This document shows positions 1 to 64,000 of a stretch of DNA of 64,000 nt, one piece after another. The notes beneath the pieces were generated by a model, which saw only the letters and a list, made by a program, of their open reading frames with translations, was not told where the DNA came from and ran no database searches. Source of the stretch: Pseudomonas sp. ISL-84. Lineage in GTDB: Bacteria > Bacillota > Bacilli > Bacillales > Cytobacillaceae. The DNA is taken from assembly GCA_018613035.1 (NCBI GenBank), contig JAGGRA010000050.1, positions 1 through 64,000 of the forward strand. The letters run 5' to 3'. The translations under genes were made by a program, and so were the position numbers. How positions within the stretch are numbered: position 1 is the first letter of the stretch; every line of letters begins with the position of its first letter.

Positions 1-103
1 CACAATTATATGGACTTTATCCTCCCTTATTAGAATTTAGAATAGGAATTCTGTTTTGGCGGAGAAATCTCCTGCTTTTTTACTTCATTTTTAGGCACCA
101 AAT

Positions 104-228
104 GATTTATCAGTCACTTTACAGAGTTTATCGGTCAGATTAAGATTTTATCGGTCACTTTTTTGATATATCGGTCAAATTTCATTTTTATCAGTCACTT
201 TTTCAATATATCGGTCACTTCGCGTCCT
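104..228. repeat. six-unit tandem array, 20-bp period
   Basis: The core TATC(A/G)GTCA starts at 108, 129, 149, 169, 189 and 209, so the spacing is 21, 20, 20, 20, 20. The core is usually followed by CTTTTTNNATA. The strict phase, about two helical turns, with degenerate filler suggests selection or recent tandem growth. A weaker copy of the same array lies at 3090-3180 on the other side of the SEC-C gene. Whether it is a protein-binding array or a dispersed repeat family cannot be decided here. Confidence 0.8.
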
Positions 229-470
229 ATCAACATTCCTGCATTCTCAAGGTGTAAATAAAAAAAACGAAGAGCCCAAAAGTAAGTAGTTCGGTTTTGA
301 AGTGCAAAATTAGAACTAACCTTGCTAATCAAACGGTAATTCACATTTAAATTAACAGGCAATTTGATAAGCAAAAATGCTTGGAACATGGTGTCTCCAA
401 GCATCTTTTATATTATCTGGCACTCTATAGTTGAACAAAATAATAGAGCATTGATTTCACTAAGTTTGAA

Positions 471-665
471 AAATAAACGGAAAAATTCCGTTTATTTTGG
501 GAAATACCAACATTTCTCGCAAAATACGTGGAGTTTTTCCGCTTATATGAACCTAATCTTTAGAGTTAGTTATATATATAGAAGTTAATCGGAATATATC
601 CGCTTATATCTGCTTCTTGTACCCCTACTATACACATTAACCGGAATTTCTCCGCCTATGAATTC
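471..665. repeat. cluster of CGGAA/TCCG mini-palindromes
   Basis: At 471-497 a perfect hairpin has 12-bp arms (AAATAAACGGAA) around a 3-nt loop. Related units with GGA...TCCGC(T/C)TAT occur near 530-547, 588-607 and 640-660, and a further GGAGAAATCTCC unit is at 61-72. They look like a small dispersed intergenic repeat. No gene expression role is evident. Confidence 0.6.
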
Positions 666-889
666 CTATACCTCCGCAAAAAAGTCAACAATGGATAACA
701 ACAGAGTCTTTTCTGACTTGAATATCAAAAAACCTACCAACCATTTTTAAGCACATCCATCCCCAATTAAATTAGCAAACAATTTCGAACACTGACACTA
801 ACTTTTGTCATCCTGTTAAAAAAGGTGCGAATTATGGTGCTAAAATACCATTACATTTATAAAAAGCCTTAATATTCAACAAAAAAGAT

Positions 890-919
890 GCAGTCCAATT
901 CAGTTGCGAATTGGACTGC
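890..919 (-). terminator. terminator of the SEC-C gene
   Basis: A perfect 12-bp inverted repeat (GCAGTCCAATTC with GAATTGGACTGC, 6-nt loop) is followed on the minus strand by ATCTTTTTTG. It lies about 65 bases after the SEC-C stop codon and is the likely end of that transcript. Confidence 0.8.
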
Positions 920-984
920 TAATTTGTTTGCTAATTAAGTTTTCGTACTCGAAAACCGAACCCGTTAGCCCAAAAGCCCTCCGT

Positions 985-2919
985 TTATTTTTTAAGCCAT
1001 TCTTTTACACCGGAAATCTTGTCCCAAAGATGCTTCTTTAATCCTGCAATGATCATTGCTTCATTTTGATCGCCGAATCCGTAGTAATCAGGGAGTTCCG
1101 CAGGCAATTTCTTTTTGCCTGTTAAATAATCGACAACGTATTTGTTGCTTCTCTTCGCTTCTTTTAGCAGTTTATCCGCTTTTGCTGTGAATCCGTTTGC
1201 TAAAAGTTCAAGAAGAACTTGGTTATAGGCATTTTCCGCTGTAGTTTCCTCATACTGCTTTAGCAGCTTTTGAGCCTTTTTTAGCTGCCCGTCTGCACAG
1301 TAGGCGGAGAAGAGCAAATCGCGAATGCCCTGATTGTCATCTGGGTTAAGTTCAAGCAACTCTTCGTATTGGCTGATAGCATCTTTTATTCTGCCGGCAC
1401 CTTCAAGAGCGGCAGCAAAGTTTGCAGCAGCACGCATGTATGGACGAGTTTCAATTAATCCCCAGAAATAGCCTTTATTTTGCTTGAAGAAGTCTTGCCC
1501 AAGCTCTTCCCTTCCAAGTTTAACACCTTTTTCAAATAGTGTAAGTGCGGCAGTGATAGATGAGGCTTCCTCTCCTAGAATATTATAGGCGTCCGGGTGA
1601 TTTGGATTTAGCTCAAGTGCTTGTTCAGCCAGCTGGACACGTTTTTTTCCGGATTCCTCCATTGCAGCGTAAATCAGATCCTGTGCCTTATCTTCTTTTG
1701 ACTGGCTTGTATTTCTTTTCGGACCTGGTTCATTCACCCGCTTTTCCATGTAATCATTGATTTCTTCCATGTCTGTTAAACCTAACTCTTGGATCTCTTT
1801 TACAATGTCGTGCATTTCGGATTCCATAGCCAAGTTATGAGATTGAACTGGAGGAACCTCCTCAACATTAGAAGACTCAATCAGCTGACGAATTGTATCC
1901 TCAACTTCATTATAGATATCACCATAGTAGTTTGATACCCGGCTTCCGGAAATACCATACTTCTCGCCAATTTCCTTCTGTGTCAGGGTTTCCATGACAG
2001 GAGCAATTGTTGTCACAAGATATCGCAGCCCTGCTACATAATTATCCGGCTTTTTAACCTGTTTGCCGGTCTTCTCGCAGTACTCCATCCAAAGTGAAAT
2101 CCCCATGCCGATAATCCATGGTTCCTCTCCAGCCTGTTCCATGTCTTTTCTAAAAATGTCCGCTACATTCTCTGCACCCTTGCTCGGCCAGTCAAAATTG
2201 TCCATAGATGGAGCGGATAATGATTTTGGTGTTTCATTCATGAGATCAATGAAGTATTCAGCCAAGTATACTTCGGGGTGGTCATAGCCTGCATCCTCGA
2301 AAGAATATTGAATATAGTCTTCAAAACGTGAAGCATTTTCTTTTGGCAGATCTAAAATGGCCGGAAAAGCTAAGTGTTCTTCCCCATAAGGAAGGAGGAT
2401 GGCAAACGCAAAGTTTCCTTCTTCAAAACCATTCATCTCGCCGAAGAGTGAAACATTGTATACCTTCCCAGTCAAGCTATCTTTAATGGCTGCTTTTTCA
2501 TCAGTGACTTCAGTCATTATTCCAGCCACAGCTTTGCCCTCAGCCCAGGATTGCAGAATGCTTTTTAACCTCGGACGCGCAATGTAAGGCGTTTTCTCGT
2601 GGATGAACTCATCCATAATAGAGTCTTCATCGTCTACAGTTCCAAAAAGTATGTACCAAAACGAATGGACGAATTCATAGAACTCTTTCTCTTCCCGATC
2701 AATATCCTCGAGTATTTCCAAAAGGTCAGTGAAATCCTCTTTCATGTCGCCGGCATAATGGGTAAGAGCAAACGCCCTTACTTCCTTTTGAAGCTCAATA
2801 ACCTCATGATTCAGGACTTCCTTAATAGATACTGCTTCCTTGCTGCCGCAGCATTTTTTATATTTTTTTCCGCTGCCGCATGGGCAAGGTTCATTTCTGC
2901 TTACTTTAACTGTTGACAT
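985..2919 (-). CDS. SEC-C zinc-motif protein with C-terminal TPR region
   Basis: A 644-aa protein whose first 25 residues carry a SEC-C metal-binding motif (CPCGSGKKYKKCCG), the Zn2+-binding tail best known from SecA but here at the N-terminus. The middle (about 30-340) is unassigned and contains a short helix-turn-helix-like stretch (IGEKYGISGSRVSNYY, about 310-330). Residues about 430-620 look like tetratricopeptide repeats (LNPNHPDAYNILGE, LELNPDDNQGIRDLL). No signal peptide or membrane segment is visible, so it is probably cytoplasmic. A GGGAGAG ribosome binding site precedes the ATG. It is monocistronic between two 20-bp-period arrays. SEC-C/TPR proteins of bacilli have no established function that I can name; a role in protein binding is inference. 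Confidence 0.85.
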   Translation of the reverse strand: MSTVKVSRNEPCPCGSGKKYKKCCGSKEAVSIKEVLNHEVIELQKEVRAFALTHYAGDMKEDFTDLLEILEDIDREEKEFYEFVHSFWYILFGTVDDEDSIMDEFIHEKTPYIARPRLKSILQSWAEGKAVAGIMTEVTDEKAAIKDSLTGKVYNVSLFGEMNGFEEGNFAFAILLPYGEEHLAFPAILDLPKENASRFEDYIQYSFEDAGYDHPEVYLAEYFIDLMNETPKSLSAPSMDNFDWPSKGAENVADIFRKDMEQAGEEPWIIGMGISLWMEYCEKTGKQVKKPDNYVAGLRYLVTTIAPVMETLTQKEIGEKYGISGSRVSNYYGDIYNEVEDTIRQLIESSNVEEVPPVQSHNLAMESEMHDIVKEIQELGLTDMEEINDYMEKRVNEPGPKRNTSQSKEDKAQDLIYAAMEESGKKRVQLAEQALELNPNHPDAYNILGEEASSITAALTLFEKGVKLGREELGQDFFKQNKGYFWGLIETRPYMRAAANFAAALEGAGRIKDAISQYEELLELNPDDNQGIRDLLFSAYCADGQLKKAQKLLKQYEETTAENAYNQVLLELLANGFTAKADKLLKEAKRSNKYVVDYLTGKKKLPAELPDYYGFGDQNEAMIIAGLKKHLWDKISGVKEWLKK

Positions 2920-3089
2920 GCTTTAAATCTCTCCCACTAATTTCGTTCGATTCTACTATCCTAACATTTATCAGCAGTTTGGGCATTTTTCAAGTAAATT
3001 AAAACAATTGGCTCTTGTCAGATAGCTTTGAATCAAGTAGTGAGCTATAGTTAATATTTTCTAATTATAATACGGTATTAATGAATAAA

Positions 3090-3180
3090 TTTCAGGCACG
3101 CTGAGGATATTTCAGTCACTCCCCCATGTTTATCAGCCAGTTTTTCATTTTATCAGTCACTTTCCCGATATATATGACTG
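3090..3180. repeat. second, degenerate 20-bp-period array
   Basis: Units resembling TATCAGTCA start near 3091, 3111, 3131, 3151 and 3171, the same 20-bp period as at 104-228 but more diverged. It abuts and supplies the premature stop of the truncated DUF1028 gene, so it marks a breakpoint. Confidence 0.7.
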
Positions 3181-3306
3181 GGTCGCAACTGCTCCCACTC
3201 CCGCTTTTGCAAACGGCACAACGGCGCCAACACCTAAAAATTTAGATTGAACCGCAATTCCCCATTCTTTTTCCTTCGGATCGTATCCTACAATAGAAAA
3301 CGTCAT
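3157..3306 (-). pseudogene. truncated DUF1028 family gene
   Basis: A GGGGAGGA ribosome binding site and ATG open a 49-codon frame that reads as the N-terminus of DUF1028 proteins (Ntn-hydrolase-like fold): it starts [20 protein letters not shown] and ends [14 protein letters not shown]. Family members have over 200 residues. Here homology stops at ATQSY, where the 20-bp-period array begins. The start lies 14 bases after the ywrA-type stop, so it was probably the last gene of the chromate transporter operon. It is read here as a 3'-truncated pseudogene; a short functional product is unlikely. Confidence 0.7.
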
Positions 3307-3320
3307 ATATTAGTCCTCCC

Positions 3321-3851
3321 CTATGCTAAAACAAGTCCCCCGTAGACGAGCGCTCCGGCAATGACATAAGCCGGATGCACTTTAAGCTTTTCCATCAGGA
3401 AAAAGCTCAGTATGCCAATGAATAATGTCTGCCAGATGCCGACGCCCTCATAGGCTGAGAAAAAGAAATCATACGTCATGATGCCAAGCAGCACGGCGAT
3501 CACCGGACGGATAAAAGTAGTCATCCGCTTTACGCGCGGTGATTCCTTATATTTCATCAGCAGTCCAAGCAAGGTAATCATCAGAATCAGGGAAGGCGCA
3601 ACGGTTGCAAACACCCCAACAATGGCTCCGAGCACCCCTGCCTGCTGGAAGCCAATATAGCCGGCCATTTTAGTCGCAATCGGGCCAGGCAGTGCGTTGC
3701 CCATTGCCAGCACTTCACTAAATTCATTGACGGTCAGCCATTCATAATTATCTACCACTTCATTTTCCACCAAAGGAATGGATGCCGGTCCCCCACCGTA
3801 TCCAAGAATCCCCGGGATGAAAAATGCCAGGAAAATCTGTACGTATATCAT
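3321..3851 (-). CDS. ywrA: chromate transporter, short chain (YwrA-like)
   Basis: A 176-aa integral membrane protein made of one CHR domain. The hallmark GYGGGPASIPLVENEVV lies near residues 17-33 and LGNALPGPIATKMAGYIG-like sequence (MGNALPGPIATKMAGYIG) near 50-68, followed by four or so hydrophobic segments. Short-chain CHR proteins work as heterodimers of two homologous halves and export chromate or related oxyanions. The partner half is directly upstream, and ATG overlaps its stop by four bases (ATGA), so the two are translationally coupled. Substrate is inferred from the family; the physiological substrate in bacilli is uncertain. Confidence 0.88.
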   Translation of the reverse strand: MIYVQIFLAFFIPGILGYGGGPASIPLVENEVVDNYEWLTVNEFSEVLAMGNALPGPIATKMAGYIGFQQAGVLGAIVGVFATVAPSLILMITLLGLLMKYKESPRVKRMTTFIRPVIAVLLGIMTYDFFFSAYEGVGIWQTLFIGILSFFLMEKLKVHPAYVIAGALVYGGLVLA

Positions 3852-4423
3852 GCTGGATTCTTCTCCTTTTTCGCTTCATTTTTTTCGGCTGCATCCTTTT
3901 TCAGAAGAGCTGTTAAGAGTAAAGCAAAAATGATAATGGCAGGATGAATGTTTACAAATTCGAGAAGAATTAAGCTTGCCGCTACAAAAAGGAGTGTCCA
4001 GCCCCAGCCAAGTGATGATTTCGTCGACTTTTTTACAAAGTCCCATGTCAGTGTGGCGAGCATGACTGCCACAACCGGAACAACGGCTTTGGTCATGCCT
4101 GCGACCCATGGCTGGTCTTTGAATGTATTTAATGCTGTAAGAAGAATAATCATAAGGACAATCGTCGGTACCATTGTTGCTACAAGCGCTGTTACCATTC
4201 CAAGTATTCCGCCGACGCGGTAGCCGATATAGCCGGCCATTTTCGTGGCAATCGGGCCAGGCAGGGCATTACCAAGCGCCAGCACATCGCCAAACTCATC
4301 CGTATCCATCCATTTATATTTATCAACAACCTCTTTATGGACAAGCGGAATCGACGACGGACCGCCGCCGTAACCCAAAATGCCCACTCTGAAAAAAGCC
4401 ATAAAGATGTCAACCTGCTTCAA
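3848..4423 (-). CDS. ywrB: chromate transporter, short chain (YwrB-like)
   Basis: A 191-aa membrane protein, homologous partner of the downstream gene, with GYGGGPSSIPLVHKEVV and LGNALPGPIATKMAGYIG motifs. The frame is open to an ATG at 4465, but that has no ribosome binding site. A TTG at 4423 is preceded by AGAGGTG at seven bases and gives the family N-terminus MKQVDIFMAFFRVGILGYGG, so I use it. The C-terminal tail is lysine/glutamate rich. The order GGT - CHR - CHR resembles B. subtilis ywrDCBA without the Lrp-like regulator ywrC. Confidence 0.87.
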   Translation of the reverse strand: MKQVDIFMAFFRVGILGYGGGPSSIPLVHKEVVDKYKWMDTDEFGDVLALGNALPGPIATKMAGYIGYRVGGILGMVTALVATMVPTIVLMIILLTALNTFKDQPWVAGMTKAVVPVVAVMLATLTWDFVKKSTKSSLGWGWTLLFVAASLILLEFVNIHPAIIIFALLLTALLKKDAAEKNEAKKEKNPA

Positions 4424-4564
4424 GATGCCACACCTCTTTTCATTCAATCGTGCCTGTTTCCCCATCCGGAAAAAGCAGGCGAAGGAGCGCCTTTCTTTTC
4501 CGCTCCTCAGTACCTTTTATATGGTTATTTTACGCTGATATGCGAGCTTCTTCCTCTTTTTTTA

Positions 4565-6175
4565 TTACCAAGCAGCAATGCTGCCATCTGTACGCGGCTC
4601 GGTTCCGCCCATAAGGACGCCGGTTTTCGGATCACGCCAGATGATTTGCCCGCGGCCGAATCCGCCGGTATCAACGGTTACTTCGATTTGATGTCCCTTA
4701 CGCGCTAAGGCCTGGGCAATATGGTTCGGGAAGTTCGGTTCCACTTGAACCTTTTTGCCTTCAATCCATTGCCATCTTGGCGCATCCAATGCTGCCTGCG
4801 GGTTCAGGTGGAAGTCAACAGTGTTCATGACCACCTGCATATGGCCCTGCGGCTGCATATAGCCTCCCATAACGCCGAACGGCCCGACTGCTTCCCCGTC
4901 TTTTGTCAGGAAACCAGGGATAATTGTGTGATACGTTTTCTTGCCTGGCTTCAATGCGTTATGGTGCTCAGGATCAAGCGAGAAGTCGTGTCCGCGGTTT
5001 TGCAGCGCAATACCTGTTCCCGGAACAACTAGCCCTGAACCAAAGCCCATGTAGTTGCTTTGGATAAATGAAACCATGTTGCCTTCACTGTCAGCTGCTG
5101 CAAGGTAAACGGTGCCTCCGCTTGGCGGCTGGTATGGCTCAGGAGTAAGAGCATCATTGCCAATCTCGCTGCGGCGGGATTCGCCATATTGCTCAGAAAG
5201 CAATTCTTCAACCGTTACTCTCATATCGGCTGGATCCGTAATAAATGCCTTTCCGTCGGTGAAAGCTAACTTCATGGCTTCGATTTGCTTGTGGTATGTA
5301 TCCACCGTATCTTTATCGCCGAACTCAAAGCCTTTGGCAATATTCAACCCTAATAGTGCGACAAGCCCCTGGCCGTTCGGCGGGATTTCCCACACATCAT
5401 AGCCGCGGTAGCTGACCTTAATCGGGTCAACCCATTCCGCTTTAAAATCAGCCAAATCTTCTTTAGAAAGAAATGCATTATATTTTTTGGAGAAGGCGTC
5501 GATTTTGTCAGCAATTTCTCCGCGGTAAAAGCTTTCGCCGGCTGTCTCGCCAATGGATCTTAACGTAGCGGCATGCCCTTCCGAGCGCCACACCTCGCCA
5601 ACTTCAGGACACTTTCCGTCTGGAGCAAACGTTTCAAACCAATGCTGGAATTCGTCATCTGTAAAAATTTGCTTGAATTTGTTATAAGCAAACTTCCAGT
5701 ACTTGCCGAGAATTGGCGTTAATGGATAGCCTTTTTCCGCATAATCAATGGCCGGTTGCAGCACTTCTTTTAATGGAAGCTTACCGAAACGCTTGGATAG
5801 CTCTGCCCATGCGGAAGGCGCGCCTGGTACGGTAACGGGCATCCAGCCGTGCACCGGCATTTTTTCATGGCCTCTTTCCTTTAGTGCTTCAATGGAAATG
5901 GACTTTGGTGCCGGGCCGCTGGCATTCAATCCGTGCAGTTCTCCCTTTGTCCAAACAAGGGCAAATGCGTCACCGCCGATTCCGTTTGAAGTCGGTTCAA
6001 CTACTGTCAGAGCAGCAGCTGTGGCAATCGCTGCATCGATCGCATTTCCGCCTTTTTTCAACATATCGAGTCCTGCCTGTGCAGCAAGCGGCTGGGAAGT
6101 CGCAACCATGCCGTTATTTGCCATAACTGTCGTTCGCTGTGATGCATATGGATGGTTCTGAAAATCAAATTTCAA
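4565..6175 (-). CDS. ywrD: gamma-glutamyltransferase family protein (YwrD-like)
   Basis: A 536-aa Ntn-hydrolase that cleaves or transfers gamma-glutamyl groups (glutathione or gamma-glutamyl peptides). Landmarks are KKGGNAIDAAIA near 40, EPTSNGIGGDAF near 60, and SGGTVYLAAADSEGNMVSF near 352-370, where Thr355 is the expected self-processing nucleophile. Family members self-cleave at this Thr. The usual TTH is TVY, typical of the YwrD branch. No signal peptide is seen, so it is probably cytoplasmic, unlike secreted Ggt. The TTG at 6175 follows AGAGGTGATC and gives the usual start MKFDFQNHPYAS; the GTG at 6184 falls inside that ribosome binding site. Confidence 0.88.
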   Translation of the reverse strand: MKFDFQNHPYASQRTTVMANNGMVATSQPLAAQAGLDMLKKGGNAIDAAIATAAALTVVEPTSNGIGGDAFALVWTKGELHGLNASGPAPKSISIEALKERGHEKMPVHGWMPVTVPGAPSAWAELSKRFGKLPLKEVLQPAIDYAEKGYPLTPILGKYWKFAYNKFKQIFTDDEFQHWFETFAPDGKCPEVGEVWRSEGHAATLRSIGETAGESFYRGEIADKIDAFSKKYNAFLSKEDLADFKAEWVDPIKVSYRGYDVWEIPPNGQGLVALLGLNIAKGFEFGDKDTVDTYHKQIEAMKLAFTDGKAFITDPADMRVTVEELLSEQYGESRRSEIGNDALTPEPYQPPSGGTVYLAAADSEGNMVSFIQSNYMGFGSGLVVPGTGIALQNRGHDFSLDPEHHNALKPGKKTYHTIIPGFLTKDGEAVGPFGVMGGYMQPQGHMQVVMNTVDFHLNPQAALDAPRWQWIEGKKVQVEPNFPNHIAQALARKGHQIEVTVDTGGFGRGQIIWRDPKTGVLMGGTEPRTDGSIAAW

Positions 6176-6292
6176 GCTGATCACCTCTGTGTTATATTTA
6201 CGTATCTTTAGTTCTGATTATAGCAAATTATTAAACTATTAACGTTTTAATTCCATAAAAATTTCGGGTTAAGAAATATTTTTTTCGATGAA

Positions 6293-6326
6293 AGGAGCCG
6301 TATCCGAATGGCTACAGCTCCTTTAT
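6293..6326. terminator. inverted repeat after binding-protein gene
   Basis: AAAGGAGCCGTATCC and GGCTACAGCTCCTTT form a long, slightly imperfect hairpin between the binding-protein stop and the start of ywrD. The T-rich side lies on the plus strand, so it is not a textbook terminator for the minus-strand gene, but its place suggests it separates the two transcripts. Confidence 0.45.
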
Positions 6327-6362
6327 GATCCTATTTTTTGTCCTAGTTTTATAAAAGTTTAC

Positions 6363-7913
6363 TTATTCAACTGTTACCTTTTCAAGCATGTACAATCCTG
6401 ATGGATGCATCCAGAAGCCTTTTACATTGCTTCCGATAACGGCAAGATCTTCGTCATTGCGAAGGAAGACAATTGGTGCTTCTTCCATTTCAATTTCTTG
6501 TGCTTCTGCATAGATTTCAAGACGTTTTTGTTCGTCTGTTTCCTGGCGTCCTTTGTCAATTAACTCATCGACTTTAGGATTGCTGTAGAAAGAACGGTTA
6601 CCAGGGTTTCCGCGTGCATCACTGTGGAACAGGAAGTATTGGTTATAATCCGCGTCACCAGTCATGTTAGACCAGCCAAGGATGAACATATCGTGATCAC
6701 CTTTTGCTGTACCTTCAAGGTAAGCTCCCCACTCAACAACTTTTGTTTCAACATCAATGCCGATGCCTTTTAATTGGGACTGAACAACTTCCGCTACGTC
6801 CATACGTGCTTTGTTATCGTTTGTCCAGATCGTTGTTTTAAAGCCATCCGGATAGCCGGCTTCTGCTAAAAGCTTTTTCGCTTTTTCAAGATCATATTTA
6901 TAGCCTTCCAGCTCTGCGTTATGTCCCCAGATTGCAGGTCCCATAGGTGCAGTTGCCACAGTACCAACATTGTTATAGACACCATTTACAATTGCTTCTG
7001 TATCAATGGCATAGCTGATTGCCTGACGCACTTTTACATTGTTAAAAGGTTCTTTTTCAACATTAAAGCCGATGTAGTCAACACCTAAAGCATCACTGCG
7101 CACAAGCTCCATGCTGTCGCTATTTTCAATGCGTTCTACTTCTGTTACAGGTACAGGTTCAGCGATATGAGCTTCTCCTGTTTCAACCATGGCAATACGT
7201 GTTGAATCTTCAGGAACGACTTTATAAGTGACCGTTTCCATGGTTGGCTTATCGCCCCAGTAATCTTCAAAGGCAGCCAATTTAATTTCCTGGCCAGGCT
7301 TCCATTCGCCAAGCTTATAAGGGCCTGTACCAACCGGATTTTGTCCAAGATTTTCACCTGATTCAATCGCAGTTGGGCTTAGGATGCCTGCTGCATAGTG
7401 AGCAAGGTTAGCCAATAAAGGCGCATATGGATATTCGGTAATTAATTGAACGGTGTGGTCATCTACTACCTTAACTTCAGTAATCATTTCAAAAAGGTTT
7501 GAACGCGGTGAAGCTGTTTCTTCTGCTAAAACTCTTTCGATCGTTTTTTGTACTGCTTCGGCTGTAAAGTCAGTGCCGTCATGGAATTTCACGCCTTCAC
7601 GAAGCTTGAATTCCCAAGTCAAATCATCAAGCTGCTTCCATTCTGTTGCAAGCGCAGGCTGGATTTCCATGTTTTCATCCTGCTGTACAAGGCCTTCATA
7701 AATTTTTCCGTGATAAACGTTCGCTGAAGGAATGTCAGTGCCAAGATGCGGATCCAGCTTTGTCGCATCTGACAGTACGGCAATGATTAAATCCTTATTT
7801 GATGCCGCTTCTCCCCCGGAAGATTCCAGGCTGCCCGGATCACTGCCGCCTGAGCATCCGGCAAGCAATAGAATCGCTGCTACTAACCCTAACCAAAAAC
7901 TTCTCTTTCTCAT
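6363..7913 (-). CDS. peptide ABC transporter substrate-binding lipoprotein
   Basis: A 516-aa extracellular solute-binding protein of family 5 (DppA/OppA type). The N-terminus is a lipoprotein signal with lipobox LLAGC, so the mature protein is anchored at Cys about 20 on the outer face of the membrane. Family landmarks include KLDPHLGTDIPSANVYHGKIYEGL, WEFKLREGVKFHDGTDFTA and VRQAISYAIDTEAIV. The ATG at 7913 is eight bases after GGGGG. It sits 20 bases after the M24 peptidase stop, so the two are probably cotranscribed, and it presumably feeds the permease encoded divergently from 9677. Ligand (dipeptide, oligopeptide or glutathione-like) cannot be read from sequence. Confidence 0.9.
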   Translation of the reverse strand: MRKRSFWLGLVAAILLLAGCSGGSDPGSLESSGGEAASNKDLIIAVLSDATKLDPHLGTDIPSANVYHGKIYEGLVQQDENMEIQPALATEWKQLDDLTWEFKLREGVKFHDGTDFTAEAVQKTIERVLAEETASPRSNLFEMITEVKVVDDHTVQLITEYPYAPLLANLAHYAAGILSPTAIESGENLGQNPVGTGPYKLGEWKPGQEIKLAAFEDYWGDKPTMETVTYKVVPEDSTRIAMVETGEAHIAEPVPVTEVERIENSDSMELVRSDALGVDYIGFNVEKEPFNNVKVRQAISYAIDTEAIVNGVYNNVGTVATAPMGPAIWGHNAELEGYKYDLEKAKKLLAEAGYPDGFKTTIWTNDNKARMDVAEVVQSQLKGIGIDVETKVVEWGAYLEGTAKGDHDMFILGWSNMTGDADYNQYFLFHSDARGNPGNRSFYSNPKVDELIDKGRQETDEQKRLEIYAEAQEIEMEEAPIVFLRNDEDLAVIGSNVKGFWMHPSGLYMLEKVTVE

Positions 7914-7932
7914 CCTCACTACCCCCTGTTTT

Positions 7933-9003
7933 TTATGATATTACTTGCAAATCCTTTGTGGATTTAGTGAAATTCACATGGCCATCCTTTGTTATGACGA
8001 CCAAATCTTCTATCCTGACTCCGCCAAATTCAGGAATATAAATCCCCGGCTCAACCGTGATGACCATTCCTTCCTGAAGAACGGTATCATCCGTGGCCCT
8101 CATGGCGGGCTGTTCATGAATGGCCAGTCCAAGCGAATGGCCCAGGCTATGGCCGAAGTTATCGCCATATCCGGCTTCCCGGATGATTCCCCGGCCGACC
8201 TCATCAAGCTCACTGCACGTTTTTCCTGGACCAATCGCTTTCAACGATTCCTCCTGTGCATGGCGGACAATATTATAAATCTCCACCTGCTTGTCGGAAG
8301 GCTCTCCAAGCACGACTGTTCTTGTAAAATCGGAAAAATATCCGTTTACGATTGCACCGTAATCCATTTTGACAAAATCGCCCACTTTGACAACCCGGTC
8401 TGTAGCTTGTCCATGCGGAAGGCAGGAACGCGGTCCGGAAGCAATCACATGATTCGGCTTGATGCGTTCAGCACCTTGCTTTTTCATAAAAATCTCAAGC
8501 TCCAGGCCGATATCCTTCTCGGTCATGCCTGGACGGATAAAATTTAAAATGTGTGAAAAAGCCTGGTCGCAAATCTCAATCCCTTTTCGCATGTTTTCGA
8601 TTTCTTCTTTATCCTTAATCATGCGGATTTCATTGGTTGCCGCTGTTACATCAACCAAGTCAGCTTCCGGCAGCCTTGACTGAATTTCAAGATAAACAGA
8701 TGCCGGTACATCACCAAGCTCAAGGGCGAGTGTTCCTTTATGATAGGAAGAAAAGGAATCGCAAACCATTTCAATTAGGTTTTGCTGGTGCTGGATCACC
8801 TCGAAATCCGGTGCCTGGTCTTTGGCCTGGTCCACATAACGGAAGTCTGTGAATAGCTTTTGCGAATCTTCTTCTATTAAGAGTGCTCCCGCTGATCCTT
8901 TGTACCCGGAGAAATAGTATCTGTTTTCCGGTGAAAAGATGAAAACACCCTTCCATCCTTTTTCCGACATTTTCTTTCTAAGCTTATCTAGACGCTGCTT
9001 CAA
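7933..9003 (-). CDS. M24 family Xaa-Pro peptidase
   Basis: A 356-aa metallopeptidase of the aminopeptidase P/prolidase type. The N-terminal creatinase-like domain spans about 1-125 and the pita-bread catalytic domain about 130-350. The dinuclear metal ligands appear as DYGAIVNGYFSDFTRT (two Asp), GHSLGH (His), EPGIYIPEFGG (Glu) and VRIEDLV (Glu). It cleaves Xaa-Pro bonds in the cytoplasm. The frame extends to 9192 through a repeat, but the TTG at 9003, with AGGGGGTG five bases upstream, gives the normal start MKQRLDKLRKKM. Cotranscription with the peptide-binding lipoprotein suggests use of imported proline-containing peptides. Confidence 0.9.
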   Translation of the reverse strand: MKQRLDKLRKKMSEKGWKGVFIFSPENRYYFSGYKGSAGALLIEEDSQKLFTDFRYVDQAKDQAPDFEVIQHQQNLIEMVCDSFSSYHKGTLALELGDVPASVYLEIQSRLPEADLVDVTAATNEIRMIKDKEEIENMRKGIEICDQAFSHILNFIRPGMTEKDIGLELEIFMKKQGAERIKPNHVIASGPRSCLPHGQATDRVVKVGDFVKMDYGAIVNGYFSDFTRTVVLGEPSDKQVEIYNIVRHAQEESLKAIGPGKTCSELDEVGRGIIREAGYGDNFGHSLGHSLGLAIHEQPAMRATDDTVLQEGMVITVEPGIYIPEFGGVRIEDLVVITKDGHVNFTKSTKDLQVIS

Positions 9004-9074
9004 AGTTACACCCCCTGTTAATAAGTAAAGGCTCTTTTCATATAGGTTGTTGTTTTTACTTTTGAATTCTGCCC

Positions 9075-9198
9075 GTTGATTTCCGCTGCGGGCATTTGCT
9101 TTCCGCGGGGAGGAATGAGAGCCTCCTCGGCTTCGCCTGTGGGGTCTCTCACTCCCTCTCCTCCCGCAGGAGTCAAATGCCCTCCGCTCCAATCAACT
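9075..9198. repeat. long imperfect palindromic repeat, copy 1
   Basis: Begins GTTGATTTCCGCTGCGGGCA and ends in the complement, CCTCCGCTCCAATCAAC, with internal CTTTCCGCGGGGAGG and CTCCTCCCGCAGGAGTC. The whole folds back on itself. Further copies are at 16949, 27170, 37041, 39569 and 50152, all intergenic. This is a dispersed repeat family of the kind common in Bacillaceae genomes; no transposase is present. Confidence 0.85.
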
Positions 9199-9340
9199 CA
9201 GATAAACAAACTAAGTTTGCAGTCAAGAAGCAACAACTTTACGAAAACAGCCAAAAAGTAAAAATATGATAATCATTGCTGTTTTTCATGAAGTACAGTT
9301 GAGTCGAGCAGAGCTGATTCTGCCGCCCATTTGTAAATGG

Positions 9341-9530
9341 ACTGTCTAGCTGCAGCGCCTAGCCCCTCGAGGTCACAAGCCAATCCTTTTCAGAAGGAAA
9401 GAACGCCTTCTTGCAGGGCTTGTCTTGTGCTTGAGACCCTCAGGATGAGGGTCATGCAGACGTTGCCACAGGACGTGGCGCTTTTAGTCTGCGTTCCTCA
9501 TAAACAAGGCGCTTTCGCCTTCTGTGTGTC
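9341..9530. repeat. second dispersed repeat family (TAGCTGCAGCGCCTAG type)
   Basis: Starts GTCTAGCTGCAGCGCCTAGC and CCCCTCGAGGTCACAAGCC and ends AAGGCGCTTTCGCCTTCT, with several inner hairpins (AGACCCTCAGGATGAGGGTC, GCCACAGGACGTGGC). It is GC-rich against an AT-rich flank. It is unrelated in sequence to the repeat at 9075. From memory such elements recur between genes in Bacillaceae. No open frame is convincing. Confidence 0.7.
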
Positions 9531-9583
9531 CATTATAGGAAAAATAATTTGTCGATGTTTTCATTTTTTTGTCGTGTTTTTGT

Positions 9584-9609
9584 GAATTTTATACTTAATC
9601 ATAAAATTC
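9584..9609. promoter_or_regulatory. palindrome upstream of peptide permease operon
   Basis: GAATTTTAT and ATAAAATTC form a perfect 9-bp inverted repeat with an 8-base spacer, 67 bases before the first permease gene. It is a reasonable operator candidate. It does not match the CodY consensus well, and no regulator is assigned. Confidence 0.35.
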
Positions 9610-9676
9610 AGACAAAATAGATAATATTTTTGATAAATTAGGTTTCAACCAAATAAGACACTGGGAGGTTTTTATC

Positions 9677-10576
9677 ATGAGCACAATTGCAAATCCGCAA
9701 GAAACCGCAAAAGCTCCTGTGCCTGTACCCAAAAGGAAGGCTAAAGGAGCTGGGCTAGCCAAAGCTCTTATTAAAAATAAAATGTCGCTCGTTGGGGGCA
9801 GCATTGTTTTAATCTATATTATTCTGGCCGCACTCGCACCTCTTATCTCGCCTTATGATCCATACGAGATTGATTTGGTGAATAAACTGCAGGCCCCATC
9901 GGCTGACCATATTATGGGGACAGATGATAAAGGCCGGGATATTTTCAGCCGGATTTTATATGGATCACAGCTATCCCTGGCAGTAGGTTTTGTATCTGTC
10001 TTTATCGGAGCGCTGTTTGGAATTATTTTAGGAATCGTTTCCGGCTACTACGGAGGCTGGGTGGATACGATTATCATGCGTTTCATCGATGTATTGCTTG
10101 CATTCCCTGGATTGCTTCTAGCTCTCGCCATTGTGAGTGCGCTGGGGCCAAGCCTGATCAATGTCATGATCGCTGTCGGTGTTTTCTCGGTTCCGACTTT
10201 TGCCCGTATTGTTCGCGGCTCGACGTTAAGTGTAAAGAAAATGGAATATATCGATGCCATTCGCGTATTAGGGGCAAGCGACGCGAAAATTATTTTTGTT
10301 CATATACTGCCTAACATTATGAGTCCAATTATTGTACAGGGAACATTAAGACTCGCGACTTCTATTTTATCGGTAGCCGGCCTTTCCTTCCTTGGAATGG
10401 GTGCACAGCCGCCAACACCTGAATGGGGAGCCATGCTGAGTGATGGCCGTGACTTCTTATTCACAGCACCGCATATCGCGCTATTCCCTGGTATCGCCAT
10501 TGCGTTGATTGTTCTGGGCTTTAACCTGTTTGGAGACGGACTGCGCGATGCGCTTGATCCGCGAATGAAAAATTAA
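9677..10576 (+). CDS. peptide ABC transporter permease (DppC/OppC-like)
   Basis: A 299-aa inner-membrane permease. A charged, proline-rich cytoplasmic N-terminus is followed by a membrane segment at about 33-55 and the BPD transport domain at about 95-290, with LLAFPGLLLALAIV and the EAA-type loop EYIDAIRVLGASDAKIIFVH that docks to the ATPase. Family members pair with a DppB-like permease, which is the next gene, 12 bases on. GGGAGG precedes the ATG. Permease C before permease B is inverted relative to many dpp/opp operons. Confidence 0.9.
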   Translation: MSTIANPQETAKAPVPVPKRKAKGAGLAKALIKNKMSLVGGSIVLIYIILAALAPLISPYDPYEIDLVNKLQAPSADHIMGTDDKGRDIFSRILYGSQLSLAVGFVSVFIGALFGIILGIVSGYYGGWVDTIIMRFIDVLLAFPGLLLALAIVSALGPSLINVMIAVGVFSVPTFARIVRGSTLSVKKMEYIDAIRVLGASDAKIIFVHILPNIMSPIIVQGTLRLATSILSVAGLSFLGMGAQPPTPEWGAMLSDGRDFLFTAPHIALFPGIAIALIVLGFNLFGDGLRDALDPRMKN

Positions 10577-10588
10577 GGAGGTTGTCAT

Positions 10589-11509
10589 ATGTTTATCTTT
10601 CTGATGCGAAGGCTTGTTCAAATCATCCCGGTTCTGCTGGGCGTTACCCTTATGGTTTTCTTCATCATGCAAATGGTTCCCGGTGACCCTGCCGTTCTTG
10701 TCGCAGGTGAAGGCGCCAGTGACGAACAAGTAGAAGCCATCCGCCATGACCTTGGCCTGGATCAGCCTATTTTCGTTCAATATCTTGATTATGTCGGCAA
10801 TGTTGTAAAGGGAGACCTCGGTGAATCCATCCGGACAAGCCGTCCGGTTCTGGATGAAATACTCGTCCGTTTGCCGATTACCCTTGAATTGGCGTTTTGG
10901 AGTATTGTCATTACTGTCGTTTTAGGTGTTCTTATTGGAATTATCGCAGCAACGAAGCAAAACAGCTTTACAGATGTAGGGTTAATGATGGTTGCCCTGC
11001 TTGGCGTTTCCTTGCCGAACTTCTGGCTCGGCCTTATGCTTATCATTTATTTCTCCGTTGAGCTTCAATGGTTTCCGGTTGCCGGCTGGGGTACCTTCAG
11101 CCACGTCATTCTTCCAGCCCTCACATTGGGGACAGGCGGTGCAGCGATTGTTGCCAGAATGACTCGTGCCAGCATGCTGGAGGTTATTCGCCAGGATTAT
11201 ATCCGTACAGCCAAGGCAAAAGGTGTCCGCCAGCGCCTGATTATTTATAAGCACGCTTTAAAAAATGCACTAATCCCTGTTATTACCGTAGTCGGTCTCC
11301 AATTCGGAGCCCTTCTTGGCGGGACCGTTTTAACAGAATCCGTCTTTGCCATCAATGGAGTCGGCCGCTTAATCATTGATGCCATCCGGATGCGTGACCT
11401 GCCGCTTGTACAAGGATCAATTTTATTCGTATCGGTGCTGTTTGTTATCGTCAACCTGCTTGTCGACCTGTCGTACCGATTCCTGAATAAACGTGTTGAA
11501 TTGAATTAA
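10589..11509 (+). CDS. peptide ABC transporter permease (DppB/OppB-like)
   Basis: A 306-aa membrane permease. The N-terminal DppB/OppB signature VQIIPVLLGVTLMVFFIMQMVPGDPA is followed by six predicted membrane segments and the EAA loop QDYIRTAKAKGVRQRLIIYKHA. It forms the channel with the preceding permease. AAGGAGG stands before the ATG at a normal distance, and the gene lies in a tight operon with the two downstream ATPases. Confidence 0.9.
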   Translation: MFIFLMRRLVQIIPVLLGVTLMVFFIMQMVPGDPAVLVAGEGASDEQVEAIRHDLGLDQPIFVQYLDYVGNVVKGDLGESIRTSRPVLDEILVRLPITLELAFWSIVITVVLGVLIGIIAATKQNSFTDVGLMMVALLGVSLPNFWLGLMLIIYFSVELQWFPVAGWGTFSHVILPALTLGTGGAAIVARMTRASMLEVIRQDYIRTAKAKGVRQRLIIYKHALKNALIPVITVVGLQFGALLGGTVLTESVFAINGVGRLIIDAIRMRDLPLVQGSILFVSVLFVIVNLLVDLSYRFLNKRVELN

Positions 11510-11539
11510 AACCATTCCCGATTGAGAGGAGCAAGAATA

Positions 11540-12574
11540 ATGGGAACTGAACATAAAGAAACAATACTGGAAGTGAAAAACTTAAAAACTCATTTCTTCT
11601 CCGGAAAAAAGGTCATCAAAGCCGTGGACGGCGTAGACTTTGATGTGAAAAGAGGAGAAACGCTAGGCATTGTCGGAGAGTCTGGGAGCGGAAAGAGCAT
11701 TACCTCCCTCTCCATCATGCGGCTGATTGCAGAGCCTCCCGGAAAAATTGTGGACGGTGAGATTAATTTTAAAGGGAAGAACCTGCTTGCCGAAACCGAA
11801 GAAGGCATGCGCCAAATGCGCGGAAACAAAATTTCGATGATTTTCCAGGAGCCGATGACTTCCCTTAATCCTGTCTATTCCGTAGGGGAACAGATTGCAG
11901 AAGCTTTTCGCATCCATCAAAAGCTGCCGAAAAAAGAAGCATGGCAGAAAGCCGTTGAAATGCTGCGTTTAGTCGGCATTCCTTCTCCTGAAAAAAGAGC
12001 GAAGCAGGAGCCGCATGAACTGAGCGGCGGTATGCGCCAGCGTGTCATGATCGCAATGGCATTGGCATGCAAGCCGGAGCTGCTGATCGCCGATGAACCG
12101 ACAACTGCTCTTGATGTAACAATTCAGGCGCAAATCCTGGATCTATTAAAAAATCTGCAGGAACAGCTGGGCACCGCCGTTATCATGATTACACATGATA
12201 TGGGTGTTGTTTCTGAAACCTGTGACCGGGTTGCGGTTATGTATTGCGGAAAAATTGTGGAGCATTCCGATGTGGATTCCCTTTTTGAAAACCCGAAGCA
12301 TCCATATACACAGGGCTTGCTGAGAAGCATTCCGACAGTGGATCGGGACGTGGAAGAGCTGGAAACCATCCCTGGAACCGTTCCAAGCCCGGACAATCTT
12401 CCGGCAGGATGCAGCTTTGCACCAAGATGCCCGTTTGCCACTGATTTGTGCAGAACGGAAGAACCGCCATTATTAACGGATCATGATGATAAAGTTCGCT
12501 GCTGGATGTATTCGGAAAGATGGAACGGCCCGGCAGGTAAGGAGGTTGCAGCAGATGTCAGCACCGCTAACTAA
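11540..12574 (+). CDS. peptide ABC transporter ATPase (DppD/OppD-like)
   Basis: A 344-aa ATPase with Walker [10 protein letters not shown]-loop [10 protein letters not shown], signature LSGGMRQRV and Walker [13 protein letters not shown]. The oligopeptide-transporter C-terminal extension has the cysteine-rich motif [14 protein letters not shown]. The ATG at 11540 follows GAGAGGAG at eight bases; the frame opens upstream at 11522 without a better start. It overlaps the next gene by 20 bases, so the two ATPases are probably made in equal amount and form a heterodimer. Confidence 0.9.
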
Positions 12575-13550
12575 AGAAAAAGAAATCCTTCAAGTCAAAA
12601 ACCTGCAGCAGTACTTCCCGATTAAAGGCGGAGTCTTCGGCAGGACTGTCAATCATGTTAAAGCCGTAGATGGCGTTAACTTTACGATTTATGAAGGCGA
12701 AACTGTCAGCATCGTTGGCGAATCCGGCTGCGGCAAGTCCACTACCGGACGCGCGATCTTGCGTTTGGATGAGCCGACTGGCGGAGAGGTTATTTTTCAG
12801 GGAACAGATCTATTAGCTAAATCGAAGAGTGAAATGCGTTCGATCCGCAAAGACTTGCAGGTCATTTTCCAGGATCCGTTTGCTTCTTTGAATCCAAGAA
12901 GAAGCATTGGGCAGACGCTGGAAGAAGCAATGGGAATCTTGAATGTGGTTCCGAAAGCCGACCGCCGTCGCAGAGCGATTGAGCTGCTTGAGCAGGTTGG
13001 ACTAAAAGAAGAGCATATTGACCGCTATCCGCACGAATTCAGCGGCGGGCAGCGCCAGCGGATCGGGATTGCCCGTGCATTGGCGGTGGAGCCGAAGCTG
13101 ATTATCTGTGATGAAGCGGTATCCGCGTTGGACGTGTCCGTTCAGGCACAGGTACTGAATCTATTAAAAAAATTGCAAAAGGAATATGGCTTAACCTATC
13201 TATTTATCTCCCATGACTTAGGGGTTGTGCGCCATATCTCTGATCGAATCATCGTTATGTATCTTGGCAAAGTCGTTGAAATCGCCGAGAAAAAGAGTCT
13301 GTTTGAAAACCCGCGCCATCCGTACACGCAGGCGCTGCTTTCAGCGATTCCGGAACCAAATCGGAAAAAGAAAAAGGAACGGATTATTCTGAAGGGCGAT
13401 GTGCCATCCCCTATCGATCCGCCTACCGGGTGCCGGTTCCACACAAGATGCCCGCTGGCAACCGATCTTTGCAGACAGTCCGATCCTGAGCTTAAGAGTT
13501 TGGGAGAAGGACATCAGGCTGCCTGCCACTATGCGGAGGAAATCTCATAA
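12555..13550 (+). CDS. peptide ABC transporter ATPase (DppF/OppF-like)
   Basis: A 331-aa ATPase with Walker A GESGCGKS, signature [15 protein letters not shown], Walker [13 protein letters not shown] and the C-terminal [14 protein letters not shown] motif. The ATG at 12555 is preceded by AAGGAGG; the frame is open further upstream but only inside the preceding gene. Last gene of the permease operon, followed by a terminator. The partner binding lipoprotein is encoded divergently at 6363-7913. Confidence 0.9.
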
Positions 13551-13607
13551 TTTGGCGAGTACCAGCCAAAACGGCTGATCTCATATAGTAATAGTACCCC
13601 CTTTTGG

Positions 13608-13638
13608 GCGGAGCTTGATGGCTTCGCTCTTTTTTTGT
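13608..13638 (+). terminator. terminator of peptide permease operon
   Basis: GCGGAGC and GCTTCGC (one GU pair) form a hairpin with a 6-base loop followed by TCTTTTTTTG, about 60 bases after the DppF-like stop. Confidence 0.7.
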
Positions 13639-13763
13639 TTTTTTTGGGGCGTTTTTAAGAATTTATATTTGCATATACCACTTTATTACTGTTACGCAAT
13701 AAACTTACTACTATTTATCAGACATGTTATACTATTAGAAATTCTTTTAAGGCAGTGAAGATC

Positions 13764-14531
13764 ATGCTAATTACCTATGAAACCTTTTCATTGTTCGCGA
13801 TTTTTTCCATATTCGTGCCGATGGCCGGTGCGATTATTTTGATGATGGTGCTGGCGTTTGAAAAGCAAATCGACAGCCTATCCTTCGAGAAGCAGCAGGT
13901 TGAGCTCGAAAATACACTGCAGGAAAGCAAATATATGCAGCTGAACCAGCAGATCCACCCCCACTTTTTATTCAATACCATCAATCTGATGCTCGGGCTC
14001 GCCCGCCTCAATCGGATTGATACACTCATCAAGGCAATGGAAACCCTGTCTTTATTTTTAAAATTCAAGTACCAGATTAAAGAGCAGCTGATTCCGTTAA
14101 AGGAAGAATGGAAATATACGAAATACTATTTAAAAATTCAGGAGCTTAGGTTTCATAATCGGTTAACGATTACGGAAGATATAGAGGAAGCGGCATTGGA
14201 GCATGTCGTCCCACCCTATCTTCTGCAGACGATTGTGGAGAACTCTTTTAAGCACGGGCTGGAAAAAAAGCCGGGGCCACTCACCCTCTGGATTAAAGCA
14301 GTCGATGGGAAGGACAGTATCACCTTATATGTGGAGGACAACGGACTTGGCATTGGCGATCACTCTTTTGATGACATGATGACAAAGGGACAGGGCCTTT
14401 CCAATGTCAAAAAGCGTCTCGAGCTGCTTTTTAACAGTGCAGGTCTGGATATTTACGCAAATGAACAAAACGGGGCAACCGTGAAAATAAACATTCCAAA
14501 AGTAGAGATTAAGAAGGAGGAGCAGGCATGA
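13764..14531 (+). CDS. sensor histidine kinase, LytS/YesM type
   Basis: A 255-aa membrane kinase. One or two membrane segments fill residues 5-32, followed by a short coiled coil (35-60), the His_kinase box QQIHPHFLFNTIN with His67 as the expected phosphate acceptor, the N-box VENSFKHGLE and the G-box VEDNGLGIG. No extracellular sensing domain is present, so it probably senses in the membrane or through a partner. The ATG at 13764 is preferred; a GTG at 13755 is nearer AAGG. It overlaps the response regulator by four bases (ATGA). Confidence 0.87.
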   Translation: MLITYETFSLFAIFSIFVPMAGAIILMMVLAFEKQIDSLSFEKQQVELENTLQESKYMQLNQQIHPHFLFNTINLMLGLARLNRIDTLIKAMETLSLFLKFKYQIKEQLIPLKEEWKYTKYYLKIQELRFHNRLTITEDIEEAALEHVVPPYLLQTIVENSFKHGLEKKPGPLTLWIKAVDGKDSITLYVEDNGLGIGDHSFDDMMTKGQGLSNVKKRLELLFNSAGLDIYANEQNGATVKINIPKVEIKKEEQA

Positions 14532-15220
14532 ATGTATTATGCATAGATGATGAACCAATCGTAATTGAACAGCTTGAATATATTCTGAAGCCGGCTTTCC
14601 CGTTATGGAATTTCCACTTTGCCTATGACAGCAGCCAGGCTATTGCCATCAGCAAGGAAAACTACTTTCATCTCGCTTTCGTCGACATCGAAATGCCTGG
14701 CAAATCAGGGCTTGAGCTGGTCAAGGACTTGAAGGACCTGCAGCCCCATCTGCAAATTATTATTTTATCAGCCCACCAGGACTTTGAATTCGCTAAAAAA
14801 TCCATTCAGCTGGGCGTTTCAGAATATTTAACCAAGCCTATTATTGAAGATGAACTAAAGGAAACGCTGAAGAAATTCTCAACGCCTATATTCAATAAAG
14901 AGTATTCTAAAATTGTGAATGAAGCATTGCTTCAAATTCACGAGAATTATGAGCAGCGGACCAGCCTCCAGGACATTGCCGCAAAGGTACATGCCAGCCC
15001 TGCTTATTTAAGCCGCAAGTTCAGCGAGGAAGTGGGCACTTCCTTAATCGATTATTTGACTGTGTATCGGCTCGAAAAAGCAAAGCACCTTTTGGCCACA
15101 ACAAATAGCAGCATTTCAGAAATTGCGGAGAAAACCGGTTTTAACAGCCTTCATTACTTCTCAAGCCAATTTAAGAAAAAAGAAGACATCACACCAAAGC
15201 AATACAGGGAGCAGCATTAA
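14528..15220 (+). CDS. response regulator with AraC-type output (YesN-like)
   Basis: A 230-aa regulator. The receiver domain (1-120) carries acidic residues Asp7/Asp8, phosphoacceptor Asp53 (VDIEMPG) and KP near 103. The AraC-type DNA-binding domain (about 130-228) contains two helix-turn-helix units (SLQDIAAKVHASPAYLSRKF and SISEIAEKTGFNSLHYFSSQ). It is the cognate partner of the kinase just upstream. Its stop overlaps the next start (TAATG), so the symporter-like gene is translationally coupled and may be the sensed system or its target. Confidence 0.9.
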   Translation: MNVLCIDDEPIVIEQLEYILKPAFPLWNFHFAYDSSQAIAISKENYFHLAFVDIEMPGKSGLELVKDLKDLQPHLQIIILSAHQDFEFAKKSIQLGVSEYLTKPIIEDELKETLKKFSTPIFNKEYSKIVNEALLQIHENYEQRTSLQDIAAKVHASPAYLSRKFSEEVGTSLIDYLTVYRLEKAKHLLATTNSSISEIAEKTGFNSLHYFSSQFKKKEDITPKQYREQH

Positions 15221-16476
15221 TGAATACGAACTTATCAAAATCAGTCCAATACGGCTTCGGGCTGTTAAGCATTGCTTTGATCTCAAGATGGACATCAGGA
15301 AATGCCGTCTTTACAGCGCCGGAAGCTTTTTTGCGTTACGGGTTTATCGGAGCAGTCAGTTTTTCAGCAGCGGGCATCCTTGCCTTCCTTATGCTGATCC
15401 CGATTATCACGCGTGTTCGGGAGTCAGCAGGATCGGCATCTTTCCCCGAAATCATGGCAAGCCGTCTGTCTGATCCCTCCCTCAAGTGGATGAAACGGAT
15501 CCTCCTTTTGGCGATCTTTTTCGGGATGACGGTAATGGGATATGCAGCGGGCATTCTCGTTTACCCTCTGGGTACTCCGGTTCCAATTGGGATGAGCCTT
15601 TTCTTTCTGTTCGGATTTCTCGCAGCGATTTTTTTCCGCTTAAAATGGTTTACCCGCTTTAGTATGCTGAAGGTCGGCATTCTTTTTTTAATTATGATTA
15701 TGATCCTTGTCCATGCGTATATGCTGGAAGGAATTGAAGTCGTTTATGATGGCATCCGGCTGTACCACCCGTATTTGCTTTATGTAGAATGGGATGTCCT
15801 GCCAAGTTTAGTGACCGCCTTTACGCTCGCCATGCTCGGCCACCTGCTGCTGGACTTAAAAATGTGGAATATGCTTTTAAAAAGCAAAAAGGAGAAGCTG
15901 CGCCCCGGCCTTATCACAACCGGACTCATTTGGGGCACCATCCCCTTCTCCTTCTCCATGATCGCCTTATCGGCCATTTACAAGGGTGGTTTTGAAAACC
16001 TTTATGCGGTGTTTGAAAAAATATTTCTGAGATACGAGCATTTTACCTTTACCGTTTTGCTTGTTTTTATCTTAATGATTATTTTCTTTGAAACCTTTTT
16101 ATCGCAGGTTCACTCCCTCTATGTCCTTTATAACCGGAATGATCGGAAACTGAACAAGCATATGTGGGGAATATTGAGTTTATTTGTGCTGGTCATCCCA
16201 TTATGGGTGCACTTCTACTCGATTTCGCTGCTGAATTTATATTTCATTTCCGGAGTCTTTTTTGCTGGTGCCTTGCCTGTTATTTTGAGAATTTTATGGA
16301 GCAAGCAGAAGCAGGGAAGGATGATGCCGGCAGCTGTACTGATTAGTGCACTAACGGGCTGGACGGCACTCTATACCGGAGCTGAATATAGGGGGATCAT
16401 CGTCAGCTTCATGGTCTCCATTCTGATTTTGCTTGCCGGATGGCCCATCGTAAAAAGGCAGCACAAAACCAATTGA
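15220..16476 (+). CDS. sodium:solute symporter-like membrane protein
   Basis: A 418-aa polytopic membrane protein with about 11-12 hydrophobic segments. The stretch ESAGSASFPEIMASRLSDPS resembles the SSF family sequence after the third membrane helix, and its overall layout fits a shortened sodium:solute symporter (typical members exceed 480 residues). Transporter-like proteins in two-component operons sometimes act as the sensor input; coupling to the kinase and regulator upstream makes that possible here. Substrate unknown. The sigma-A promoter of the next transcript overlaps its stop codon. Confidence 0.6.
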   Translation: MNTNLSKSVQYGFGLLSIALISRWTSGNAVFTAPEAFLRYGFIGAVSFSAAGILAFLMLIPIITRVRESAGSASFPEIMASRLSDPSLKWMKRILLLAIFFGMTVMGYAAGILVYPLGTPVPIGMSLFFLFGFLAAIFFRLKWFTRFSMLKVGILFLIMIMILVHAYMLEGIEVVYDGIRLYHPYLLYVEWDVLPSLVTAFTLAMLGHLLLDLKMWNMLLKSKKEKLRPGLITTGLIWGTIPFSFSMIALSAIYKGGFENLYAVFEKIFLRYEHFTFTVLLVFILMIIFFETFLSQVHSLYVLYNRNDRKLNKHMWGILSLFVLVIPLWVHFYSISLLNLYFISGVFFAGALPVILRILWSKQKQGRMMPAAVLISALTGWTALYTGAEYRGIIVSFMVSILILLAGWPIVKRQHKTN

Positions 16477-16501
16477 CATTTTTCAAAAAATTTAATATGA
16501 T
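16473..16501 (+). promoter_or_regulatory. sigma-A promoter of the riboswitch transcript
   Basis: TTGACA (16473-16478) and TATGAT (16496-16501) are separated by exactly 17 bases. The -35 box overlaps the stop codon of the symporter-like gene. Transcription should start near 16508, just ahead of the riboswitch. Confidence 0.8.
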
Positions 16502-16526
16502 TTAGCTATAAATTGAATAGTCATTC

Positions 16527-16626
16527 TCCTAAAGGGGAGTAGCTTTTACAGCAGAGTCGTCATTACGGAGCACACGCTCTCGGCTTTGTTGGCAATCTAA
16601 ACAATTGTTAGCAAGACCTTTACCAA
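16527..16626 (+). ncRNA. yybP-ykoY (manganese) riboswitch
   Basis: The conserved pieces of the yybP-ykoY class appear in order: TAAAGGGGAGTAGC at 16530-16543, GTCGTCA near 16557-16563, CGGCTTTGTTGGCA near 16581-16594, and TTAGCAAGACCTTTACC ending near 16625. The 5' TAAAGG pairs with the 3' CCTTTA to close P1. The class binds Mn2+. The CCTTTACC strand can alternatively pair with GGTAGAGGTC just downstream (16631-16640), which gives a plausible switch ahead of the terminator. Whether Mn2+ turns expression on or off cannot be told from the sequence. Confidence 0.85.
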
Positions 16627-16647
16627 TATGGTAGAGGTCTTTATTTA

Positions 16648-16680
16648 TGGCCTTTACCAGCTGTGGTAAAGGCCTTTTTT
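16648..16680 (+). terminator. riboswitch expression-platform terminator
   Basis: GGCCTTTACCA and TGGTAAAGGCC form an 11-bp hairpin followed by six T. Its GGTAAAGG arm can also pair with the CCTTTACC at the 3' end of the aptamer, linking it to P1. Confidence 0.85.
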
Positions 16681-16734
16681 GTATACAGGCCCACACAACT
16701 AATTGTTTTACTTTATAAAATGGAGGAATAGGAT

Positions 16735-16869
16735 ATGAAGAAGAAAATACGATACACAATGGATGAACTGATCAAACGAAATAAAGAAGAACTGCTGAAG
16801 GACAAAATACATCTGGAGAAAATTGAACGAAAGCTTGATGAGAAATATATGAAGGTGAAGCCAATGTAG
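16735..16869 (+). CDS. FbpB-like small basic protein
   Basis: A 44-codon gene with a perfect TGGAGGA ribosome binding site. The product is highly basic and helical, and its YTMDELIKRNKEELLKDK...LEKIERKLDEKYMK pattern matches the FbpB family of small basic proteins (B. subtilis FbpB is Fur-regulated and works with the sRNA FsrA to spare iron). I see no Fur box; instead it lies behind the Mn2+ riboswitch and terminator, so it is probably manganese-controlled. Function here is inferred from family only. Confidence 0.75.
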   Translation: MKKKIRYTMDELIKRNKEELLKDKIHLEKIERKLDEKYMKVKPM

Positions 16870-16948
16870 TTTACAGCTAATAGATTGGGGAAATATGAAA
16901 CTTTCTCATAGCTAGCGCTGAAAAAGCAAAAGGTTGTTTTAGCACCCT

Positions 16949-17076
16949 GTTGATTGGAGCGGAAGGCGCTCGACTCCTGCGGGAGAAGCGAGTCAAAGGG
17001 AGACCCCGCAGGCGTGGAACGCCGAGGAGGCTCCCGGACCGCCCGCGGAAAGCGAGCGCCTGGAGCGGAAATCAAC
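16949..17076. repeat. long imperfect palindromic repeat, copy 2
   Basis: Same family as 9075-9198, in the opposite orientation (GTTGATTGGAGCGGAAGGCG ... AGCGGAAATCAAC). It fills most of the gap between the FbpB-like and Spo0M-like genes. Confidence 0.85.
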
Positions 17077-17141
17077 AGACACGTTTAACAGCGCTAATAG
17101 CATACATTTTATCATTTACCACTGTAGAGGAGAGATCTTGA

Positions 17142-17531
17142 TTGATTTTGCGAAAATATATGTCAATGCTGGGAATCGGTTCTGCAAAAATTGACCTGCA
17201 GCTGCCAAAGCATGAATACACTCCAGGCGAAAATGTGAACGGCACCTTCCTAATAGAAGGCGGCACCATCGACCAGCAGATTAAACGGATTGAGTGCGAC
17301 CTGGTCATGATCACACTAACTGATGAGCAGGAAGAAGTGATCGACTCAGCGACAATCCTGACATCTCAAACGATTGAGTCGGAAGAAACCAACCGGATGG
17401 AATTCAACTTTCAATTACCTGAAAATATTCCTGCTTCCACACCGGAGCGCACGTTTCAATTCAAAACGAGACTGATCTTTAACGAAGGCGTCAAAAGCGC
17501 GGACCTGGATAAAATAACGATTACCTATTAA
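17142..17531 (+). CDS. Spo0M-like (arrestin-fold) protein, short form
   Basis: A 129-aa protein matching the N-terminal half of the sporulation-control protein Spo0M family (LGIGSAKIDLQLPKHEYTPGENVNGTFLIEGG), an arrestin-like beta-sandwich. B. subtilis Spo0M has about 258 residues, so this is either a one-domain paralogue or truncated. The TTG at 17142, behind GAGGAGAG, restores the family N-terminus; an ATG at 17160 is an alternative. Role in sporulation or cell division is by family only. Confidence 0.75.
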   Translation: MILRKYMSMLGIGSAKIDLQLPKHEYTPGENVNGTFLIEGGTIDQQIKRIECDLVMITLTDEQEEVIDSATILTSQTIESEETNRMEFNFQLPENIPASTPERTFQFKTRLIFNEGVKSADLDKITITY

Positions 17532-17599
17532 ACAAACCGAAGGAGGAAGACTGCGGTGTAAAAAATCCCCTCTATTATAGAAAAATAAACAAAGAGGAG

Positions 17600-17763
17600 A
17601 TTCGTACCCAATTGAAAACAGCGGCTTTGCAAAAGTGGCTTATCATCCTAACTTTTTGAAGCATCCTTGAAACCAGCTATCTATCGGCTGTCACACTTGA
17701 AGTGAAAAACCCGCCAAGAGTTCAAATGGCGGCCATGGCAGCCCCCTTCCAGCGAATGAACTA
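17600..17763 (+). pseudogene. possible gene remnant
   Basis: Between the Spo0M-like and YkvA-like genes there are broken reading frames, for example one ending VKNPPRVQMAAMAAPFQRMN at the stop codon just before the YkvA-like gene, and an upstream piece starting LKTAALQKWLIILTF. They lack an intact start and are out of frame with each other. I cannot assign a family; a decayed secreted-protein gene is one reading. Confidence 0.3.
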
Positions 17764-17779
17764 GAAAAAGGTGAAAGCG

Positions 17780-18058
17780 ATGAAGTTTATAAAACGCATC
17801 AAATTTGTATTTAAATTTTGGAAATTCCTGCCCTTCCTGAGAGACTACTTTCTCTCAAGAGAAGTATCGGCCGGCAAAAAGCTGTTTCCGATTGCGGCCG
17901 GATTGCTGTATATCCTCCTGCCGCTGGATTTCGCACCCGACTTCCTATCCATTTTTGGATTTACAGATGATATTGTGGTCACATCGTTTGTTCTTCAGCA
18001 GATGGTGAAGATGGCACCGGAGGAATTGAAGGAAAAGTACAAGGTTCTAGAGGATTGA
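17780..18058 (+). CDS. YkvA family membrane protein (DUF1232)
   Basis: A 92-aa protein with the DUF1232 core AAGLLYILLPLDFAPDFLSIFGFTDD, typical of YkvA proteins: a hydrophobic segment around 38-58 with the PxDxxPD motif. The N-terminus is basic. The frame also allows GTG at 17771, but AAAAGGTG is placed to serve the ATG at 17780. Function of the family is not established. Confidence 0.8.
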   Translation: MKFIKRIKFVFKFWKFLPFLRDYFLSREVSAGKKLFPIAAGLLYILLPLDFAPDFLSIFGFTDDIVVTSFVLQQMVKMAPEELKEKYKVLED

Positions 18059-18095
18059 TAAAAGCCCTGCCGGATGCCGGCAGGGCTTAGTTTTT
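18059..18095. terminator. bidirectional terminator
   Basis: AAGCCCTGCCGG and CCGGCAGGGCTT form a near-perfect hairpin with a 3-base loop between the convergent YkvA-like and hpf genes, with T-rich tails on both sides. Confidence 0.85.
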
Positions 18096-18098
18096 ATA

Positions 18099-18653
18099 TT
18101 ATTGGGCTTCAATCAAGCCATAACGGCCGTCTTTACGCTTGTACACCACGTTTGTTAAGTTAGACTCTGCATTCGTGAACACGTAGAAGCTGTGGCCCAG
18201 CATGTTCATTTGCAGGATGGCCTCTTCGCTGTCCATTGGCTTCAAATCGAAGCTCTTTTGACGGACCACCTCAAGATCCTGATCATCGTCCACTTCAGGT
18301 GCTTCTGCTTCATCCGCCAATGCTGCAAACACAGCTGTCAAATTGCCTTTTTCGCGGAACTTGCGGTTTACTTTCGTTTTGTGCTTGCGGATCTGGCGCT
18401 CTAATTTATCAGTAATCAAGTCTATTGCTGCATACATATCCTCATGATCTTCCTCTGCGCGAAGAACCAGATTCGGCATCGGAATCGTTACTTCCACTTT
18501 AGAACGGTTATTATTGTACGTTTTCAAGTTTACATGTACATTTGCATCAGGAGTTTCAGTAAAATACTTTTCTAACTTAGCAATTTTCTTCTCTACGTAC
18601 TCTCTAATTGCTGGAGTTACCTCAATGTTTTCACCACGAATGTTGTAATTCAT
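18099..18653 (-). CDS. hpf: long-form ribosome hibernation promoting factor
   Basis: A 184-aa protein that binds the 30S subunit and dimerises 70S ribosomes into inactive 100S particles in stationary phase. The N-terminal S30AE domain (1-100, MNYNIRGENIEVTPAIREYVEKK) and the long-form C-terminal dimerisation domain (about 125-180, IVRQKSFDLKPMDSEEAILQMNMLGHSFYVF-like) are both intact. The ATG at 18653 follows AAGGAGG; an upstream ATG at 18674 lies before that site. A sigma-B-like promoter stands upstream, as expected for yvyD/hpf. Confidence 0.95.
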   Translation of the reverse strand: MNYNIRGENIEVTPAIREYVEKKIAKLEKYFTETPDANVHVNLKTYNNNRSKVEVTIPMPNLVLRAEEDHEDMYAAIDLITDKLERQIRKHKTKVNRKFREKGNLTAVFAALADEAEAPEVDDDQDLEVVRQKSFDLKPMDSEEAILQMNMLGHSFYVFTNAESNLTNVVYKRKDGRYGLIEAQ

Positions 18654-18794
18654 AAGTGAACTCCTCCTTTTCATTATACAATAGCGGCTATTTCCCAGAA
18701 CGCCAGCTGTAAAATCAACAGCTAAAAAATGAGCTTCTGAAAAAGAATGCCTAGTCTTAAAAGTATATTAAGACTATGTATTTATATTTCTATT

Positions 18795-18820
18795 TTACCC
18801 TTAAAAACTCCTGCCGAAAC
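18795..18820 (-). promoter_or_regulatory. sigma-B-like promoter of hpf
   Basis: On the minus strand GTTTCG is followed after 14 bases by GGGTAA, close to the general-stress consensus GTTTAA-N13/15-GGGTAT. It lies about 140 bases upstream of the hpf start. B. subtilis hpf (yvyD) is sigma-B and sigma-H controlled. Confidence 0.55.
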
Positions 18821-18890
18821 AGTGAAAAATGTGCAAAAGTTGTGGCGTATTGGTGACGAGAGTGTGACTAAATTATAGGGGGAAAATAAA

Positions 18891-19030
18891 GTGAACCTTC
18901 CATCAGCGGGGGTTTTTCATTACTCGCTGGTGGTTAGTTGCACCGATCAGGCTTTTACGGGCAGTTGGCCCACCATTCAGAAATCTATTTTGATTTTCAA
19001 ATCCTTGAAATAGGTGGGCTTACTGCCCGT
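18891..19030 (+). other. double-hairpin element / 40-codon open frame
   Basis: Two strong hairpins follow each other: CCATCAGCG with CGCTGGTGG (18900-18933), and ACGGGCAGT with ACTGCCCGT (18957-19030), the latter continued inside by GCCCACC/GGTGGGC. On the plus strand a GTG at 18891 with AGGGGGAAAAT upstream opens 40 codons to TAG at 19011. It could be a small RNA, a leader, a terminator of the fliT-side transcript, or a small gene. I believe similar sequence recurs in bacilli but cannot verify that here. Confidence 0.5.
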
Positions 19031-19064
19031 TAATGCGTGATAAAACCGCTTCGTCGGGAAGCGC

Positions 19065-19460
19065 TCAGGATTGGATATAGGGATTAAGCTCTTGCTGGAT
19101 GGATTGATGCCAATGAGCAAAAGCTGGATAAAGCTTTTGTGAGATGATTTCCTGCCTTACTGGAAGGTCTTCAAAGCATTGCAAAAGCAGCTCAACTTGA
19201 TCGGCCACAGTGCTGATATCTTTTAACGCATTCTGCATCGAATGGTCGTTATGAAAAAGCTGGCTGATCTGCTCATTAGATGCTGCTACCTGCGGCAGTG
19301 CCTGAAAAACATCAGCAAGGAGACGGTCTCCTTCTGTTTTGCTCAAATCGCTATAGCTTTTGACAATATAATCAAACGCCTCATCAATCGTATATAAAAG
19401 GTCGCTGTATCCTTTCAAAAAAACGTACTGCTCTTCTGTCAAAGTTAACAAATGGGTCAC
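19065..19460 (-). CDS. unrecognised protein at the end of the fliD-fliS-fliT operon
   Basis: A 131-aa acidic, helical protein. No motif is recognised, and no signal peptide or membrane segment is visible. It starts with GTG directly after the fliT stop (TAG-GTG), so it is translationally coupled to fliT and very likely belongs to the flagellar export or chaperone set. FliT-type chaperones are small helical proteins of similar size, so it may be a diverged chaperone; that is inference. Confidence 0.65.
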   Translation of the reverse strand: MTHLLTLTEEQYVFLKGYSDLLYTIDEAFDYIVKSYSDLSKTEGDRLLADVFQALPQVAASNEQISQLFHNDHSMQNALKDISTVADQVELLLQCFEDLPVRQEIISQKLYPAFAHWHQSIQQELNPYIQS

Positions 19461-19805
19461 CTATTTTCTTTTATCATAAAACATGCCGTCCGTTGCCATG
19501 GATTGATAGGGATTGATGTATTTATTGGATGATTCTTTTTTGACGCTTAAGTCTTTGATGTCTTTTTGGATGAAAAGCTTTTCGCGCTGCATGAGCTGGG
19601 TTGCCTTTTCGTTGAGCTTGATTAGCTTGGCACCCAATTCCTTTTCGACTTCTGTATAAGGAGGGGCCATGTTAGCCATAGTCAGCTGGCGCTTCTCAAG
19701 GAGCACTTCTACCTCACTTATTTTTTTATCACGGTCGATGGTTGTATTTTCTAAAGTGGCAATCAGCTCAAGTGTTGCTTCATAAAAGCTTTGTACCGAA
19801 CTCAC
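19461..19805 (-). CDS. fliT: flagellar protein FliT
   Basis: A 114-aa helical protein, called by size and position after fliS. FliT proteins chaperone the FliD cap and, in some bacteria, modulate assembly regulators. Sequence similarity within the family is low, so position carries most weight. The GTG start overlaps the fliS stop by one base. The C-terminus ends NPYQSMATDGMFYDKRK, an NPYQS motif also found at the FliS N-terminus. Confidence 0.75.
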   Translation of the reverse strand: MSSVQSFYEATLELIATLENTTIDRDKKISEVEVLLEKRQLTMANMAPPYTEVEKELGAKLIKLNEKATQLMQREKLFIQKDIKDLSVKKESSNKYINPYQSMATDGMFYDKRK

Positions 19806-20206
19806 TAAGCCGTGCCGCCTTGTGAGAACTGTTTCTGGCGATTAACCTGGATAACTTCCTTCCAAGTATCACGGAATTCGGTCACCAGGCCTTCTACCTC
19901 TTCAAGAATCGCAGCATCATTTTTAATATTAGCCTCTATTAATCTCCGGTTCATATAATCATATAGAGACATCATATTCTGCGAAACGTCCAAATCCATA
20001 TTAAGTGTCACCATCAGCTCCTGGATGATATTCTGCGCTTTTTGGATATTGGTATTTTTCGTTTCAATGTTCTGATCTGCAATGGCCTTTTTAGCCTGAT
20101 GAATAAACTTCAGGCAGCCGTTATAAAGCATAAGTGTCAGCTCTCCTGGTGATGCTGTATTCACCGAGTTCTGCTGATAGGATTGGTATGGATTGCTTAT
20201 TGCCAT
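19805..20206 (-). CDS. fliS: flagellin export chaperone FliS
   Basis: A 133-aa four-helix chaperone that binds the flagellin C-terminus before export. Family motifs are NPYQSYQQNSVNTASPGELTLMLYNGCLKFI (residues 4-34) and NIQKAQNIIQELMVTLNM. The ATG at 20206 follows AAGGAGTG; an upstream GTG at 20215 falls within that site. Second gene of fliD-fliS-fliT. Confidence 0.95.
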   Translation of the reverse strand: MAISNPYQSYQQNSVNTASPGELTLMLYNGCLKFIHQAKKAIADQNIETKNTNIQKAQNIIQELMVTLNMDLDVSQNMMSLYDYMNRRLIEANIKNDAAILEEVEGLVTEFRDTWKEVIQVNRQKQFSQGGTA

Positions 20207-20224
20207 TTCAAACACTCCTTTTTA

Positions 20225-22321
20225 TTACATGCCGCTGTTGAATTGATTCATGAGGAACATGGATTGCTCATTAGAACGCTGGATCGCTTTTTCCATAGCG
20301 GTGAATTGGCGCCAGTAGCGGTCTTCTACTCTTTTTAATTTATCTTCGAAGCTGTCGATTCTTTTGTCCATGTCAATCAGTTGTTTCCCTAGCTCAAACT
20401 GTGTATTAACAGAACCGCTGCCCCCTGCTTTTTTCTTTAATTTTTCAAAGCTAGCATTAACCGTATCATATAGACGCTGGACAATTCCTCTTTCGGCATT
20501 CGCTGTGCCAGAAGCGTTAAAAAGCTTTTCAACCGAACTTGGATCTGCTTCAATTACCTTCCTTAGCTCAGCTTCGTTAATCTCAAGCTTCCCGCCTTCC
20601 AAATAGTTTGCTGTCGTCTTAATGCCAATCGAAGCTAATTGATTGTATAGAGGATTCACACTATCATTCTGCACAGGTGTATAAAAGTCACTTCTCATCC
20701 CTGATAATAATTGAGAGAGTATAGGGTCTCTTTTTAATAAACCGCTTTTGGCCTTCTCTTCCCATTGTTCCTGCTGTTTATCGGAGAGTGATTCGCGCTG
20801 CTCATCTGTTAAGGGCTGATAAGAGCGATACACGTCTTCCCCGATCTTCGTTTGAATCTTACCAATGAGTTCGTTGTACTTCGTTACAAACTCTTTAATA
20901 TTGTCAAATACTTTTTGCGAATCATTGCTGATGGATAAATTAACTGGTGCATCACTGAAGGTTTGCTTGAGAGTGAACGTGACGCCATTAATATCAAATG
21001 TATTGCTGCTGCGTTCAGTTGAAAGGCCGTTTATTTCAAAAACAGCATTTTCTCCGCCCGTTTCAGTGGCACCATCAAATTTTAATAACTTATTAAAAAA
21101 GTCCCCTCCCGTTTCAATTTCCCCATCTGTTGCTGCGCTATAGGTATAGGCCTCATCTGCAGCAAGAGTCGGATCCTCTCCTCTGAAATTCCCCGTTTCC
21201 TTCCGTGTTAAGGAGATGCGATCGGAGAAAGAATCATAAAACATGGAGATGCCAGCATTGGATTCGTTCACCTTACTCATAACCATGTTTAATGAATCCG
21301 TTCCTTTTACCAGGAAGTTTTCCTTTACTGCGCCTTTTGACGTGTGGGAAGTTAAATTGAAGGTAGCGTAATTATGCTTGTAGGTAGCTTCTAATTTGGT
21401 ATCTGCCGCCTGCTCAGTGTCAAACTTTATTTTACCGGTCTCCAGATTTATTTTTCCAATGGAATTCGTTCCATCTGTTAGAGTAACAAACCCCTCAGAA
21501 TCCACTGCAGCCGGTTCACTGACAGTGTAGGTAACATCGTTTACTTTCAATGAGATATCCGAAGCAAGAGCACCTTCAGCTAATTGCCATTCCTTAGCAG
21601 GAGACGTTAAAGTCTGAGCAGTCACCTTGTTCTCCAGAACATAGTTAACTGAGATGACACTTTCCTTTATAGGAGCTTTTTTAAACTTTAAAGATCCATT
21701 AGCACTAACCAATACCTGATTGTCCTTTAGCAAATCCGCTTCAGAAGTAACGATTTCAAAGGAAGTTCCATTCACCTTCACGGACATATTGGGAATTTCA
21801 CTTGCCTTTAGGGTGGAACCCAATTCTAATGAATAATCAACTGTATTGTCCGCAGTCACCTTTATAGACTTGCTGCCCACTATTCCTTGAGACCATTTAT
21901 AACCAGTGCTGGTGTCAAGCTTACTAGTTTGTGAATACAGACCTATATTAGGATCAAGCTTGGCATCAGGATCAGTTGAAACTCCTCCAGCATTAATCCT
22001 TGTAGCAGCAGAAGCGAGCTGTTTCACATTGGAAATCGAATAAGAAGATAACGAAGCCGCACTGCTTGCATTCGCGGTGACTCTGTCATCATTCGTAGAA
22101 ACTACATTTCTGACCCTATATTTAGTGGTTAATTTCATTTGTGTTAATTCAGAACGAAAGTCCAGAAGCAACGTATTCATAGCGCGGAAATCATCCCGCT
22201 GCCACTCAAGCTTCTGCTTCTTCTGCATAATCTTATCAAGCGGCATCCGCTCCGCCTTCATCAAGTCTTTCACAAGGGAATCAATATCCATTCCGCTTGC
22301 CAGACCGCCGATTCTTACCAT
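20225..22321 (-). CDS. fliD: flagellar cap protein FliD
   Basis: The hook-associated protein 2, a filament cap that folds flagellin at the tip. FliD_N is at residues 1-105 (VRIGGLASGMDIDSLVKDLMKAER) and FliD_C at about 455-690, with the coiled-coil terminal segment ending MFLMNQFNSGM. At 698 aa it is about 200 residues longer than the B. subtilis protein (498). The extra length lies in the central, surface-exposed domains, which are variable in the family. The ribosome binding site is weak (GCGAGTTGA). Confidence 0.93.
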   Translation of the reverse strand: MVRIGGLASGMDIDSLVKDLMKAERMPLDKIMQKKQKLEWQRDDFRAMNTLLLDFRSELTQMKLTTKYRVRNVVSTNDDRVTANASSAASLSSYSISNVKQLASAATRINAGGVSTDPDAKLDPNIGLYSQTSKLDTSTGYKWSQGIVGSKSIKVTADNTVDYSLELGSTLKASEIPNMSVKVNGTSFEIVTSEADLLKDNQVLVSANGSLKFKKAPIKESVISVNYVLENKVTAQTLTSPAKEWQLAEGALASDISLKVNDVTYTVSEPAAVDSEGFVTLTDGTNSIGKINLETGKIKFDTEQAADTKLEATYKHNYATFNLTSHTSKGAVKENFLVKGTDSLNMVMSKVNESNAGISMFYDSFSDRISLTRKETGNFRGEDPTLAADEAYTYSAATDGEIETGGDFFNKLLKFDGATETGGENAVFEINGLSTERSSNTFDINGVTFTLKQTFSDAPVNLSISNDSQKVFDNIKEFVTKYNELIGKIQTKIGEDVYRSYQPLTDEQRESLSDKQQEQWEEKAKSGLLKRDPILSQLLSGMRSDFYTPVQNDSVNPLYNQLASIGIKTTANYLEGGKLEINEAELRKVIEADPSSVEKLFNASGTANAERGIVQRLYDTVNASFEKLKKKAGGSGSVNTQFELGKQLIDMDKRIDSFEDKLKRVEDRYWRQFTAMEKAIQRSNEQSMFLMNQFNSGM

Positions 22322-22335
22322 TTAAATCAACTCGC

Positions 22336-22695
22336 TTAAATTTTTTTATCTACCATAAGGCCAAGGAATTCCGTCATCGCAGCGTATACATCAAGCAGCT
22401 TTTTAGAAGGTATCTCACGAACTACTTCCTGGGTAACATCATCCACCAAAGTCACATAGTATTCATTTAATTTTTCGTGAAGTTCGAATTTTAAAGAGGT
22501 ATGAGACGCCTGTAAAAATTTATTCATGCTATCTACTACTTCAGTGACCTCTTCTTCCTTTTTAGCTTCATTTGCTTGTGCTTGAACCTGCTGTTTACTT
22601 ACTGTTTCTATTTTTTTGCTTTCATTTGAATTCTCATTGAGGCTTGTCGTTCTTGATGTAAGAGAAACGGTTTGGGATGATAATCGATCTATCAT
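22336..22695 (-). CDS. flaG: FlaG family flagellar protein
   Basis: A 119-aa protein with a charged, glutamine-rich N-terminus (1-55) and the FlaG domain (about 60-119, LKFELHEKLNEYYVTLVDDVTQEVVREIPSKKLLDVYAAM). FlaG proteins affect filament length or assembly. First gene of flaG-fliD-fliS-fliT, 36 bases after a GCCGATAT -10 box; equivalent to B. subtilis yvyC. Confidence 0.9.
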   Translation of the reverse strand: MIDRLSSQTVSLTSRTTSLNENSNESKKIETVSKQQVQAQANEAKKEEEVTEVVDSMNKFLQASHTSLKFELHEKLNEYYVTLVDDVTQEVVREIPSKKLLDVYAAMTEFLGLMVDKKI

Positions 22696-22731
22696 AGCAA
22701 TCTCCTACCTTATTTATTTTACTTAGTACTA

Positions 22732-22758
22732 ATATCGGCAAAAAATAAAAATTATTAA
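22732..22758 (-). promoter_or_regulatory. sigma-D promoter of flaG-fliDST
   Basis: On the minus strand GCCGATAT is a perfect sigma-D -10 element. Fifteen bases upstream is TTAA, a weak match to TAAA. It heads the flaG-fliD-fliS-fliT transcript, which fits the known sigma-D control of late flagellar genes. Confidence 0.65.
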
Positions 22759-22842
22759 CTAAACCTTTATATCAGTTTCCGTTTAGGATAAAATAAATAC
22801 GAACATATATTCCTATATATATATATTGGCGAGGTGGTCCAA

Positions 22843-23700
22843 ATGACTTTTTCATGCCTTAGTCCTGTCCAACAGAATATCTTATTTGCCAGCATTATTG
22901 CTGACGGGGAGATCACAAAATGCTACCCGGGAAGCAGAAGAAAAAACAACAGTTACCGAGAGCATTACGGCAAACAGCAAGAAGCTTATCGCATGTGGAA
23001 AGCTTCCTTTTATGATGGACAGCTTTATATTCGGCCAAACGGAAATTATCTCGTTTCTCGTTCTGATCCCTATTTCACCAAATTATATCCATATTTCTAT
23101 GATATTTCGGGCAATAAGAGAATTCCTGTAGAATTGCTATCAACCTGTAATCTACTTCACTTTTTAACCGTTCTTTATCTGGATGACGGCTCATTATGTA
23201 TATCAAAAAGGGTTAATCACCAAAAGAAGCTCATCTATTTAACTCCACATATTTTTCTTTATTTACAAAACTATCCTCGAGATCAGCTACATATATTAAA
23301 AACACATATTAATAGCAAATTTGGTTTTGACTTTAAGATAAGCAAAAGAAAAGATGGCTACGGTTATATACTAAGACTTACAACGGTAATGGCTAGTCTG
23401 GACTTTCTAGGTGTTATAAGAGAAATAGCAAGTGGATGCAAGAAAATGGAGTATAAATTTAATTGGGAAACAAGATTCCAAGTAGAAGAAGAAAAGTTAA
23501 AAAAACTACATACTGGCTATCAAATTCTTTCTTCTGACTCAAACAGATTTAGGAACTATACAGAAAACGAAGTGGCCCAAATCATTGATTTTAAAAAGAA
23601 TGGGAAAACTGATAAACAAATCGCTAACGAACTGCAAAGATCGTATTGGTCGATTGTTTATAAGCTGAAGGAGTTGAGGAAGGCTGGTCTTTTACAATGA
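22843..23700 (+). CDS. LAGLIDADG homing endonuclease
   Basis: A 285-aa protein with two LAGLIDADG-type helices, ILFASIIADGEITK (about 13-26) and FLTVLYLDDGSLCI (about 110-124), the layout of the LAGLIDADG_2 group, and a C-terminal helix-turn-helix of SANT/sigma-like kind (TENEVAQIIDFKKNGKTDKQ). Such enzymes cut an intronless allele and start intron homing. The gene is convergent with hag, whose coding sequence is split by two group I introns just downstream, so hag or its introns are the probable target. AGGTGG precedes the ATG at 22843. It is AT-rich relative to neighbours and interrupts the normal flaG-hag adjacency, so it was probably acquired. Confidence 0.88.
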   Translation: MTFSCLSPVQQNILFASIIADGEITKCYPGSRRKNNSYREHYGKQQEAYRMWKASFYDGQLYIRPNGNYLVSRSDPYFTKLYPYFYDISGNKRIPVELLSTCNLLHFLTVLYLDDGSLCISKRVNHQKKLIYLTPHIFLYLQNYPRDQLHILKTHINSKFGFDFKISKRKDGYGYILRLTTVMASLDFLGVIREIASGCKKMEYKFNWETRFQVEEEKLKKLHTGYQILSSDSNRFRNYTENEVAQIIDFKKNGKTDKQIANELQRSYWSIVYKLKELRKAGLLQ

Positions 23701-23774
23701 GATAAGTAATAGCATTTATAACTAATTCCTATAACTGATAATTTTAGCTTGCATAAATTTTTTTACCTATTAAA

Positions 23775-23808
23775 CAAAGGGACTCCAGAAAATCTAGAGC
23801 CCCTTTTG
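23775..23808 (-). terminator. hag terminator
   Basis: On the minus strand AAAGGGGCTCTAGA and TCTGGAGTCCCTTT form a long hairpin followed by GTTTAAT, just after the third hag exon. Confidence 0.75.
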
Positions 23809-23820
23809 ATTAATCTAAAT

Positions 23821-25715
23821 TTAACGAAGAAGTTGAAGAACCCCTTGTGGCTGTTGGTTCGCTTGCTTTGCGACTGTATCTTTCGAGAACAGAATAGACT
23901 ATATCTTCACCCTTGTCTTCCAAGAGGCTGGGCACTTCGAACAGCTTTTACTGCCCTACGAGATTCATAGTCATAGCCTTTTGCCTTAGACCGTATTCCC
24001 TAGTCGTTGAACCTTCTCCAGAGTTTCCTCACAGGAGCTTGGCTGCTGATTATCCATTGTTCCATCCTCATCATTTTCAAACCATCACGCTAACCGTTTC
24101 CAATTACGTTGTGGTTGATGAAGCTTTAGGAAGTTCCAGCAATTCACCCAGTTATACTCTAGCTCGTTACCAAGCTAGACGCCCTTCTAATCAATTACCT
24201 TAAGAGTTGTAACACTCCTTGAGGCATTTGATTAGATTGAGCCAACATTGCTTGTGCTGCTTGAGAAAGAATTGAATTCTTAGTTTGGTTCATCATTTCT
24301 TTCGCCATCGTGCGAACATTTGCTTTCACAAATGACTAGACTATATCTTCACCCTCTATAACTCTGGTAGGGGTCGGGCACTTCGGATTCACAATGCTGA
24401 TGATACATTGTTTCACCTATGGATTTCATCATCATAGCTATCGCCTTAGATGGTCTATCCTAGTCGTTGAACCTTCTCCACTCTTTCAAGACAGGAGCTT
24501 GGCTGCTGATTGCCCAATCTTTTCTTTTTTCAAACCATCACGTTTGTCGTTTCCAACTACGTTGTGGCAAGAAAAGCTCTAAGGGGTTTCCAGCAATTCA
24601 CCCGATTATGATCGCTAGCCGTTACCAGCTAGGACGACTGTGCTTGTCACTCCTTATGCAGCTAAAGCATAATCTACGTCACGGATACGAGATTCCGCAG
24701 CAGTTAGGTTTTCAGATGATGTTCCTAGGTTGTTGATTGTGTGGTCTAGACGGTTTTGCCAAGCACCTAGTTGAGAACGTTGTGCAGATACTTTTTTGAT
24801 TGCCTCATCAATTACTTCTAAGTTGTCACCAAAATCTTTATTAACAACATTAACTGCAGCCAAATTTGCAACATTTGCATTTGATGCGGTAGAACCAAGT
24901 GCAGAAGCCCTCATATCCCCAATACTAATATCTAGTGTCGTATCAGAGTTTGCTCCAATTTGGAAACTAAGCTGTGTTCCTGATGTTAAAAGCGTACTAC
25001 CTGACGCGGTCGCAGTACCACCATCTAAGGTTTCAAGATTAGCATTTGAAGAAAAAGAAATTGATAGTCCTATAGAATCAAAATTTAAAGTTGTTCCAGC
25101 CGCTACAGCTGCCGGATCCTGAGAAAGTGTTTGAGATACACCACTGTTTGCACCTGTAACAGTAATAGTATCATCAGTTGCATTTGTAGTAATAGTTAAC
25201 GTTTCACCACTTGGTACTCCAGACGCATCAAAAGAAATACCGGCTGCAAGATATTCAGCGTCAGTTACACCTGTGGCTGACGCTGCTGATACGCCTAAAC
25301 TTCCTGTCAATAGAGTTTTAGTATTAAACTCTGTCTTTTCAGCAATTCTTGTAACTTCAGAGTTTAGCTCTGCTATCTCCTTTTGGATTTCAGCTAGATC
25401 ATCAGGATTATTCGTATCATTGTTTGATTGAACTGTTAACTCTCTCATTCTCTGTAAAATTGAGTGCGTTTCATTCAATGCACCTTCAGCAGTTTGAATT
25501 AGAGAGATACCATCCTGGGCGTTTCGGGAAGCTTGGTCTAATCCACGAATTTGCCCACGCATTTTTTCAGAAATAGCAAGACCAGCAGCGTCATCTCCTG
25601 CACGATTAATACGAAGACCAGAAGATAGTTTCTCCATCGATTTTGATTGAGCTCCTGTTGCGCTGTTTAACTGACGATAAGTGTTAAGAGCCGCAATGTT
25701 ATGATTAATTCTCAT
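23821..25715 (-). CDS. hag: flagellin, split by two group I introns
   Basis: The filament protein. The D0/D1 N-terminal region (MRINHNIAALNTYRQL...) and variable centre are in exon 1, about 24666-25715. Read straight through, the frame stops at RDVDYALAA, but the missing C-terminus resumes as KEMMNQTKNSILSQAAQAML in exon 2 (about 24240-24302) and QANQQPQGVLQLLR in exon 3 (about 23821-23865). The join gives 385 residues. If only intron 1 is removed, exon 2 runs into intron 2 and still ends QSNQMPQGVLQLLR-stop at 24195, also 385 residues. A consensus sigma-D promoter and a CsrA-type hairpin precede it. Exact splice points are inferred from flagellin consensus. Confidence 0.88.
23866..24239 (-). 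ncRNA. group I intron 2 in hag
   Basis: Carries the same catalytic-core motifs as intron 1, on the minus strand: AATCAGCAGCCAAG (24038-24051), GAGAAGGTTCAACGACTA (24001-24018) and GAAGATATAGTC (23897-23908). The 5' end is placed after GTTGGCT and the 3' end before CAAGCGAACC so that MLA joins QANQQPQG; the exon ends in U and the intron in G, as the class requires. Exon TTGGC can pair with GCC.CAA inside the intron. Its first 45 bases also encode QSNQMPQGVLQLLR and a stop in the exon 2 frame. Confidence 0.72.
24303..24665 (-). ncRNA. group I intron 1 in hag
   Basis: About 363 nt. On the minus strand the core has AATCAGCAGCCAAG (24498-24511), GAGAAGGTTCAACGACTA (24461-24478) and GAAGATATAGTC (24339-24350), the P/Q-, R- and S-type elements of group I introns, and a terminal hairpin CATTTG/CAAATG. 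Splicing after GATTATGCT and before AAAGAAATG gives RDVDYA-KEMM, and exon TTATGC pairs with GCATAA in the intron (P1). A site 6 nt away (24309-24671) giving RDVD-MAKEMM is equally good by protein consensus. No open frame inside. Confidence 0.85.
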
Positions 25716-25724
25716 TGTTTTGTT

Positions 25725-25757
25725 CCTCCTTGAGTTATATGTCCCACGTCCATGTGG
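25725..25757 (-). promoter_or_regulatory. CsrA target sites in hag leader
   Basis: On the minus strand CCACATGGACGTGG (25744-25757) can form a hairpin with GGA in the loop, close to the CsrA consensus ACARGGAUGU. A second GGA lies in the Shine-Dalgarno CAAGGAGGA (25725-25731). In B. subtilis CsrA blocks hag translation at two such sites, and csrA and fliW are the next genes upstream here. Confidence 0.65.
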
Positions 25758-25819
25758 TTTGTTTTGCCCAACAGCAGAAAAGTCGGCCGCCTTTATGCTG
25801 TTTCAGCTTTACAATAGTT

Positions 25820-25846
25820 ATATCGACTTATTTAGACAGGTCTTTA
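25820..25846 (-). promoter_or_regulatory. sigma-D promoter of hag
   Basis: On the minus strand TAAA, exactly 15 bases, then GTCGATAT, against the consensus TAAA-N15-GCCGATAT (one mismatch). It lies about 105 bases upstream of the hag start. Confidence 0.88.
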
Positions 25847-25864
25847 ACAGTTTGGAAAAATTTT

Positions 25865-26095
25865 TTATTTTTTTTTAAAGAAGGAGCTTAGACTATCGAT
25901 AGCGTTTACTTCGGTTTGTGCTGCGCTGCTGTTTTCCTGCTGAATAGACAAATAGATTTCTTTTCTATGTATGTCGACGTTTTTCGGAGCATTGATGCCA
26001 AGTTTGACTTGATCTCCTTCGATAGAGAGAACAGAGATTTCAATGTCGTCGCCGATCATGATGGATTCTTTAAGCTTTCTGGTAAGTACGAGCAT
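25865..26095 (-). CDS. csrA: carbon storage regulator CsrA
   Basis: A 76-aa RNA-binding dimer that represses flagellin translation by binding GGA motifs in the hag leader. The family core [34 protein letters not shown] is intact, with an extended, serine-rich tail ending SFFKKK. The ATG overlaps the fliW stop (TAATG), so FliW and CsrA are made together; FliW antagonises CsrA until it is captured by flagellin. Confidence 0.95.
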
Positions 26096-26535
26096 TATTT
26101 CTCCCCCTGTTCTTGAGGAGTTGGGATTTTATGCTTTGTTTGGTAGGCTGGGTTATTGAGTATGATTTGCTTTCCCAATTTTTTTGTTTGGTTGATGATT
26201 AACGGCGCCTGCAGGTTGGCGGTTGTTTCCTGGAAGAGCTCTCTTACCGTTAAGATGGTAAAGATGGCAACGTCTTTTTCCGATTCGATCTCTAATTTTT
26301 CTAGTACCTCTTCCGGCAAATCAAATTCATATTGCGGAAAAAGCACAAAAGGATCTGTAATAATAAAAGCAACCTCTGTTTTATTAACTGACTGAAGCAC
26401 ATAAAGATCTGTCCCTTCAAGCAGCAGGATGTAAAATTCCTTTTCCTTTAAAAATCCAGGAATGCCACTTGAAAATTGAATAATATCTTTTCTGTTTATA
26501 TCCTGTTCGCCATGAAATTTCGTCTGTATCTTCAT
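26095..26535 (-). CDS. fliW: flagellar assembly factor FliW
   Basis: A 146-aa FliW family protein ([21 protein letters not shown] near 22-42, [20 protein letters not shown] near 103-122, then the family's KQIILNN end). FliW binds flagellin in the cytoplasm and, when free, inhibits CsrA non-competitively. Coupled to csrA downstream and behind yviE, as in B. subtilis. Confidence 0.95.
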
Positions 26536-26550
26536 TTTTTCACCACTTTG

Positions 26551-27114
26551 TTAGATTGTTAGATTTATAAAATCAAAGCTTAGACTGTTTTTTTCAAGTA
26601 TTTCTGCGGTTACTTTCCCAGGCGTATAGTTATGAATAGGCTTTCTAATTTCAACGTCAATCTTCGGCTTTTGCGGCTGGGCCTTAACGTTTACCTTAGC
26701 AGGTTCATAATTAACCTTTACACTATTGTGAGATGGAATCCATCCGATATTAAACTGTTTAGGCAAACCCTCACTGTTTTCTTTTGCTTGGTATGCAATC
26801 GGATTGCCGCCATTTTCAATTCTCATGAGCTCCGTCCCTTGTGCTGCCCTTCTTTCAAGCCCTTTCAGCCAGTCCTGATAGCCATTTTGTGCAAACTCCT
26901 CAATTCTCCTGCCGATGCTTTTTAAATCTACGTCTTCCCTTGCTTTCGTCTGGTCGATGGTCAGCTTACCTGGAGCGGTTTCGATTTCAAGTATAGCTTT
27001 TGGCTGCTGAATGGATAAAACAGCAGGCGGCTGCGAGATTTCCTGCATGGGCCTTTCAATGTTTAGGCCCAGCCGGATAAAGTTGGATTCCAGTCTTATT
27101 TGCGGGACATTCAT
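26551..27114 (-). CDS. yviE: YviE-like protein (DUF6470)
   Basis: A 187-aa protein of the YviE group found between flgL and fliW in bacilli. It begins MNVPQIRLESNFIRLGLNIE and has repeated short beta-type motifs PPAVLSIQQPKAILEIET / KVNVKAQPQKPKIDVEIRKP. Function unknown; expression with fliW and flgL suggests a flagellar link. The ATG at 27114 is preceded by AGAGGTGA; the GTG at 27123 lies in that site. Confidence 0.85.
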   Translation of the reverse strand: MNVPQIRLESNFIRLGLNIERPMQEISQPPAVLSIQQPKAILEIETAPGKLTIDQTKAREDVDLKSIGRRIEEFAQNGYQDWLKGLERRAAQGTELMRIENGGNPIAYQAKENSEGLPKQFNIGWIPSHNSVKVNYEPAKVNVKAQPQKPKIDVEIRKPIHNYTPGKVTAEILEKNSLSFDFINLTI

Positions 27115-27169
27115 TAGCGTCACCTCTTTAAAGTTTGTTTCTTTTTAATAACTTAGTTAAATTTGCTGA

Positions 27170-27296
27170 GTTGATTGGAGCGGAGGGTACTTGACTCCTG
27201 CGGGAGGAGAGGGAGCGGGAGACCCCACAGACGCAGGGCGTCGAGGAGGCTCCCGTTCCTCCCCGCGGAAAGCAAGTGCCTGCAGCGGAAATCAAC
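27170..27296. repeat. long imperfect palindromic repeat, copy 3
   Basis: Same family and orientation as 16949-17076 (GTTGATTGGAGCGGAGGGTA ... GCAGCGGAAATCAAC). It sits inside the flagellar operon, between flgL and yviE, and could fold into a strong RNA hairpin that lowers or separates downstream expression. Confidence 0.85.
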
Positions 27297-27382
27297 GGGC
27301 AAAATTCCTAAGCTAAAACAACAATCTATGAGAAAACAGCCTTTATGAAAAAAAGCTATCACAAATGGATAGCTTTCATTTA

Positions 27383-28246
27383 TTATCTTAAAAAGTCAGT
27401 CAGAGTGGGCTGTATAATCTTGGCACCGACACTTAGTGCGGCACGATGGACGCTTTCCTGCGTTGTAAGCTCAATGATCGCTTTTTCCATATCGATATCC
27501 TCATTATCAGAAAGAATTCTGGTCGAGAATACTTCCTGCTGGGAAAGGCGGTCCTCCATGAGGTCGACACGGTTTTGCTTGGCACCAATGAGAGCACGCG
27601 CTGACAAGAAGTTATCGATATTCTTATCAACGTTTTCAAGCATGTCCCCAATAGACGGATCATTCGTTTCCAGAGCTATGATTAATTTTTGAATATCTCC
27701 ATCAGCAGACAGCATATCCCCAAATAACTCAGATCCCTCTGTATTCACCTGAATCTTAATTCCTGAGAAGACCTCTAGCTCAATACTTCCACTTGCATAA
27801 GTACCAGCCTCCGAAGGTCTTACATTTGTCTTGTTCCCATTAAAAATATATTTTCCGCCAACCTGAGTATCGCCGATGTTTTGCAGGTGCTCTTTCAACT
27901 GCTTGACTTCTTCAGCAATAGCCTTTCGCTGGTCCCCTTCAAGCGTACCGTTGCTGGCCTGGACAGTTAGCTCACGAATCCTTTGCAGTGCCAGCACGCC
28001 TTTATCCAAAGCGTCATCCGTGCTGTCGACCCAGTTCCTCACTTCTCCGATGTTGCGGGTATACTGCTGAATCCGATTTAAATCCGTACGATAGTTCATC
28101 CCCATCATGGCAGCAACCGGGTCATCAGATGGCTTCGTAAATTTCTTTTGTGTGGAAATCTGGTCCTGCAGCTTGTCCAGCCGGCTATAGCTGTTGCTCA
28201 GGTTTCGCAGCATGTTATTGGAAAGCATTGATTGCGTTACGCGCAT
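27383..28246 (-). CDS. flgL: hook-filament junction protein FlgL
   Basis: The 287-aa hook-associated protein 3, joining hook and filament. The flagellin-like N-terminus MRVTQSMLSNNMLRNLSNSY and C-terminal helix EKAIIELTTQESVHRAALSVGAKIIQPTLTDFLR are both present. It follows flgK by 13 bases. A long repeat separates it from yviE. Confidence 0.95.
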   Translation of the reverse strand: MRVTQSMLSNNMLRNLSNSYSRLDKLQDQISTQKKFTKPSDDPVAAMMGMNYRTDLNRIQQYTRNIGEVRNWVDSTDDALDKGVLALQRIRELTVQASNGTLEGDQRKAIAEEVKQLKEHLQNIGDTQVGGKYIFNGNKTNVRPSEAGTYASGSIELEVFSGIKIQVNTEGSELFGDMLSADGDIQKLIIALETNDPSIGDMLENVDKNIDNFLSARALIGAKQNRVDLMEDRLSQQEVFSTRILSDNEDIDMEKAIIELTTQESVHRAALSVGAKIIQPTLTDFLR

Positions 28247-28259
28247 ATTAATTCACCGC

Positions 28260-29819
28260 CTATCTGCCTACAACGCCCATGCCGTTGATGATTTTATCGA
28301 GCATTTCATCGACCACCGTAATATTGCGGGCCGAAGCATTGTAGGCATGTTGGAATCTAATCATATTGGTCATTTCTTCATCTAATGAAACCGCGCTGAC
28401 GGATTGCCTGTTCTGTTCAACCGAGTCTGCGAGAATCGAAGAGTTTTTCAAATCCTTTTTGGCGCTTTGGGAATCTACGCCCATCCGGCCTATGATTCCT
28501 GAATAATAGGAATCAAGGCTGCCGCTTAATTGGGCCTTTTCATCTGGAGACAGAGAGGTATATTCATTAAAACTCTTCTTTCGCAAATCCGCCAATTCCT
28601 GTGCATTGGCGTTATCTCCTGAAGCACCGCTTGCTTTGCCTGCAGCGATTTTAGTAGAGTCATCCAATATCGCCTGATTAACCTTAATGGATTGAGCCGC
28701 ATTTACAGACGTGAATTGGAAAAAGTCCAATCCTGATGGATCAGCTGCTCCAAGGGCGAATCCATTTTTATGAATCTCATTAAACTCCCTGGCAAATGCC
28801 TCAGCCATCTTATTCAGCTTATCCAGCATTTCCGGATAGATTCCTTTCGAGCCGCCTTCTGTCTCGTACCCATAGCTTTTTATCAGACCGGCCAGCCCTC
28901 CTGAGAGATTGCTAAAATCAGAGATATTACTCTCTCCAATTTTCAATCCCGCTACCAATCCGCTGTCAGGGTTCTTTTCAAGTTCCACTTTACTGATACC
29001 CACGACACCTGACTCTTTGGTTGCAGATACCAGGTTTATAGGGGGATCGAACGACTTCCCATCCTGCTGCACGATTTCAATATTATATAATCCATCAGCA
29101 ATCTTCTTTGCGTTGCCATAATTATCAGGGGTCACTTTGGACACCTTTACATTTACCAGACTTGAAAGACTATCAACAAGCATATCGCGTTCATCATACA
29201 GGTCATTCGGAAGATAGCCATGCGGCTCTACCGCAGCAATCTGTTTGTTAAGATGATCAATTTGCGCCACAATCGAATTTATTTCTTCTACTTTCACTTC
29301 AGCCTGGCTGCCGATATCATCCTGCACTCTTGTTAATGAGTTATAGTAATAATTAAGCGTGTCGGCGACCATTTGTCCGGATGCAGCCACTACATCACGG
29401 GCACCGGTGTTTTCAGTATGGCTGGATAGATCCTGAAGTGCGTTCCAAAATTTCTCGAGCGTGCTATGCAGTCCGCTTTCGGATGGTTCATTCATAATCT
29501 CTTCCATCTTGGTAAGGGATTCGCTCATGGAACCGTAATAGCCCATTTTGGTGTTCTCTGTCCTAAATTGAACATCCAGGAAGGATTCCCTTATGCGCTG
29601 GACGCTTCCGGCTTCAACACCCGTTCCCATTTGGCCTGGCAGCTGCGGGCGGTTCATGCCGACAGATGGGTAAGGAGTTGTCTGTGTAAAATTAATCCGC
29701 TGCCGGGAATAGCCGGGCGTGTTTGCGTTTGAAATGTTATGGCCTGTTGTATGTAAAGCACTTTGCTGGGTAAACATGCCGCGGCGGGCCGTTTCAAGTC
29801 CCATAAAGGTTGAACGCAT
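28260..29819 (-). CDS. flgK: hook-filament junction protein FlgK
   Basis: The 519-aa hook-associated protein 1. N-terminal motif GLETARRGMFTQQSALHTTGHNISNANTPGYSRQR (residues 7-41) and C-terminal SAVSLDEEMTNMIRFQHAYNASARNITVVDEMLD are typical. B. subtilis FlgK is 507 aa. Operon flgM-flgN-flgK-flgL. Confidence 0.96.
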   Translation of the reverse strand: MRSTFMGLETARRGMFTQQSALHTTGHNISNANTPGYSRQRINFTQTTPYPSVGMNRPQLPGQMGTGVEAGSVQRIRESFLDVQFRTENTKMGYYGSMSESLTKMEEIMNEPSESGLHSTLEKFWNALQDLSSHTENTGARDVVAASGQMVADTLNYYYNSLTRVQDDIGSQAEVKVEEINSIVAQIDHLNKQIAAVEPHGYLPNDLYDERDMLVDSLSSLVNVKVSKVTPDNYGNAKKIADGLYNIEIVQQDGKSFDPPINLVSATKESGVVGISKVELEKNPDSGLVAGLKIGESNISDFSNLSGGLAGLIKSYGYETEGGSKGIYPEMLDKLNKMAEAFAREFNEIHKNGFALGAADPSGLDFFQFTSVNAAQSIKVNQAILDDSTKIAAGKASGASGDNANAQELADLRKKSFNEYTSLSPDEKAQLSGSLDSYYSGIIGRMGVDSQSAKKDLKNSSILADSVEQNRQSVSAVSLDEEMTNMIRFQHAYNASARNITVVDEMLDKIINGMGVVGR

Positions 29820-29837
29820 GTTTGTTCCTCCGTTCTG

Positions 29838-30320
29838 CTACACTTTCGAGTTAAAGATGCCTGGGGTGTTCTTTTCGGATGATTTCTTTTTTGCCGGCGG
29901 GCCGTAGTTCATGTTTTCCGGCTGCGGCCTTAAGAGATTCATAGAGACATTGACAAACTGCAGGGAATGATGGACAAGCTGCTGGTTCAGGTAATTCTGT
30001 TCCTTTAATTCGTATACCAGCTCAGTCAGCTCTTTTGCTATCGTCTCCAGCTTGATCTGTTCATCCTGTGAAAGGAAAGCCATGCAATCTGAAACTGTTG
30101 GGTTCTCCATCCCGGCAGCAATCATCTTTGCCGCTTTCTGACGTTCCTTTTCCATCCGGTCAATCGCAGCTATATGCGTTTGCTCATCCTTCAGCATCTG
30201 GTTCAGGGCGTCCATGTCGCCGTTCTTAATGATGTCTGTCTTTTTGACGGCAAGCTCATAAAGGCTTTTATGCAGCTTGAGCAGTTTTTCCATGGTTGTG
30301 ATTAGCGTTTCGGCGGACAT
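29838..30320 (-). CDS. flgN: flagellar chaperone FlgN
   Basis: A 160-aa helical protein of the FlgN family, chaperone for FlgK and FlgL. The coiled-coil region covers about 1-125 (LHKSLYELAVKKTDIIKNGDMDALNQMLKDEQ), with a proline/lysine-rich tail. GGGAGGG precedes the ATG. Equivalent to yvyG. Confidence 0.88.
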   Translation of the reverse strand: MSAETLITTMEKLLKLHKSLYELAVKKTDIIKNGDMDALNQMLKDEQTHIAAIDRMEKERQKAAKMIAAGMENPTVSDCMAFLSQDEQIKLETIAKELTELVYELKEQNYLNQQLVHHSLQFVNVSMNLLRPQPENMNYGPPAKKKSSEKNTPGIFNSKV

Positions 30321-30336
30321 GCCTGTTCCCTCCCCT

Positions 30337-30603
30337 TTATTTTTTCGAATAGAAGCTGGCTATGCTTTTTGCTAATTCTTTTGGATTTATTTTATACGTG
30401 CCGTTCTCTACCTGAATTTTAAGCTCTTCTACCTTTGCTTTGCGGTTTTCACTCAGCTGTGATACCTGCTGCATTTCCTTGGCAGTGGAGCTGATTTCGA
30501 TTTTATCTGAAGCAGTCTTCGCTGGTTTGCTCGTGCTTTCAAGCTTATTCATTTGTCGTTTGTACGGATTCACACCTGAAGGTCCAAAGTTATTAATTTT
30601 CAT
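30337..30603 (-). CDS. flgM: anti-sigma-D factor FlgM
   Basis: An 88-aa protein that holds sigma-D until the hook-basal body is complete. N-terminal MKINNFGPSGVNPYKRQ and C-terminal KVEELKIQVENGTYKINPKELAKSI match the family. It is the first gene of flgMNKL under its own sigma-D promoter. Confidence 0.95.
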   Translation of the reverse strand: MKINNFGPSGVNPYKRQMNKLESTSKPAKTASDKIEISSTAKEMQQVSQLSENRKAKVEELKIQVENGTYKINPKELAKSIASFYSKK

Positions 30604-30647
30604 AGGTATCCCTCACTTTCATTCCGGTCGATTTCAATCTAATTCTA

Positions 30648-30674
30648 TTATCGGCTATAGATGCGGTTTCTTTA
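30648..30674 (-). promoter_or_regulatory. sigma-D promoter of flgM operon
   Basis: On the minus strand TAAA, 15 bases, then GCCGATAA (consensus GCCGATAT), 45 bases upstream of flgM. It makes flgM subject to its own target sigma factor, as in B. subtilis. Confidence 0.88.
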
Positions 30675-30722
30675 AATATTAATTTATGTTTGGTAAAAAA
30701 TACATCTAAAAGCCTATAGAAA

Positions 30723-30749
30723 AGGCTATGTGCACCTGACACATAGCCT
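30723..30749 (-). terminator. hairpin directly after yvyF
   Basis: AGGCTATGTG and CACATAGCCT form a perfect 10-bp hairpin that overlaps the yvyF stop codon and is followed on the minus strand by TTTTCTATAGGCTTTT. It could partly terminate or attenuate transcription from yvyF into flgM. Confidence 0.65.
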
Positions 30750-31179
30750 AATACCGCCCCTTTAGTTTTTCATCTACCACAAAATAAGTCGCGTTTTTCT
30801 CTTTCTTTAACATTTCTTTTCTCCGTTGTTCCTCAGCGGTAAATTGCTGAAGATCCTTCCTCAGTTCCTCAGCACAGCTCCCGCAAATCTTTCCTTCGCG
30901 AATGCTTGTCCCGCATTTTTCGCACGGATAGCCGAGATTTGGAAAGTGAGCAAGCTTTAATCGCCCGCTTTTAATAAATTTCAAAATAAGCTCTTCTTCA
31001 ACTCCGGTCGCTTCCACAACCTCCAGCAGCTTCGCTGTCCGATTCTCCCGCTTGCGGATAAATTGATAAACCGTTTCGTATATCTTTTCTTCCTCTTTCC
31101 AGCAATCCTGGCAGATTTCGCGGAATTGATTTTTTACAAAAAGGCCGTCGCATTTTGGACAGTTTGATAACTCAGCCAT
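30748..31179 (-). CDS. yvyF: YvyF-like flagellar operon protein
   Basis: A 143-aa protein with two zinc-ribbon-like cysteine sets, CPKCDGLFVKNQFREICQDC near 7-26 and CEKCGTSIREGKICGSC near 85-101, separated by a MerR/HTH-like helical stretch (AKLLEVVEATGVEEELILKF). Equivalent to B. subtilis yvyF (TIGR03826 family), co-located with flgM; proposed regulatory role in flagellar expression is by family. The ATG at 31179 follows AAAGGGAGAA; the longer frame to 31215 has no better site. Confidence 0.88.
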   Translation of the reverse strand: MAELSNCPKCDGLFVKNQFREICQDCWKEEEKIYETVYQFIRKRENRTAKLLEVVEATGVEEELILKFIKSGRLKLAHFPNLGYPCEKCGTSIREGKICGSCAEELRKDLQQFTAEEQRRKEMLKKEKNATYFVVDEKLKGRY

Positions 31180-31248
31180 GATGATTCTCCCTTTCCTGTT
31201 ATCTTCTGACAACATTATAGCTCGAAGAAAAGGAGAATTATAGAAAAA

Positions 31249-34200
31249 TTAATCAAAATACATGTGGCTGCTGCTAATTTGGATGAAACGGCATTCCGGG
31301 ACCATGGAGTGTTTTTTCAGCTGGATTTGCAGTTTATTCAGCATGGTAACCAGTTCTGACCTTTGATTTTCATCCAATATAAATTGGAAGCCATAGTTAT
31401 TGAGGGTATCGGATATCTCCTCTTTCCAGACGATGAACCCTGTAAAGGACACGGTTTCTCCCAGTATTTCTGTTTCAATCTTTAAAATAATATCCTGTCT
31501 GACTGGCAATTTGATTGGGGATAAGAACTTAACCCCACCCGGGCCCATGTCTTCGATTAAGATCTCAGTCGTTCCCATTTCGACTTTCTTGTTATTGAGC
31601 TTCAGGATCGTCATATCGGCTCCAAGCGGATAGGGAAATTCTACACGGAAGAATTTCCTCAGCTTTTTAAAGACATTCTCCCTTTGGGCATCCTTAGGCT
31701 TTAGCATTCCAGCTGCTAGCTTTTGTTCGAAGATATTGTGCGGCAGAGGTTTGCTGAAAAGGAAGCCTTGAATTTGGTCACATTCCTTTTGCCTTAAGAA
31801 TTGATATTGCTCAAAGGTTTCGACCCCTTCTGCAACAACCTCCATATTCAGCCCATGTGCCAGCTGAATAAGATTGGCAGTGATCACGGTATCTTCAGGG
31901 CTTTTATCCATGTTCTGAATAAAGGATTTATCAATTTTTAAGACATCAAACTTATACTGTTTCAGCTGGGTGATGGAGGAATAGCCCGTTCCGAAATCGT
32001 CCAGGGCAATTTTCACACCCATTTCGCCCAGCTCTGTTAAGGCTGATATTACATTCTCCGAGTAGTTAATCAGCGAAGACTCGGTTAATTCGAGCTCGAT
32101 CAAGTTCGGTTCGATTCCATGTTGTGTAACGGCGCTTTTAAAAACAGACACCAGATCATTTTTTAAAAAGCGCTGCGGAGATATATTGACTGAGATCGGA
32201 ACGACATGAAGACCTTTTTTCTTCCATTCCTGAATCTTTTCACAGACTTTCCATATCACATAATCGCCAATATCCAGAATCAGCCCTGATTCCTCCGCTA
32301 CCGGGATGAATTCAGCCGGAGATACTCTCCCCCAATCCGGATGATTCCACCTAATCAAGGCTTCTGCACTTAAAATACGGCCCGTTTTTGTATCCACTCT
32401 TGGCTGGTATTCAAGATATAATTCATTATTTTTCAAGGCTTCCCGCATATCGCGTTCAAGGGTAAAAAGCTTGTAGGCTTGGATATCCATGGAGGAATTA
32501 TATACCTGATAGCTGTTTTTCCCTCTTTGTTTGGCATGGTAGAGGGCAGCATCTGCGTTTCGGATGATCTCTTCCGCCGTTTTGCCGTTATTGGGGTAAA
32601 TGCTTATGCCGATTGTGGAGTTTATATACAGTTCATAGCTGTCAATGATATAAGAATTTGAAGTCGACCGGGTGATTTCCTGAGCTAACCGTGTAGGCTC
32701 TTCAATGCTATGAAACCCCTCCATGATAATCGCGAATTCATCCCCGTTGATTCTTGCTGCCATCTGGCTGCCTTTAAGCGATTTTACTATTCTTTGAGAA
32801 ACCTGCTTTAAGAGTTCATCCCCGACTGCATTGCCTAATGTGTCATTAATATGCTTTAACCGCTCCATTTCAAAAAACATAACAGCGAATTTTGCCTGAG
32901 TGCCGGTTTCCAGCAGACTGTTCAGCTTCTCGTCAAAGGATCTTCGATTCGGCAGCCCTGTTAAATAATCATGAAAAGCCATATGCCTCATCTTCTCTTC
33001 CAGCCTCTTGGATTCTGTAATATCGGCAACAAAGCCATCTGCCTGAATTAATTCCCCTTCTTCATTCAAAATCGGAATGGCATCAACATTCACCCATTTT
33101 TGCTCACCGGATTTATGGAGAATACGATATTGATAGCGGATGCTTTTCCCTTCCTTCAGCTTCTCCCGCTCTGAGGAGACCCCTGGCCTATCCTCGGGCA
33201 GAATGATCCTGTTCCATAACTCAAAATCAGTTATAAAATCCTCTGCCGTATAGCCAAAGATGCCTACTACTCCCCTTGAGAAGTGAAGGACCTTTCTATT
33301 TATTAAATCAGCAGAATAGATTCCTACATCAAGATTTTCATAGATTTGCGCTATTTTACGTTCGTTCTCATAAAGCTTCTCTTCAATCTGCCGTTTCTCG
33401 GTTATGTCCTGAACCGTTGCGACAATTTTAGGGAATTGATGCTCATCAAGGAAACTTGCTTTATGCTGAATATATCGCTCCTGCCCATCCTTCCTTAAAA
33501 TGCGGCACTCGATTACCGCACTTCTTTTTTCATTCAAAAGCCTATTAAACTGTATTTTAAAAGCAGTCCGATCTTCCGGATGGATATAGCCTAAATAAGC
33601 ATCAAATGTTGGGACGAATCCCTCTTGGGGATCAATGCCAAAAATCCGAAACAATTGCAGAGACCAAAATCCCCTATCCTTCTCCACGTCATACTCAAGA
33701 CTCCCAATATTGGCGACCATCTGGGCACGATTAAGGCTATCCTTGATCTTTTCCAGCTCCCTTTGCTGTTGAATAAAGCTGGTTATATCCTTTGCAATCC
33801 CAAAAACACCCTTAATTTGGCCATTAACTTTAATGGGAACATTTGTGACTTGTACATCTACCAAATCATGATCCCTCTTAACCCCAACACTATGATAGGT
33901 TTGCGGGCTGCCTTGAAGGGCTTTTTGAAAATGCTCAACAGTCGTATCCAAATACTCTTCTGCAATAACATCCCGAAAGGAACCGGACAAATACTCGGGA
34001 GAACCTCCGAGCAGCTCCTCTAAAGAATCATTGTACTCTGAAAAATTCCCCTCTGGATCCAGTGTATAAATAGCATCGGGATGATAATCAAAAAGGGACT
34101 TGTACTTTTGATTCTGCAGCTCCAATGTCTCTTTCAAGTTCTCTTCTCTTGTAATATCCTTCGAAATGCCAATGGCACCAATGATCTGCTTATCTTTATA

Positions 34201-34554
34201 AACGGGGATGGATATATTATTCACTTTTAGTAAATGACCTTTTTTATGAAAAATTGAAAAGATCGTATTTTTCGCTCTCCCTTTTAAAACCTGCTGAAAT
34301 GCACTCAAAACACCCGGGATCTCTTCCTCATTGATAAAAGAAGAAATATCGGCGCCTATAATCTCATCCTTCGTGAACCCGGTGATGCTATATGTACTTT
34401 TGTTTACTTCGATTATGTTTCCTTTAAGGTCAGTAATATAAGTCATATCGGGATTATGAATAAATAGGGTCCGAAAGATAGCGGGATCTTCAATATCCAG
34501 ATTGACGATCTCATCCATTGGCTTCCTGCTAAATCGAGTAAATAATTTGTTCAA
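31249..34554 (-). CDS. PAS-GGDEF-EAL-PilZ cyclic-di-GMP protein
   Basis: About 1100 residues: four PAS domains (numbered from the start used, roughly 20-135, 145-260, 275-385, 400-515), a GGDEF domain (520-675), an EAL domain (690-940) and a C-terminal PilZ-like domain (955-1070). The GGDEF active site reads INGDEF rather than GGDEF. The EAL domain keeps AEALIRW, ELTESS, DDFGTGYSS and AEGVET, so phosphodiesterase activity is likely. The PilZ part has RKFFR (RxxxR) and EDMGPGGV in place of DxSxxG. The frame opens at 34626, but a TTG at 34554 behind AAAGGAAAGGA is the better start. Position between flagellar and competence genes suggests motility control. Confidence 0.88.
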   Translation of the reverse strand: MNKLFTRFSRKPMDEIVNLDIEDPAIFRTLFIHNPDMTYITDLKGNIIEVNKSTYSITGFTKDEIIGADISSFINEEEIPGVLSAFQQVLKGRAKNTIFSIFHKKGHLLKVNNISIPVYKDKQIIGAIGISKDITREENLKETLELQNQKYKSLFDYHPDAIYTLDPEGNFSEYNDSLEELLGGSPEYLSGSFRDVIAEEYLDTTVEHFQKALQGSPQTYHSVGVKRDHDLVDVQVTNVPIKVNGQIKGVFGIAKDITSFIQQQRELEKIKDSLNRAQMVANIGSLEYDVEKDRGFWSLQLFRIFGIDPQEGFVPTFDAYLGYIHPEDRTAFKIQFNRLLNEKRSAVIECRILRKDGQERYIQHKASFLDEHQFPKIVATVQDITEKRQIEEKLYENERKIAQIYENLDVGIYSADLINRKVLHFSRGVVGIFGYTAEDFITDFELWNRIILPEDRPGVSSEREKLKEGKSIRYQYRILHKSGEQKWVNVDAIPILNEEGELIQADGFVADITESKRLEEKMRHMAFHDYLTGLPNRRSFDEKLNSLLETGTQAKFAVMFFEMERLKHINDTLGNAVGDELLKQVSQRIVKSLKGSQMAARINGDEFAIIMEGFHSIEEPTRLAQEITRSTSNSYIIDSYELYINSTIGISIYPNNGKTAEEIIRNADAALYHAKQRGKNSYQVYNSSMDIQAYKLFTLERDMREALKNNELYLEYQPRVDTKTGRILSAEALIRWNHPDWGRVSPAEFIPVAEESGLILDIGDYVIWKVCEKIQEWKKKGLHVVPISVNISPQRFLKNDLVSVFKSAVTQHGIEPNLIELELTESSLINYSENVISALTELGEMGVKIALDDFGTGYSSITQLKQYKFDVLKIDKSFIQNMDKSPEDTVITANLIQLAHGLNMEVVAEGVETFEQYQFLRQKECDQIQGFLFSKPLPHNIFEQKLAAGMLKPKDAQRENVFKKLRKFFRVEFPYPLGADMTILKLNNKKVEMGTTEILIEDMGPGGVKFLSPIKLPVRQDIILKIETEILGETVSFTGFIVWKEEISDTLNNYGFQFILDENQRSELVTMLNKLQIQLKKHSMVPECRFIQISSSHMYFD

Positions 34555-34765
34555 TGCATAACGTCCTTTCCTTTTAAAAAGGCAAATGAGGAAAGTGTTC
34601 ATTTTTCTATGCAACCCGGCTGCCATGGCAGGAACCTGCTTTAGGCCCGCAGCTTTGCGTCTTTTACTTTCGTAAAATTTGCCCTTAATTAGAATATGTT
34701 ACCATATGACGTTAGCACTATGAACAGATTGTTAACAATTAATGTAAATGAAAGTTTTTCCATTT

Positions 34766-35473
34766 TTAACCTCGTGCGATTGTGACTGAGCTAACGGAAG
34801 CCGCTCCTGTTACTTTCAGCACTTTCGCGGCATGGTATAAGGTAGAGCCGGTTGTATAGATATCATCCATGAGGAGAATTTTTTTGTCTCGAATGTCTGT
34901 ATTCGGAATGAGCTGGAAGACCTGCTGGAGATGGATTCGCTCTTTTCGTGATTTTTTGGATTGTTTTTCGGAGTGGGTGCGCTGAAGGACTTCTGTTGAT
35001 GCAAATCCCGCCTCCTGGAATAGTGCAGCTGACTGATTGAATCCTCTTTCATAAAGCCGCTCAGGACTTAATGGGATAGGGACAAGCAGATCGAAGGCGA
35101 GCGTTTGCAGCTTTGCTTTTATAAAAGGAGAGAACGCTTTGGCAAGGATATAATCTCCTCGGAATTTATATTGGGCAATGACTTCTTTTAGGAAGTCATC
35201 GTATAGGAAAAGGGAGTGGTTGCTCTCAAGGCAATGGCCCCACTCCGGATCCTCATTCCATTTTAGACAGTCCCGGCAAAGGTTTCCGGTACGAAATTGC
35301 GGTTCTAATTGACTGAACGGACGGCTGCACTTTTCGCAGGTTTCCCCTTGGATAAAAGAGAGTTTTTCGGTGCAATTCATGCACAGGTGATCTTCTTTTG
35401 GCCTGGACCAAAGAGTCGACCAGCTTACTACTAGGGTGATTTCTTCGTGGCAAATGAGACAATTAATAATCAA
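34766..35473 (-). CDS. comFC: competence protein ComFC, phosphoribosyltransferase fold
   Basis: A 235-aa cytoplasmic protein. N-terminal zinc cysteines (CLICHEEI, CMNC, CEKCSRPF, CRDC; residues 5-90) precede the phosphoribosyltransferase domain with FDLLVPIPLSPERLYERGFNQS and the PRPP loop LLMDDIYTTGSTL. Needed for transformation DNA uptake with ComFA. It overlaps comFA by 11 bases; no comFB lies between them, unlike B. subtilis. Confidence 0.93.
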   Translation of the reverse strand: MIINCLICHEEITLVVSWSTLWSRPKEDHLCMNCTEKLSFIQGETCEKCSRPFSQLEPQFRTGNLCRDCLKWNEDPEWGHCLESNHSLFLYDDFLKEVIAQYKFRGDYILAKAFSPFIKAKLQTLAFDLLVPIPLSPERLYERGFNQSAALFQEAGFASTEVLQRTHSEKQSKKSRKERIHLQQVFQLIPNTDIRDKKILLMDDIYTTGSTLYHAAKVLKVTGAASVSSVTIARG

Positions 35474-36959
35474 TCAGTCCTTTCTTTCTGGCTTCTATAT
35501 TCATTTGGAGGATTTGTTTACGTGCTTGAACCATGTTTTCTGTTTTGCCGTAGTGGAAAAAGGTTATATCGCCAGCGGGAAATTGCGCGCTTCTCCCAGC
35601 CCTGCCGGCGATCTGGACAAGGGCACTTTCTGTAAAAATGCGGTCTTCTGCTCCTAGAACGGCTACATCAATATTGGGGAAGGTTACGCCTCTTTCCAGA
35701 ATGGTTGTGGTTAAAAGCATCGGGATCTCTTTGTCGCGCATGGCTTGGACCTTGCTTTTTCGGTCTGGATCTTCCGCGTGAACCGCTTCAATTTTCGGGT
35801 GGAGTTTCTTGAGGATAGTTAGGACTGTTTCCATCTTATCGATTTTTGGGAGGAACAGCAGGCATTGCTTTTGGGTTTCGAGCCGCTTTTTGATCCATTG
35901 GGTGACTGGCGGCGGAAGCTTGTCCTTTTTGAGAGCTTTTTCCCAGTTGCCGCACCATTTGAAGGCTGGAGCTGGTAAAGGGTGACGGTGATATCTTGCG
36001 GGGATGGTGACAAAATCTCTCTTCCCGCTCCGGCATTCATTTTGCCATTTCCGGTTTGGAGTTGCTGTTAGGCTGATCATCGAGGAGAGGTCTTTGCGGG
36101 CTTGGCGGACAGCATATTGCAGGCTTTCGTCTGCCGTGTACGGAAAGGCGTCTACTTCATCCACGATGACGGTATCGAAGGCTTTATAGAAACGGAGAAG
36201 CTGGTGAGTGGTGGCGATGGTTAGCGGAGCCTGGAGATGGCGGTCTTCACTGCCACCGTAGAGGACGGCAACTTGGATACCGGGGAAGACTGCTTTTAGA
36301 CGAGGTCCAAGCTCAAGGACCACATCAGTCCGCGGAGTGGCAATGCAGACTCTTTTTCCAGATGCGAGGGCCGTGCTGATTCCATCGAAAAGCACTTCTG
36401 TTTTCCCGGCTCCGCATACGGCCCATACGAGGAGTTCTTTATTAACTTGGATAGCCTGCTTTACTCGATCAGAGGCAGCCTGCTGCCCATCTGAAAGCTT
36501 GCCGTTCCAAACTAAAGAATCCTGAGCTATCACCTCGTCCTGCTCTGTCCCCCGCCAGCTAATCAAAGGTGCACAAGCACCCACCCTCCCCATCATGATG
36601 CACTTCCGGCAATAGGTACAACCCTTCTCACCGCAGCGCGCACAGGGAAAGCTGGCAAAAAGCGAGAGATCCTGATTGCCGCACCTCGCACAGGCAATCT
36701 TATTATTCTCTTTACTAATGCCTTTTCTGTAAAGAATGTGGCCGTTTTCATAGTGTTGCTGGATTTCTTCCAGGGGGAAAGGCAGATCATCCATTAGAAG
36801 CTGTTTTCCGTGAAGTAATTGCTGGAGTTCTTTGTTAAAAGGGAAAGTTTGATTAAGCGGTGGCTCTGGAGTGGTCTTAATCGAGGTAATTGGGAGGCTG
36901 TCTGGAGGGGGTTCGTTAACATGTGGAGATAGCTTAATGCTTCTTAAAGTAAATCTCAA
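35463..36959 (-). CDS. comFA: competence ATPase/helicase ComFA
   Basis: A 498-aa DEAD-box-like translocase that drives single-stranded DNA import. Zinc cysteines CARCGNQDLSLFASFPCARCGEKGC lie near 84-108, Walker A CGAGKTEVLF near 182, the DEAD variant VDEVDAFPY near 265, and helicase motif VI VQIAGRAGRSAQFPAG near 450. The start is TTG with GAGGTGA six bases upstream. I could not find a convincing pair of ComK boxes. Confidence 0.93.
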   Translation of the reverse strand: MRFTLRSIKLSPHVNEPPPDSLPITSIKTTPEPPLNQTFPFNKELQQLLHGKQLLMDDLPFPLEEIQQHYENGHILYRKGISKENNKIACARCGNQDLSLFASFPCARCGEKGCTYCRKCIMMGRVGACAPLISWRGTEQDEVIAQDSLVWNGKLSDGQQAASDRVKQAIQVNKELLVWAVCGAGKTEVLFDGISTALASGKRVCIATPRTDVVLELGPRLKAVFPGIQVAVLYGGSEDRHLQAPLTIATTHQLLRFYKAFDTVIVDEVDAFPYTADESLQYAVRQARKDLSSMISLTATPNRKWQNECRSGKRDFVTIPARYHRHPLPAPAFKWCGNWEKALKKDKLPPPVTQWIKKRLETQKQCLLFLPKIDKMETVLTILKKLHPKIEAVHAEDPDRKSKVQAMRDKEIPMLLTTTILERGVTFPNIDVAVLGAEDRIFTESALVQIAGRAGRSAQFPAGDITFFHYGKTENMVQARKQILQMNIEARKKGLIDY

Positions 36960-37040
36960 AAAATCACCTCATTATTTTTTAGGTAGGCTTTTTCGTAAAG
37001 TTTGTTGCTTTCGGGTAAGCTAACTTAGTTTGAGCTCTGA

Positions 37041-37223
37041 GTTGATTGTAGCGGAGGGCACTTGATCCTCGAAAATGCATTCGCATTTTCTTCGTGCGGT
37101 GTCTATTCAAGGAAGTTTATTCAATGTCCTGCGGGAAGTGAGGGAGTGGGAGACCCCACAGGCGAAGCCGAGGAGGCTCCCATTCCTCCCCGCGGAAAGC
37201 AAGTGACCGCAGCGGAAATCAAC
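37041..37223. repeat. long imperfect palindromic repeat, copy 4, with insertion
   Basis: Same family as copy 3, but about 60 bases (roughly 37067-37127) are inserted near the left arm. The insert contains the hairpin GAAAATGC/GCATTTTC and is bounded by TCCT on both sides, like a short target duplication. The gap 36960-37402 holds nothing else but the degV terminator. Confidence 0.8.
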
Positions 37224-37369
37224 GGGCAGAATTTATAAGTGAAAACAATAATCTTTGAAGAAAGAGACTTTTGATAAAAAGAATAACTATCTTCTACTCT
37301 TCAATTTTGCCATTCTACAACCCAGTTGTTCAAGTCCATTCGCGTATTTCACAATATAGACAAAAAGAA

Positions 37370-37402
37370 AGCACCATCCTCTTTAAAAGATGGCGCCTTC
37401 TT
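37370..37402 (-). terminator. degV terminator
   Basis: On the minus strand AAAGAAGGCGCCATC and GATGGTGCTTTCTTT form a hairpin followed by TTGTCTAT, directly after the degV stop. Confidence 0.8.
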
Positions 37403-38242
37403 TTACTTCTTTACCCAGCCAAATCCCATCGCACCTTCGCCCAAATGAGTTCCGATAACCGGTCCAAAGTAGCTGATCATAAATTCCACATTCGGATACT
37501 GAGCCGCAAGCTCAGCTTTCCATTCGCGCGCTTCCTCTTCCCGATTCGCATGAATAATGACCGCTCGATAAGGCTCGCCGCTTTTCACGTCTTCCCAGAA
37601 CAAATCGACCATACGCTTCATGGCTTTTTTCCGGGTGCGGATTTTTTCAAAAGGCACGATCTTCTTGTCCTCAAAGTGAAGCAGCGGCTTTACCTGCAGC
37701 AGGCTTCCAATCAATGCCTGTGCACTTGAAAGGCGTCCGCCGCGCTGAAGATGAGATAGATCATCGACCATAAAGTAGGCGCGGATTGATTTCTTCATTT
37801 CTTCAAGACGCTCGACAATCTCCTGAGGGCTTTTCCCGGCCGCAGCCAGTTCAGCAGCTTCTAAAACATAGAACCCCTGCACCATACAGCTAATCTCAGA
37901 ATCAAACGGGAACACCTGAATTCCTTCCACCATGCTGCCAGCCGTCACGGACCCCTGGAAAGTGCCGCTGATGCCGCTCGATAGATGAATCGAAACAACT
38001 GCGTCATAGTCCTTCGAAAGCTCTTCAAATAGCTCAACAAACTGGCCAACAGAAGGCTGCGAAGTCGTCGGCAGCTCCTTATGCTTCACTTCTTCATAAA
38101 AATCCGCTGCAGTGATCTCCACTTCCTCCTGATAGGTTTCATTGCCGAAAATCACACTAAGCGGAATCATATGTATATGTAACTTTTCTCTTAAATCCTT
38201 GGGGATGTATGCTGTACTATCTGTTACAACAGCCGTTTTCAT
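37403..38242 (-). CDS. degV: DegV family fatty-acid-binding protein
   Basis: A 279-aa DegV protein, a two-domain fold that binds a fatty acid and serves as a FakB-type partner of fatty acid kinase. Motifs: MKTAVVTDSTAYIPKDL, HKELPTTSQPSVGQF, VSIHLSSGISGTFQ and GPVIGTHLGEGAMGFGW. Start chosen at MKTAVVTDST by homology; a further ATG at 38257 is possible. Lies beside degS/degU as in B. subtilis (yviA) with no proven link to them. Confidence 0.9.
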   Translation of the reverse strand: MKTAVVTDSTAYIPKDLREKLHIHMIPLSVIFGNETYQEEVEITAADFYEEVKHKELPTTSQPSVGQFVELFEELSKDYDAVVSIHLSSGISGTFQGSVTAGSMVEGIQVFPFDSEISCMVQGFYVLEAAELAAAGKSPQEIVERLEEMKKSIRAYFMVDDLSHLQRGGRLSSAQALIGSLLQVKPLLHFEDKKIVPFEKIRTRKKAMKRMVDLFWEDVKSGEPYRAVIIHANREEEAREWKAELAAQYPNVEFMISYFGPVIGTHLGEGAMGFGWVKK

Positions 38243-38359
38243 AAATAGAGTTACCATCCTTATCTTTTTTCTCTACTGTATGTTCTTGTTCCATTTTATA
38301 TGATCGTGTGACAAATTGCATTAAGTTTAGGATCGAATAATGGGAGGACAATAAGGAAA

Positions 38360-38390
38360 TTCGACAAAATTCGGGTGGTACCTGGTACCC
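38360..38390. repeat. 31-bp direct repeat, copy A
   Basis: Starts TTCGACAAAATTCGGGTGG and ends with the palindrome GGTACCTGGTACC. An identical copy lies at 38742-38772. The pair brackets a 350-bp segment containing a small membrane ORF. It resembles a dispersed Bacillaceae repeat I have seen before (TTCGACAAAATTCGGGTGGT type), but this is from memory. Confidence 0.85.
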
Positions 38391-38480
38391 TAAACCCTTT
38401 ATTTATACCGGAGAGTGATGTAATATTTTTACATAAGTGTTATATACATATCATTACTAGATTTATAGGGAGGGGATGAA

Positions 38481-38627
38481 ATGTGGTTTTGGGTTGGGGT
38501 TATTGCCTTGCCATTTGTAGTGTTTATGCTGATTGAGGAGTTTTTCCAGATGGCGATGAGAAGGTATATGAATGGGCCCTTTAAACTGGAACTTAAACTT
38601 AAGTCTTATTTTTCGAAGCAATCCTGA
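38481..38627 (+). CDS. small membrane protein, 48 aa
   Basis: A short gene with a strong ribosome binding site (GGGAGGGGATGAA-ATG). The product begins MWFWVGVIALPFVVFMLIEE, one membrane segment, followed by an amphipathic basic tail (MAMRRYMNGPFKLELKLKSY). A terminator hairpin follows at 38690. No family recognised. The start, spacing, terminator and membrane segment together make it likely real. Confidence 0.6.
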   Translation: MWFWVGVIALPFVVFMLIEEFFQMAMRRYMNGPFKLELKLKSYFSKQS

Positions 38628-38689
38628 TCAGCTCTTAATCTATTGTCTGCTCCAAAGCAGATTAAGAGATTGCAAGAAACGAAAAAACA

Positions 38690-38729
38690 AAAAGCACGCG
38701 AGCGGCCCATGCCCATTCGCGTGCTTTTT
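38690..38729 (+). terminator. terminator after small membrane ORF
   Basis: AAAAGCACGCGA and TCGCGTGCTTTT form an extended hairpin with a 15-base loop and a T tail. Confidence 0.75.
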
Positions 38730-38741
38730 CCATTAATACTT

Positions 38742-38772
38742 TTCGACAAAATTCGGGTGGTACCTGGTACCC
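38742..38772. repeat. 31-bp direct repeat, copy B
   Basis: Identical to 38360-38390 over 31 bases, including GGTACCTGGTACC. Confidence 0.85.
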
Positions 38773-38780
38773 ATAAAATA

Positions 38781-38817
38781 CAAAAAAACGGAATGGCGGC
38801 AGCCATTCCGTTTTTTC
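38781..38817. terminator. degU terminator
   Basis: AAAACGGAATGGC and GCCATTCCGTTTT, 4-base loop, with A-rich and T-rich flanks so that it can act on both strands. It ends three bases before the degU stop. Confidence 0.85.
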
Positions 38818-38819
38818 CT

Positions 38820-39503
38820 TTATCGTACTTCCACCCAGCCATTTTTAATAGCTACAACAACAGCTTGGGTTCTGTCATTGACGTTCATTTTCTGAAGGAT
38901 ATTGCTGACGTGGTTCTTGACGGTTTTTTCACTTATGTAAAGTGCTTCGCCGATTCCACGATTGCTTTTTCCGTCTGCAAGGAGCTGAAGGACTTCGCAT
39001 TCACGGCGCGTCAGTAAGTGGAGCGGACGGCGAATTTCAGGCTGTGAGTAGGATCCGCCTCCTCCTGCACTTACTGTTGCCAGGCGGCGATATTCGTTCA
39101 CAAGATTATGTGTAACCTTTGGATGCAGATAGGATCCGCCTTCTGCTACAACCTTAACAGCCTCTACCAATGCATCGGCATCCATTTCCTTCAATAGATA
39201 TCCGCTGGCACCAGTTTTAAGCGCATGTGTAACATAGTTCTCATCATCATGAATGGAAAGGATGATCACCTTGGATTCAGGATGTTTTTCAATAAGCTGG
39301 CGTGTAGCCTCAACACCATTTACATTCGGCATATTGATATCCATAATAATAACATCTGGATTATACTCCTCGACCAATGAAATAGCTTCTGTGCCATCAT
39401 CTCCTTCTGCCACAACATCAAATGATCTTTCAAAATCTAAGATGCGTTTTACCCCTTCTCTGAATAATTGATGGTCATCAATAATAACGATCTTCGTATT
39501 CAA
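38820..39503 (-). CDS. degU: response regulator DegU
   Basis: A 227-aa NarL/FixJ regulator. Receiver domain 1-125 with Asp9/Asp10, phosphoacceptor Asp55 ([12 protein letters not shown]) and the LKEMD lysine; LuxR-type HTH at about 160-225 ([40 protein letters not shown]). DegU controls degradative enzymes, competence (comK priming) and motility (flgM and others), all represented in this window. It is separated from degS by a repeat, so it may be expressed partly on its own. Confidence 0.96.
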
Positions 39504-39568
39504 TTACTTCGCCTCCCCGAGTTCTTCCAGTTGTTTATCTCTTTTTTATGGCTCTGTTAAATTGGTCT

Positions 39569-39630
39569 GTTGATTTCCGCTGCAGGCACTCCCTTTCCGC
39601 GGGAGTCTCGTGCCTTCCGCTCCAATCACC
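39569..39630. repeat. long palindromic repeat, short copy 5
   Basis: A 62-bp deletion form of the 9075 family, keeping both ends (GTTGATTTCCGCTGCAGGCA, CCTTCCGCTCCAATCA) and losing the centre. It lies in the degS-degU gap. Confidence 0.8.
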
Positions 39631-39670
39631 AGGGTGCTAAAAACAACAATATGCTTTAACAGATCCTTTT

Positions 39671-40813
39671 TTATAATGTTAAAGGTATTTGAATAATAAC
39701 TATCGTGCCTTTTCCGGCTTTGGAATCGATTGAAAGCTGGCCTTCCAAAAGCTCTACTCTCTCCCTCATTCCGATTATCCCAAATGATTGCCTTTTTTTC
39801 TCCTGGATATTAAATCCTTTGCCATTATCTTTAATGACAGCGGCAACTCTATTTTGATTAATTTCAAGCTTTACAACAATTTCTTGTGCTTCCGCATGCT
39901 TAAGTGCATTCGTGACTGATTCCTGAATCAGTCTAAAAAGTGCTACCTCATACTGGGCAGGAAGTCTTTTTTCCAAGCCCAGGTTTGCAAATTTAATTTT
40001 TGTCGTACTGTGATACTCTTCGATGGTTTGCAGGTATTTTTTGAGGGTAGGCACTAAGCCCAGGTCATCGAGTGCCATTGGACGCAGATCATAGATGATT
40101 CTCCGCACCTCATAGAGAGCACTTCGAACCATTTTTTTAAGATCCTTAATCTCTGTAAGAGCCGCATCTCCGCCCCGCTCATTATATACCCGCTCAATTA
40201 AATCGGACCGCATCATGACATTTGCCATCATTTGTGCAGGGCCATCATGGATATCCCTTGATAGCCGTTTACGCTCTTCCTCTTGAGCTTCGATAATTTT
40301 CAGACCGAAATCCAGCTTGACCTTGGCATCTTCAATGACTTCCCCCATCTGCTTTAAGTCACCCATCAAGTAATTCATAACTACCGTGATTTGCGAAACA
40401 AGCGTTTCAGCCCGTTCGATCGTGTCGTTTAAACCCAGTAGCCTTCGTTCAATATCATCCCGGCGGTCCCGGAGCTGCTTTTCCATCTGCCTGTTCATGG
40501 ATAGGTCCATTTGCAGCTGATGTGCTTTTTCATAAGCCTCCCGAACCTCGGCCTCTGTATAGTCCTTAAAATGCATACTTACTTCAGAGAGCCTCTTTCG
40601 GGCAAACTTAGTTTGCACCTCAAGCTTGTCCCCTTCATCAATGACCTTCAGAACCATATGCTTGACTTCTTTTAACTGATCAGTAAGCGTTTCATGGTCA
40701 GTCCGGCACTGCTCGCTAATTCGAAAAATTTCATCCTTGCTTGTTCCGACAGTATCTATCATTTTCTGCAAAATAAGATCGAGGGTTTTCGTGTCAAATT
40801 TCTTTATATTCAT
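39671..40813 (-). CDS. degS: sensor histidine kinase DegS
   Basis: A 380-aa cytoplasmic kinase. The DegS sensor coiled coil spans 1-165. The HisKA_3 box EEERKRLSRDIHDGPAQMMANVMM holds the phosphorylated His near 189. The ATPase has NALKHAEAQEIVVKL and DNGKGFNIQ, then GIIGMRERVELLEGQL. No membrane segment, as in B. subtilis. Partner DegU is downstream. Confidence 0.95.
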   Translation of the reverse strand: MNIKKFDTKTLDLILQKMIDTVGTSKDEIFRISEQCRTDHETLTDQLKEVKHMVLKVIDEGDKLEVQTKFARKRLSEVSMHFKDYTEAEVREAYEKAHQLQMDLSMNRQMEKQLRDRRDDIERRLLGLNDTIERAETLVSQITVVMNYLMGDLKQMGEVIEDAKVKLDFGLKIIEAQEEERKRLSRDIHDGPAQMMANVMMRSDLIERVYNERGGDAALTEIKDLKKMVRSALYEVRRIIYDLRPMALDDLGLVPTLKKYLQTIEEYHSTTKIKFANLGLEKRLPAQYEVALFRLIQESVTNALKHAEAQEIVVKLEINQNRVAAVIKDNGKGFNIQEKKRQSFGIIGMRERVELLEGQLSIDSKAGKGTIVIIQIPLTL

Positions 40814-41219
40814 TTAAGTCCTCCAACATGTTGACAGCCTTTTTACTTTATAACCCCCATTTTAACGCGAATAAAAGAAGGATACTATCTCCTTGACAAG
40901 AAAACTATACCAAAACATCAAAAATTCGGTATAATGGCACAGTTTCATCTTTTCCACCTATGTCTTATATCCTATATAACAAGTAGTGAAACATGCCCAT
41001 TATCCAAAATATTTATCACAAAAGAATCCTACTTTTAGAACTAGAAATTATATTGCAATAAAGAATTTTTCACTATCAGAATATTTTTCATTATAACATG
41101 CGAAAAAGTTACCAATATTAAAGTTTCATTACAATCAATTGAAATTTTAAACTGTCGATTTCTGAATAAACATGTCATAATTTAAGTAACGATACTAAGC
41201 ATACAAAAGGAGTGGTAAA
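40814..41219. other. intergenic region between degS and yvyE-like gene
   Basis: AT-rich, 400 bases, no gene supported. It should hold the divergent promoters of degS and the YigZ-family gene. TATAAT occurs at 40931 and TTGACA at 40893, but their spacing does not make a single promoter. AGGAGTG at 41208 is the downstream gene's ribosome binding site. Confidence 0.6.
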
Positions 41220-41852
41220 ATGCTGCCACGCTACTATACAGTAAAAGGCTTTGGCGAACATGAAATTAACATTCAAAAATCAAGGTTTATTGCCTATATA
41301 TCCCGGGCTGAATCCGAAGAAGAAGCACAGGAGTTCATTCAGACCATTAAGAAAAAGCATCGTGACGCTAACCATAATTGTTCTGCCTACCTAATTGGCG
41401 AAAATGACCAAATCCAGAAAGCGAATGATGATGGAGAACCAAGCGGCACGGCCGGTGTCCCTATCCTCGAGGTTCTGAAAAAAAAGCAATTAAAAGATAC
41501 AGTAGCTGTCATAACCCGATACTTCGGCGGAATAAAATTAGGTGCAGGCGGCCTAATTCGCGCTTACGGCAAAGCCACTTCAGAAGGAATCCAAGCAACT
41601 GGCATTGTTGAAAGAAAACTGATGAAGATCATGCACACCAGGGTTGACTATACCTGGCTTGGCAAACTCGAAAATGAGCTTCGTTCCTCCGTTTATGCAA
41701 TCAAGGAAATCCATTATCTTGATCTGGTTGAAGTAGAAACCTTCGTTGAAGAAGCACAGATTCAAACCTTCACTGATTGGATAATCGAACTGACAAATGG
41801 CCAGGCTAAAATATCTGAAGGTGACATGCTTTACCTTGAAAGCGACATATAA
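41220..41852 (+). CDS. yvyE: YigZ/IMPACT family protein (YvyE-like)
   Basis: A 210-aa protein of the UPF0029 (IMPACT N-terminal) family with NDDGEPSGTAGVPILEVL and ITRYFGGIKLGAGGLIRAYG (residues about 67-125) and the DUF1949 C-terminal domain. In B. subtilis yvyE is adjacent to degS as here. Biochemical role uncertain, possibly translation-related. Confidence 0.92.
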   Translation: MLPRYYTVKGFGEHEINIQKSRFIAYISRAESEEEAQEFIQTIKKKHRDANHNCSAYLIGENDQIQKANDDGEPSGTAGVPILEVLKKKQLKDTVAVITRYFGGIKLGAGGLIRAYGKATSEGIQATGIVERKLMKIMHTRVDYTWLGKLENELRSSVYAIKEIHYLDLVEVETFVEEAQIQTFTDWIIELTNGQAKISEGDMLYLESDI

Positions 41853-41946
41853 AAAAAGAAATTTACGAATTCTTAAAAAAAGGTTAAAATATTGAGTGTG
41901 TTAAATGTGAATTTTTTCCCATTTTTATTTTCTAAGGAGATCACAT

Positions 41947-42966
41947 ATGTCTAACTCCAGACAGCAGATGAAAGCTCAAAAAAAGAATAGAAGCCGCAGA
42001 AGAATTCTTTTGTGGGTAATGCTTCCTATCCTCATACTCTTGGTAAGCACGATATCCTACGGAGCATTCTTATATAATAAAGCTCAGTCCGTCATGGATG
42101 AGTCATACGTCCCTATCGAAAGGGAGTCCTCCAAGAGGGAAACGAAAGCAGATCCGCACATAGACAATATTTCAATCTTATTTGCCGGAATTGATGACAG
42201 CGAAAAAAGGAACTTCAGTGATGCCTCCCGGACAGATGCACTGATGCTGGCAACCTTTAATGATGAACAGAAATCCGTTAAGCTGCTTAGTATCCCGCGT
42301 GATTCTTATGTGTATATCCCTAATAAGGGCTATGAAGATAAAATAAATCATGCTTATGGAAAAGGCGGCATTGCTTCCACAATCGAAACAGTTGAGGAAC
42401 TCTTTGACATACCGGTGGATTACTATGTGAATATGAACTTCAATGCTTTTATAGACATTGTCGATGCACTAGGAGGCATAGAAGTAGAAGTGCCTTATGC
42501 ATTAAGCGAGCAGGATTCACACGATAGAGCAAATGCGATTAACCTTAATCCAGGAATACAGGAGCTGAATGGTGAAGAAGCACTAGCTTTAGCCCGGACA
42601 CGAAAGCTTGATAATGACATCGAGCGCGGGAAAAGGCAGCAGGAAATTCTAAAAGCCATTATGAACAAAGCCGTATCCGTTAAGTCTGTTACCAGGTACT
42701 CAGATGTGATTGAAGCGGTTGGCGATAATATGAAAACAGATCTTTCCTTCAGTGAAATGAAGTCGTTTATTGATTACGCAACAGCAGGAACGGGCCTTAG
42801 CGTTGAAACATTAAACCTGGCCGGCCAGGATAGTTACATTAACGGAATTTATTATTATCAGCTGGACAGCTCCGGCATGGAAGAAATAAAAGTGACGCTA
42901 AAAGACCATCTTGAACTTGCCAATCAATCACTAACTGGTTCAAATACAGAAAGCAGCACACCATAA
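41947..42966 (+). CDS. LytR-CpsA-Psr family wall polymer transferase
   Basis: A 339-aa membrane-anchored LCP protein. The single membrane helix lies near 20-42. LCP motifs are SRTDALMLATFNDEQKSVKLLSIPRDSYV, KINHAYGKGGI and ARTRKLDNDIERGKRQQEIL. Family members transfer teichoic acid or secondary wall polymers from undecaprenyl carriers to peptidoglycan; in B. subtilis the orthologous position holds tagU (lytR). A terminator follows. Confidence 0.92.
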   Translation: MSNSRQQMKAQKKNRSRRRILLWVMLPILILLVSTISYGAFLYNKAQSVMDESYVPIERESSKRETKADPHIDNISILFAGIDDSEKRNFSDASRTDALMLATFNDEQKSVKLLSIPRDSYVYIPNKGYEDKINHAYGKGGIASTIETVEELFDIPVDYYVNMNFNAFIDIVDALGGIEVEVPYALSEQDSHDRANAINLNPGIQELNGEEALALARTRKLDNDIERGKRQQEILKAIMNKAVSVKSVTRYSDVIEAVGDNMKTDLSFSEMKSFIDYATAGTGLSVETLNLAGQDSYINGIYYYQLDSSGMEEIKVTLKDHLELANQSLTGSNTESSTP

Positions 42967-42981
42967 TGCCGCTTATAAAAC

Positions 42982-43015
42982 AATCGTCCTCTCTTCATAG
43001 AGTGGACGATTTTTC
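42982..43015 (+). terminator. LCP gene terminator
   Basis: AATCGTCC and GGACGATT form a hairpin extended inside by CTC/GAG-type pairs and followed by TTTTCC. Confidence 0.75.
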
Positions 43016-43017
43016 CT

Positions 43018-43347
43018 TTAATGGTTCAAACTAAACTCTTGGACCTGCTTTTTATATACATAATTCTGAATGCCTATAACCTTTAAAAACTCAATCATCT
43101 TCTGAAAAGAACGTTTTTTATACTCCTCTATTACTTCAAACTCTTTAATTAATGCGATTTTTTTACCGAGCGAGAAGTTTTTTTCTGCTCCTGAGTCTAA
43201 ATCCTCTTGGTGATATCCTTCAGACCATGTACAAATGACGGCTTCACCTATTTTTTGCTTTTCCGTGTTAAAATAGAACGAAAAAATGATGGAACATTCC
43301 TTATCACAAAAAGACGGCAAAATTCTCATTTCAAGATCTTTATTCAT
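43018..43347 (-). CDS. hypothetical protein, 109 aa
   Basis: An intact frame, no recognised family. No signal peptide or membrane segment; mixed charge with a lysine-rich C-terminus. The ribosome binding site is GAGGTG about nine bases before ATG. It is convergent with the LCP gene and shares its terminator. Codon use is like the neighbours. Confidence 0.6.
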   Translation of the reverse strand: MNKDLEMRILPSFCDKECSIIFSFYFNTEKQKIGEAVICTWSEGYHQEDLDSGAEKNFSLGKKIALIKEFEVIEEYKKRSFQKMIEFLKVIGIQNYVYKKQVQEFSLNH

Positions 43348-43543
43348 TGGACACCTCTTTCAGTAGGATTTACCCATACTATAACAGGATTTTAAATCAT
43401 CTGAATTTCTTCAAATGAGCTAAAAATCCCCTTTTTCTGCTTATTATTTAACATAACTGCATTGTCAGCTTATAAAATATAACTATAAGCATATTTTTTG
43501 GTTTATAATTTCCAAACATTCTAGTATATTCATTTATATAGAT

Positions 43544-43572
43544 AAAAAAAGGCACCCTGTCACCAGGATGCC
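43544..43572 (-). terminator. terminator of the peptide gene
   Basis: On the minus strand GGCATCCTG and CAGGGTGCC form a hairpin with one mismatch, followed by seven T. It lies 60 bases after the stop of the 42-codon peptide gene, supporting that gene as a real transcript. Confidence 0.8.
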
Positions 43573-43631
43573 AAAATGGAGATTTAAGGTATTGTTCGTA
43601 AAACCGAAAAGCTAGTTCTTAAGTATTAATT

Positions 43632-43760
43632 TTAGTGCATGGAAGGAAGTTCTAAAGTTTGAACTCCGCCATTTCCATTGCTTGCAGCAGCTCCAACTCC
43701 TGCTCCAGCTGTCATAATTAAAGTTAATGCAGCAATGATGGCAATAATACGTTTCTTCAT
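43632..43760 (-). CDS. putative secreted signalling-peptide precursor (PapR-like)
   Basis: A 42-codon gene with a strong AGGAGG ribosome binding site seven bases before ATG. The product has a basic start (MKKR), a hydrophobic segment (IIAIIAALTLIMTAGAGVGA) with AAA-S as a possible signal peptidase site, then a short glycine/asparagine linker and a C-terminus VQTLELPSMH. This layout (export signal, linker, C-terminal pheromone) is that of PapR and NprX precursors; B. cereus PapR ends in a comparable VQ...LP-containing tail. It is divergent from a PlcR-like HTH/TPR regulator 184 bases away. The mature peptide is probably the last 5-10 residues. It is too short for usual gene callers. Confidence 0.7.
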   Translation of the reverse strand: MKKRIIAIIAALTLIMTAGAGVGAAASNGNGGVQTLELPSMH

Positions 43761-43944
43761 AGTATTTCCTCCTATAATAAGTAAACTATTGTTAAGATCA
43801 TTTAATTTTATTAAAACATAATATTAAAAATCACTGAGAGGCGATGAGAGGCCATAAAGCCTAGTTTTTTATGGTTTTTCAGCCATTTTCTTTCATTATT
43901 CTATTTACTTATAACTTTAGGAATATATCAATTGGGGTGAGAAC

Positions 43945-44811
43945 GTGGACTTTTCAGCTATTGGGGGAAAAATTAAGGAATTAAGAAAGCTTCTAGGACT
44001 ATCTCAGAAAGATCTTGCTGCAGGCATATGTACCCAAGCACAAATAAGCAAAATTGAAAAGGGCGATGTTTATCCCTATGCTTCTACTCTTTATTTAATA
44101 TCTCAGCGCTTGGGAGTTGATGTCAACTACTTTTTTGATATTGGAACAACCCCTCGCCTGGATTATGTTAAAGAAGTTAGCAGGCAGCTTATGATTGCAA
44201 GAAGAAAGCTTGATTATGAAGAAGTAAGGCAAATTGTAAAGACAGAAGAAAAAAATCCGCTTTTTTCTCAGAATAGGAGGAATCTTCAAATTCTGTTATG
44301 GCATAAAGGGATTTATGTCTATCATATGACCAATAATGTAAAAAAGGCCCTTTCTCATTTTGAAGAAGCCATTTATCTTACTCATGATAAAATATGGACT
44401 GAACGCGAGCTGGAAATAATCATAAGTAAAGGAATTATATATTTCGAGGAAGGTCAGCTTGAAACAGCGTTGGAGGTATATGAATTTGCACATGAACAGC
44501 TTCATTATTTACCCCACATTCAGGATGGCTCCATTAAAAGCAGACTATTCTATAATATCGCTAGAGTATTAACAAGACTTGGCCGGTTTAATCGTTCCAT
44601 TAATTATTGTAAGGAAGCCATTGACTGGTGTATAGAGAAAGAAGACTTATTTCTTCTCGCTGAACTTCATTATCATATTGGCTATAATTATGAGCTGTTA
44701 AAAGAAATCGATCGTGCAAAGTCCTATATGGAAAAATCATTAATCATCTTTGAACTTCAAATGGATGACAAGTATACCTCGTTTATTAAAAGTAAAATAG
44801 CTAATTGGTAG
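43945..44811 (+). CDS. PlcR-like HTH/TPR quorum-sensing regulator (RRNPP)
   Basis: A 288-aa protein with an XRE-type HTH at 8-62 (LGLSQKDLAAGICTQAQISKIEKGDVYP) and an all-helical TPR-like region at about 75-285 (HFEEAIYLTHDKIWTEREL, RSINYCKEAIDWCIEKEDLF). Length and layout match PlcR (285 aa), which binds a re-imported peptide in its TPR groove to activate transcription. The start is GTG, five to six bases after GGGGTGA. The divergent 42-codon gene encodes a plausible cognate peptide. DNA target unknown; no perfect PlcR box (TATGNAAN4TTNCATA) was seen. Confidence 0.85.
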   Translation: MDFSAIGGKIKELRKLLGLSQKDLAAGICTQAQISKIEKGDVYPYASTLYLISQRLGVDVNYFFDIGTTPRLDYVKEVSRQLMIARRKLDYEEVRQIVKTEEKNPLFSQNRRNLQILLWHKGIYVYHMTNNVKKALSHFEEAIYLTHDKIWTERELEIIISKGIIYFEEGQLETALEVYEFAHEQLHYLPHIQDGSIKSRLFYNIARVLTRLGRFNRSINYCKEAIDWCIEKEDLFLLAELHYHIGYNYELLKEIDRAKSYMEKSLIIFELQMDDKYTSFIKSKIANW

Positions 44812-44812
44812 A

Positions 44813-44846
44813 AAAACCTTGCCTTTTTTCGGCAGGTTTTTTCTAT
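44813..44846 (+). terminator. regulator gene terminator
   Basis: AAAAACCTTGCC and GGCAGGTTTTTT form a hairpin immediately after the stop codon. The 175 bases beyond it, up to 45020, are AT-rich and hold two TTTTGGTTTTTA motifs. Confidence 0.85.
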
Positions 44847-45020
44847 GATTTACCAAATAAAACATTGTTTTATCTTTTGGTTTTTAATCTATAATTTAAG
44901 TTAATTATACTTCAATTGAGATATTTGGAAATTAAAAGTATTATATTTAAATTTTTGGTTTTTATTTCAAGTTGAGTTAAAATAATATTTGTTGCTATTA
45001 AAATCATTTGGAGGATTTAT

Positions 45021-45683
45021 ATGTACTATCGATTTCGTCTGCTTAAAGGCATCTTTTTCCCTTCTTACTCCTCGCATCAATTAAAGCAGGCTGAAGCAAT
45101 TCCAAGATTTTGGCCAAGGCTTTTCTTATTGGTTTTAACCAGCGGTTTCATCTACTTTCTAGGGTCATACTTTGGTCTTGGAAACGAGATTTTATCAAAA
45201 GAACTGACAAGCCTGCCAAGCAGTGAATTTGAGGCGAAAAAGCTTTTATTTATTTTAGGAGAGACAGGCTGGGGAATCATATTCTGTCTATTTTATTTAT
45301 TTTTTCCTGCACTTTTTTTCTGGACCGTTACGGAAATAGACTATAAGAAATTAGTCACCATTCAAATGCTTGCATATACTGTTTTATTAATTGAGAAAAT
45401 GTTAGTTAGCCTCTTGGCGTTAACCATCGGGCTTGATCAATTCTCTTCCCCATTCTCATTTGGGGTTTTAACACAATATCTGACTGACAAAAATTTTCTC
45501 ATCATATTCTTCGGAACGATCTCACTCTTCCATTTTTGGATTATTTATTTGCAGTACATCTACTTAACAAGATTATCGGAAAAAAGAGGATGGGTATTAT
45601 TTTTATTAATACTGGGACTGCATGCATTTCTGCTGATTGTATCCACCCTTCTTGATTATATTGAAATAGAAAGGCTGATTTAA
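45021..45683 (+). CDS. Yip1-like membrane protein (YknW-like)
   Basis: A 220-aa protein with five or six membrane segments (about 30-50, 80-105, 112-140, 160-185, 192-212) and the Yip1-type start MYYRFRLLKGIFFPS. TTGGAGG precedes the ATG. With the next gene it resembles yknW-yknX of B. subtilis, whose products with the YknYZ ABC transporter protect against the SdpC toxin. No ABC gene follows here. Confidence 0.65.
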   Translation: MYYRFRLLKGIFFPSYSSHQLKQAEAIPRFWPRLFLLVLTSGFIYFLGSYFGLGNEILSKELTSLPSSEFEAKKLLFILGETGWGIIFCLFYLFFPALFFWTVTEIDYKKLVTIQMLAYTVLLIEKMLVSLLALTIGLDQFSSPFSFGVLTQYLTDKNFLIIFFGTISLFHFWIIYLQYIYLTRLSEKRGWVLFLLILGLHAFLLIVSTLLDYIEIERLI

Positions 45684-45695
45684 GGTGGTGGCCAC

Positions 45696-46907
45696 ATGCA
45701 TATGAAAAAACCTGCAAAAATAACCCTCTTCCTTTTATCTGCACTTTTTGTTGGAGGTAATTTATATCTTACTGAGAAAAAAGACAGTAAGATTGAAAAG
45801 ATCGAGAGAATCGAAGAGTGGCAGCAAGTTCGTATTGGATCTATAAAAAATGTTCTAAACAAACCCGGAGTGGTTACTCCCTCTGAAGAAATGCCGATTT
45901 ATTATGATGATCAAGCTGGTGCTTTTAATCAGTTTCTAGTAAAGCCCGGTGATGAAATTTCAAACGGAACTGACTTATTTGAGTATTCACCTCATTCGAT
46001 TGAACAGGAAGTAAGCCGGCTGGAGGCTGAGAAAAGCGAGGCAGACAATAAAGCGGATAGTGTTGAATCACATATTAGAGACCTGGAAAGCTTATTGACC
46101 CAGGCAAAGAGTGATGCGGATGAAGATAATCCAAATCTTGAAGCCATCTATTCCCTTGAAAAAGAAATTTCCCAAAAGGAACTGGAACAGGAACTGCTGG
46201 AGAATGAATCTGAAAAACTTGAAGAGCTAATAGATGAGCTAAATGACAGACCAGATGTAGTAACAGTGAAAAGCGAGTTCGATGGTTATGTTAAAGAAAT
46301 CAATCCAACGCTCAATAATCCTGTTATGACGATAAGCTCTATCACCCCTTCTGTTAAAGGAGCCTTAAATGAAGAGGAAATCCATGAGGTAACGGAAGGC
46401 ATGAAGGTTTTGATATCAAGCCCTTACGATGAAAAAAAGCGGGATGGACAAATCCTTAACATTCTTCAAATGCCTGAAAAAGAACCGGATTTAGAGAATG
46501 AAACACTTTATCCATTCTTCATTCAGCTTAATGGAGATGAATCTGGTCTGCATTCAGGAAATCACGTTAATGTGGACATTATATTAAGAGAATCTGCAAA
46601 TGCACTCCTGGTTCATAAAAACAGCGTTACAAAAGCGAAAAAGAATTCTTATTCGTATGTATTGACGCCATCCGGTACGGTTGAAAAGCGTAAAGTGAAG
46701 CCGGGTATTAAAGAAGGCAAAAAAGTGGAGATCACAGAAGGGTTAACCCCTGAAGAATTTGTAGTCAAAAACGCAAAGCAGGTTCAGCAGAAAACAGGAT
46801 CCCTATTTACGACCACACTGGAGCCAAAAGAACTAGAAAAGAAAAAAGTAAAAGAAGCCTTTAAAAAGGATTGGAGATATATCCTGCGCGGCTTCCTTTC
46901 CAGATAA
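45696..46907 (+). CDS. efflux adaptor / HlyD-family protein (YknX-like)
   Basis: A 403-aa membrane-fusion-type protein: N-terminal membrane anchor (about 8-26), a lipoyl/barrel region interrupted by a long coiled-coil hairpin (about 105-190, EQEVSRLEAEKSEADNKADS...), the second lipoyl half (VKSEFDGYVKEINPTLNNPVM) and a beta-barrel and membrane-proximal domain to 380. Adaptors of this kind join MacB-type ABC exporters; none is present here. The first ATG (45696) is close to AAGGTGG; ATG at 45702 is also possible. Confidence 0.8.
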   Translation: MHMKKPAKITLFLLSALFVGGNLYLTEKKDSKIEKIERIEEWQQVRIGSIKNVLNKPGVVTPSEEMPIYYDDQAGAFNQFLVKPGDEISNGTDLFEYSPHSIEQEVSRLEAEKSEADNKADSVESHIRDLESLLTQAKSDADEDNPNLEAIYSLEKEISQKELEQELLENESEKLEELIDELNDRPDVVTVKSEFDGYVKEINPTLNNPVMTISSITPSVKGALNEEEIHEVTEGMKVLISSPYDEKKRDGQILNILQMPEKEPDLENETLYPFFIQLNGDESGLHSGNHVNVDIILRESANALLVHKNSVTKAKKNSYSYVLTPSGTVEKRKVKPGIKEGKKVEITEGLTPEEFVVKNAKQVQQKTGSLFTTTLEPKELEKKKVKEAFKKDWRYILRGFLSR

Positions 46908-46914
46908 CATTCTT

Positions 46915-46945
46915 GAACCATCCTATTCCATAGGGTGGTTTATTT
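46915..46945 (+). terminator. terminator of YknW/X-like pair
   Basis: AACCATCCTA and TAGGGTGGTT form a hairpin followed by TATTTTAT. Confidence 0.7.
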
Positions 46946-46973
46946 TATGTGAAACTATCATTCTTCGACAATT

Positions 46974-47025
46974 TTTTCCAATATTTGATAGTTCGACAAT
47001 TAATTCATAGTATGGTAGAAATATA
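46974..47025 (+). promoter_or_regulatory. promoter region with two Spo0A boxes
   Basis: TTCGACA, the exact 0A box, occurs at 46974-46980 and 46992-46998, each followed by ATT. A possible sigma-A promoter, TTGATA (46986) with TAGTAT 17 bases on, encloses the second box, which would favour repression. It lies upstream of the SLH phosphodiester glycosidase gene. Confidence 0.5.
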
Positions 47026-47069
47026 TAGGTAATGTAATATTTGGTACATATATTAAGGAGGCCCCAACT

Positions 47070-49061
47070 TTGTTACACAAAAGAAAGAAAGCTTTAATAT
47101 TTTTAATGTCTTTGTCCCTTTTTACTTTCCCGCAAAAGTCTGCATTCGCTGAAACAAAAGCACAGTATCCTATTTCCTCTGGAGTTCAATATAAATATAG
47201 CCAGGAAGTAATTAATACATACCCGCAAGCTATTAATCTCCTAGAAATCAATACAGCAGATACTTATACTCAGCTGGATCTGTCATACCCTGATCCGCTT
47301 AACACTTTAGCCGCTACTTCAGCACAAGCTAAAAGAAACCATTATGAAGGGCATCGCGTGATCGGTGCAGTCAATGGATCATTCTTTGATATGAAGTCAA
47401 AACTGCCGATGTATTTAATCTCGTACAATAATAAGCTCGTTAATCTCGGCTTAACTCAATTTGAAAGTGAGCATTATGTAAATAAACCGGCTGCTTTTGG
47501 TGTGAACAGCAGCGGTAAAGCCCAAATTGAAGATTACAGCTTAAGTGTGAAGATGACCCATTCCGGGAGCACGAAAGAAATTACAAGCATTAATAAAATC
47601 CGTGAAGCCAATGAATTAATTCTATACACTCCTGAAAACATTACTCGTAATCCAGGAACAAACCAATGGGGCTATGAAGTCGTTTTTACAAATGCTTCTA
47701 AAAACCGCGATTTGGCATTCGGAGACCGCATAACAGGGACCGTTCAAGCAATTAGGCCTTTTGGTGATACAACTGTTCCAACGATCCCGGAAGATGGATT
47801 TATCTTATCTGCTCATGGTGATAAACAGGAAGCATTAAAGTCATTAAAACCAGGTGATACTGTTCAGATCGATCTTAGCATCGATTCGAAATGGCAAAAC
47901 TCCAGATTCATGCTGGCCAGCGGACCAATGCTAGTTAATAATGGTGCGTATGGACTTAATATGGATTCGAATAACATCCGTGCCAGGGAGAGAGCTCCAA
48001 GAACGGCAATCGCTATTGATAAAACACAAACAAAGGTTTTCATGGTTACGGTAGATGGAAGACAATCAGGCTACAGTTCAGGTATGACGCTCCCTGAATT
48101 TGCAAACTATCTAATTAAAATAGGAGCCTATAAAGCCATTAATCTTGATGGAGGCGGCTCTACTGCAATGGCAATTCGGAAACAGGGGCAGGAGTATCCT
48201 TCACTGATTAATCGCCCTTCTGATGGCTGGGAAAGATCTGTTTCCTCCACCCTTCAGGTAATCAGCACAGCGCCTATTGGCAATCCAAAATATATCAATG
48301 CTTCTCTTTCGAAAAGCGGAGAGGTTATAGCAGGAACAAGCGTTTCTGTTGAATTAAAAACCGTTTTAGATCAATTTTATAATCCGCTTCCTAAGGATCT
48401 GACAAAATTGAAAGTAACAACGACACTTGGCGAAGTCCAGGGCAATACCGTTTCACTAACGAAGCCTGGACAAGCTGTCATCACTGCATCCTACGGAGAA
48501 GCAGTCAAAAAGTTCACTGTAAATGTAACAGAAGAGGAAACAGAATTTTCAGATGTCCCGGCTTCTTATAAATATTACAAAGAAATCACGGCATTAACCA
48601 GCCAGCAGATCATAACTGGTTATCCGGATGGGACCTTCAGACCTAATACAACTATTTCCAGAATGGAGGCTGCCCTTCTCTTAACAAGAGCCTTGAAGCT
48701 GGACACTGAAAATGTTCAGGACGTTGATTTCCGTGATGTTCCGAAAGATCATAAATTTTATAAGGAAATTGCAGCCGTTGCGAGCAAAGGAATTATGGTA
48801 GGTAAAAGCGAAAATTACTTCGATTTATCTTCCAATTTAACAAGAGCAGAAATGGCAGTCATTCTGCATAGAGCATTTAACCTAAGCGGAAGCGAAAAAG
48901 TTCCATTTACGGATGTTACGCCTGAAACCTTTGGATATTACTCCATTTCAACACTATTGGCAAATGATATTACAGAAGGTTTCCCTGATAACACGTATCG
49001 TCCGAAGGAATCCTTAAATCGATTCCAGTTTGCCCTATTCCTATATCGAATTCTGAATTAG
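47070..49061 (+). CDS. secreted phosphodiester glycosidase with three SLH domains
   Basis: A 663-aa exoprotein. Signal peptide 1-28 (ends SAFA). The NAGPA-like phosphodiester glycosidase domain covers about 60-400, with VIGAVNGSFFDM, RAPRTAIAI, VDGRQSGYSSGMTLPEFA and the active-site loop INLDGGGSTAM. An Ig-like linker follows at about 405-485, then three SLH domains (490-545, 550-605, 610-663), which anchor to pyruvylated secondary wall polymer. TTG start with AAGGAGG eight bases upstream. Likely trims wall or capsule polymers; substrate unknown. SecA2 nearby may help export SLH proteins. Confidence 0.92.
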   Translation: MLHKRKKALIFLMSLSLFTFPQKSAFAETKAQYPISSGVQYKYSQEVINTYPQAINLLEINTADTYTQLDLSYPDPLNTLAATSAQAKRNHYEGHRVIGAVNGSFFDMKSKLPMYLISYNNKLVNLGLTQFESEHYVNKPAAFGVNSSGKAQIEDYSLSVKMTHSGSTKEITSINKIREANELILYTPENITRNPGTNQWGYEVVFTNASKNRDLAFGDRITGTVQAIRPFGDTTVPTIPEDGFILSAHGDKQEALKSLKPGDTVQIDLSIDSKWQNSRFMLASGPMLVNNGAYGLNMDSNNIRARERAPRTAIAIDKTQTKVFMVTVDGRQSGYSSGMTLPEFANYLIKIGAYKAINLDGGGSTAMAIRKQGQEYPSLINRPSDGWERSVSSTLQVISTAPIGNPKYINASLSKSGEVIAGTSVSVELKTVLDQFYNPLPKDLTKLKVTTTLGEVQGNTVSLTKPGQAVITASYGEAVKKFTVNVTEEETEFSDVPASYKYYKEITALTSQQIITGYPDGTFRPNTTISRMEAALLLTRALKLDTENVQDVDFRDVPKDHKFYKEIAAVASKGIMVGKSENYFDLSSNLTRAEMAVILHRAFNLSGSEKVPFTDVTPETFGYYSISTLLANDITEGFPDNTYRPKESLNRFQFALFLYRILN

Positions 49062-49064
49062 GCA

Positions 49065-49105
49065 AAAGAAAAGGAGGCACAGACCATTCTGTGTCTCCTT
49101 TTCTA
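49065..49105. terminator. bidirectional terminator
   Basis: AGAAAAGGAGGCACAGA and CTGTGTCTCCTTTTCT form a long hairpin between convergent genes. Confidence 0.85.
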
Positions 49106-49948
49106 TTAATCTATAATACCAAGATCCTTTAAACCCATTGGTATCGTATAATAAACAGACTGGTTGTACAGGAGATGATCCAGCTCCCCTGTATCGCTCA
49201 ATACGATTTCATCTGTTGCCAGGTCATAAACCTCCATATAAAATTCTCCATCTATGAAGGTATTTCCATTTTCATCAACAAGTTCTCCAAAGGTGGTCAT
49301 ATAAACACCATACTCATCATCCTCAATCTTTCTTACCGAAAAGTTCTCTGAAGTGATAAACTGGCTATCATCCAAATAGCTATAATAAAGCGACACATTC
49401 ACCACTTCCTGATCGAGACCAGGATTTTCGATCCGATTAAAAAATTCTGCCTCTGAGATCTCGAGAGAGTAGCTTCCATTATTATAAGATTGGAAATATT
49501 GGTCTACCATCATTTCCATTGTTTCAATTTCCACTATTTTTTCATCATTATCCCAGCTAACCTTTGCGCCGATGGACTCTGACACAAACCGAAGAGGCAC
49601 CAGGGTACGGCTGTTCATAATTTGTGCCGGCACCTCAATTTTCACCGTCTTGCCATTGACTGTCGTGTAAACACTTCCTATCTTCAATTTGATTACTTTA
49701 TCAGCTCTGACAGCTGTAACTGTCTTCGATTTTGAATCATAGGAAACATCTGCACCTAATTCCTCAAAAATCTTCCGAAATGGAACAAGAGTCCTTCCGC
49801 TTTTAATCACAGGTGCCTGGTCAAACGCAAGAGGCTCTCCATCAAGCAGCACTATAATGTTTGTAGAAGCAGCTGAAGCAGTTTGCATACCACTAAACCA
49901 AACGAAAGACAGCAGCAGAAGTACAATACTAACCCTAACTTTTCTCAT
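49106..49948 (-). CDS. secreted stalk-domain (copper amine oxidase N-terminal) protein
   Basis: A 280-aa exoprotein. Signal peptide 1-27 (ends ASA). The amine-oxidase N1 stalk domain lies at about 30-145: VLLDGEPLAFDQAPVIKSGRTLVPFRKIFEELGA, then MNSRTLVPLRFVSESIGAKVSW. The C-terminal half (150-280) is acidic and unassigned. No oxidase catalytic domain, so the name is only a domain label; such stalks occur in wall-associated proteins of bacilli. Confidence 0.85.
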   Translation of the reverse strand: MRKVRVSIVLLLLSFVWFSGMQTASAASTNIIVLLDGEPLAFDQAPVIKSGRTLVPFRKIFEELGADVSYDSKSKTVTAVRADKVIKLKIGSVYTTVNGKTVKIEVPAQIMNSRTLVPLRFVSESIGAKVSWDNDEKIVEIETMEMMVDQYFQSYNNGSYSLEISEAEFFNRIENPGLDQEVVNVSLYYSYLDDSQFITSENFSVRKIEDDEYGVYMTTFGELVDENGNTFIDGEFYMEVYDLATDEIVLSDTGELDHLLYNQSVYYTIPMGLKDLGIID

Positions 49949-50151
49949 CTCAATCTCCTTGGAAAGTATATTTTTGAGACAATTATATAAAATTGGCCGA
50001 AAAATAAATAGCTAAACTTTCCATTTAAGATAAGGGAATTTTTTACTGAAATAGATTTTATATATCAATGTTTCTATTCACGAATTTATTCAAAAAACAC
50101 ATTTATTAGAAAACAGCCTTTTTAAAACAAAAGGTTCTGTTATACTGGCCT

Positions 50152-50279
50152 GTTGATTTCCGCTCCAGGATGCTCGCTTTCCGCGGGGTGGGCGGTGAGC
50201 CTCCTCGGCGCGAGCGCCTGTGGGGTCTCACCTGTCCCACTCCTCCCGCAGGAGTCTCGCACCTTCCGCTCCAATCAAC
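50152..50279. repeat. long imperfect palindromic repeat, copy 6
   Basis: Same family and orientation as 9075-9198. A 14-base fragment of the other end (GGTTGATTGGAGCG) follows at 50379-50392, in front of a gene fragment, as though a further copy was cut there. The gap 49949-50397 holds only these. Confidence 0.85.
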
Positions 50280-50397
50280 AGGGTGCTAACAACATCAATG
50301 AGCTTTCAAGAAGTTTAAATAAAAAGGCCGGATTATTTCAAATAATTCAGACGCACGCGGCTAATTGAGATTTTTGTTGGTTGATTGGAGCGTAAGT

Positions 50398-50622
50398 GTG
50401 TATTTCACACCTGATTATATAGAAGAGTTTATTTTAAACGGGAGAAATATAAAACAAGAAAACGCGGAATGGGTTCTGGCTTTTCATGGTTCGGAATTTA
50501 TAGAAGGAACGTATTTTCATGTTTTATTCACTGATAAAACTGAAGTAAAACAAATGTTCGCAACTGAAAAAATTGAAGTGATTAATCCTTTAGGTAGGCG
50601 ATGGCTTATATACCCCGCATAA
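50398..50622 (+). pseudogene. possible 5'-truncated gene fragment
   Basis: A 74-codon open frame (from GTG) with globular-looking sequence (YFTPDYIEEFILNGRNIKQE, EGTYFHVLFTDKTEVKQMFA). It begins directly after the GGTTGATTGGAGCG repeat end and has no ribosome binding site, which suggests the 5' part was lost. A second piece (TDDEWKIHGLKWEHK) follows in another frame to 50690. Family not recognised. Confidence 0.35.
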
Positions 50623-50765
50623 GGAGCTGTTATCATTAATTTATACAGATGATGAATGGAAAATACATGGTTTAAAATGGGAACACAAATAAGTGTTGAG
50701 GATTTATTAAAAATCCTTTTTATGTATGTTTCATTACAAAGCTAGACACACTAAAAAACGCATTG

Positions 50766-50787
50766 AAAAGCCGCAATCAAAAGATTG
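50766..50787 (-). terminator. tagO terminator
   Basis: GCCGCAATC and GATTGCGGC, 4-base loop, followed on the minus strand by TTTTCAAT. Confidence 0.75.
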
Positions 50788-50800
50788 CGGCAAGAAGGTA

Positions 50801-51868
50801 TTATCGGTTTTTTACGTTTGCTCCACTTTTTACATTTGCTCCACTGAGCATTTTCAGCAGTGGCTTGTAGTCATGTCCTACAAGTCCAATTTTTTCTGCA
50901 AAAATTTCAATTGCAATTAAGATCACACCCACGACGAGCAAGGCTCCCCATACCGTTGACTGCGAGAAGATCACTGCTGCTAGTCCAAATAGTCCCGCAA
51001 TGCTATAGATGATCAGGACCGTTTGGCGATGAGAATAACCTAAACGCAGCAAGCAGTGATGCAGATGGGACTTATCCGGTGCGGATAGAGGCTGCTTGTT
51101 CACGAACCTTCTGATAATCGCAAAGAATGTATCAGAAATGGGAACACCCAGGATAATAACCGGGATAACAAGTGACAAGAAGGTTATGTTTTTAAAACCT
51201 AACAGCGCGAGCACTGAAATCATATAGCCTAAAAACAGAGCACCTGTATCACCCATAAATATTTTCGCTGGATGGAAATTGTAAACAAGAAACCCTAGCG
51301 TACTTCCCAGCAGGAGAAGGCCAATTGTCAGAACGAAAACATTCCCTTGCAGCATGGCCATTCCGGAGATCGTAATTAATGCAATAGATGATACACCTGC
51401 AGCCAGGCCATCAAGACCGTCAATCAGGTTGATGGCATTCGTAATTCCTACAATCCAAAGGATCGTAAGCGGGATGCTAAAGTAACCAAACTCCAGTGTA
51501 CCGCCAAATGGCATTTTGATGAACTCCATCTGCACGCCGCTTAGCACGACTACAAGAGCTGCAGCCAGCTGGCCAAACAGTTTGATTTTGGCAGATAGTT
51601 CAAGCATATCGTCTAGAACACCTGTAATAATTATAATCAAACTGCCAATAATAATGGGAATGAAATTCTCGTCGCCGGGTCTCATGATGAAAACCCCGAT
51701 AATAAAACTTATATATATCGCTAAACCGCCTAAACGCGGCATGATTTTTTGGTGAACTTTCCTTTGGTTCGGCTTATCAGTCGCCCCAATGGCAATGGCA
51801 AATTTCTTCACTAATGGCGTTAAAAGTACCGAAGCAATAAAACAAAGAGCTAAGGTTACATAAACCAT
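50801..51868 (-). CDS. tagO: undecaprenyl-phosphate GlcNAc-1-phosphate transferase (TagO/WecA)
   Basis: A 355-aa polytopic enzyme (about 10-11 membrane helices) that starts synthesis of wall teichoic acid or secondary wall polymer on undecaprenyl phosphate. Motifs: DKPNQRKVHQKIMPRLGG, GVLDDMLELSAK (Asp pair), NAINLIDGLDGLAAG, FMGDTGALFLG and the cytoplasmic histidine loop SHLHHCLLRLGYSHRQ. The ATG at 51868 follows GAGGAGG. The tail carries a tandem repeat (SGANVKSGANVKN), a small in-frame duplication. The secondary polymer it primes would anchor the SLH proteins nearby. Confidence 0.93.
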   Translation of the reverse strand: MVYVTLALCFIASVLLTPLVKKFAIAIGATDKPNQRKVHQKIMPRLGGLAIYISFIIGVFIMRPGDENFIPIIIGSLIIIITGVLDDMLELSAKIKLFGQLAAALVVVLSGVQMEFIKMPFGGTLEFGYFSIPLTILWIVGITNAINLIDGLDGLAAGVSSIALITISGMAMLQGNVFVLTIGLLLLGSTLGFLVYNFHPAKIFMGDTGALFLGYMISVLALLGFKNITFLSLVIPVIILGVPISDTFFAIIRRFVNKQPLSAPDKSHLHHCLLRLGYSHRQTVLIIYSIAGLFGLAAVIFSQSTVWGALLVVGVILIAIEIFAEKIGLVGHDYKPLLKMLSGANVKSGANVKNR

Positions 51869-52209
51869 GAAATACCTCCTCAAATGTAGCATAACCATTC
51901 CGTATTATTTTAAAATGTTAATTTCAGCAACCTCTAGTGTATTACTGGGCTTCCAGCATAACCGATATGATTATATCACCTTACTAAAAATAAGAAAATG
52001 TATTTTGTACAAATTAATATTTTTGAAAAGAAATAGACATATATCCTCCCTTTTTATTTATCCATATTTGTTAGACGGAAAACCTGCTGAAAAAGTTGCA
52101 TAATTTTGCTAGTTTTTTAACTATATAGTAATTCCTTGTCGGATTTGGTAAGATATTTAAATGATAGATAAATATAGATAATAAGATATACATTAAGGGA
52201 GCATCCGCT
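51869..52209. other. divergent promoter region tagO / secA2
   Basis: AT-rich, no gene. On the minus strand an extended -10 element (TGATATAAT; 51970-51978) could serve tagO. On the plus side TAAGGGAG is the secA2 ribosome binding site. Nothing else is recognised. Confidence 0.5.
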
Positions 52210-54564
52210 ATGTTAACTTACCTCAAGAAGGCTTTCGGCGATATGAATGAGCGCCGGTTAAAGAGCTACTTTAAAACAGTTGAAAAAATCAATCAAATAG
52301 AAGATCAGTTCAGCAGCTTATCGGATGAACAGTTAAAGGAAAAAACTTCAGAATATAAGGAAAAGCTGCAGAATGGAAGCCAGATAGAGGATATTAAAAT
52401 TGAGGCATTCGCCACCGTCAGAGAAGCAGCCAAACGTGTTTTGGGCATGCGCCATTTTGACGTCCAGCTTGCCGGAGGCCTTGTCCTGGCAGATGGAAAT
52501 ATTGCTGAAATGGCAACTGGAGAAGGAAAAACGCTTGTCGCTTCCCTTCCAAGCTATCTAAAAGCTCTCGAAGGTAAAGGCGTCCATGTCATAACCGTCA
52601 ATGACTACCTTGCAAAGCGGGACAGAGAAATTATTGGGCAAGTCCATGAATTCCTCGGCCTGTCTGTCGGATTAAACCTTCCATTAATGAACCCTTTAGA
52701 AAAGAAGAACGCTTATAAAGCAGATATTACATATGGCGTAGGTACAGAGTTTGGTTTTGACTACCTCCGGGACAATATGGTCGGCAGCCCGGAAGAAAGA
52801 GTTCAGCGGCCATATCACTTTGCAATTATTGATGAAGTGGATAGTGTTTTAATCGACGAGGCAAAGACCCCTCTGATTATCGCCGGAAAAATGAAATCCG
52901 GACCAGAACTTCGTTATATCGCTGCAAAACTGGCCATCCGCTTCGAACAGGATATCGACTACATATTAGATGAAGAAACAAAAGCAACGAGTTTAACTGA
53001 CGAAGGAATTGAAAAAGTCGAAATGGCTTTCGGCGTGGATAATTTATATGACTTGGAGCATCAGACTCTTTATCACTACGTCATTCAAGCTGTCAGAGCT
53101 TATGTCCTGTTCAAGAAAGACGTCGACTATATCATAAAGGACGGCAAAATTATGCTGGTCGACATGTTCACCGGCCGCATCATGGAGGGCAGAACATTAA
53201 GCGACGGCCTGCACCAGGCAATCGAAGCCAAAGAAGGTTTGCAAATAACTGAAGAAAACAAAACACAGGCGTCGATTACAATCCAGAACTACTTTAGAAT
53301 GTACCCTTTCCTATCCGGCATGACCGGCACTGCTAAAACATCCGAAAAGGAATTTGAGCAGGTCTATGGCATGCAAGTAGTCCAAGTGCCAACGAACCGT
53401 CCTAAAATAAGAATGGACTCTCTTGACCGGGTTTATAAAACCATTGAAGAGAAATATGATGCAGTAACAAAAGAGGTACAGGAACGGCACAGCAAGGACC
53501 AGCCTGTTTTAATCGGAACTACCTCCATCCTTCAATCAGAAGAAGTCGCTAAATACCTGAAACAGGCCGGATTAAAATTTGAATTGCTTAATGCCAAAAG
53601 CGTTGAACAGGAAGTACGATTAATTTCCATCGCCGGTCAAAAAGGGCAAATTACGATTGCCACCAATATGGCTGGGCGCGGAACGGATATTCTTCTAGGG
53701 GAAGGTGTCCATGCTTTAGGAGGCTTGCACGTAATTGGAACAGAACGCCATGAAAGCCGGAGAATTGATGACCAGCTTAAAGGACGTTCAGGCCGCCAGG
53801 GTGATCCTGGATCAACACAATTTTTCATCTCGCTTGAAGATGATATGTTTAGAAGATTTGCCAAAGAAGAGCTGGAAAAGTTAAATAAAAGCCTTTCAGT
53901 CTCAGAAGATGGCTTGGTTAAGAATAAAAATATCCACGAGTTTGTTGACCGTGTTCAGAGGATTGTGGAAGGCGCCAATTATAGCATGAGGGAGTATAAC
54001 CTGAAGCTTGATGATGTCATCAACGAGCAAAGAAATATCATTTATACATTGCGCAATAGAATCATCGAAAATAGAGACCTGGATAAGCTGTTAATTTCCA
54101 CAGTTGAAAGTGCCGTTCAAGCAGAGATTAAGCTAGCTTGCCAGGAAGGCGTTTTACCTGAAGACTGGGCGATTGACCAATTAGCACAAAGTATGGATGA
54201 GATCCTGGTAAATCAGGAATACCGTTTCCCTGACCCGATCTTGGATATTGAAGAGGTCCAACAGCCATTAAAACAGGCAGTCGACAGCTATACAGCGTAT
54301 ATACTTGAACAATCTCAAATAAATGAACCGGAGTTTACAGCAGCCATCAAGCATATTATGACATCAATCCTTGATTACAATTGGATTCAGCATATAGAAG
54401 CAATGACACGTTTAAAAGAAGGAATCGGCTTGCGCTCTTATCAGCAGGAAGATCCTATGAGACTTTACCAGAATGATGGACTTGAGCTCTTTACCCTCAC
54501 TTATGAGAAAATCGAGAAGGAAATGGCAAGAGGCGCTGCAAACTTTTTAAGAAATCGGCATTAA
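52210..54564 (+). CDS. secA2: accessory Sec translocase SecA2
   Basis: A 784-aa SecA-type ATPase: NBD1 with Walker A MATGEGKTLVASLP near 98, preprotein cross-linking domain at about 225-360, VDEVDSVLIDEAKTPLI-type motif (IIDEVDSVLIDEAKTP), NBD2 with NMAGRGTDILL and GRSGRQGDPGSTQFF. It lacks the C-terminal zinc tail CxCxSGK of housekeeping SecA and is shorter (SecA about 840). With the SLAP gene 14 bases on, it forms the pair that in B. anthracis exports S-layer proteins. Confidence 0.92.
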   Translation: MLTYLKKAFGDMNERRLKSYFKTVEKINQIEDQFSSLSDEQLKEKTSEYKEKLQNGSQIEDIKIEAFATVREAAKRVLGMRHFDVQLAGGLVLADGNIAEMATGEGKTLVASLPSYLKALEGKGVHVITVNDYLAKRDREIIGQVHEFLGLSVGLNLPLMNPLEKKNAYKADITYGVGTEFGFDYLRDNMVGSPEERVQRPYHFAIIDEVDSVLIDEAKTPLIIAGKMKSGPELRYIAAKLAIRFEQDIDYILDEETKATSLTDEGIEKVEMAFGVDNLYDLEHQTLYHYVIQAVRAYVLFKKDVDYIIKDGKIMLVDMFTGRIMEGRTLSDGLHQAIEAKEGLQITEENKTQASITIQNYFRMYPFLSGMTGTAKTSEKEFEQVYGMQVVQVPTNRPKIRMDSLDRVYKTIEEKYDAVTKEVQERHSKDQPVLIGTTSILQSEEVAKYLKQAGLKFELLNAKSVEQEVRLISIAGQKGQITIATNMAGRGTDILLGEGVHALGGLHVIGTERHESRRIDDQLKGRSGRQGDPGSTQFFISLEDDMFRRFAKEELEKLNKSLSVSEDGLVKNKNIHEFVDRVQRIVEGANYSMREYNLKLDDVINEQRNIIYTLRNRIIENRDLDKLLISTVESAVQAEIKLACQEGVLPEDWAIDQLAQSMDEILVNQEYRFPDPILDIEEVQQPLKQAVDSYTAYILEQSQINEPEFTAAIKHIMTSILDYNWIQHIEAMTRLKEGIGLRSYQQEDPMRLYQNDGLELFTLTYEKIEKEMARGAANFLRNRH

Positions 54565-54578
54565 GGGAGTTTTATTTC

Positions 54579-55466
54579 ATGCTTTCAATTTTTCGGAAAA
54601 AAAATAAAGAGATCAAAAAGAGCGGGAAAGATAATACGATTGAAGCGAAAGAATTAATGGATGTAAAGGAGTCTGCAGATGTTAAAGAAGTGAAAACAGC
54701 ACTTTTTATACATCCAGGCTGGACCCTGCCTGCTGAGCAGCAGTATGTATTCCGCTTCCTGCATAATGAGCTGATGCCATTGCAGCCCAATCAGATTTCA
54801 ATAGCTGGAGTGGATTTGGCCAATACACCAAACGGCATTGAAGTGACGGCATTTGTACGGAACAGCTTACAGAAAAAGGTGTCATTTGGCGAAACAACCC
54901 TGCTCCTTTTAGATGAGGAACAAAGCCTTATCGCAAGACAGTCCTTTGACTTAAGCGAGCTGGGCGAAATCCCTGCAGAAAGCAGCATGCCATGGGTGTT
55001 CCGCTTCCCTGCAAACACAATAAAGCAGGAAATCATTAAGGATAGCAACTGGACATTGGCTTTTGAGCTTGCAAAGCCTCATACTCTTGATCTTCACGAA
55101 AGCTGGGAGAAAGCTCTTTCAGCAGAAGAAAAAGAAGGGTTAAGAAAATTGGTCGCTTCTGCGGGCAAGCCTAAGGATGGAGAAGTCAATTTCATGGGGA
55201 TTAAGATTAACCATAACCCTGGTGAAAATCTTTCTGTTACACTAATGATCCGAAACGGTACCAAACAGGATATTCATCTCCATCAAATACCTCTTGCTGC
55301 CAAAGATTCCTCCAACGAGGTTTTTGCTCAAGGAGTATTTAAATTAGAAGACTTTACCGTAAAAGCAAATACTTCTAAACCTTGGACCTTTATCTTCCCT
55401 TCTTCTTTTATTAAAAAGAATGATATAGATTTAACAGCCTGGTCAATTGAAGTGATAAATAATTAA
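54579..55466 (+). CDS. accessory Sec system S-layer assembly protein (SlaP-like)
   Basis: A 295-aa protein with two SLAP repeats: about 45-160 (ALFIHPGWTLPAEQQYVFRF ... PWVFRFP) and about 170-295 (VNFMGIKINHNPGENLSVTLMIRNG ... KPWTFIFP). The N-terminus is basic, with no signal peptide. B. anthracis SlaP assists SecA2-dependent export of Sap and EA1. Coupled to secA2 by a 14-base gap. Confidence 0.85.
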   Translation: MLSIFRKKNKEIKKSGKDNTIEAKELMDVKESADVKEVKTALFIHPGWTLPAEQQYVFRFLHNELMPLQPNQISIAGVDLANTPNGIEVTAFVRNSLQKKVSFGETTLLLLDEEQSLIARQSFDLSELGEIPAESSMPWVFRFPANTIKQEIIKDSNWTLAFELAKPHTLDLHESWEKALSAEEKEGLRKLVASAGKPKDGEVNFMGIKINHNPGENLSVTLMIRNGTKQDIHLHQIPLAAKDSSNEVFAQGVFKLEDFTVKANTSKPWTFIFPSSFIKKNDIDLTAWSIEVINN

Positions 55467-55611
55467 CCACTCGGCAGCAGATGAATATCTGCTGTCTTTC
55501 TTTATTACAGCCCTATTTTTAAATTGCAAATTATTTAAAATATTCAGCTTACCTGTCTAATTTTGTATTATAATAGAAATGATTGACTATTAATCTTTTA
55601 GGAGGAGAAAA

Positions 55612-57696
55612 ATGGCTACGTTAAAAAGAAGTTTTCTAGTATTGTTTTCTGCAGTCTTAATCCTTGCTTCCCTGGCAGGACTCCAACCAGCTGCTGCAGC
55701 CGAAACAGGCACCAAAACAATCACGATTCTACATACAAATGACTCTCACGCTAAAGTAAAGCCAACTGATGGAGGATTGGGCTTTGCCAAGCTGGCTACC
55801 CTAATCAAAGAACTTGAGCAGGAAAACGCTAATACGCTTCTGCTCGACGCAGGTGATACACTTCATGGAACTCCCTTTGCAACAGTTGAAAAAGGTGAAA
55901 GTATTACACAAATTTTAAATAAATTAGGCTATGATGCAATGGCGGCAGGAAACCACGATTTCAACTATGGTTATCAGCAATTATTGGCATTGCAAAAACT
56001 GATGGACTTCCCTGTTCTAAGTGCCAACGTCCGAAATAAGACGGATGATTCCCTTCTATTACAGCCATATAAGGTTGAAGAAGTAGATGGCATCAAGATT
56101 GGTATCTTCGGACTTTCCACTCCAGAAACGCATTACAAGACCAATCCGAAAAATGTTGAAGGGTTAGAATTCACGGATCCTGTTGAAGAAGCCAAGGCTA
56201 TGGTTAAAGTGCTGAAGGAAACAGAAAAAGTGGATATGGTTGTAGCATTAACCCACCTCGGAATTGACGAATCCAGCACTGACACATCCATCCGTGTAGC
56301 AGAAGGTGCACCAGGCATTGACTTGATCGTCGATGGCCACAGCCATTCTACCCTTGTTGAAGGACAAGCTGCTGGTGAAAGCACCCTTATAGTTAGTGCC
56401 GGTGAGCATACGAAAAATCTGGGTGTTGTTAAATTAACCTTTGATGGAAACAAGCTTGTCGGCAAAGAAGCACGTTTGATTACGAAAGAAGATGCTGCTG
56501 AAACACTGGAAGATGCAGATGTAAAAGCATTAATTGACGAAGTAAGCGAAGCCCAGGACGTAATTTTGTCTGAAAAAATCGGTACCACTAAAACACTTTT
56601 AGATGGTGTACGCGAACATGTTCGTGCAGGCGAAACAAATTTGGGTAACCTTTTGACCGATGCCATGCACAAAGCTTCAAATGCAGACGCTGCCATTACA
56701 AATGGCGGAGGAATACGTGCGTCTATTGAAGCAGGCGATATTACAAAAAAGAATGTAATTGATGTTCTGCCATTCGGTAATTTCCTTGTGACAAAGAAAT
56801 TCACGGGTGCAGAAATTAAGGCTGCACTTGAACATGGTACCAGCGACTATCCTAATGTTAAGGGTGCATTTCCCCATGTTTCAGGTATGAGCTTTGAAAT
56901 TGATCTAAATGCTGAAAAGGGCCAAAGAGTTAAGGATCTAATGATCGCCGGAAAGCCAGTTGACCTTACAAAGGATTATGTTGTAGCAACAAACGACTTT
57001 ATGGCTGTCGGCGGCGATGATTACACAATGTTTGAAAAAGGGCCGCTTGTGAATGAATATGGTGCCTTGGATGAGGTCTTAATCGACTATATTAAAGCAA
57101 ATAGCCCAATCGATGCTAATAAGGAAGGCCGCATCGTCACTTATCTTCCATTTAAAGATGTACCGGCCTATTCATGGTCCCGCCAATATATTGCAGACCT
57201 TTACGATCAGAATCTAGTAAAAGGCACATCTGAAACGACATTTGCTCCAAAAGCTGAATTAACACGCTCTCAATTTGCTTCTCTATTAGTGAGGGCTCTA
57301 GATTTAAAAGCATCCACAGACGCTCCATTTACAGATATCGCTCATCTTCCTGATGAAACAAAACAGGAAATTTCGGCTGCCCATGAATTTGGATTAGTCA
57401 AAGGTGTAACGGAAACAACATTTAACCCTAAGCATCCTATTACACGTGCAGATATGACGATTATGCTTGAGCGTGCTTATGAGCTGCAAACTGAAACAGC
57501 TTATGAACCAAAGGCAAAAGCACCATTTACTGATATCACGAAGCTGACTGTGGAAGCTCAGGAAGCAATTGCTGCTGCATATGAGCTTGGATATGTTGAA
57601 GGCTATGGCAAAGGTCTCTTCCTGCCGAAAGGCCATGCGACACGCCAGGAAGCGGCAAAAGTAATATCTGTGTTTTTAGATTCCATTGAAGAGTAA
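55612..57696 (+). CDS. secreted 5'-nucleotidase/phosphoesterase with three SLH domains
   Basis: A 694-aa exoprotein. Signal peptide 1-30 (AAAA). The metallophosphatase domain (35-260) has ILHTNDSHAKVKP, LDAGDTLHGTPF, GNHDFNYG and DGHSHS; the 5'-nucleotidase C-terminal domain (310-480) has ITNGGGIRASIEAGDITKKNV and DVLPFGNFL. Three SLH domains (about 505-560, 565-625, 630-690) anchor it to the wall. It releases phosphate and nucleosides outside the cell. Next to secA2-slaP, it is a candidate client. AGGAGGAG precedes the ATG. Confidence 0.93.
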   Translation: MATLKRSFLVLFSAVLILASLAGLQPAAAAETGTKTITILHTNDSHAKVKPTDGGLGFAKLATLIKELEQENANTLLLDAGDTLHGTPFATVEKGESITQILNKLGYDAMAAGNHDFNYGYQQLLALQKLMDFPVLSANVRNKTDDSLLLQPYKVEEVDGIKIGIFGLSTPETHYKTNPKNVEGLEFTDPVEEAKAMVKVLKETEKVDMVVALTHLGIDESSTDTSIRVAEGAPGIDLIVDGHSHSTLVEGQAAGESTLIVSAGEHTKNLGVVKLTFDGNKLVGKEARLITKEDAAETLEDADVKALIDEVSEAQDVILSEKIGTTKTLLDGVREHVRAGETNLGNLLTDAMHKASNADAAITNGGGIRASIEAGDITKKNVIDVLPFGNFLVTKKFTGAEIKAALEHGTSDYPNVKGAFPHVSGMSFEIDLNAEKGQRVKDLMIAGKPVDLTKDYVVATNDFMAVGGDDYTMFEKGPLVNEYGALDEVLIDYIKANSPIDANKEGRIVTYLPFKDVPAYSWSRQYIADLYDQNLVKGTSETTFAPKAELTRSQFASLLVRALDLKASTDAPFTDIAHLPDETKQEISAAHEFGLVKGVTETTFNPKHPITRADMTIMLERAYELQTETAYEPKAKAPFTDITKLTVEAQEAIAAAYELGYVEGYGKGLFLPKGHATRQEAAKVISVFLDSIEE

Positions 57697-57706
57697 ATAA
57701 GAGTAG

Positions 57707-57742
57707 CATCCAATCCTGGACGTTGGGATTGGATGTTTTTTT
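57707..57742 (+). terminator. 5'-nucleotidase terminator
   Basis: CATCCAATC and GATTGGATG form a hairpin with an 11-base loop followed by TTTTTTT. Confidence 0.85.
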
Positions 57743-57904
57743 ATTTGCTTGACATACAACTGCTCGAAATTTCCCGAGAAATGAAGTCAAATATTGTAGA
57801 AATTTTTGTTGTTTCATTTACAAAAAATGGCGGTATACAAATAGTAATTAGTAGAATTACAAGTTTTGTAAATAGATAAATAATAATAGAAGGAGTTGTT
57901 ATTC

Positions 57905-58006
57905 ATGAAAATTAAAGCTGGAAGCTGGAGAATGCTTACCAAAAAAGATAAATTATTTATTTTAGAGCTTGTTAGTTACCGCTCTAAAAACAAACGTACT
58001 TCTTAA
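57905..58006 (+). CDS. small basic protein, 33 aa
   Basis: AGAAGGAG seven bases before ATG opens a 33-codon gene. The product has many lysines and arginines (GSWRMLTKKDKLFILELVSY, then RSKNKRTS) and one short hydrophobic stretch. It stands alone in the 490-base gap between the nucleotidase and the second LCP gene. No family recognised. Confidence 0.5.
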   Translation: MKIKAGSWRMLTKKDKLFILELVSYRSKNKRTS

Positions 58007-58189
58007 CCGTCCTCATTTCTATCAACCCCACCCCTCTTTCACCGAAGACTCATATTCCGAAATATAACAGGCATGATTGCCTGTTTTTTATTTGCAGAAT
58101 TACATTTTTTCACAATCCCCCATCTATTCAATTCTCTTTAAATTTGATAATCTATTAGTTAGGTTTATTAATCCATCGGAGGTAAAGAA

Positions 58190-59119
58190 ATGAGAGCCGA
58201 AAAAAAAGGCAAGAAAAAAAGAGTATGGCTTAGAGTTATAGGGATGATTCTACTCCTGGCTGTGGCAGCAGCTGGAGTTTACGGTTACACCGTTTATAAA
58301 TCTCTAACGGATGCAGTAGAAACGATGCACCAGCCGATTAAACGAGAGAAGTCCGAAAAGAGACCGGAACAGATTACTTTAGAAAAAAGAGATCCCTTTT
58401 CTGTCCTTATGCTCGGTGTGGACGAGCGGGAAGGTGACAAAGGACGTTCAGACACAATGATTGTTTTAACGGTTAACCCTGAAAAGAATTCGGTTAAAAT
58501 GCTAAGTATACCTAGAGATACACGAACACAAATAGTTGGAAAAGGCATCGATGATAAAATTAACCACGCCTATGCTTTTGGCGGAGTAGAGATGTCTATG
58601 GCCACCGTCGAGAATTTCCTCGATATTCCAATTGATTATTATATGCAAATCAATATGGAAGGCTTCAAAGACATTGTAGACGCGGTCGGGGGTGTTACAG
58701 TAAATAATGACTTGGACTTCACTTCTGATGGTGTTCATTTTCCGAAGGAGCAGTTAACCTTAGATGGTGAAAAGGCATTAAAATACACAAGAATGAGATA
58801 TGAGGATCCAAGAGGGGACTTCGGCAGGCAGCTAAGGCAGCGCCAAATTATCCAGGGAGTCATTAATAAAGGGGCAAGCTTCTCTTCATTGACTAGATTT
58901 GATGACATCTTTGAAGCCCTTGGAAAAAATATCAAAACGAATATGGCTTTTAACGAAATGGTTGATATTCAAAAGAATTACAAAGAAGCTGGAAAAAATA
59001 TTGAGCAACTTGCCATCGAAGGCAGCGGCCAAACCATAAATAACATCTGGTATTTAATGGTCCCTGATGAAGAACAAAAGAGAATACAAGATGAGTTAAA
59101 AAGCCATCTGGCATTATAA
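58190..59119 (+). CDS. LytR-CpsA-Psr family wall polymer transferase (second)
   Basis: A 309-aa membrane-anchored LCP protein with a basic start, a membrane helix at about 12-32, GRSDTMIVLTVNPEKNSVKMLSIPRDTRTQI, KINHAYAFGG and YTRMRYEDPRGDFGRQLRQRQII. Paralogue of the LCP gene at 41947. ATCGGAGGTAAAG precedes the ATG. Near tagO and SLH proteins, it may attach secondary wall polymer to peptidoglycan. Confidence 0.92.
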   Translation: MRAEKKGKKKRVWLRVIGMILLLAVAAAGVYGYTVYKSLTDAVETMHQPIKREKSEKRPEQITLEKRDPFSVLMLGVDEREGDKGRSDTMIVLTVNPEKNSVKMLSIPRDTRTQIVGKGIDDKINHAYAFGGVEMSMATVENFLDIPIDYYMQINMEGFKDIVDAVGGVTVNNDLDFTSDGVHFPKEQLTLDGEKALKYTRMRYEDPRGDFGRQLRQRQIIQGVINKGASFSSLTRFDDIFEALGKNIKTNMAFNEMVDIQKNYKEAGKNIEQLAIEGSGQTINNIWYLMVPDEEQKRIQDELKSHLAL

Positions 59120-59139
59120 ATCTCTGTTACTCTCAACTG

Positions 59140-59220
59140 GTGATCTCCCCAGCATCCCAAAGGGAGTACCATGGCCCCCGTGGAAAGTGAAGCACTTTCG
59201 AACGGAAATCAAACAGGCCC
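59140..59220. repeat. decayed remnant of palindromic repeat
   Basis: Pieces matching the 9075 family survive (CCCCGTGGAAAGTGAAGCACT, CGAACGGAAATCAAACAGG at the right end), but the palindrome is lost. Confidence 0.4.
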
Positions 59221-59244
59221 ATTTCACAGAATGACTAAAAAAGA

Positions 59245-59314
59245 CTATAGACAAACCCGATTTTCATCGGGTTTGTCTATAGCCTGAGAAGCAGTGCAAT
59301 CGCACTGCTTTTTT
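59245..59314. terminator. double terminator
   Basis: CTATAGACAAACCCGA and its perfect complement form a 16-bp hairpin (59245-59282). A second hairpin, GCAGTGC/GCACTGC, with seven T follows (59291-59314). They separate the convergent LCP and subtilase genes. Confidence 0.85.
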
Positions 59315-59319
59315 TCGTT

Positions 59320-62300
59320 TTACTTTATAGTGATTTTATAAGGATCTGTGCTGGCATTGCCCGCGGCATCCTCCACTTTTATATAATAGCTGCCTTTTTT
59401 CAGCTTTAACGGCAAGATTTCATTGTCACCTTTACCGTAGTAATCAGAGACAGCCACTTGGGTTCCTTTGGAATTATAAATGGTTACTTTTCCATCTAAA
59501 TCCCTTGGCATCTGCAAAGCAACCGTAACGCTTCTGTCTTTATCAAGGTTAAGCTTGTAGATATCCTGATCGCCTTTATTAGATGTGACATTCATATAGC
59601 CCGTTGCATAAAAGCCATTTCCGTTTCGTTTTAAAGAAAGCGGCTTAGACGGGATATTATTTTTCACCTTGGAAGCACTGTCTTCATCTGTCCTGTTCGC
59701 GCCATCAATCTTAAGGATATATGGAACTAATGATGAATTTGTTCCAAAGTAATCAAAGGTTAAGATAAAGTAGCCTGATTTCTTTTTGGTCTTAAAGCCG
59801 GTTCTTTCTTCCCCGCTGTAAAAGCTGTAATCTACCATCGTGATATTGCCTTCCTCTTCCGGTTCCAGCTTCCCATTTCCATTCGTATCCTCTATTAATA
59901 CCAGGACTGGGTCAATCTCAGCCCGATGCTGTGCTTTAACACCTTTGTATTTGTCAGACAATTCTCTTGGTGTGACTCTGACTCCAAACACCCCATCCTT
60001 GCCAGGCTTAAAATAATAGGTGTCCACATCTCCGGCTGTTGAATAATTGCCTGTCAGTCCTGTTGTCGAAACCTTTATGGCATTTTCTAAGGAATCATTT
60101 TTCTCATAAGGATCTGCAACATCTTTTACTTTTGTTTTTACTGTAAAGCGATAAGGTTCGAACGCTGGACGATACATTGGATCGGAAACACGGAAATAAT
60201 AAGTCTCTCCTGCCTGCAGCCCGAGTGTAAAGTTACCCTCTACTGATACTGTATCGTCCGTCCAGGACCAGGTGCTGTTGGAATAGACGTATGAAAAGTC
60301 CTTGTACTCTTCATTGTACTTTAACACTTCCATCGCTGCCGGCTTGTAGCGGCCGTAACTCATATTCACTTCAAAAATGGAACTGTGCTTCGGTGTGAAG
60401 GAAAACCAGTCCTCATCCCCGAAGGTTTGCAGATACCCTTCCTTTGATTCACTTTCTTCAAACGATACAGCAGCATCCTTTAGCGTATTGATATAATCTT
60501 CATAGGTTTGCATGTATGGATCGAACATCTTTTGCTCGATCGCTTCTTTCTTGGCAATATACTCTTCTAGATCTCCTTCAACAAGCTCTTCCTCAGGACT
60601 TCCCATTCCAAGGTCCATCGGGATGCCATCTTCATCAGCAGGAAGTGATCTCGCATCAATCGTTAATTGGTATGGCTTGAAGGAAGAATAGCTTTTTTCA
60701 TAATCAATTTCAAAGTCCCCAAACATGAGCATGAATTCATCAAAATATGGTTTATTTGTTACTTCAATCATATATTCCTGGCCGCCAATCGCGTTAAATG
60801 CCAGCTCCTCGCCTTTTCCTTCTCCTTTATAGGAGGCCTGATCCATCTCATGAATCATTTCTCCTTCTTCCATTTTTTCAATCATATGAAGTTTAATGGA
60901 AGGATTAATTCCCGGGACACCCGAAAGGCTGATTTTAACGGCTTTCATCCCATCCTCTTCCTGCCCTGGAACTTTAAAGCGGAAGAAATCTGAATCACCT
61001 GGGATTTCTTTCATTCCTTCATCAATAACAGCTTCTTCTGTTTGCTTGGAAGCGGCTTCTGCTTCAGGCTCTTCCATTTCTTCTTCCGGAAGATTTTCAC
61101 CTGACATTAATAGTTCGTCTGTATAGTAATTAACCAATCCGGATCGATACGGCAGGGATTCAACCTCGACAGGTGCTTCCATTGAATTGCCATCTTCCAG
61201 TAAATCTGCACTCTTATGAAGTGTTAGCTTATAGGTTGATTGTCCAGCTTCTCCATACTTTCCGAAGCTATCTTTAACAGCGACAACAAGCGTACCATTC
61301 TCTTCGGCTTTAAAGAGGGTTCCCTCACCGCTGCCCTCACGTGCTCCATTTATTTCTGCCTTTTCTAGCGGTTTTTTCTCTCCATCCTTGAAAAATAGCA
61401 GTTCTAATTTCAAATCAAAATTTTCTGTTCCGTCCAGGGAAATTTGTATATACTCACCCTCAGCTAATGATGTTTTATATAGATCCGTTTGGTTCAAATT
61501 CTGCAATTTGCCTGACACTGGAATAGCCTCAAATTCGCCAAGATCCTTAGCTTTGGCAAGGATATCCGCTTCTTTAACAGACGGGTCCGCAGGAATTTTT
61601 TTCGGATCAAATGACAGCAGCTTGACCGGATCGATCATTCCATAGCCATATTTTAAATCATAGCCTTTGGCTCCTAAATCTCTGGCTGTCTTCGTTAAAA
61701 TATAATTCACCTGATAAGGTGTAAGGTTTGGATATTTGGACATTAATAGGGACACTGCCCCTGCCACTACTGGAGATGCCATTGAAGTACCGCTCATTTC
61801 AACAAAGGAAGAACCCTTGTCCATATCAAAAACAGGTGCATATACCTTATGGCCAGGAGCTACTACATCTACAGATGGTCCATATGTAGAAAAGGATGCA
61901 AGCTGATTATGTTCGTCTGTTGCCCCGACACTAATCACTCCATCAAAGGAAGCAGGATAATTAAGGATATTCGCACCATCATTCCCTGCTGCTGCCACCA
62001 CAATAATACCGGCATCAATTGCCTTTTGGACAGCATCTTTAAGGATTGGAGAAGGATAATAGGTTCCAAGACTCATATTAATAATTTTCACCTTTTGGCG
62101 AACGGCCTCAAGAATTCCTTCAGCAATCGTATAATCAGTAACATACCAGGAACGGTTAAAAACATCGATTGAAACAATCTCGGAATTTGGGGCTACACCA
62201 TAACCGCCGATTCCATTTCCCTGTTCAGCACCGATAATTCCGGCTACATGTGTGCCATGGCTATCAGGTGCGCCTTTTTTCAATGGATTCATGGCATTTT

Positions 62301-62865
62301 TATTCGCTGTAATTTTGTTCTTCAACTCAGGATGTGTCGCATCTACCCCTGTATCAATGACCCCTACTTTAACTTTATATTTGCCTGCAAGTGAGTGCGC
62401 CTTTTCAAGATTTAAATTTTTAAGGTGAAACATTTCGGGAGCCTTAGGATCTGCGGTTCCCAGCCTTTTACCATAAGCACTTCTGTTAATGGAGGTCACA
62501 TTGGCCAGTTTGGCATAATTCTCGGCCACCTGCATTAGCTCTTTTCCGCCCTGAACTTCAATCACATCATAGCCTAGGCTGGCAAACCTCTTAACGAGCT
62601 TTCCGCCGGCTTTCTTGTGTTCACTTTGAGATAGCGGCTTTTCATATTTTACAACAAGCTGATTCTCAGTAAATTTCTTTTCCTCGTCCTTTGTTACCTG
62701 GCTAGCCTTAAAATCTTTATTTTGCAGGTTAAATTGCTCAAGCTGCTGATAAACTCTTTGTGTGACACTCTTATCAGCTGCTGCTGCTGCCCCTGGCAAG
62801 AAAGAACTGACCGCCAGAGTGGCGGCTAATCCTGCCGCTAGACCCTTCCCCATAAAACTCTTCAT
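59320..62865 (-). CDS. large secreted S8 serine protease (subtilase)
   Basis: An 1181-aa exoenzyme. Signal peptide 1-30 (AAAA-DKS), an inhibitor_I9-like propeptide (about 65-135), and a subtilisin catalytic domain (160-430) with Asp171 (GVIDTGVD), His203 (SHGTHVAG), Asn of AAAGNDG and Ser361 (GTSMASP). The remaining 750 residues form several beta-rich PPC-like domains (DLYKTSLAEGEYIQISLDG, DWFSFTPKHSSIFEVNMS, DVDTYYFKPGKDGVF, DQDIYKLNLDKDRS) and an acidic, Glu-rich insert near 600. The ATG at 62865 follows GGGAGG. It has no SLH domain. DegU is a likely regulator by analogy. Confidence 0.93.
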   Translation of the reverse strand: MKSFMGKGLAAGLAATLAVSSFLPGAAAAADKSVTQRVYQQLEQFNLQNKDFKASQVTKDEEKKFTENQLVVKYEKPLSQSEHKKAGGKLVKRFASLGYDVIEVQGGKELMQVAENYAKLANVTSINRSAYGKRLGTADPKAPEMFHLKNLNLEKAHSLAGKYKVKVGVIDTGVDATHPELKNKITANKNAMNPLKKGAPDSHGTHVAGIIGAEQGNGIGGYGVAPNSEIVSIDVFNRSWYVTDYTIAEGILEAVRQKVKIINMSLGTYYPSPILKDAVQKAIDAGIIVVAAAGNDGANILNYPASFDGVISVGATDEHNQLASFSTYGPSVDVVAPGHKVYAPVFDMDKGSSFVEMSGTSMASPVVAGAVSLLMSKYPNLTPYQVNYILTKTARDLGAKGYDLKYGYGMIDPVKLLSFDPKKIPADPSVKEADILAKAKDLGEFEAIPVSGKLQNLNQTDLYKTSLAEGEYIQISLDGTENFDLKLELLFFKDGEKKPLEKAEINGAREGSGEGTLFKAEENGTLVVAVKDSFGKYGEAGQSTYKLTLHKSADLLEDGNSMEAPVEVESLPYRSGLVNYYTDELLMSGENLPEEEMEEPEAEAASKQTEEAVIDEGMKEIPGDSDFFRFKVPGQEEDGMKAVKISLSGVPGINPSIKLHMIEKMEEGEMIHEMDQASYKGEGKGEELAFNAIGGQEYMIEVTNKPYFDEFMLMFGDFEIDYEKSYSSFKPYQLTIDARSLPADEDGIPMDLGMGSPEEELVEGDLEEYIAKKEAIEQKMFDPYMQTYEDYINTLKDAAVSFEESESKEGYLQTFGDEDWFSFTPKHSSIFEVNMSYGRYKPAAMEVLKYNEEYKDFSYVYSNSTWSWTDDTVSVEGNFTLGLQAGETYYFRVSDPMYRPAFEPYRFTVKTKVKDVADPYEKNDSLENAIKVSTTGLTGNYSTAGDVDTYYFKPGKDGVFGVRVTPRELSDKYKGVKAQHRAEIDPVLVLIEDTNGNGKLEPEEEGNITMVDYSFYSGEERTGFKTKKKSGYFILTFDYFGTNSSLVPYILKIDGANRTDEDSASKVKNNIPSKPLSLKRNGNGFYATGYMNVTSNKGDQDIYKLNLDKDRSVTVALQMPRDLDGKVTIYNSKGTQVAVSDYYGKGDNEILPLKLKKGSYYIKVEDAAGNASTDPYKITIK

Positions 62866-63084
62866 GTTTTTCCTCCCTAAACAAAATTCATAGCTTAATA
62901 GAATAGATACATAGTACATGGATAATATTTCCTACTATATAGACGAATGGGAATGGAAAAAGTTTCATTTTAAGTTTATTTTACCCATTGTTTATATTTC
63001 TATCATAAATTAAATGGCCGCGATAATAAATGGAATGTTTTCTTTGAAATTTGACATATTTCTCCTTGCAGGCATTAAAAAAAC

Positions 63085-63555
63085 TTACTTATTATAGTCC
63101 CATAATATTGTCCACTTTCCTTTTTCTTGCCCCACATATACATCCTGTTCGATATCGAAATTTCCGTACTTTCCTTTAAAGGTTTGGATAATGGTAATTT
63201 TATAGGCAGGTTTGACTACGGAATCTTTTTTGGACATTCTCCATGAATTAAGCTTTTCGGGCTCACCAAGTGTAAAGGTAAAAGTATCGACACCAAAGTG
63301 ATTCATAAACACATGGGCCCTATCCTGGATGTAATGCCCCTTAGAAAATCTCTGTTTCATGCTTGAATGGAAGAGCTCCCAGGAAGATGAAAACTCCCCT
63401 TTCTGTTCAAAAGCGTAAAACTGGCCGACAGCTTCTTTTGCCTGTTTTTCTGATGAAAATAACAAGGCTTTAAGCAATAATAATAAAAGGACAATAGCTA
63501 GAGTAACTAAAATAATTTTTAAATAAGTGTTTTTTTGATTTCTTGTGTACCCCAC
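63085..63555 (-). CDS. membrane-anchored hypothetical protein, NTF2-like
   Basis: A 156-aa protein with an N-terminal membrane helix (12-34, very leucine-rich) and an extracytoplasmic domain of about 115 residues with an NTF2/SnoaL-like pattern (AVGQFYAFEQKGEFSSSWELFHSSMKQRF ... GKWTILWDYNK). Function unknown. AAAGAGGTG precedes the ATG. Confidence 0.7.
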   Translation of the reverse strand: MGYTRNQKNTYLKIILVTLAIVLLLLLLKALLFSSEKQAKEAVGQFYAFEQKGEFSSSWELFHSSMKQRFSKGHYIQDRAHVFMNHFGVDTFTFTLGEPEKLNSWRMSKKDSVVKPAYKITIIQTFKGKYGNFDIEQDVYVGQEKGKWTILWDYNK

Positions 63556-63640
63556 AATACCACCTCTTTAAAAAGGTTGTTGATTTATATTATTCGGGGA
63601 TATTGTGATTTATCTCTTAAAGTAAGATTCAGAGCCTGCA

Positions 63641-63679
63641 AAAAGGGATGCCTCCATGTAAGGAAGGCATCCCTTTTCT
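63641..63679. terminator. terminator of aldehyde dehydrogenase gene
   Basis: AAAAGGGATGCCT and AGGCATCCCTTTT form a perfect hairpin with an 11-base loop, symmetrical in its A/T flanks. Confidence 0.85.
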
Positions 63680-63690
63680 GCAATCAACCA

Positions 63691-64000
63691 TCAATATTTC
63701 AACGCCACATTCTTCACCTGCGTATAATTCTTCAGTGCTTCCAATCCTTTTTCCCGTCCAAAGCCGCTGTGCTTATAGCCGCCGAATGGCTGGGTGATGC
63801 CTCCGCCTGCTCCATAGTGATTGATGAAGACCTGACCGCATTCAAGCGCATTGGCAACGCGGTGGGCCCGGCCGGCATTTTCGGTCCATACGCCTGCAAC
63901 AAGTCCGTACGGTGTGCCGTTAGCGATTTCAATTGCTTCGTCTTCACTATCGAAAGTAGTCACGGTCAGAACCGGTCCGAAGATTTCCTCCTGGGCAAGA
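63691..64000 (-). CDS. aldehyde dehydrogenase, 3' part
   Basis: About 102 C-terminal residues of an NAD(P)-dependent aldehyde dehydrogenase; the gene continues past the right edge. EEIFGPVLTVTTFDSEDEAIEIANGTPYGL, VFINHYGAGGGITQPFGGYKHSGFGREKG and the terminal YTQVKNVALKY are typical of the superfamily. The catalytic Cys and Glu lie outside the window, so substrate cannot be judged. Confidence 0.92.
   Translation of the reverse strand, partial: LAQEEIFGPVLTVTTFDSEDEAIEIANGTPYGLVAGVWTENAGRAHRVANALECGQVFINHYGAGGGITQPFGGYKHSGFGREKGLEALKNYTQVKNVALKY

Follow-up and report, generated by a model that had tools for sequence, protein, structure and literature searches.

Two group I introns in a Bacillales flagellin gene, with a proposed degradation tail in the first and a decoy C-terminus in the second

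The window analysed here is a 64,000-nucleotide stretch of contig JAGGRA010000050.1 from Pseudomonas sp. ISL-84, a genome placed by GTDB in the family Cytobacillaceae (Bacillales). It carries the flagellin gene hag on the minus strand, and the features of the hag locus are presented in Table 1. The hag open reading frame at 24654-25715 encodes 353 aa and stops after RDVDYALAA, as the first-pass annotation, made from the sequence alone, had described in reporting a premature end of the flagellin frame. The covariance model search for group I introns that it had suggested returned two RF00028 matches when the window was compared with Rfam, at 24658-24317 (-) with 87.6 bits and at 24203-23874 (-) with 77.3 bits, both over the gathering score of 50. 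The introns interrupt hag at RDVD/MAKEM and MLA/QANQQ, where the slash, here and below, marks the splice junction. Reading on from exon 1 into intron 1 adds YALAA and a stop (hereafter the tail), and reading on from exon 2 into intron 2 adds a second version of the flagellin C-terminus (hereafter the decoy). Intron 2 begins directly after MLA; bases 24239-24195, its first 45, give QSNQMPQGVLQLLR-stop in frame, while exon 3 (23865-23821) encodes QANQQPQGVLQLLR-stop. Spliced hag and intron-2-retaining hag therefore both have 348+23+14 = 385 residues, which agrees with the length given for both in the first-pass annotation.

Table 1 Features of the hag locus in the window. Positions are those of the window; the slash marks the splice junction.
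Feature	Position	Strand	Evidence
hag exon 1, 348 codons, ends RDVD	24672..25715	-	ORF and Pfam Flagellin_N/Flagellin_C; 3′ end from P1 pairing
Group I intron 1, 363 nt	24309..24671	-	RF00028, 87.6 bits; 159 distinct copies in relatives
Intron 1 read-through tail YALAA-stop, proposed degradation tail	24654..24671	-	AA end in 149/159; last-two-codon pN/pS 0.116
Intron 1 guide GUCGUC, first G opposite exon-terminal U	24633..24638	-	Paired in 159/159 minimum-energy folds
Hairpin UUCGC-ACG/AUG-GCGAA over intron 1 3′ splice site	24301..24316	-	Intron-exon covariation
hag exon 2, 23 codons, MAKEMM...MLA	24240..24308	-	Sequence; joined frame in relatives
Group I intron 2, 374 nt	23866..24239	-	RF00028, 77.3 bits; 130 copies with decoy
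Decoy C-terminus QSNQMPQGVLQLLR-stop, within extended P1 hairpin	24195..24239	-	pN/pS in frame vs other frames; fold
Intron 2 guide GGGC, second G opposite exon-terminal U	24181..24184	-	Paired in 127/130 folds
Hairpin UCGC-AAAG/CAA-GCGA over intron 2 3′ splice site	23859..23873	-	Intron-exon covariation
hag exon 3 QANQQPQGVLQLLR-stop	23821..23865	-	Intact in 128/130 copies; pN/pS 0.145
LAGLIDADG_2 endonuclease gene, convergent with hag	22834..23700	+	PF03161, 7.4e-11; association in relatives

Two short genes lie 5′ of hag at 25865-26535 (-) and resemble, in sequence and gene order, csrA and fliW; in B. subtilis, CsrA and FliW are regulators of flagellin translation. Elsewhere in the window, matches to the c-di-GMP-I riboswitch (34607-34693 (-), 82.4 bits) and to the Bacillaceae-1 RNA (9437-9503 (-), 82.5 bits) were also present.

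To compare the two introns with their relatives, copies were collected from capped samples of other genomes. A match to RF00028 was present in 24 of 36 genomes of the genus, the source genome included. The DNA of intron 1 used as a query hit 103 of 193 family genomes at E ≤ 0.001 and 133 of 397 order genomes at E ≤ 1e-15, the latter in 59 of 135 genera, both counts taking in other related introns as well. When named genomes were scanned with a core pattern, at least 118 stretches were obtained. Genera among the matches listed are Heyndrickxia, Neobacillus, Peribacillus, Niallia, Halobacillus, Planococcus, Sporosarcina, Anoxybacillus, Geobacillus and Brevibacillus, together with some clostridia. 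After identical sequences had been merged, 159 intron-1 and 131 intron-2 copies were available. Tails were taken from intron-1 copies by a finder that accepted 1-16 residues and then a stop, and decoys from intron-2 copies by one that accepted 8-24 residues behind the hag exon motif. A decoy was present in 130 of the 131 intron-2 copies found by the exon motif; L210, an intron-2 copy without a decoy, was removed before the count of 130.

The copies were also counted from the 3′ side of the introns. Only 3 of 154 intron-1 cores were without a listed tail, and these were L081 (no hag frame upstream), L157 (5′ end missing) and L316 (masked). A listed decoy was absent from 15 of 141 intron-2 cores, six of which (L143, L173, L237, L251, L285 and L259) do read one. 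Also unlisted were L166, which has a short tail, L198, which is decayed and has two stops, and L128, which follows a second exon-3-like end; L076, L245, L270, L320 and L323 belong to the same 15. The last of the 15, L092 in genome G114, is an orphan intron-2 core followed by an exon-3-like end, with neither hag exons nor a decoy in front of it. As the copies are related and the introns may spread by homing, the copies are not independent.

With regard to such mobility, the largest endonuclease-like frame is located downstream of hag and points towards it, and does not lie inside an intron. Its LAGLIDADG_2 domain matched PF03161 with 42.7 bits (cut-off, 25). The family of this gene, the first of two distantly related LAGLIDADG_2 families, was found beside 20 of 62 hags carrying only intron 2 and beside 1 of 93 carrying only intron 1, and the second family beside 3 and 36 of them, respectively. 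Next to the 27 hags with both introns, the first family occurred 9 times and the second twice (7, 9 and 32 places were left out of these neighbourhood counts for short flanks). The genes were convergent with hag in 39 of 39 aligned pieces for the first family and in 153 of 157 for the second; members of the second family were seen downstream of intron-1-only hags, and convergent with them, at L289, L290, L333 and L251. Judged from these associations, the LAGLIDADG gene that stands next to hag and converges with it tends to differ with the intron present, the window having the intron-2 type, and this arrangement would fit homing in trans with one enzyme per intron.

The splice sites were located by folding P1. 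In the window, the 5′ splice site of intron 1 was placed after GAT (24672), with the exon U opposite guide G 24638. The first-pass annotation had reported that the terminal exon U faces a U in P1, a pair that arose because the intron-1 junction had been placed too far downstream, and it disappeared once the site was set at GAT/TATGC; splicing after TATGCT, which gives the U:U pair, was accordingly rejected. Across the relatives, the last U of an exon 1 ending in GAT paired with the first G of GUCGUC in 159 of 159 minimum-energy folds. For an exon 2 ending in GCT, the second G of GGGC was the partner of the last U in 127 of 130 folds; in these the last six exon bases were kept constant, GCT being the actual final codon in 129 of 130 copies. 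The P1 extension of intron 1 covaries: pairing reached 92.5%, whereas the shuffles averaged 85.0% and none of 1000 was as high (51 distinct rows); 27 cells were changed on both sides, and slid versions were 24-53% paired. Two other candidates were discarded: a 5′ site for intron 2 at CCT/CAAGG pairing with GGGCGU, drawn by hand, for which L011 has CCA and so places an A opposite G, and a P1 formed by the repeat TTATGC with GCATAA, which is broken in L007 by GCTTAG.

At the other end, a G precedes the 3′ exon in both window introns (CACG/ATGGC and AAAG/CAAGC). The joined intron-1 frame reads RDVDMA in 153 of 159 copies, one of these joins using an ATGGC earlier than intended, and the 3′ site was not found in the other 6. 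For intron 2, the protein obtained with the 3′ pattern was as expected in 106 of 130 copies and mismatched in 2, and no site was found in 22; inspection of these 22 by eye showed that the first codon of exon 3, a Gln codon (CAA, or CAG in two), is immediately preceded by a G. The 3′ splice site of each intron falls in the loop of a hairpin made from the intron end and the exon start. This junction hairpin was 94.0% paired in intron 1 against 77.9% when shuffled, with 1 of 1000 shuffles as high (10 distinct rows, 153 copies), and 88.2% against 76.7% in intron 2, with 0 of 1000 as high (17 distinct rows, 109 copies). Both introns are predicted to be self-splicing in the source strain.

We then considered the decoy and exon 3 as coding sequences. 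In its own frame the decoy has a pN/pS of 0.189, compared with 0.808 and 3.706 in the two others (124 distinct decoys), and the pairwise value in the family set, for which the finder demanded Gln-Ser behind the exon, is 0.069 against 1.14 and 6.8 (37 copies, 36 distinct). Similarly, exon 3 has a pN/pS of 0.145 in frame against 0.876 and 5.342 (73 distinct sequences). It is intact in 128 of 130 intron-2 copies, and in the two without a whole exon 3 (L093 and L319) the stretch ends inside it. These values bear on a possibility that the first-pass annotation had raised against its own reading, namely that intron 2 lies wholly behind the decoy stop at 24195, with exon 3 as mere leftover hag sequence. 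Although the Rfam match does begin behind the decoy (24203), an exon 3 that is intact in nearly every copy and under purifying selection as protein, together with an exon-2 U that sits opposite the guide G in 127 of 130 folds, makes such a leftover highly improbable.

The decoy and exon 3 were identical as peptide in 0 of 128 pairs, with a mean identity between decoy and local exon 3 of 68.3% for DNA and 84.2% for protein. They share the last residue in 122 of 128 pairs, including the rare Q-Q (6) and G-G (5), and position 8 likewise in 122 of 128, including A-A (6), S-S (5) and Q-Q (1); in [Clostridium] ultunense, PQTVLQLLR is read in decoy and exon 3 alike. Given that both are selected as protein and are never the same peptide, both products are probably made and used, so that the retained and the spliced message would each be translated into useful flagellin. 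In the folds, the decoy is contained in an extended P1 hairpin, with the opening codons paired in the stem and the remaining ones making up the distal part. The reading of hag as carrying two related group I introns, the second of which opens with a decoy flagellin end, is supported by the Rfam scores, the relatives, the codon-level selection and the P1 folds. A further element of the first-pass annotation fared differently: AAGGAGTG does occur in both window introns, but its interpretation as a shared structural RNA was dropped, since it is not conserved among the family copies. There, the intron-1 stop is followed by GGA in 1 of 42 copies and by GCA in 14 of 42, and the AAGGAGTG bases in the decoy vary as GGN-GTN codons.

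The tail of intron 1 showed a different kind of conservation. Among the 159 copies, YALAA was found in 103, YAEAA in 7, YTEAA in 6, YVLAA in 5, YALVA in 5 and 21 rarer kinds in the remainder. Residues and length vary, and the tail ends in AA in 149 copies, in VA in 7, and in TA, AV and AS in one each; of 11 tails with altered length (ten of six residues, one of eight), 10 end in AA and 1 in VA. In the last codon the third base is free (A 34, T 59, C 41, G 25), while the first base is G and the second C, each in 158 of 159, and the stop that follows is TAA in 138, TAG in 20 and TGA in 1. For the last two codons the pN/pS is 0.116, and for all five it is 0.346, a moderate constraint only (52 distinct five-codon tails); in a set distinct over 30 bases, used as a frame control, the tail gave 0.267 in frame against 1.513 and 0.668. 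The third residue from the end, the hydrophobic L in the window, is polar in 25 of 159 tails (E 14, S 9, Q 1, K 1), which weakens a strict LAA reading. At one place (L175 in genome G381), three successive hag copies were observed, each having an intron 1 with the tail YDLIAA.

While the first-pass annotation had correctly given YALAA as the end of the hag frame, it had missed the likeness of this end to the tmRNA tag. The tag of the host tmRNA is GKQQNNFALAA, ending in FALAA, and its coding sequence has 11 bases, GCTTTAGCTGC, in common with the intron-1 tail. All 32 tmRNA tags compared end in AA, those being from 25 of 26 further genomes (G159 was not read), six genus mates and the source genome; 20 of them were obtained by ARAGORN, that of the source genome from the printed translation, and 11 by patterns into which an Ala close to the end had been built. 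Ahead of the Ala pair, these tags carry variously L, F, V, A, Y or Q, the sole polar residue being one Q. The tmRNA gene adjoins a third RF00028 match of 41.3 bits, below the cut-off, on contig C25 of the source genome (G000; 352-632 and 621-957 (-); L003/L032). This tmRNA beside an intron-like match was missed by ARAGORN in the source genome, and the same was seen in genus mates (L020-L024 and L031).

In the portion of PMC5732988 available to us, GFP tagged with LAA or LVA is described as fluorescing more weakly in B. thuringiensis than GFP tagged with AAV or ASV; the weak LVA signal suggests that VA, the commonest exception among our tails, is also a good degradation end. The alanine tails added by RqcH are a second ClpXP signal in B. 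subtilis according to excerpts of PMC8012679 and PMC8138137, so the Ala-Ala itself may be what counts. We therefore consider that the intron-1 tail is likely a degradation signal of the ClpXP type on truncated flagellin.

However, the tail also forms part of P1, so that part of its conservation is structural: many folds place its GCNGC in P1 pairs, and TATGCT hardly varies. Early in-frame stops are also known in coding group I introns, as stated in extracts of PMC3984707. On these grounds the tail could be a mere early stop that shields the ribozyme, with YALAA a founder accident frozen by P1 and the decoy alone functional. Such an accident would not readily explain why AA ends 149 of 159 tails despite changed residues and lengths, or why the last codon varies freely at its third base but keeps its first and second bases in 158 of 159. 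Moreover, copies in which this codon is predicted to be unpaired encode Ala there in 13 of 13 cases at p ≥ 0.9 and in 21 of 22 at p ≥ 0.5. The penultimate codon is predicted unpaired at p ≥ 0.5 in 10 copies, 8 of them Ala, and in none at p ≥ 0.7, so it provides no clean set.

A further argument comes from L166 (genome G532), where a third intron at about 3990-4420 occupies the intron-2 site, has no decoy and reads MLA-QFEQIAA-stop, the exon U pairing with the guide in the fold. Thus a different intron, at the other site, has reached the same type of ending independently. Taking these observations together, we regard the founder accident as rather unlikely, although it deserves serious attention, and prefer the reading of the tail as a degradation signal. 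The AA end is not a trait of all coding introns, an idea that was discarded when 0 of 9 other coding group I introns of the genus proved to have an AA-ending tail. Most of the nine are presumably in nrdE. They were drawn from 16 loci, of which L013 (a hag), L003, L020 and L031 (no tail read), L016 (none at its own start) and L025 and L026 (weak matches behind ORFs that end in YR and KN) were left out.

In bacterial protein genes, ribosomes arrive before a group I intron has folded, and in the usual account an early stop helps the ribozyme to fold. We propose that hag goes further. With both introns near its 3′ end spliced, normal flagellin of 348+23+14 residues would be made. As ribosomes may translate the message before it is spliced, the 5′ ends of the introns would also encode an unspliced product, each of them, folded in P1, doubling as coding sequence for the unspliced message. 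A retained intron 1 would yield flagellin minus its last 37 residues plus the five-residue Ala-Ala tail, and since this tail resembles the host tmRNA tag, the truncated stump would probably be taken by ClpXP. A retained intron 2 would cost the last 14 residues only, for which the P1 hairpin would supply a substitute with its own stop, so that the product would still be full-length flagellin. Presumably 37 lost residues could hardly be replaced by a hairpin loop, and the stump is therefore best destroyed, while 14 can be made good inside P1.

We consider this whole account, with two introns, a degradation tail in the first and a substitute end in the second, to be probable. Comparison among relatives gives firm support to the introns, to their splice sites and to the conservation of decoy and exon 3 as protein; splicing in the source strain, ClpXP degradation and a working decoy-bearing flagellin are its predicted parts, and the last of these, from a retained intron 2, is very likely. 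With somewhat more reserve, we favour a general view of the mobile intron as carrying protein-level insurance, in which P1 would code either a destruction mark or a substitute end, the choice would follow the protein lost, and lineages could switch from one to the other, as QFEQIAA in L166 suggests. The proposal so far treats the two ends as a passive fail-safe. They could also belong to a regulated switch, in which splicing, for example under the influence of temperature, would determine in what proportion the two C-termini are made and how much of the stump is destroyed. The section of PMC4853749 at hand cites flagellin group I introns of thermophilic Bacillus whose splicing depends on temperature, and the decoys often keep a signature of their own, QSNQ[MLI]P, but this signature may stem from P1 pairing, and we think a regulated switch rather unlikely compared with the passive fail-safe.

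Several known systems resemble parts of this proposal. Flagellin group I introns of Geobacillus stearothermophilus and thermophilic Bacillus are known from Hayakawa and Ishizuka (2009, 2012), who reported temperature-dependent splicing, as cited in the parts of PMC3984707 and PMC4853749 used here; like the hag introns, these are group I introns of a flagellin gene in the same broad bacterial group, and a Geobacillus genome in our collection (L292) carries the intron-1 type with the tail YALAA. The tmRNA (ssrA) and RqcH tails share with the hag tail an Ala-Ala C-terminus, and both make proteins ClpXP targets in bacteria (PMC8012679 and PMC8138137, in excerpt). Unlike them, the hag tail is written in an intron and would be made by ordinary translation and termination, and its degradation is a prediction. 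In the c-di-GMP allosteric group I intron of C. difficile, as summarized in PMC3984707, the splicing outcome likewise decides what is translated; there, however, the splice site shifts and governs access to the ribosome binding site, whereas in hag the unspliced coding sequence itself appears adapted. The same source, as far as excerpted, describes collaborative (trans) homing in phages, in which an ORF-less intron stands beside a separate endonuclease gene. The hag locus is similar in this respect, but differs in having two LAGLIDADG_2 families, one per intron, convergent with a chromosomal gene, their cleavage of intronless insertion sites being putative.

In the open-access literature, which covers the work of Hayakawa and Ishizuka through citations, we found no report of a degradation tail or a substitute protein end in a bacterial group I intron. 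In hag, the peptide before the early stop appears to be selected in its own right, and in two opposite ways within one gene. If this is true, tmRNA-like tags exist in genomes outside tmRNA, a bacterial message that retains its intron can still yield usable protein, and adaptation at the protein level can make an intron less costly to carry. The residues before the first in-frame stop would then offer a signature by which other introns in protein genes may be re-examined.
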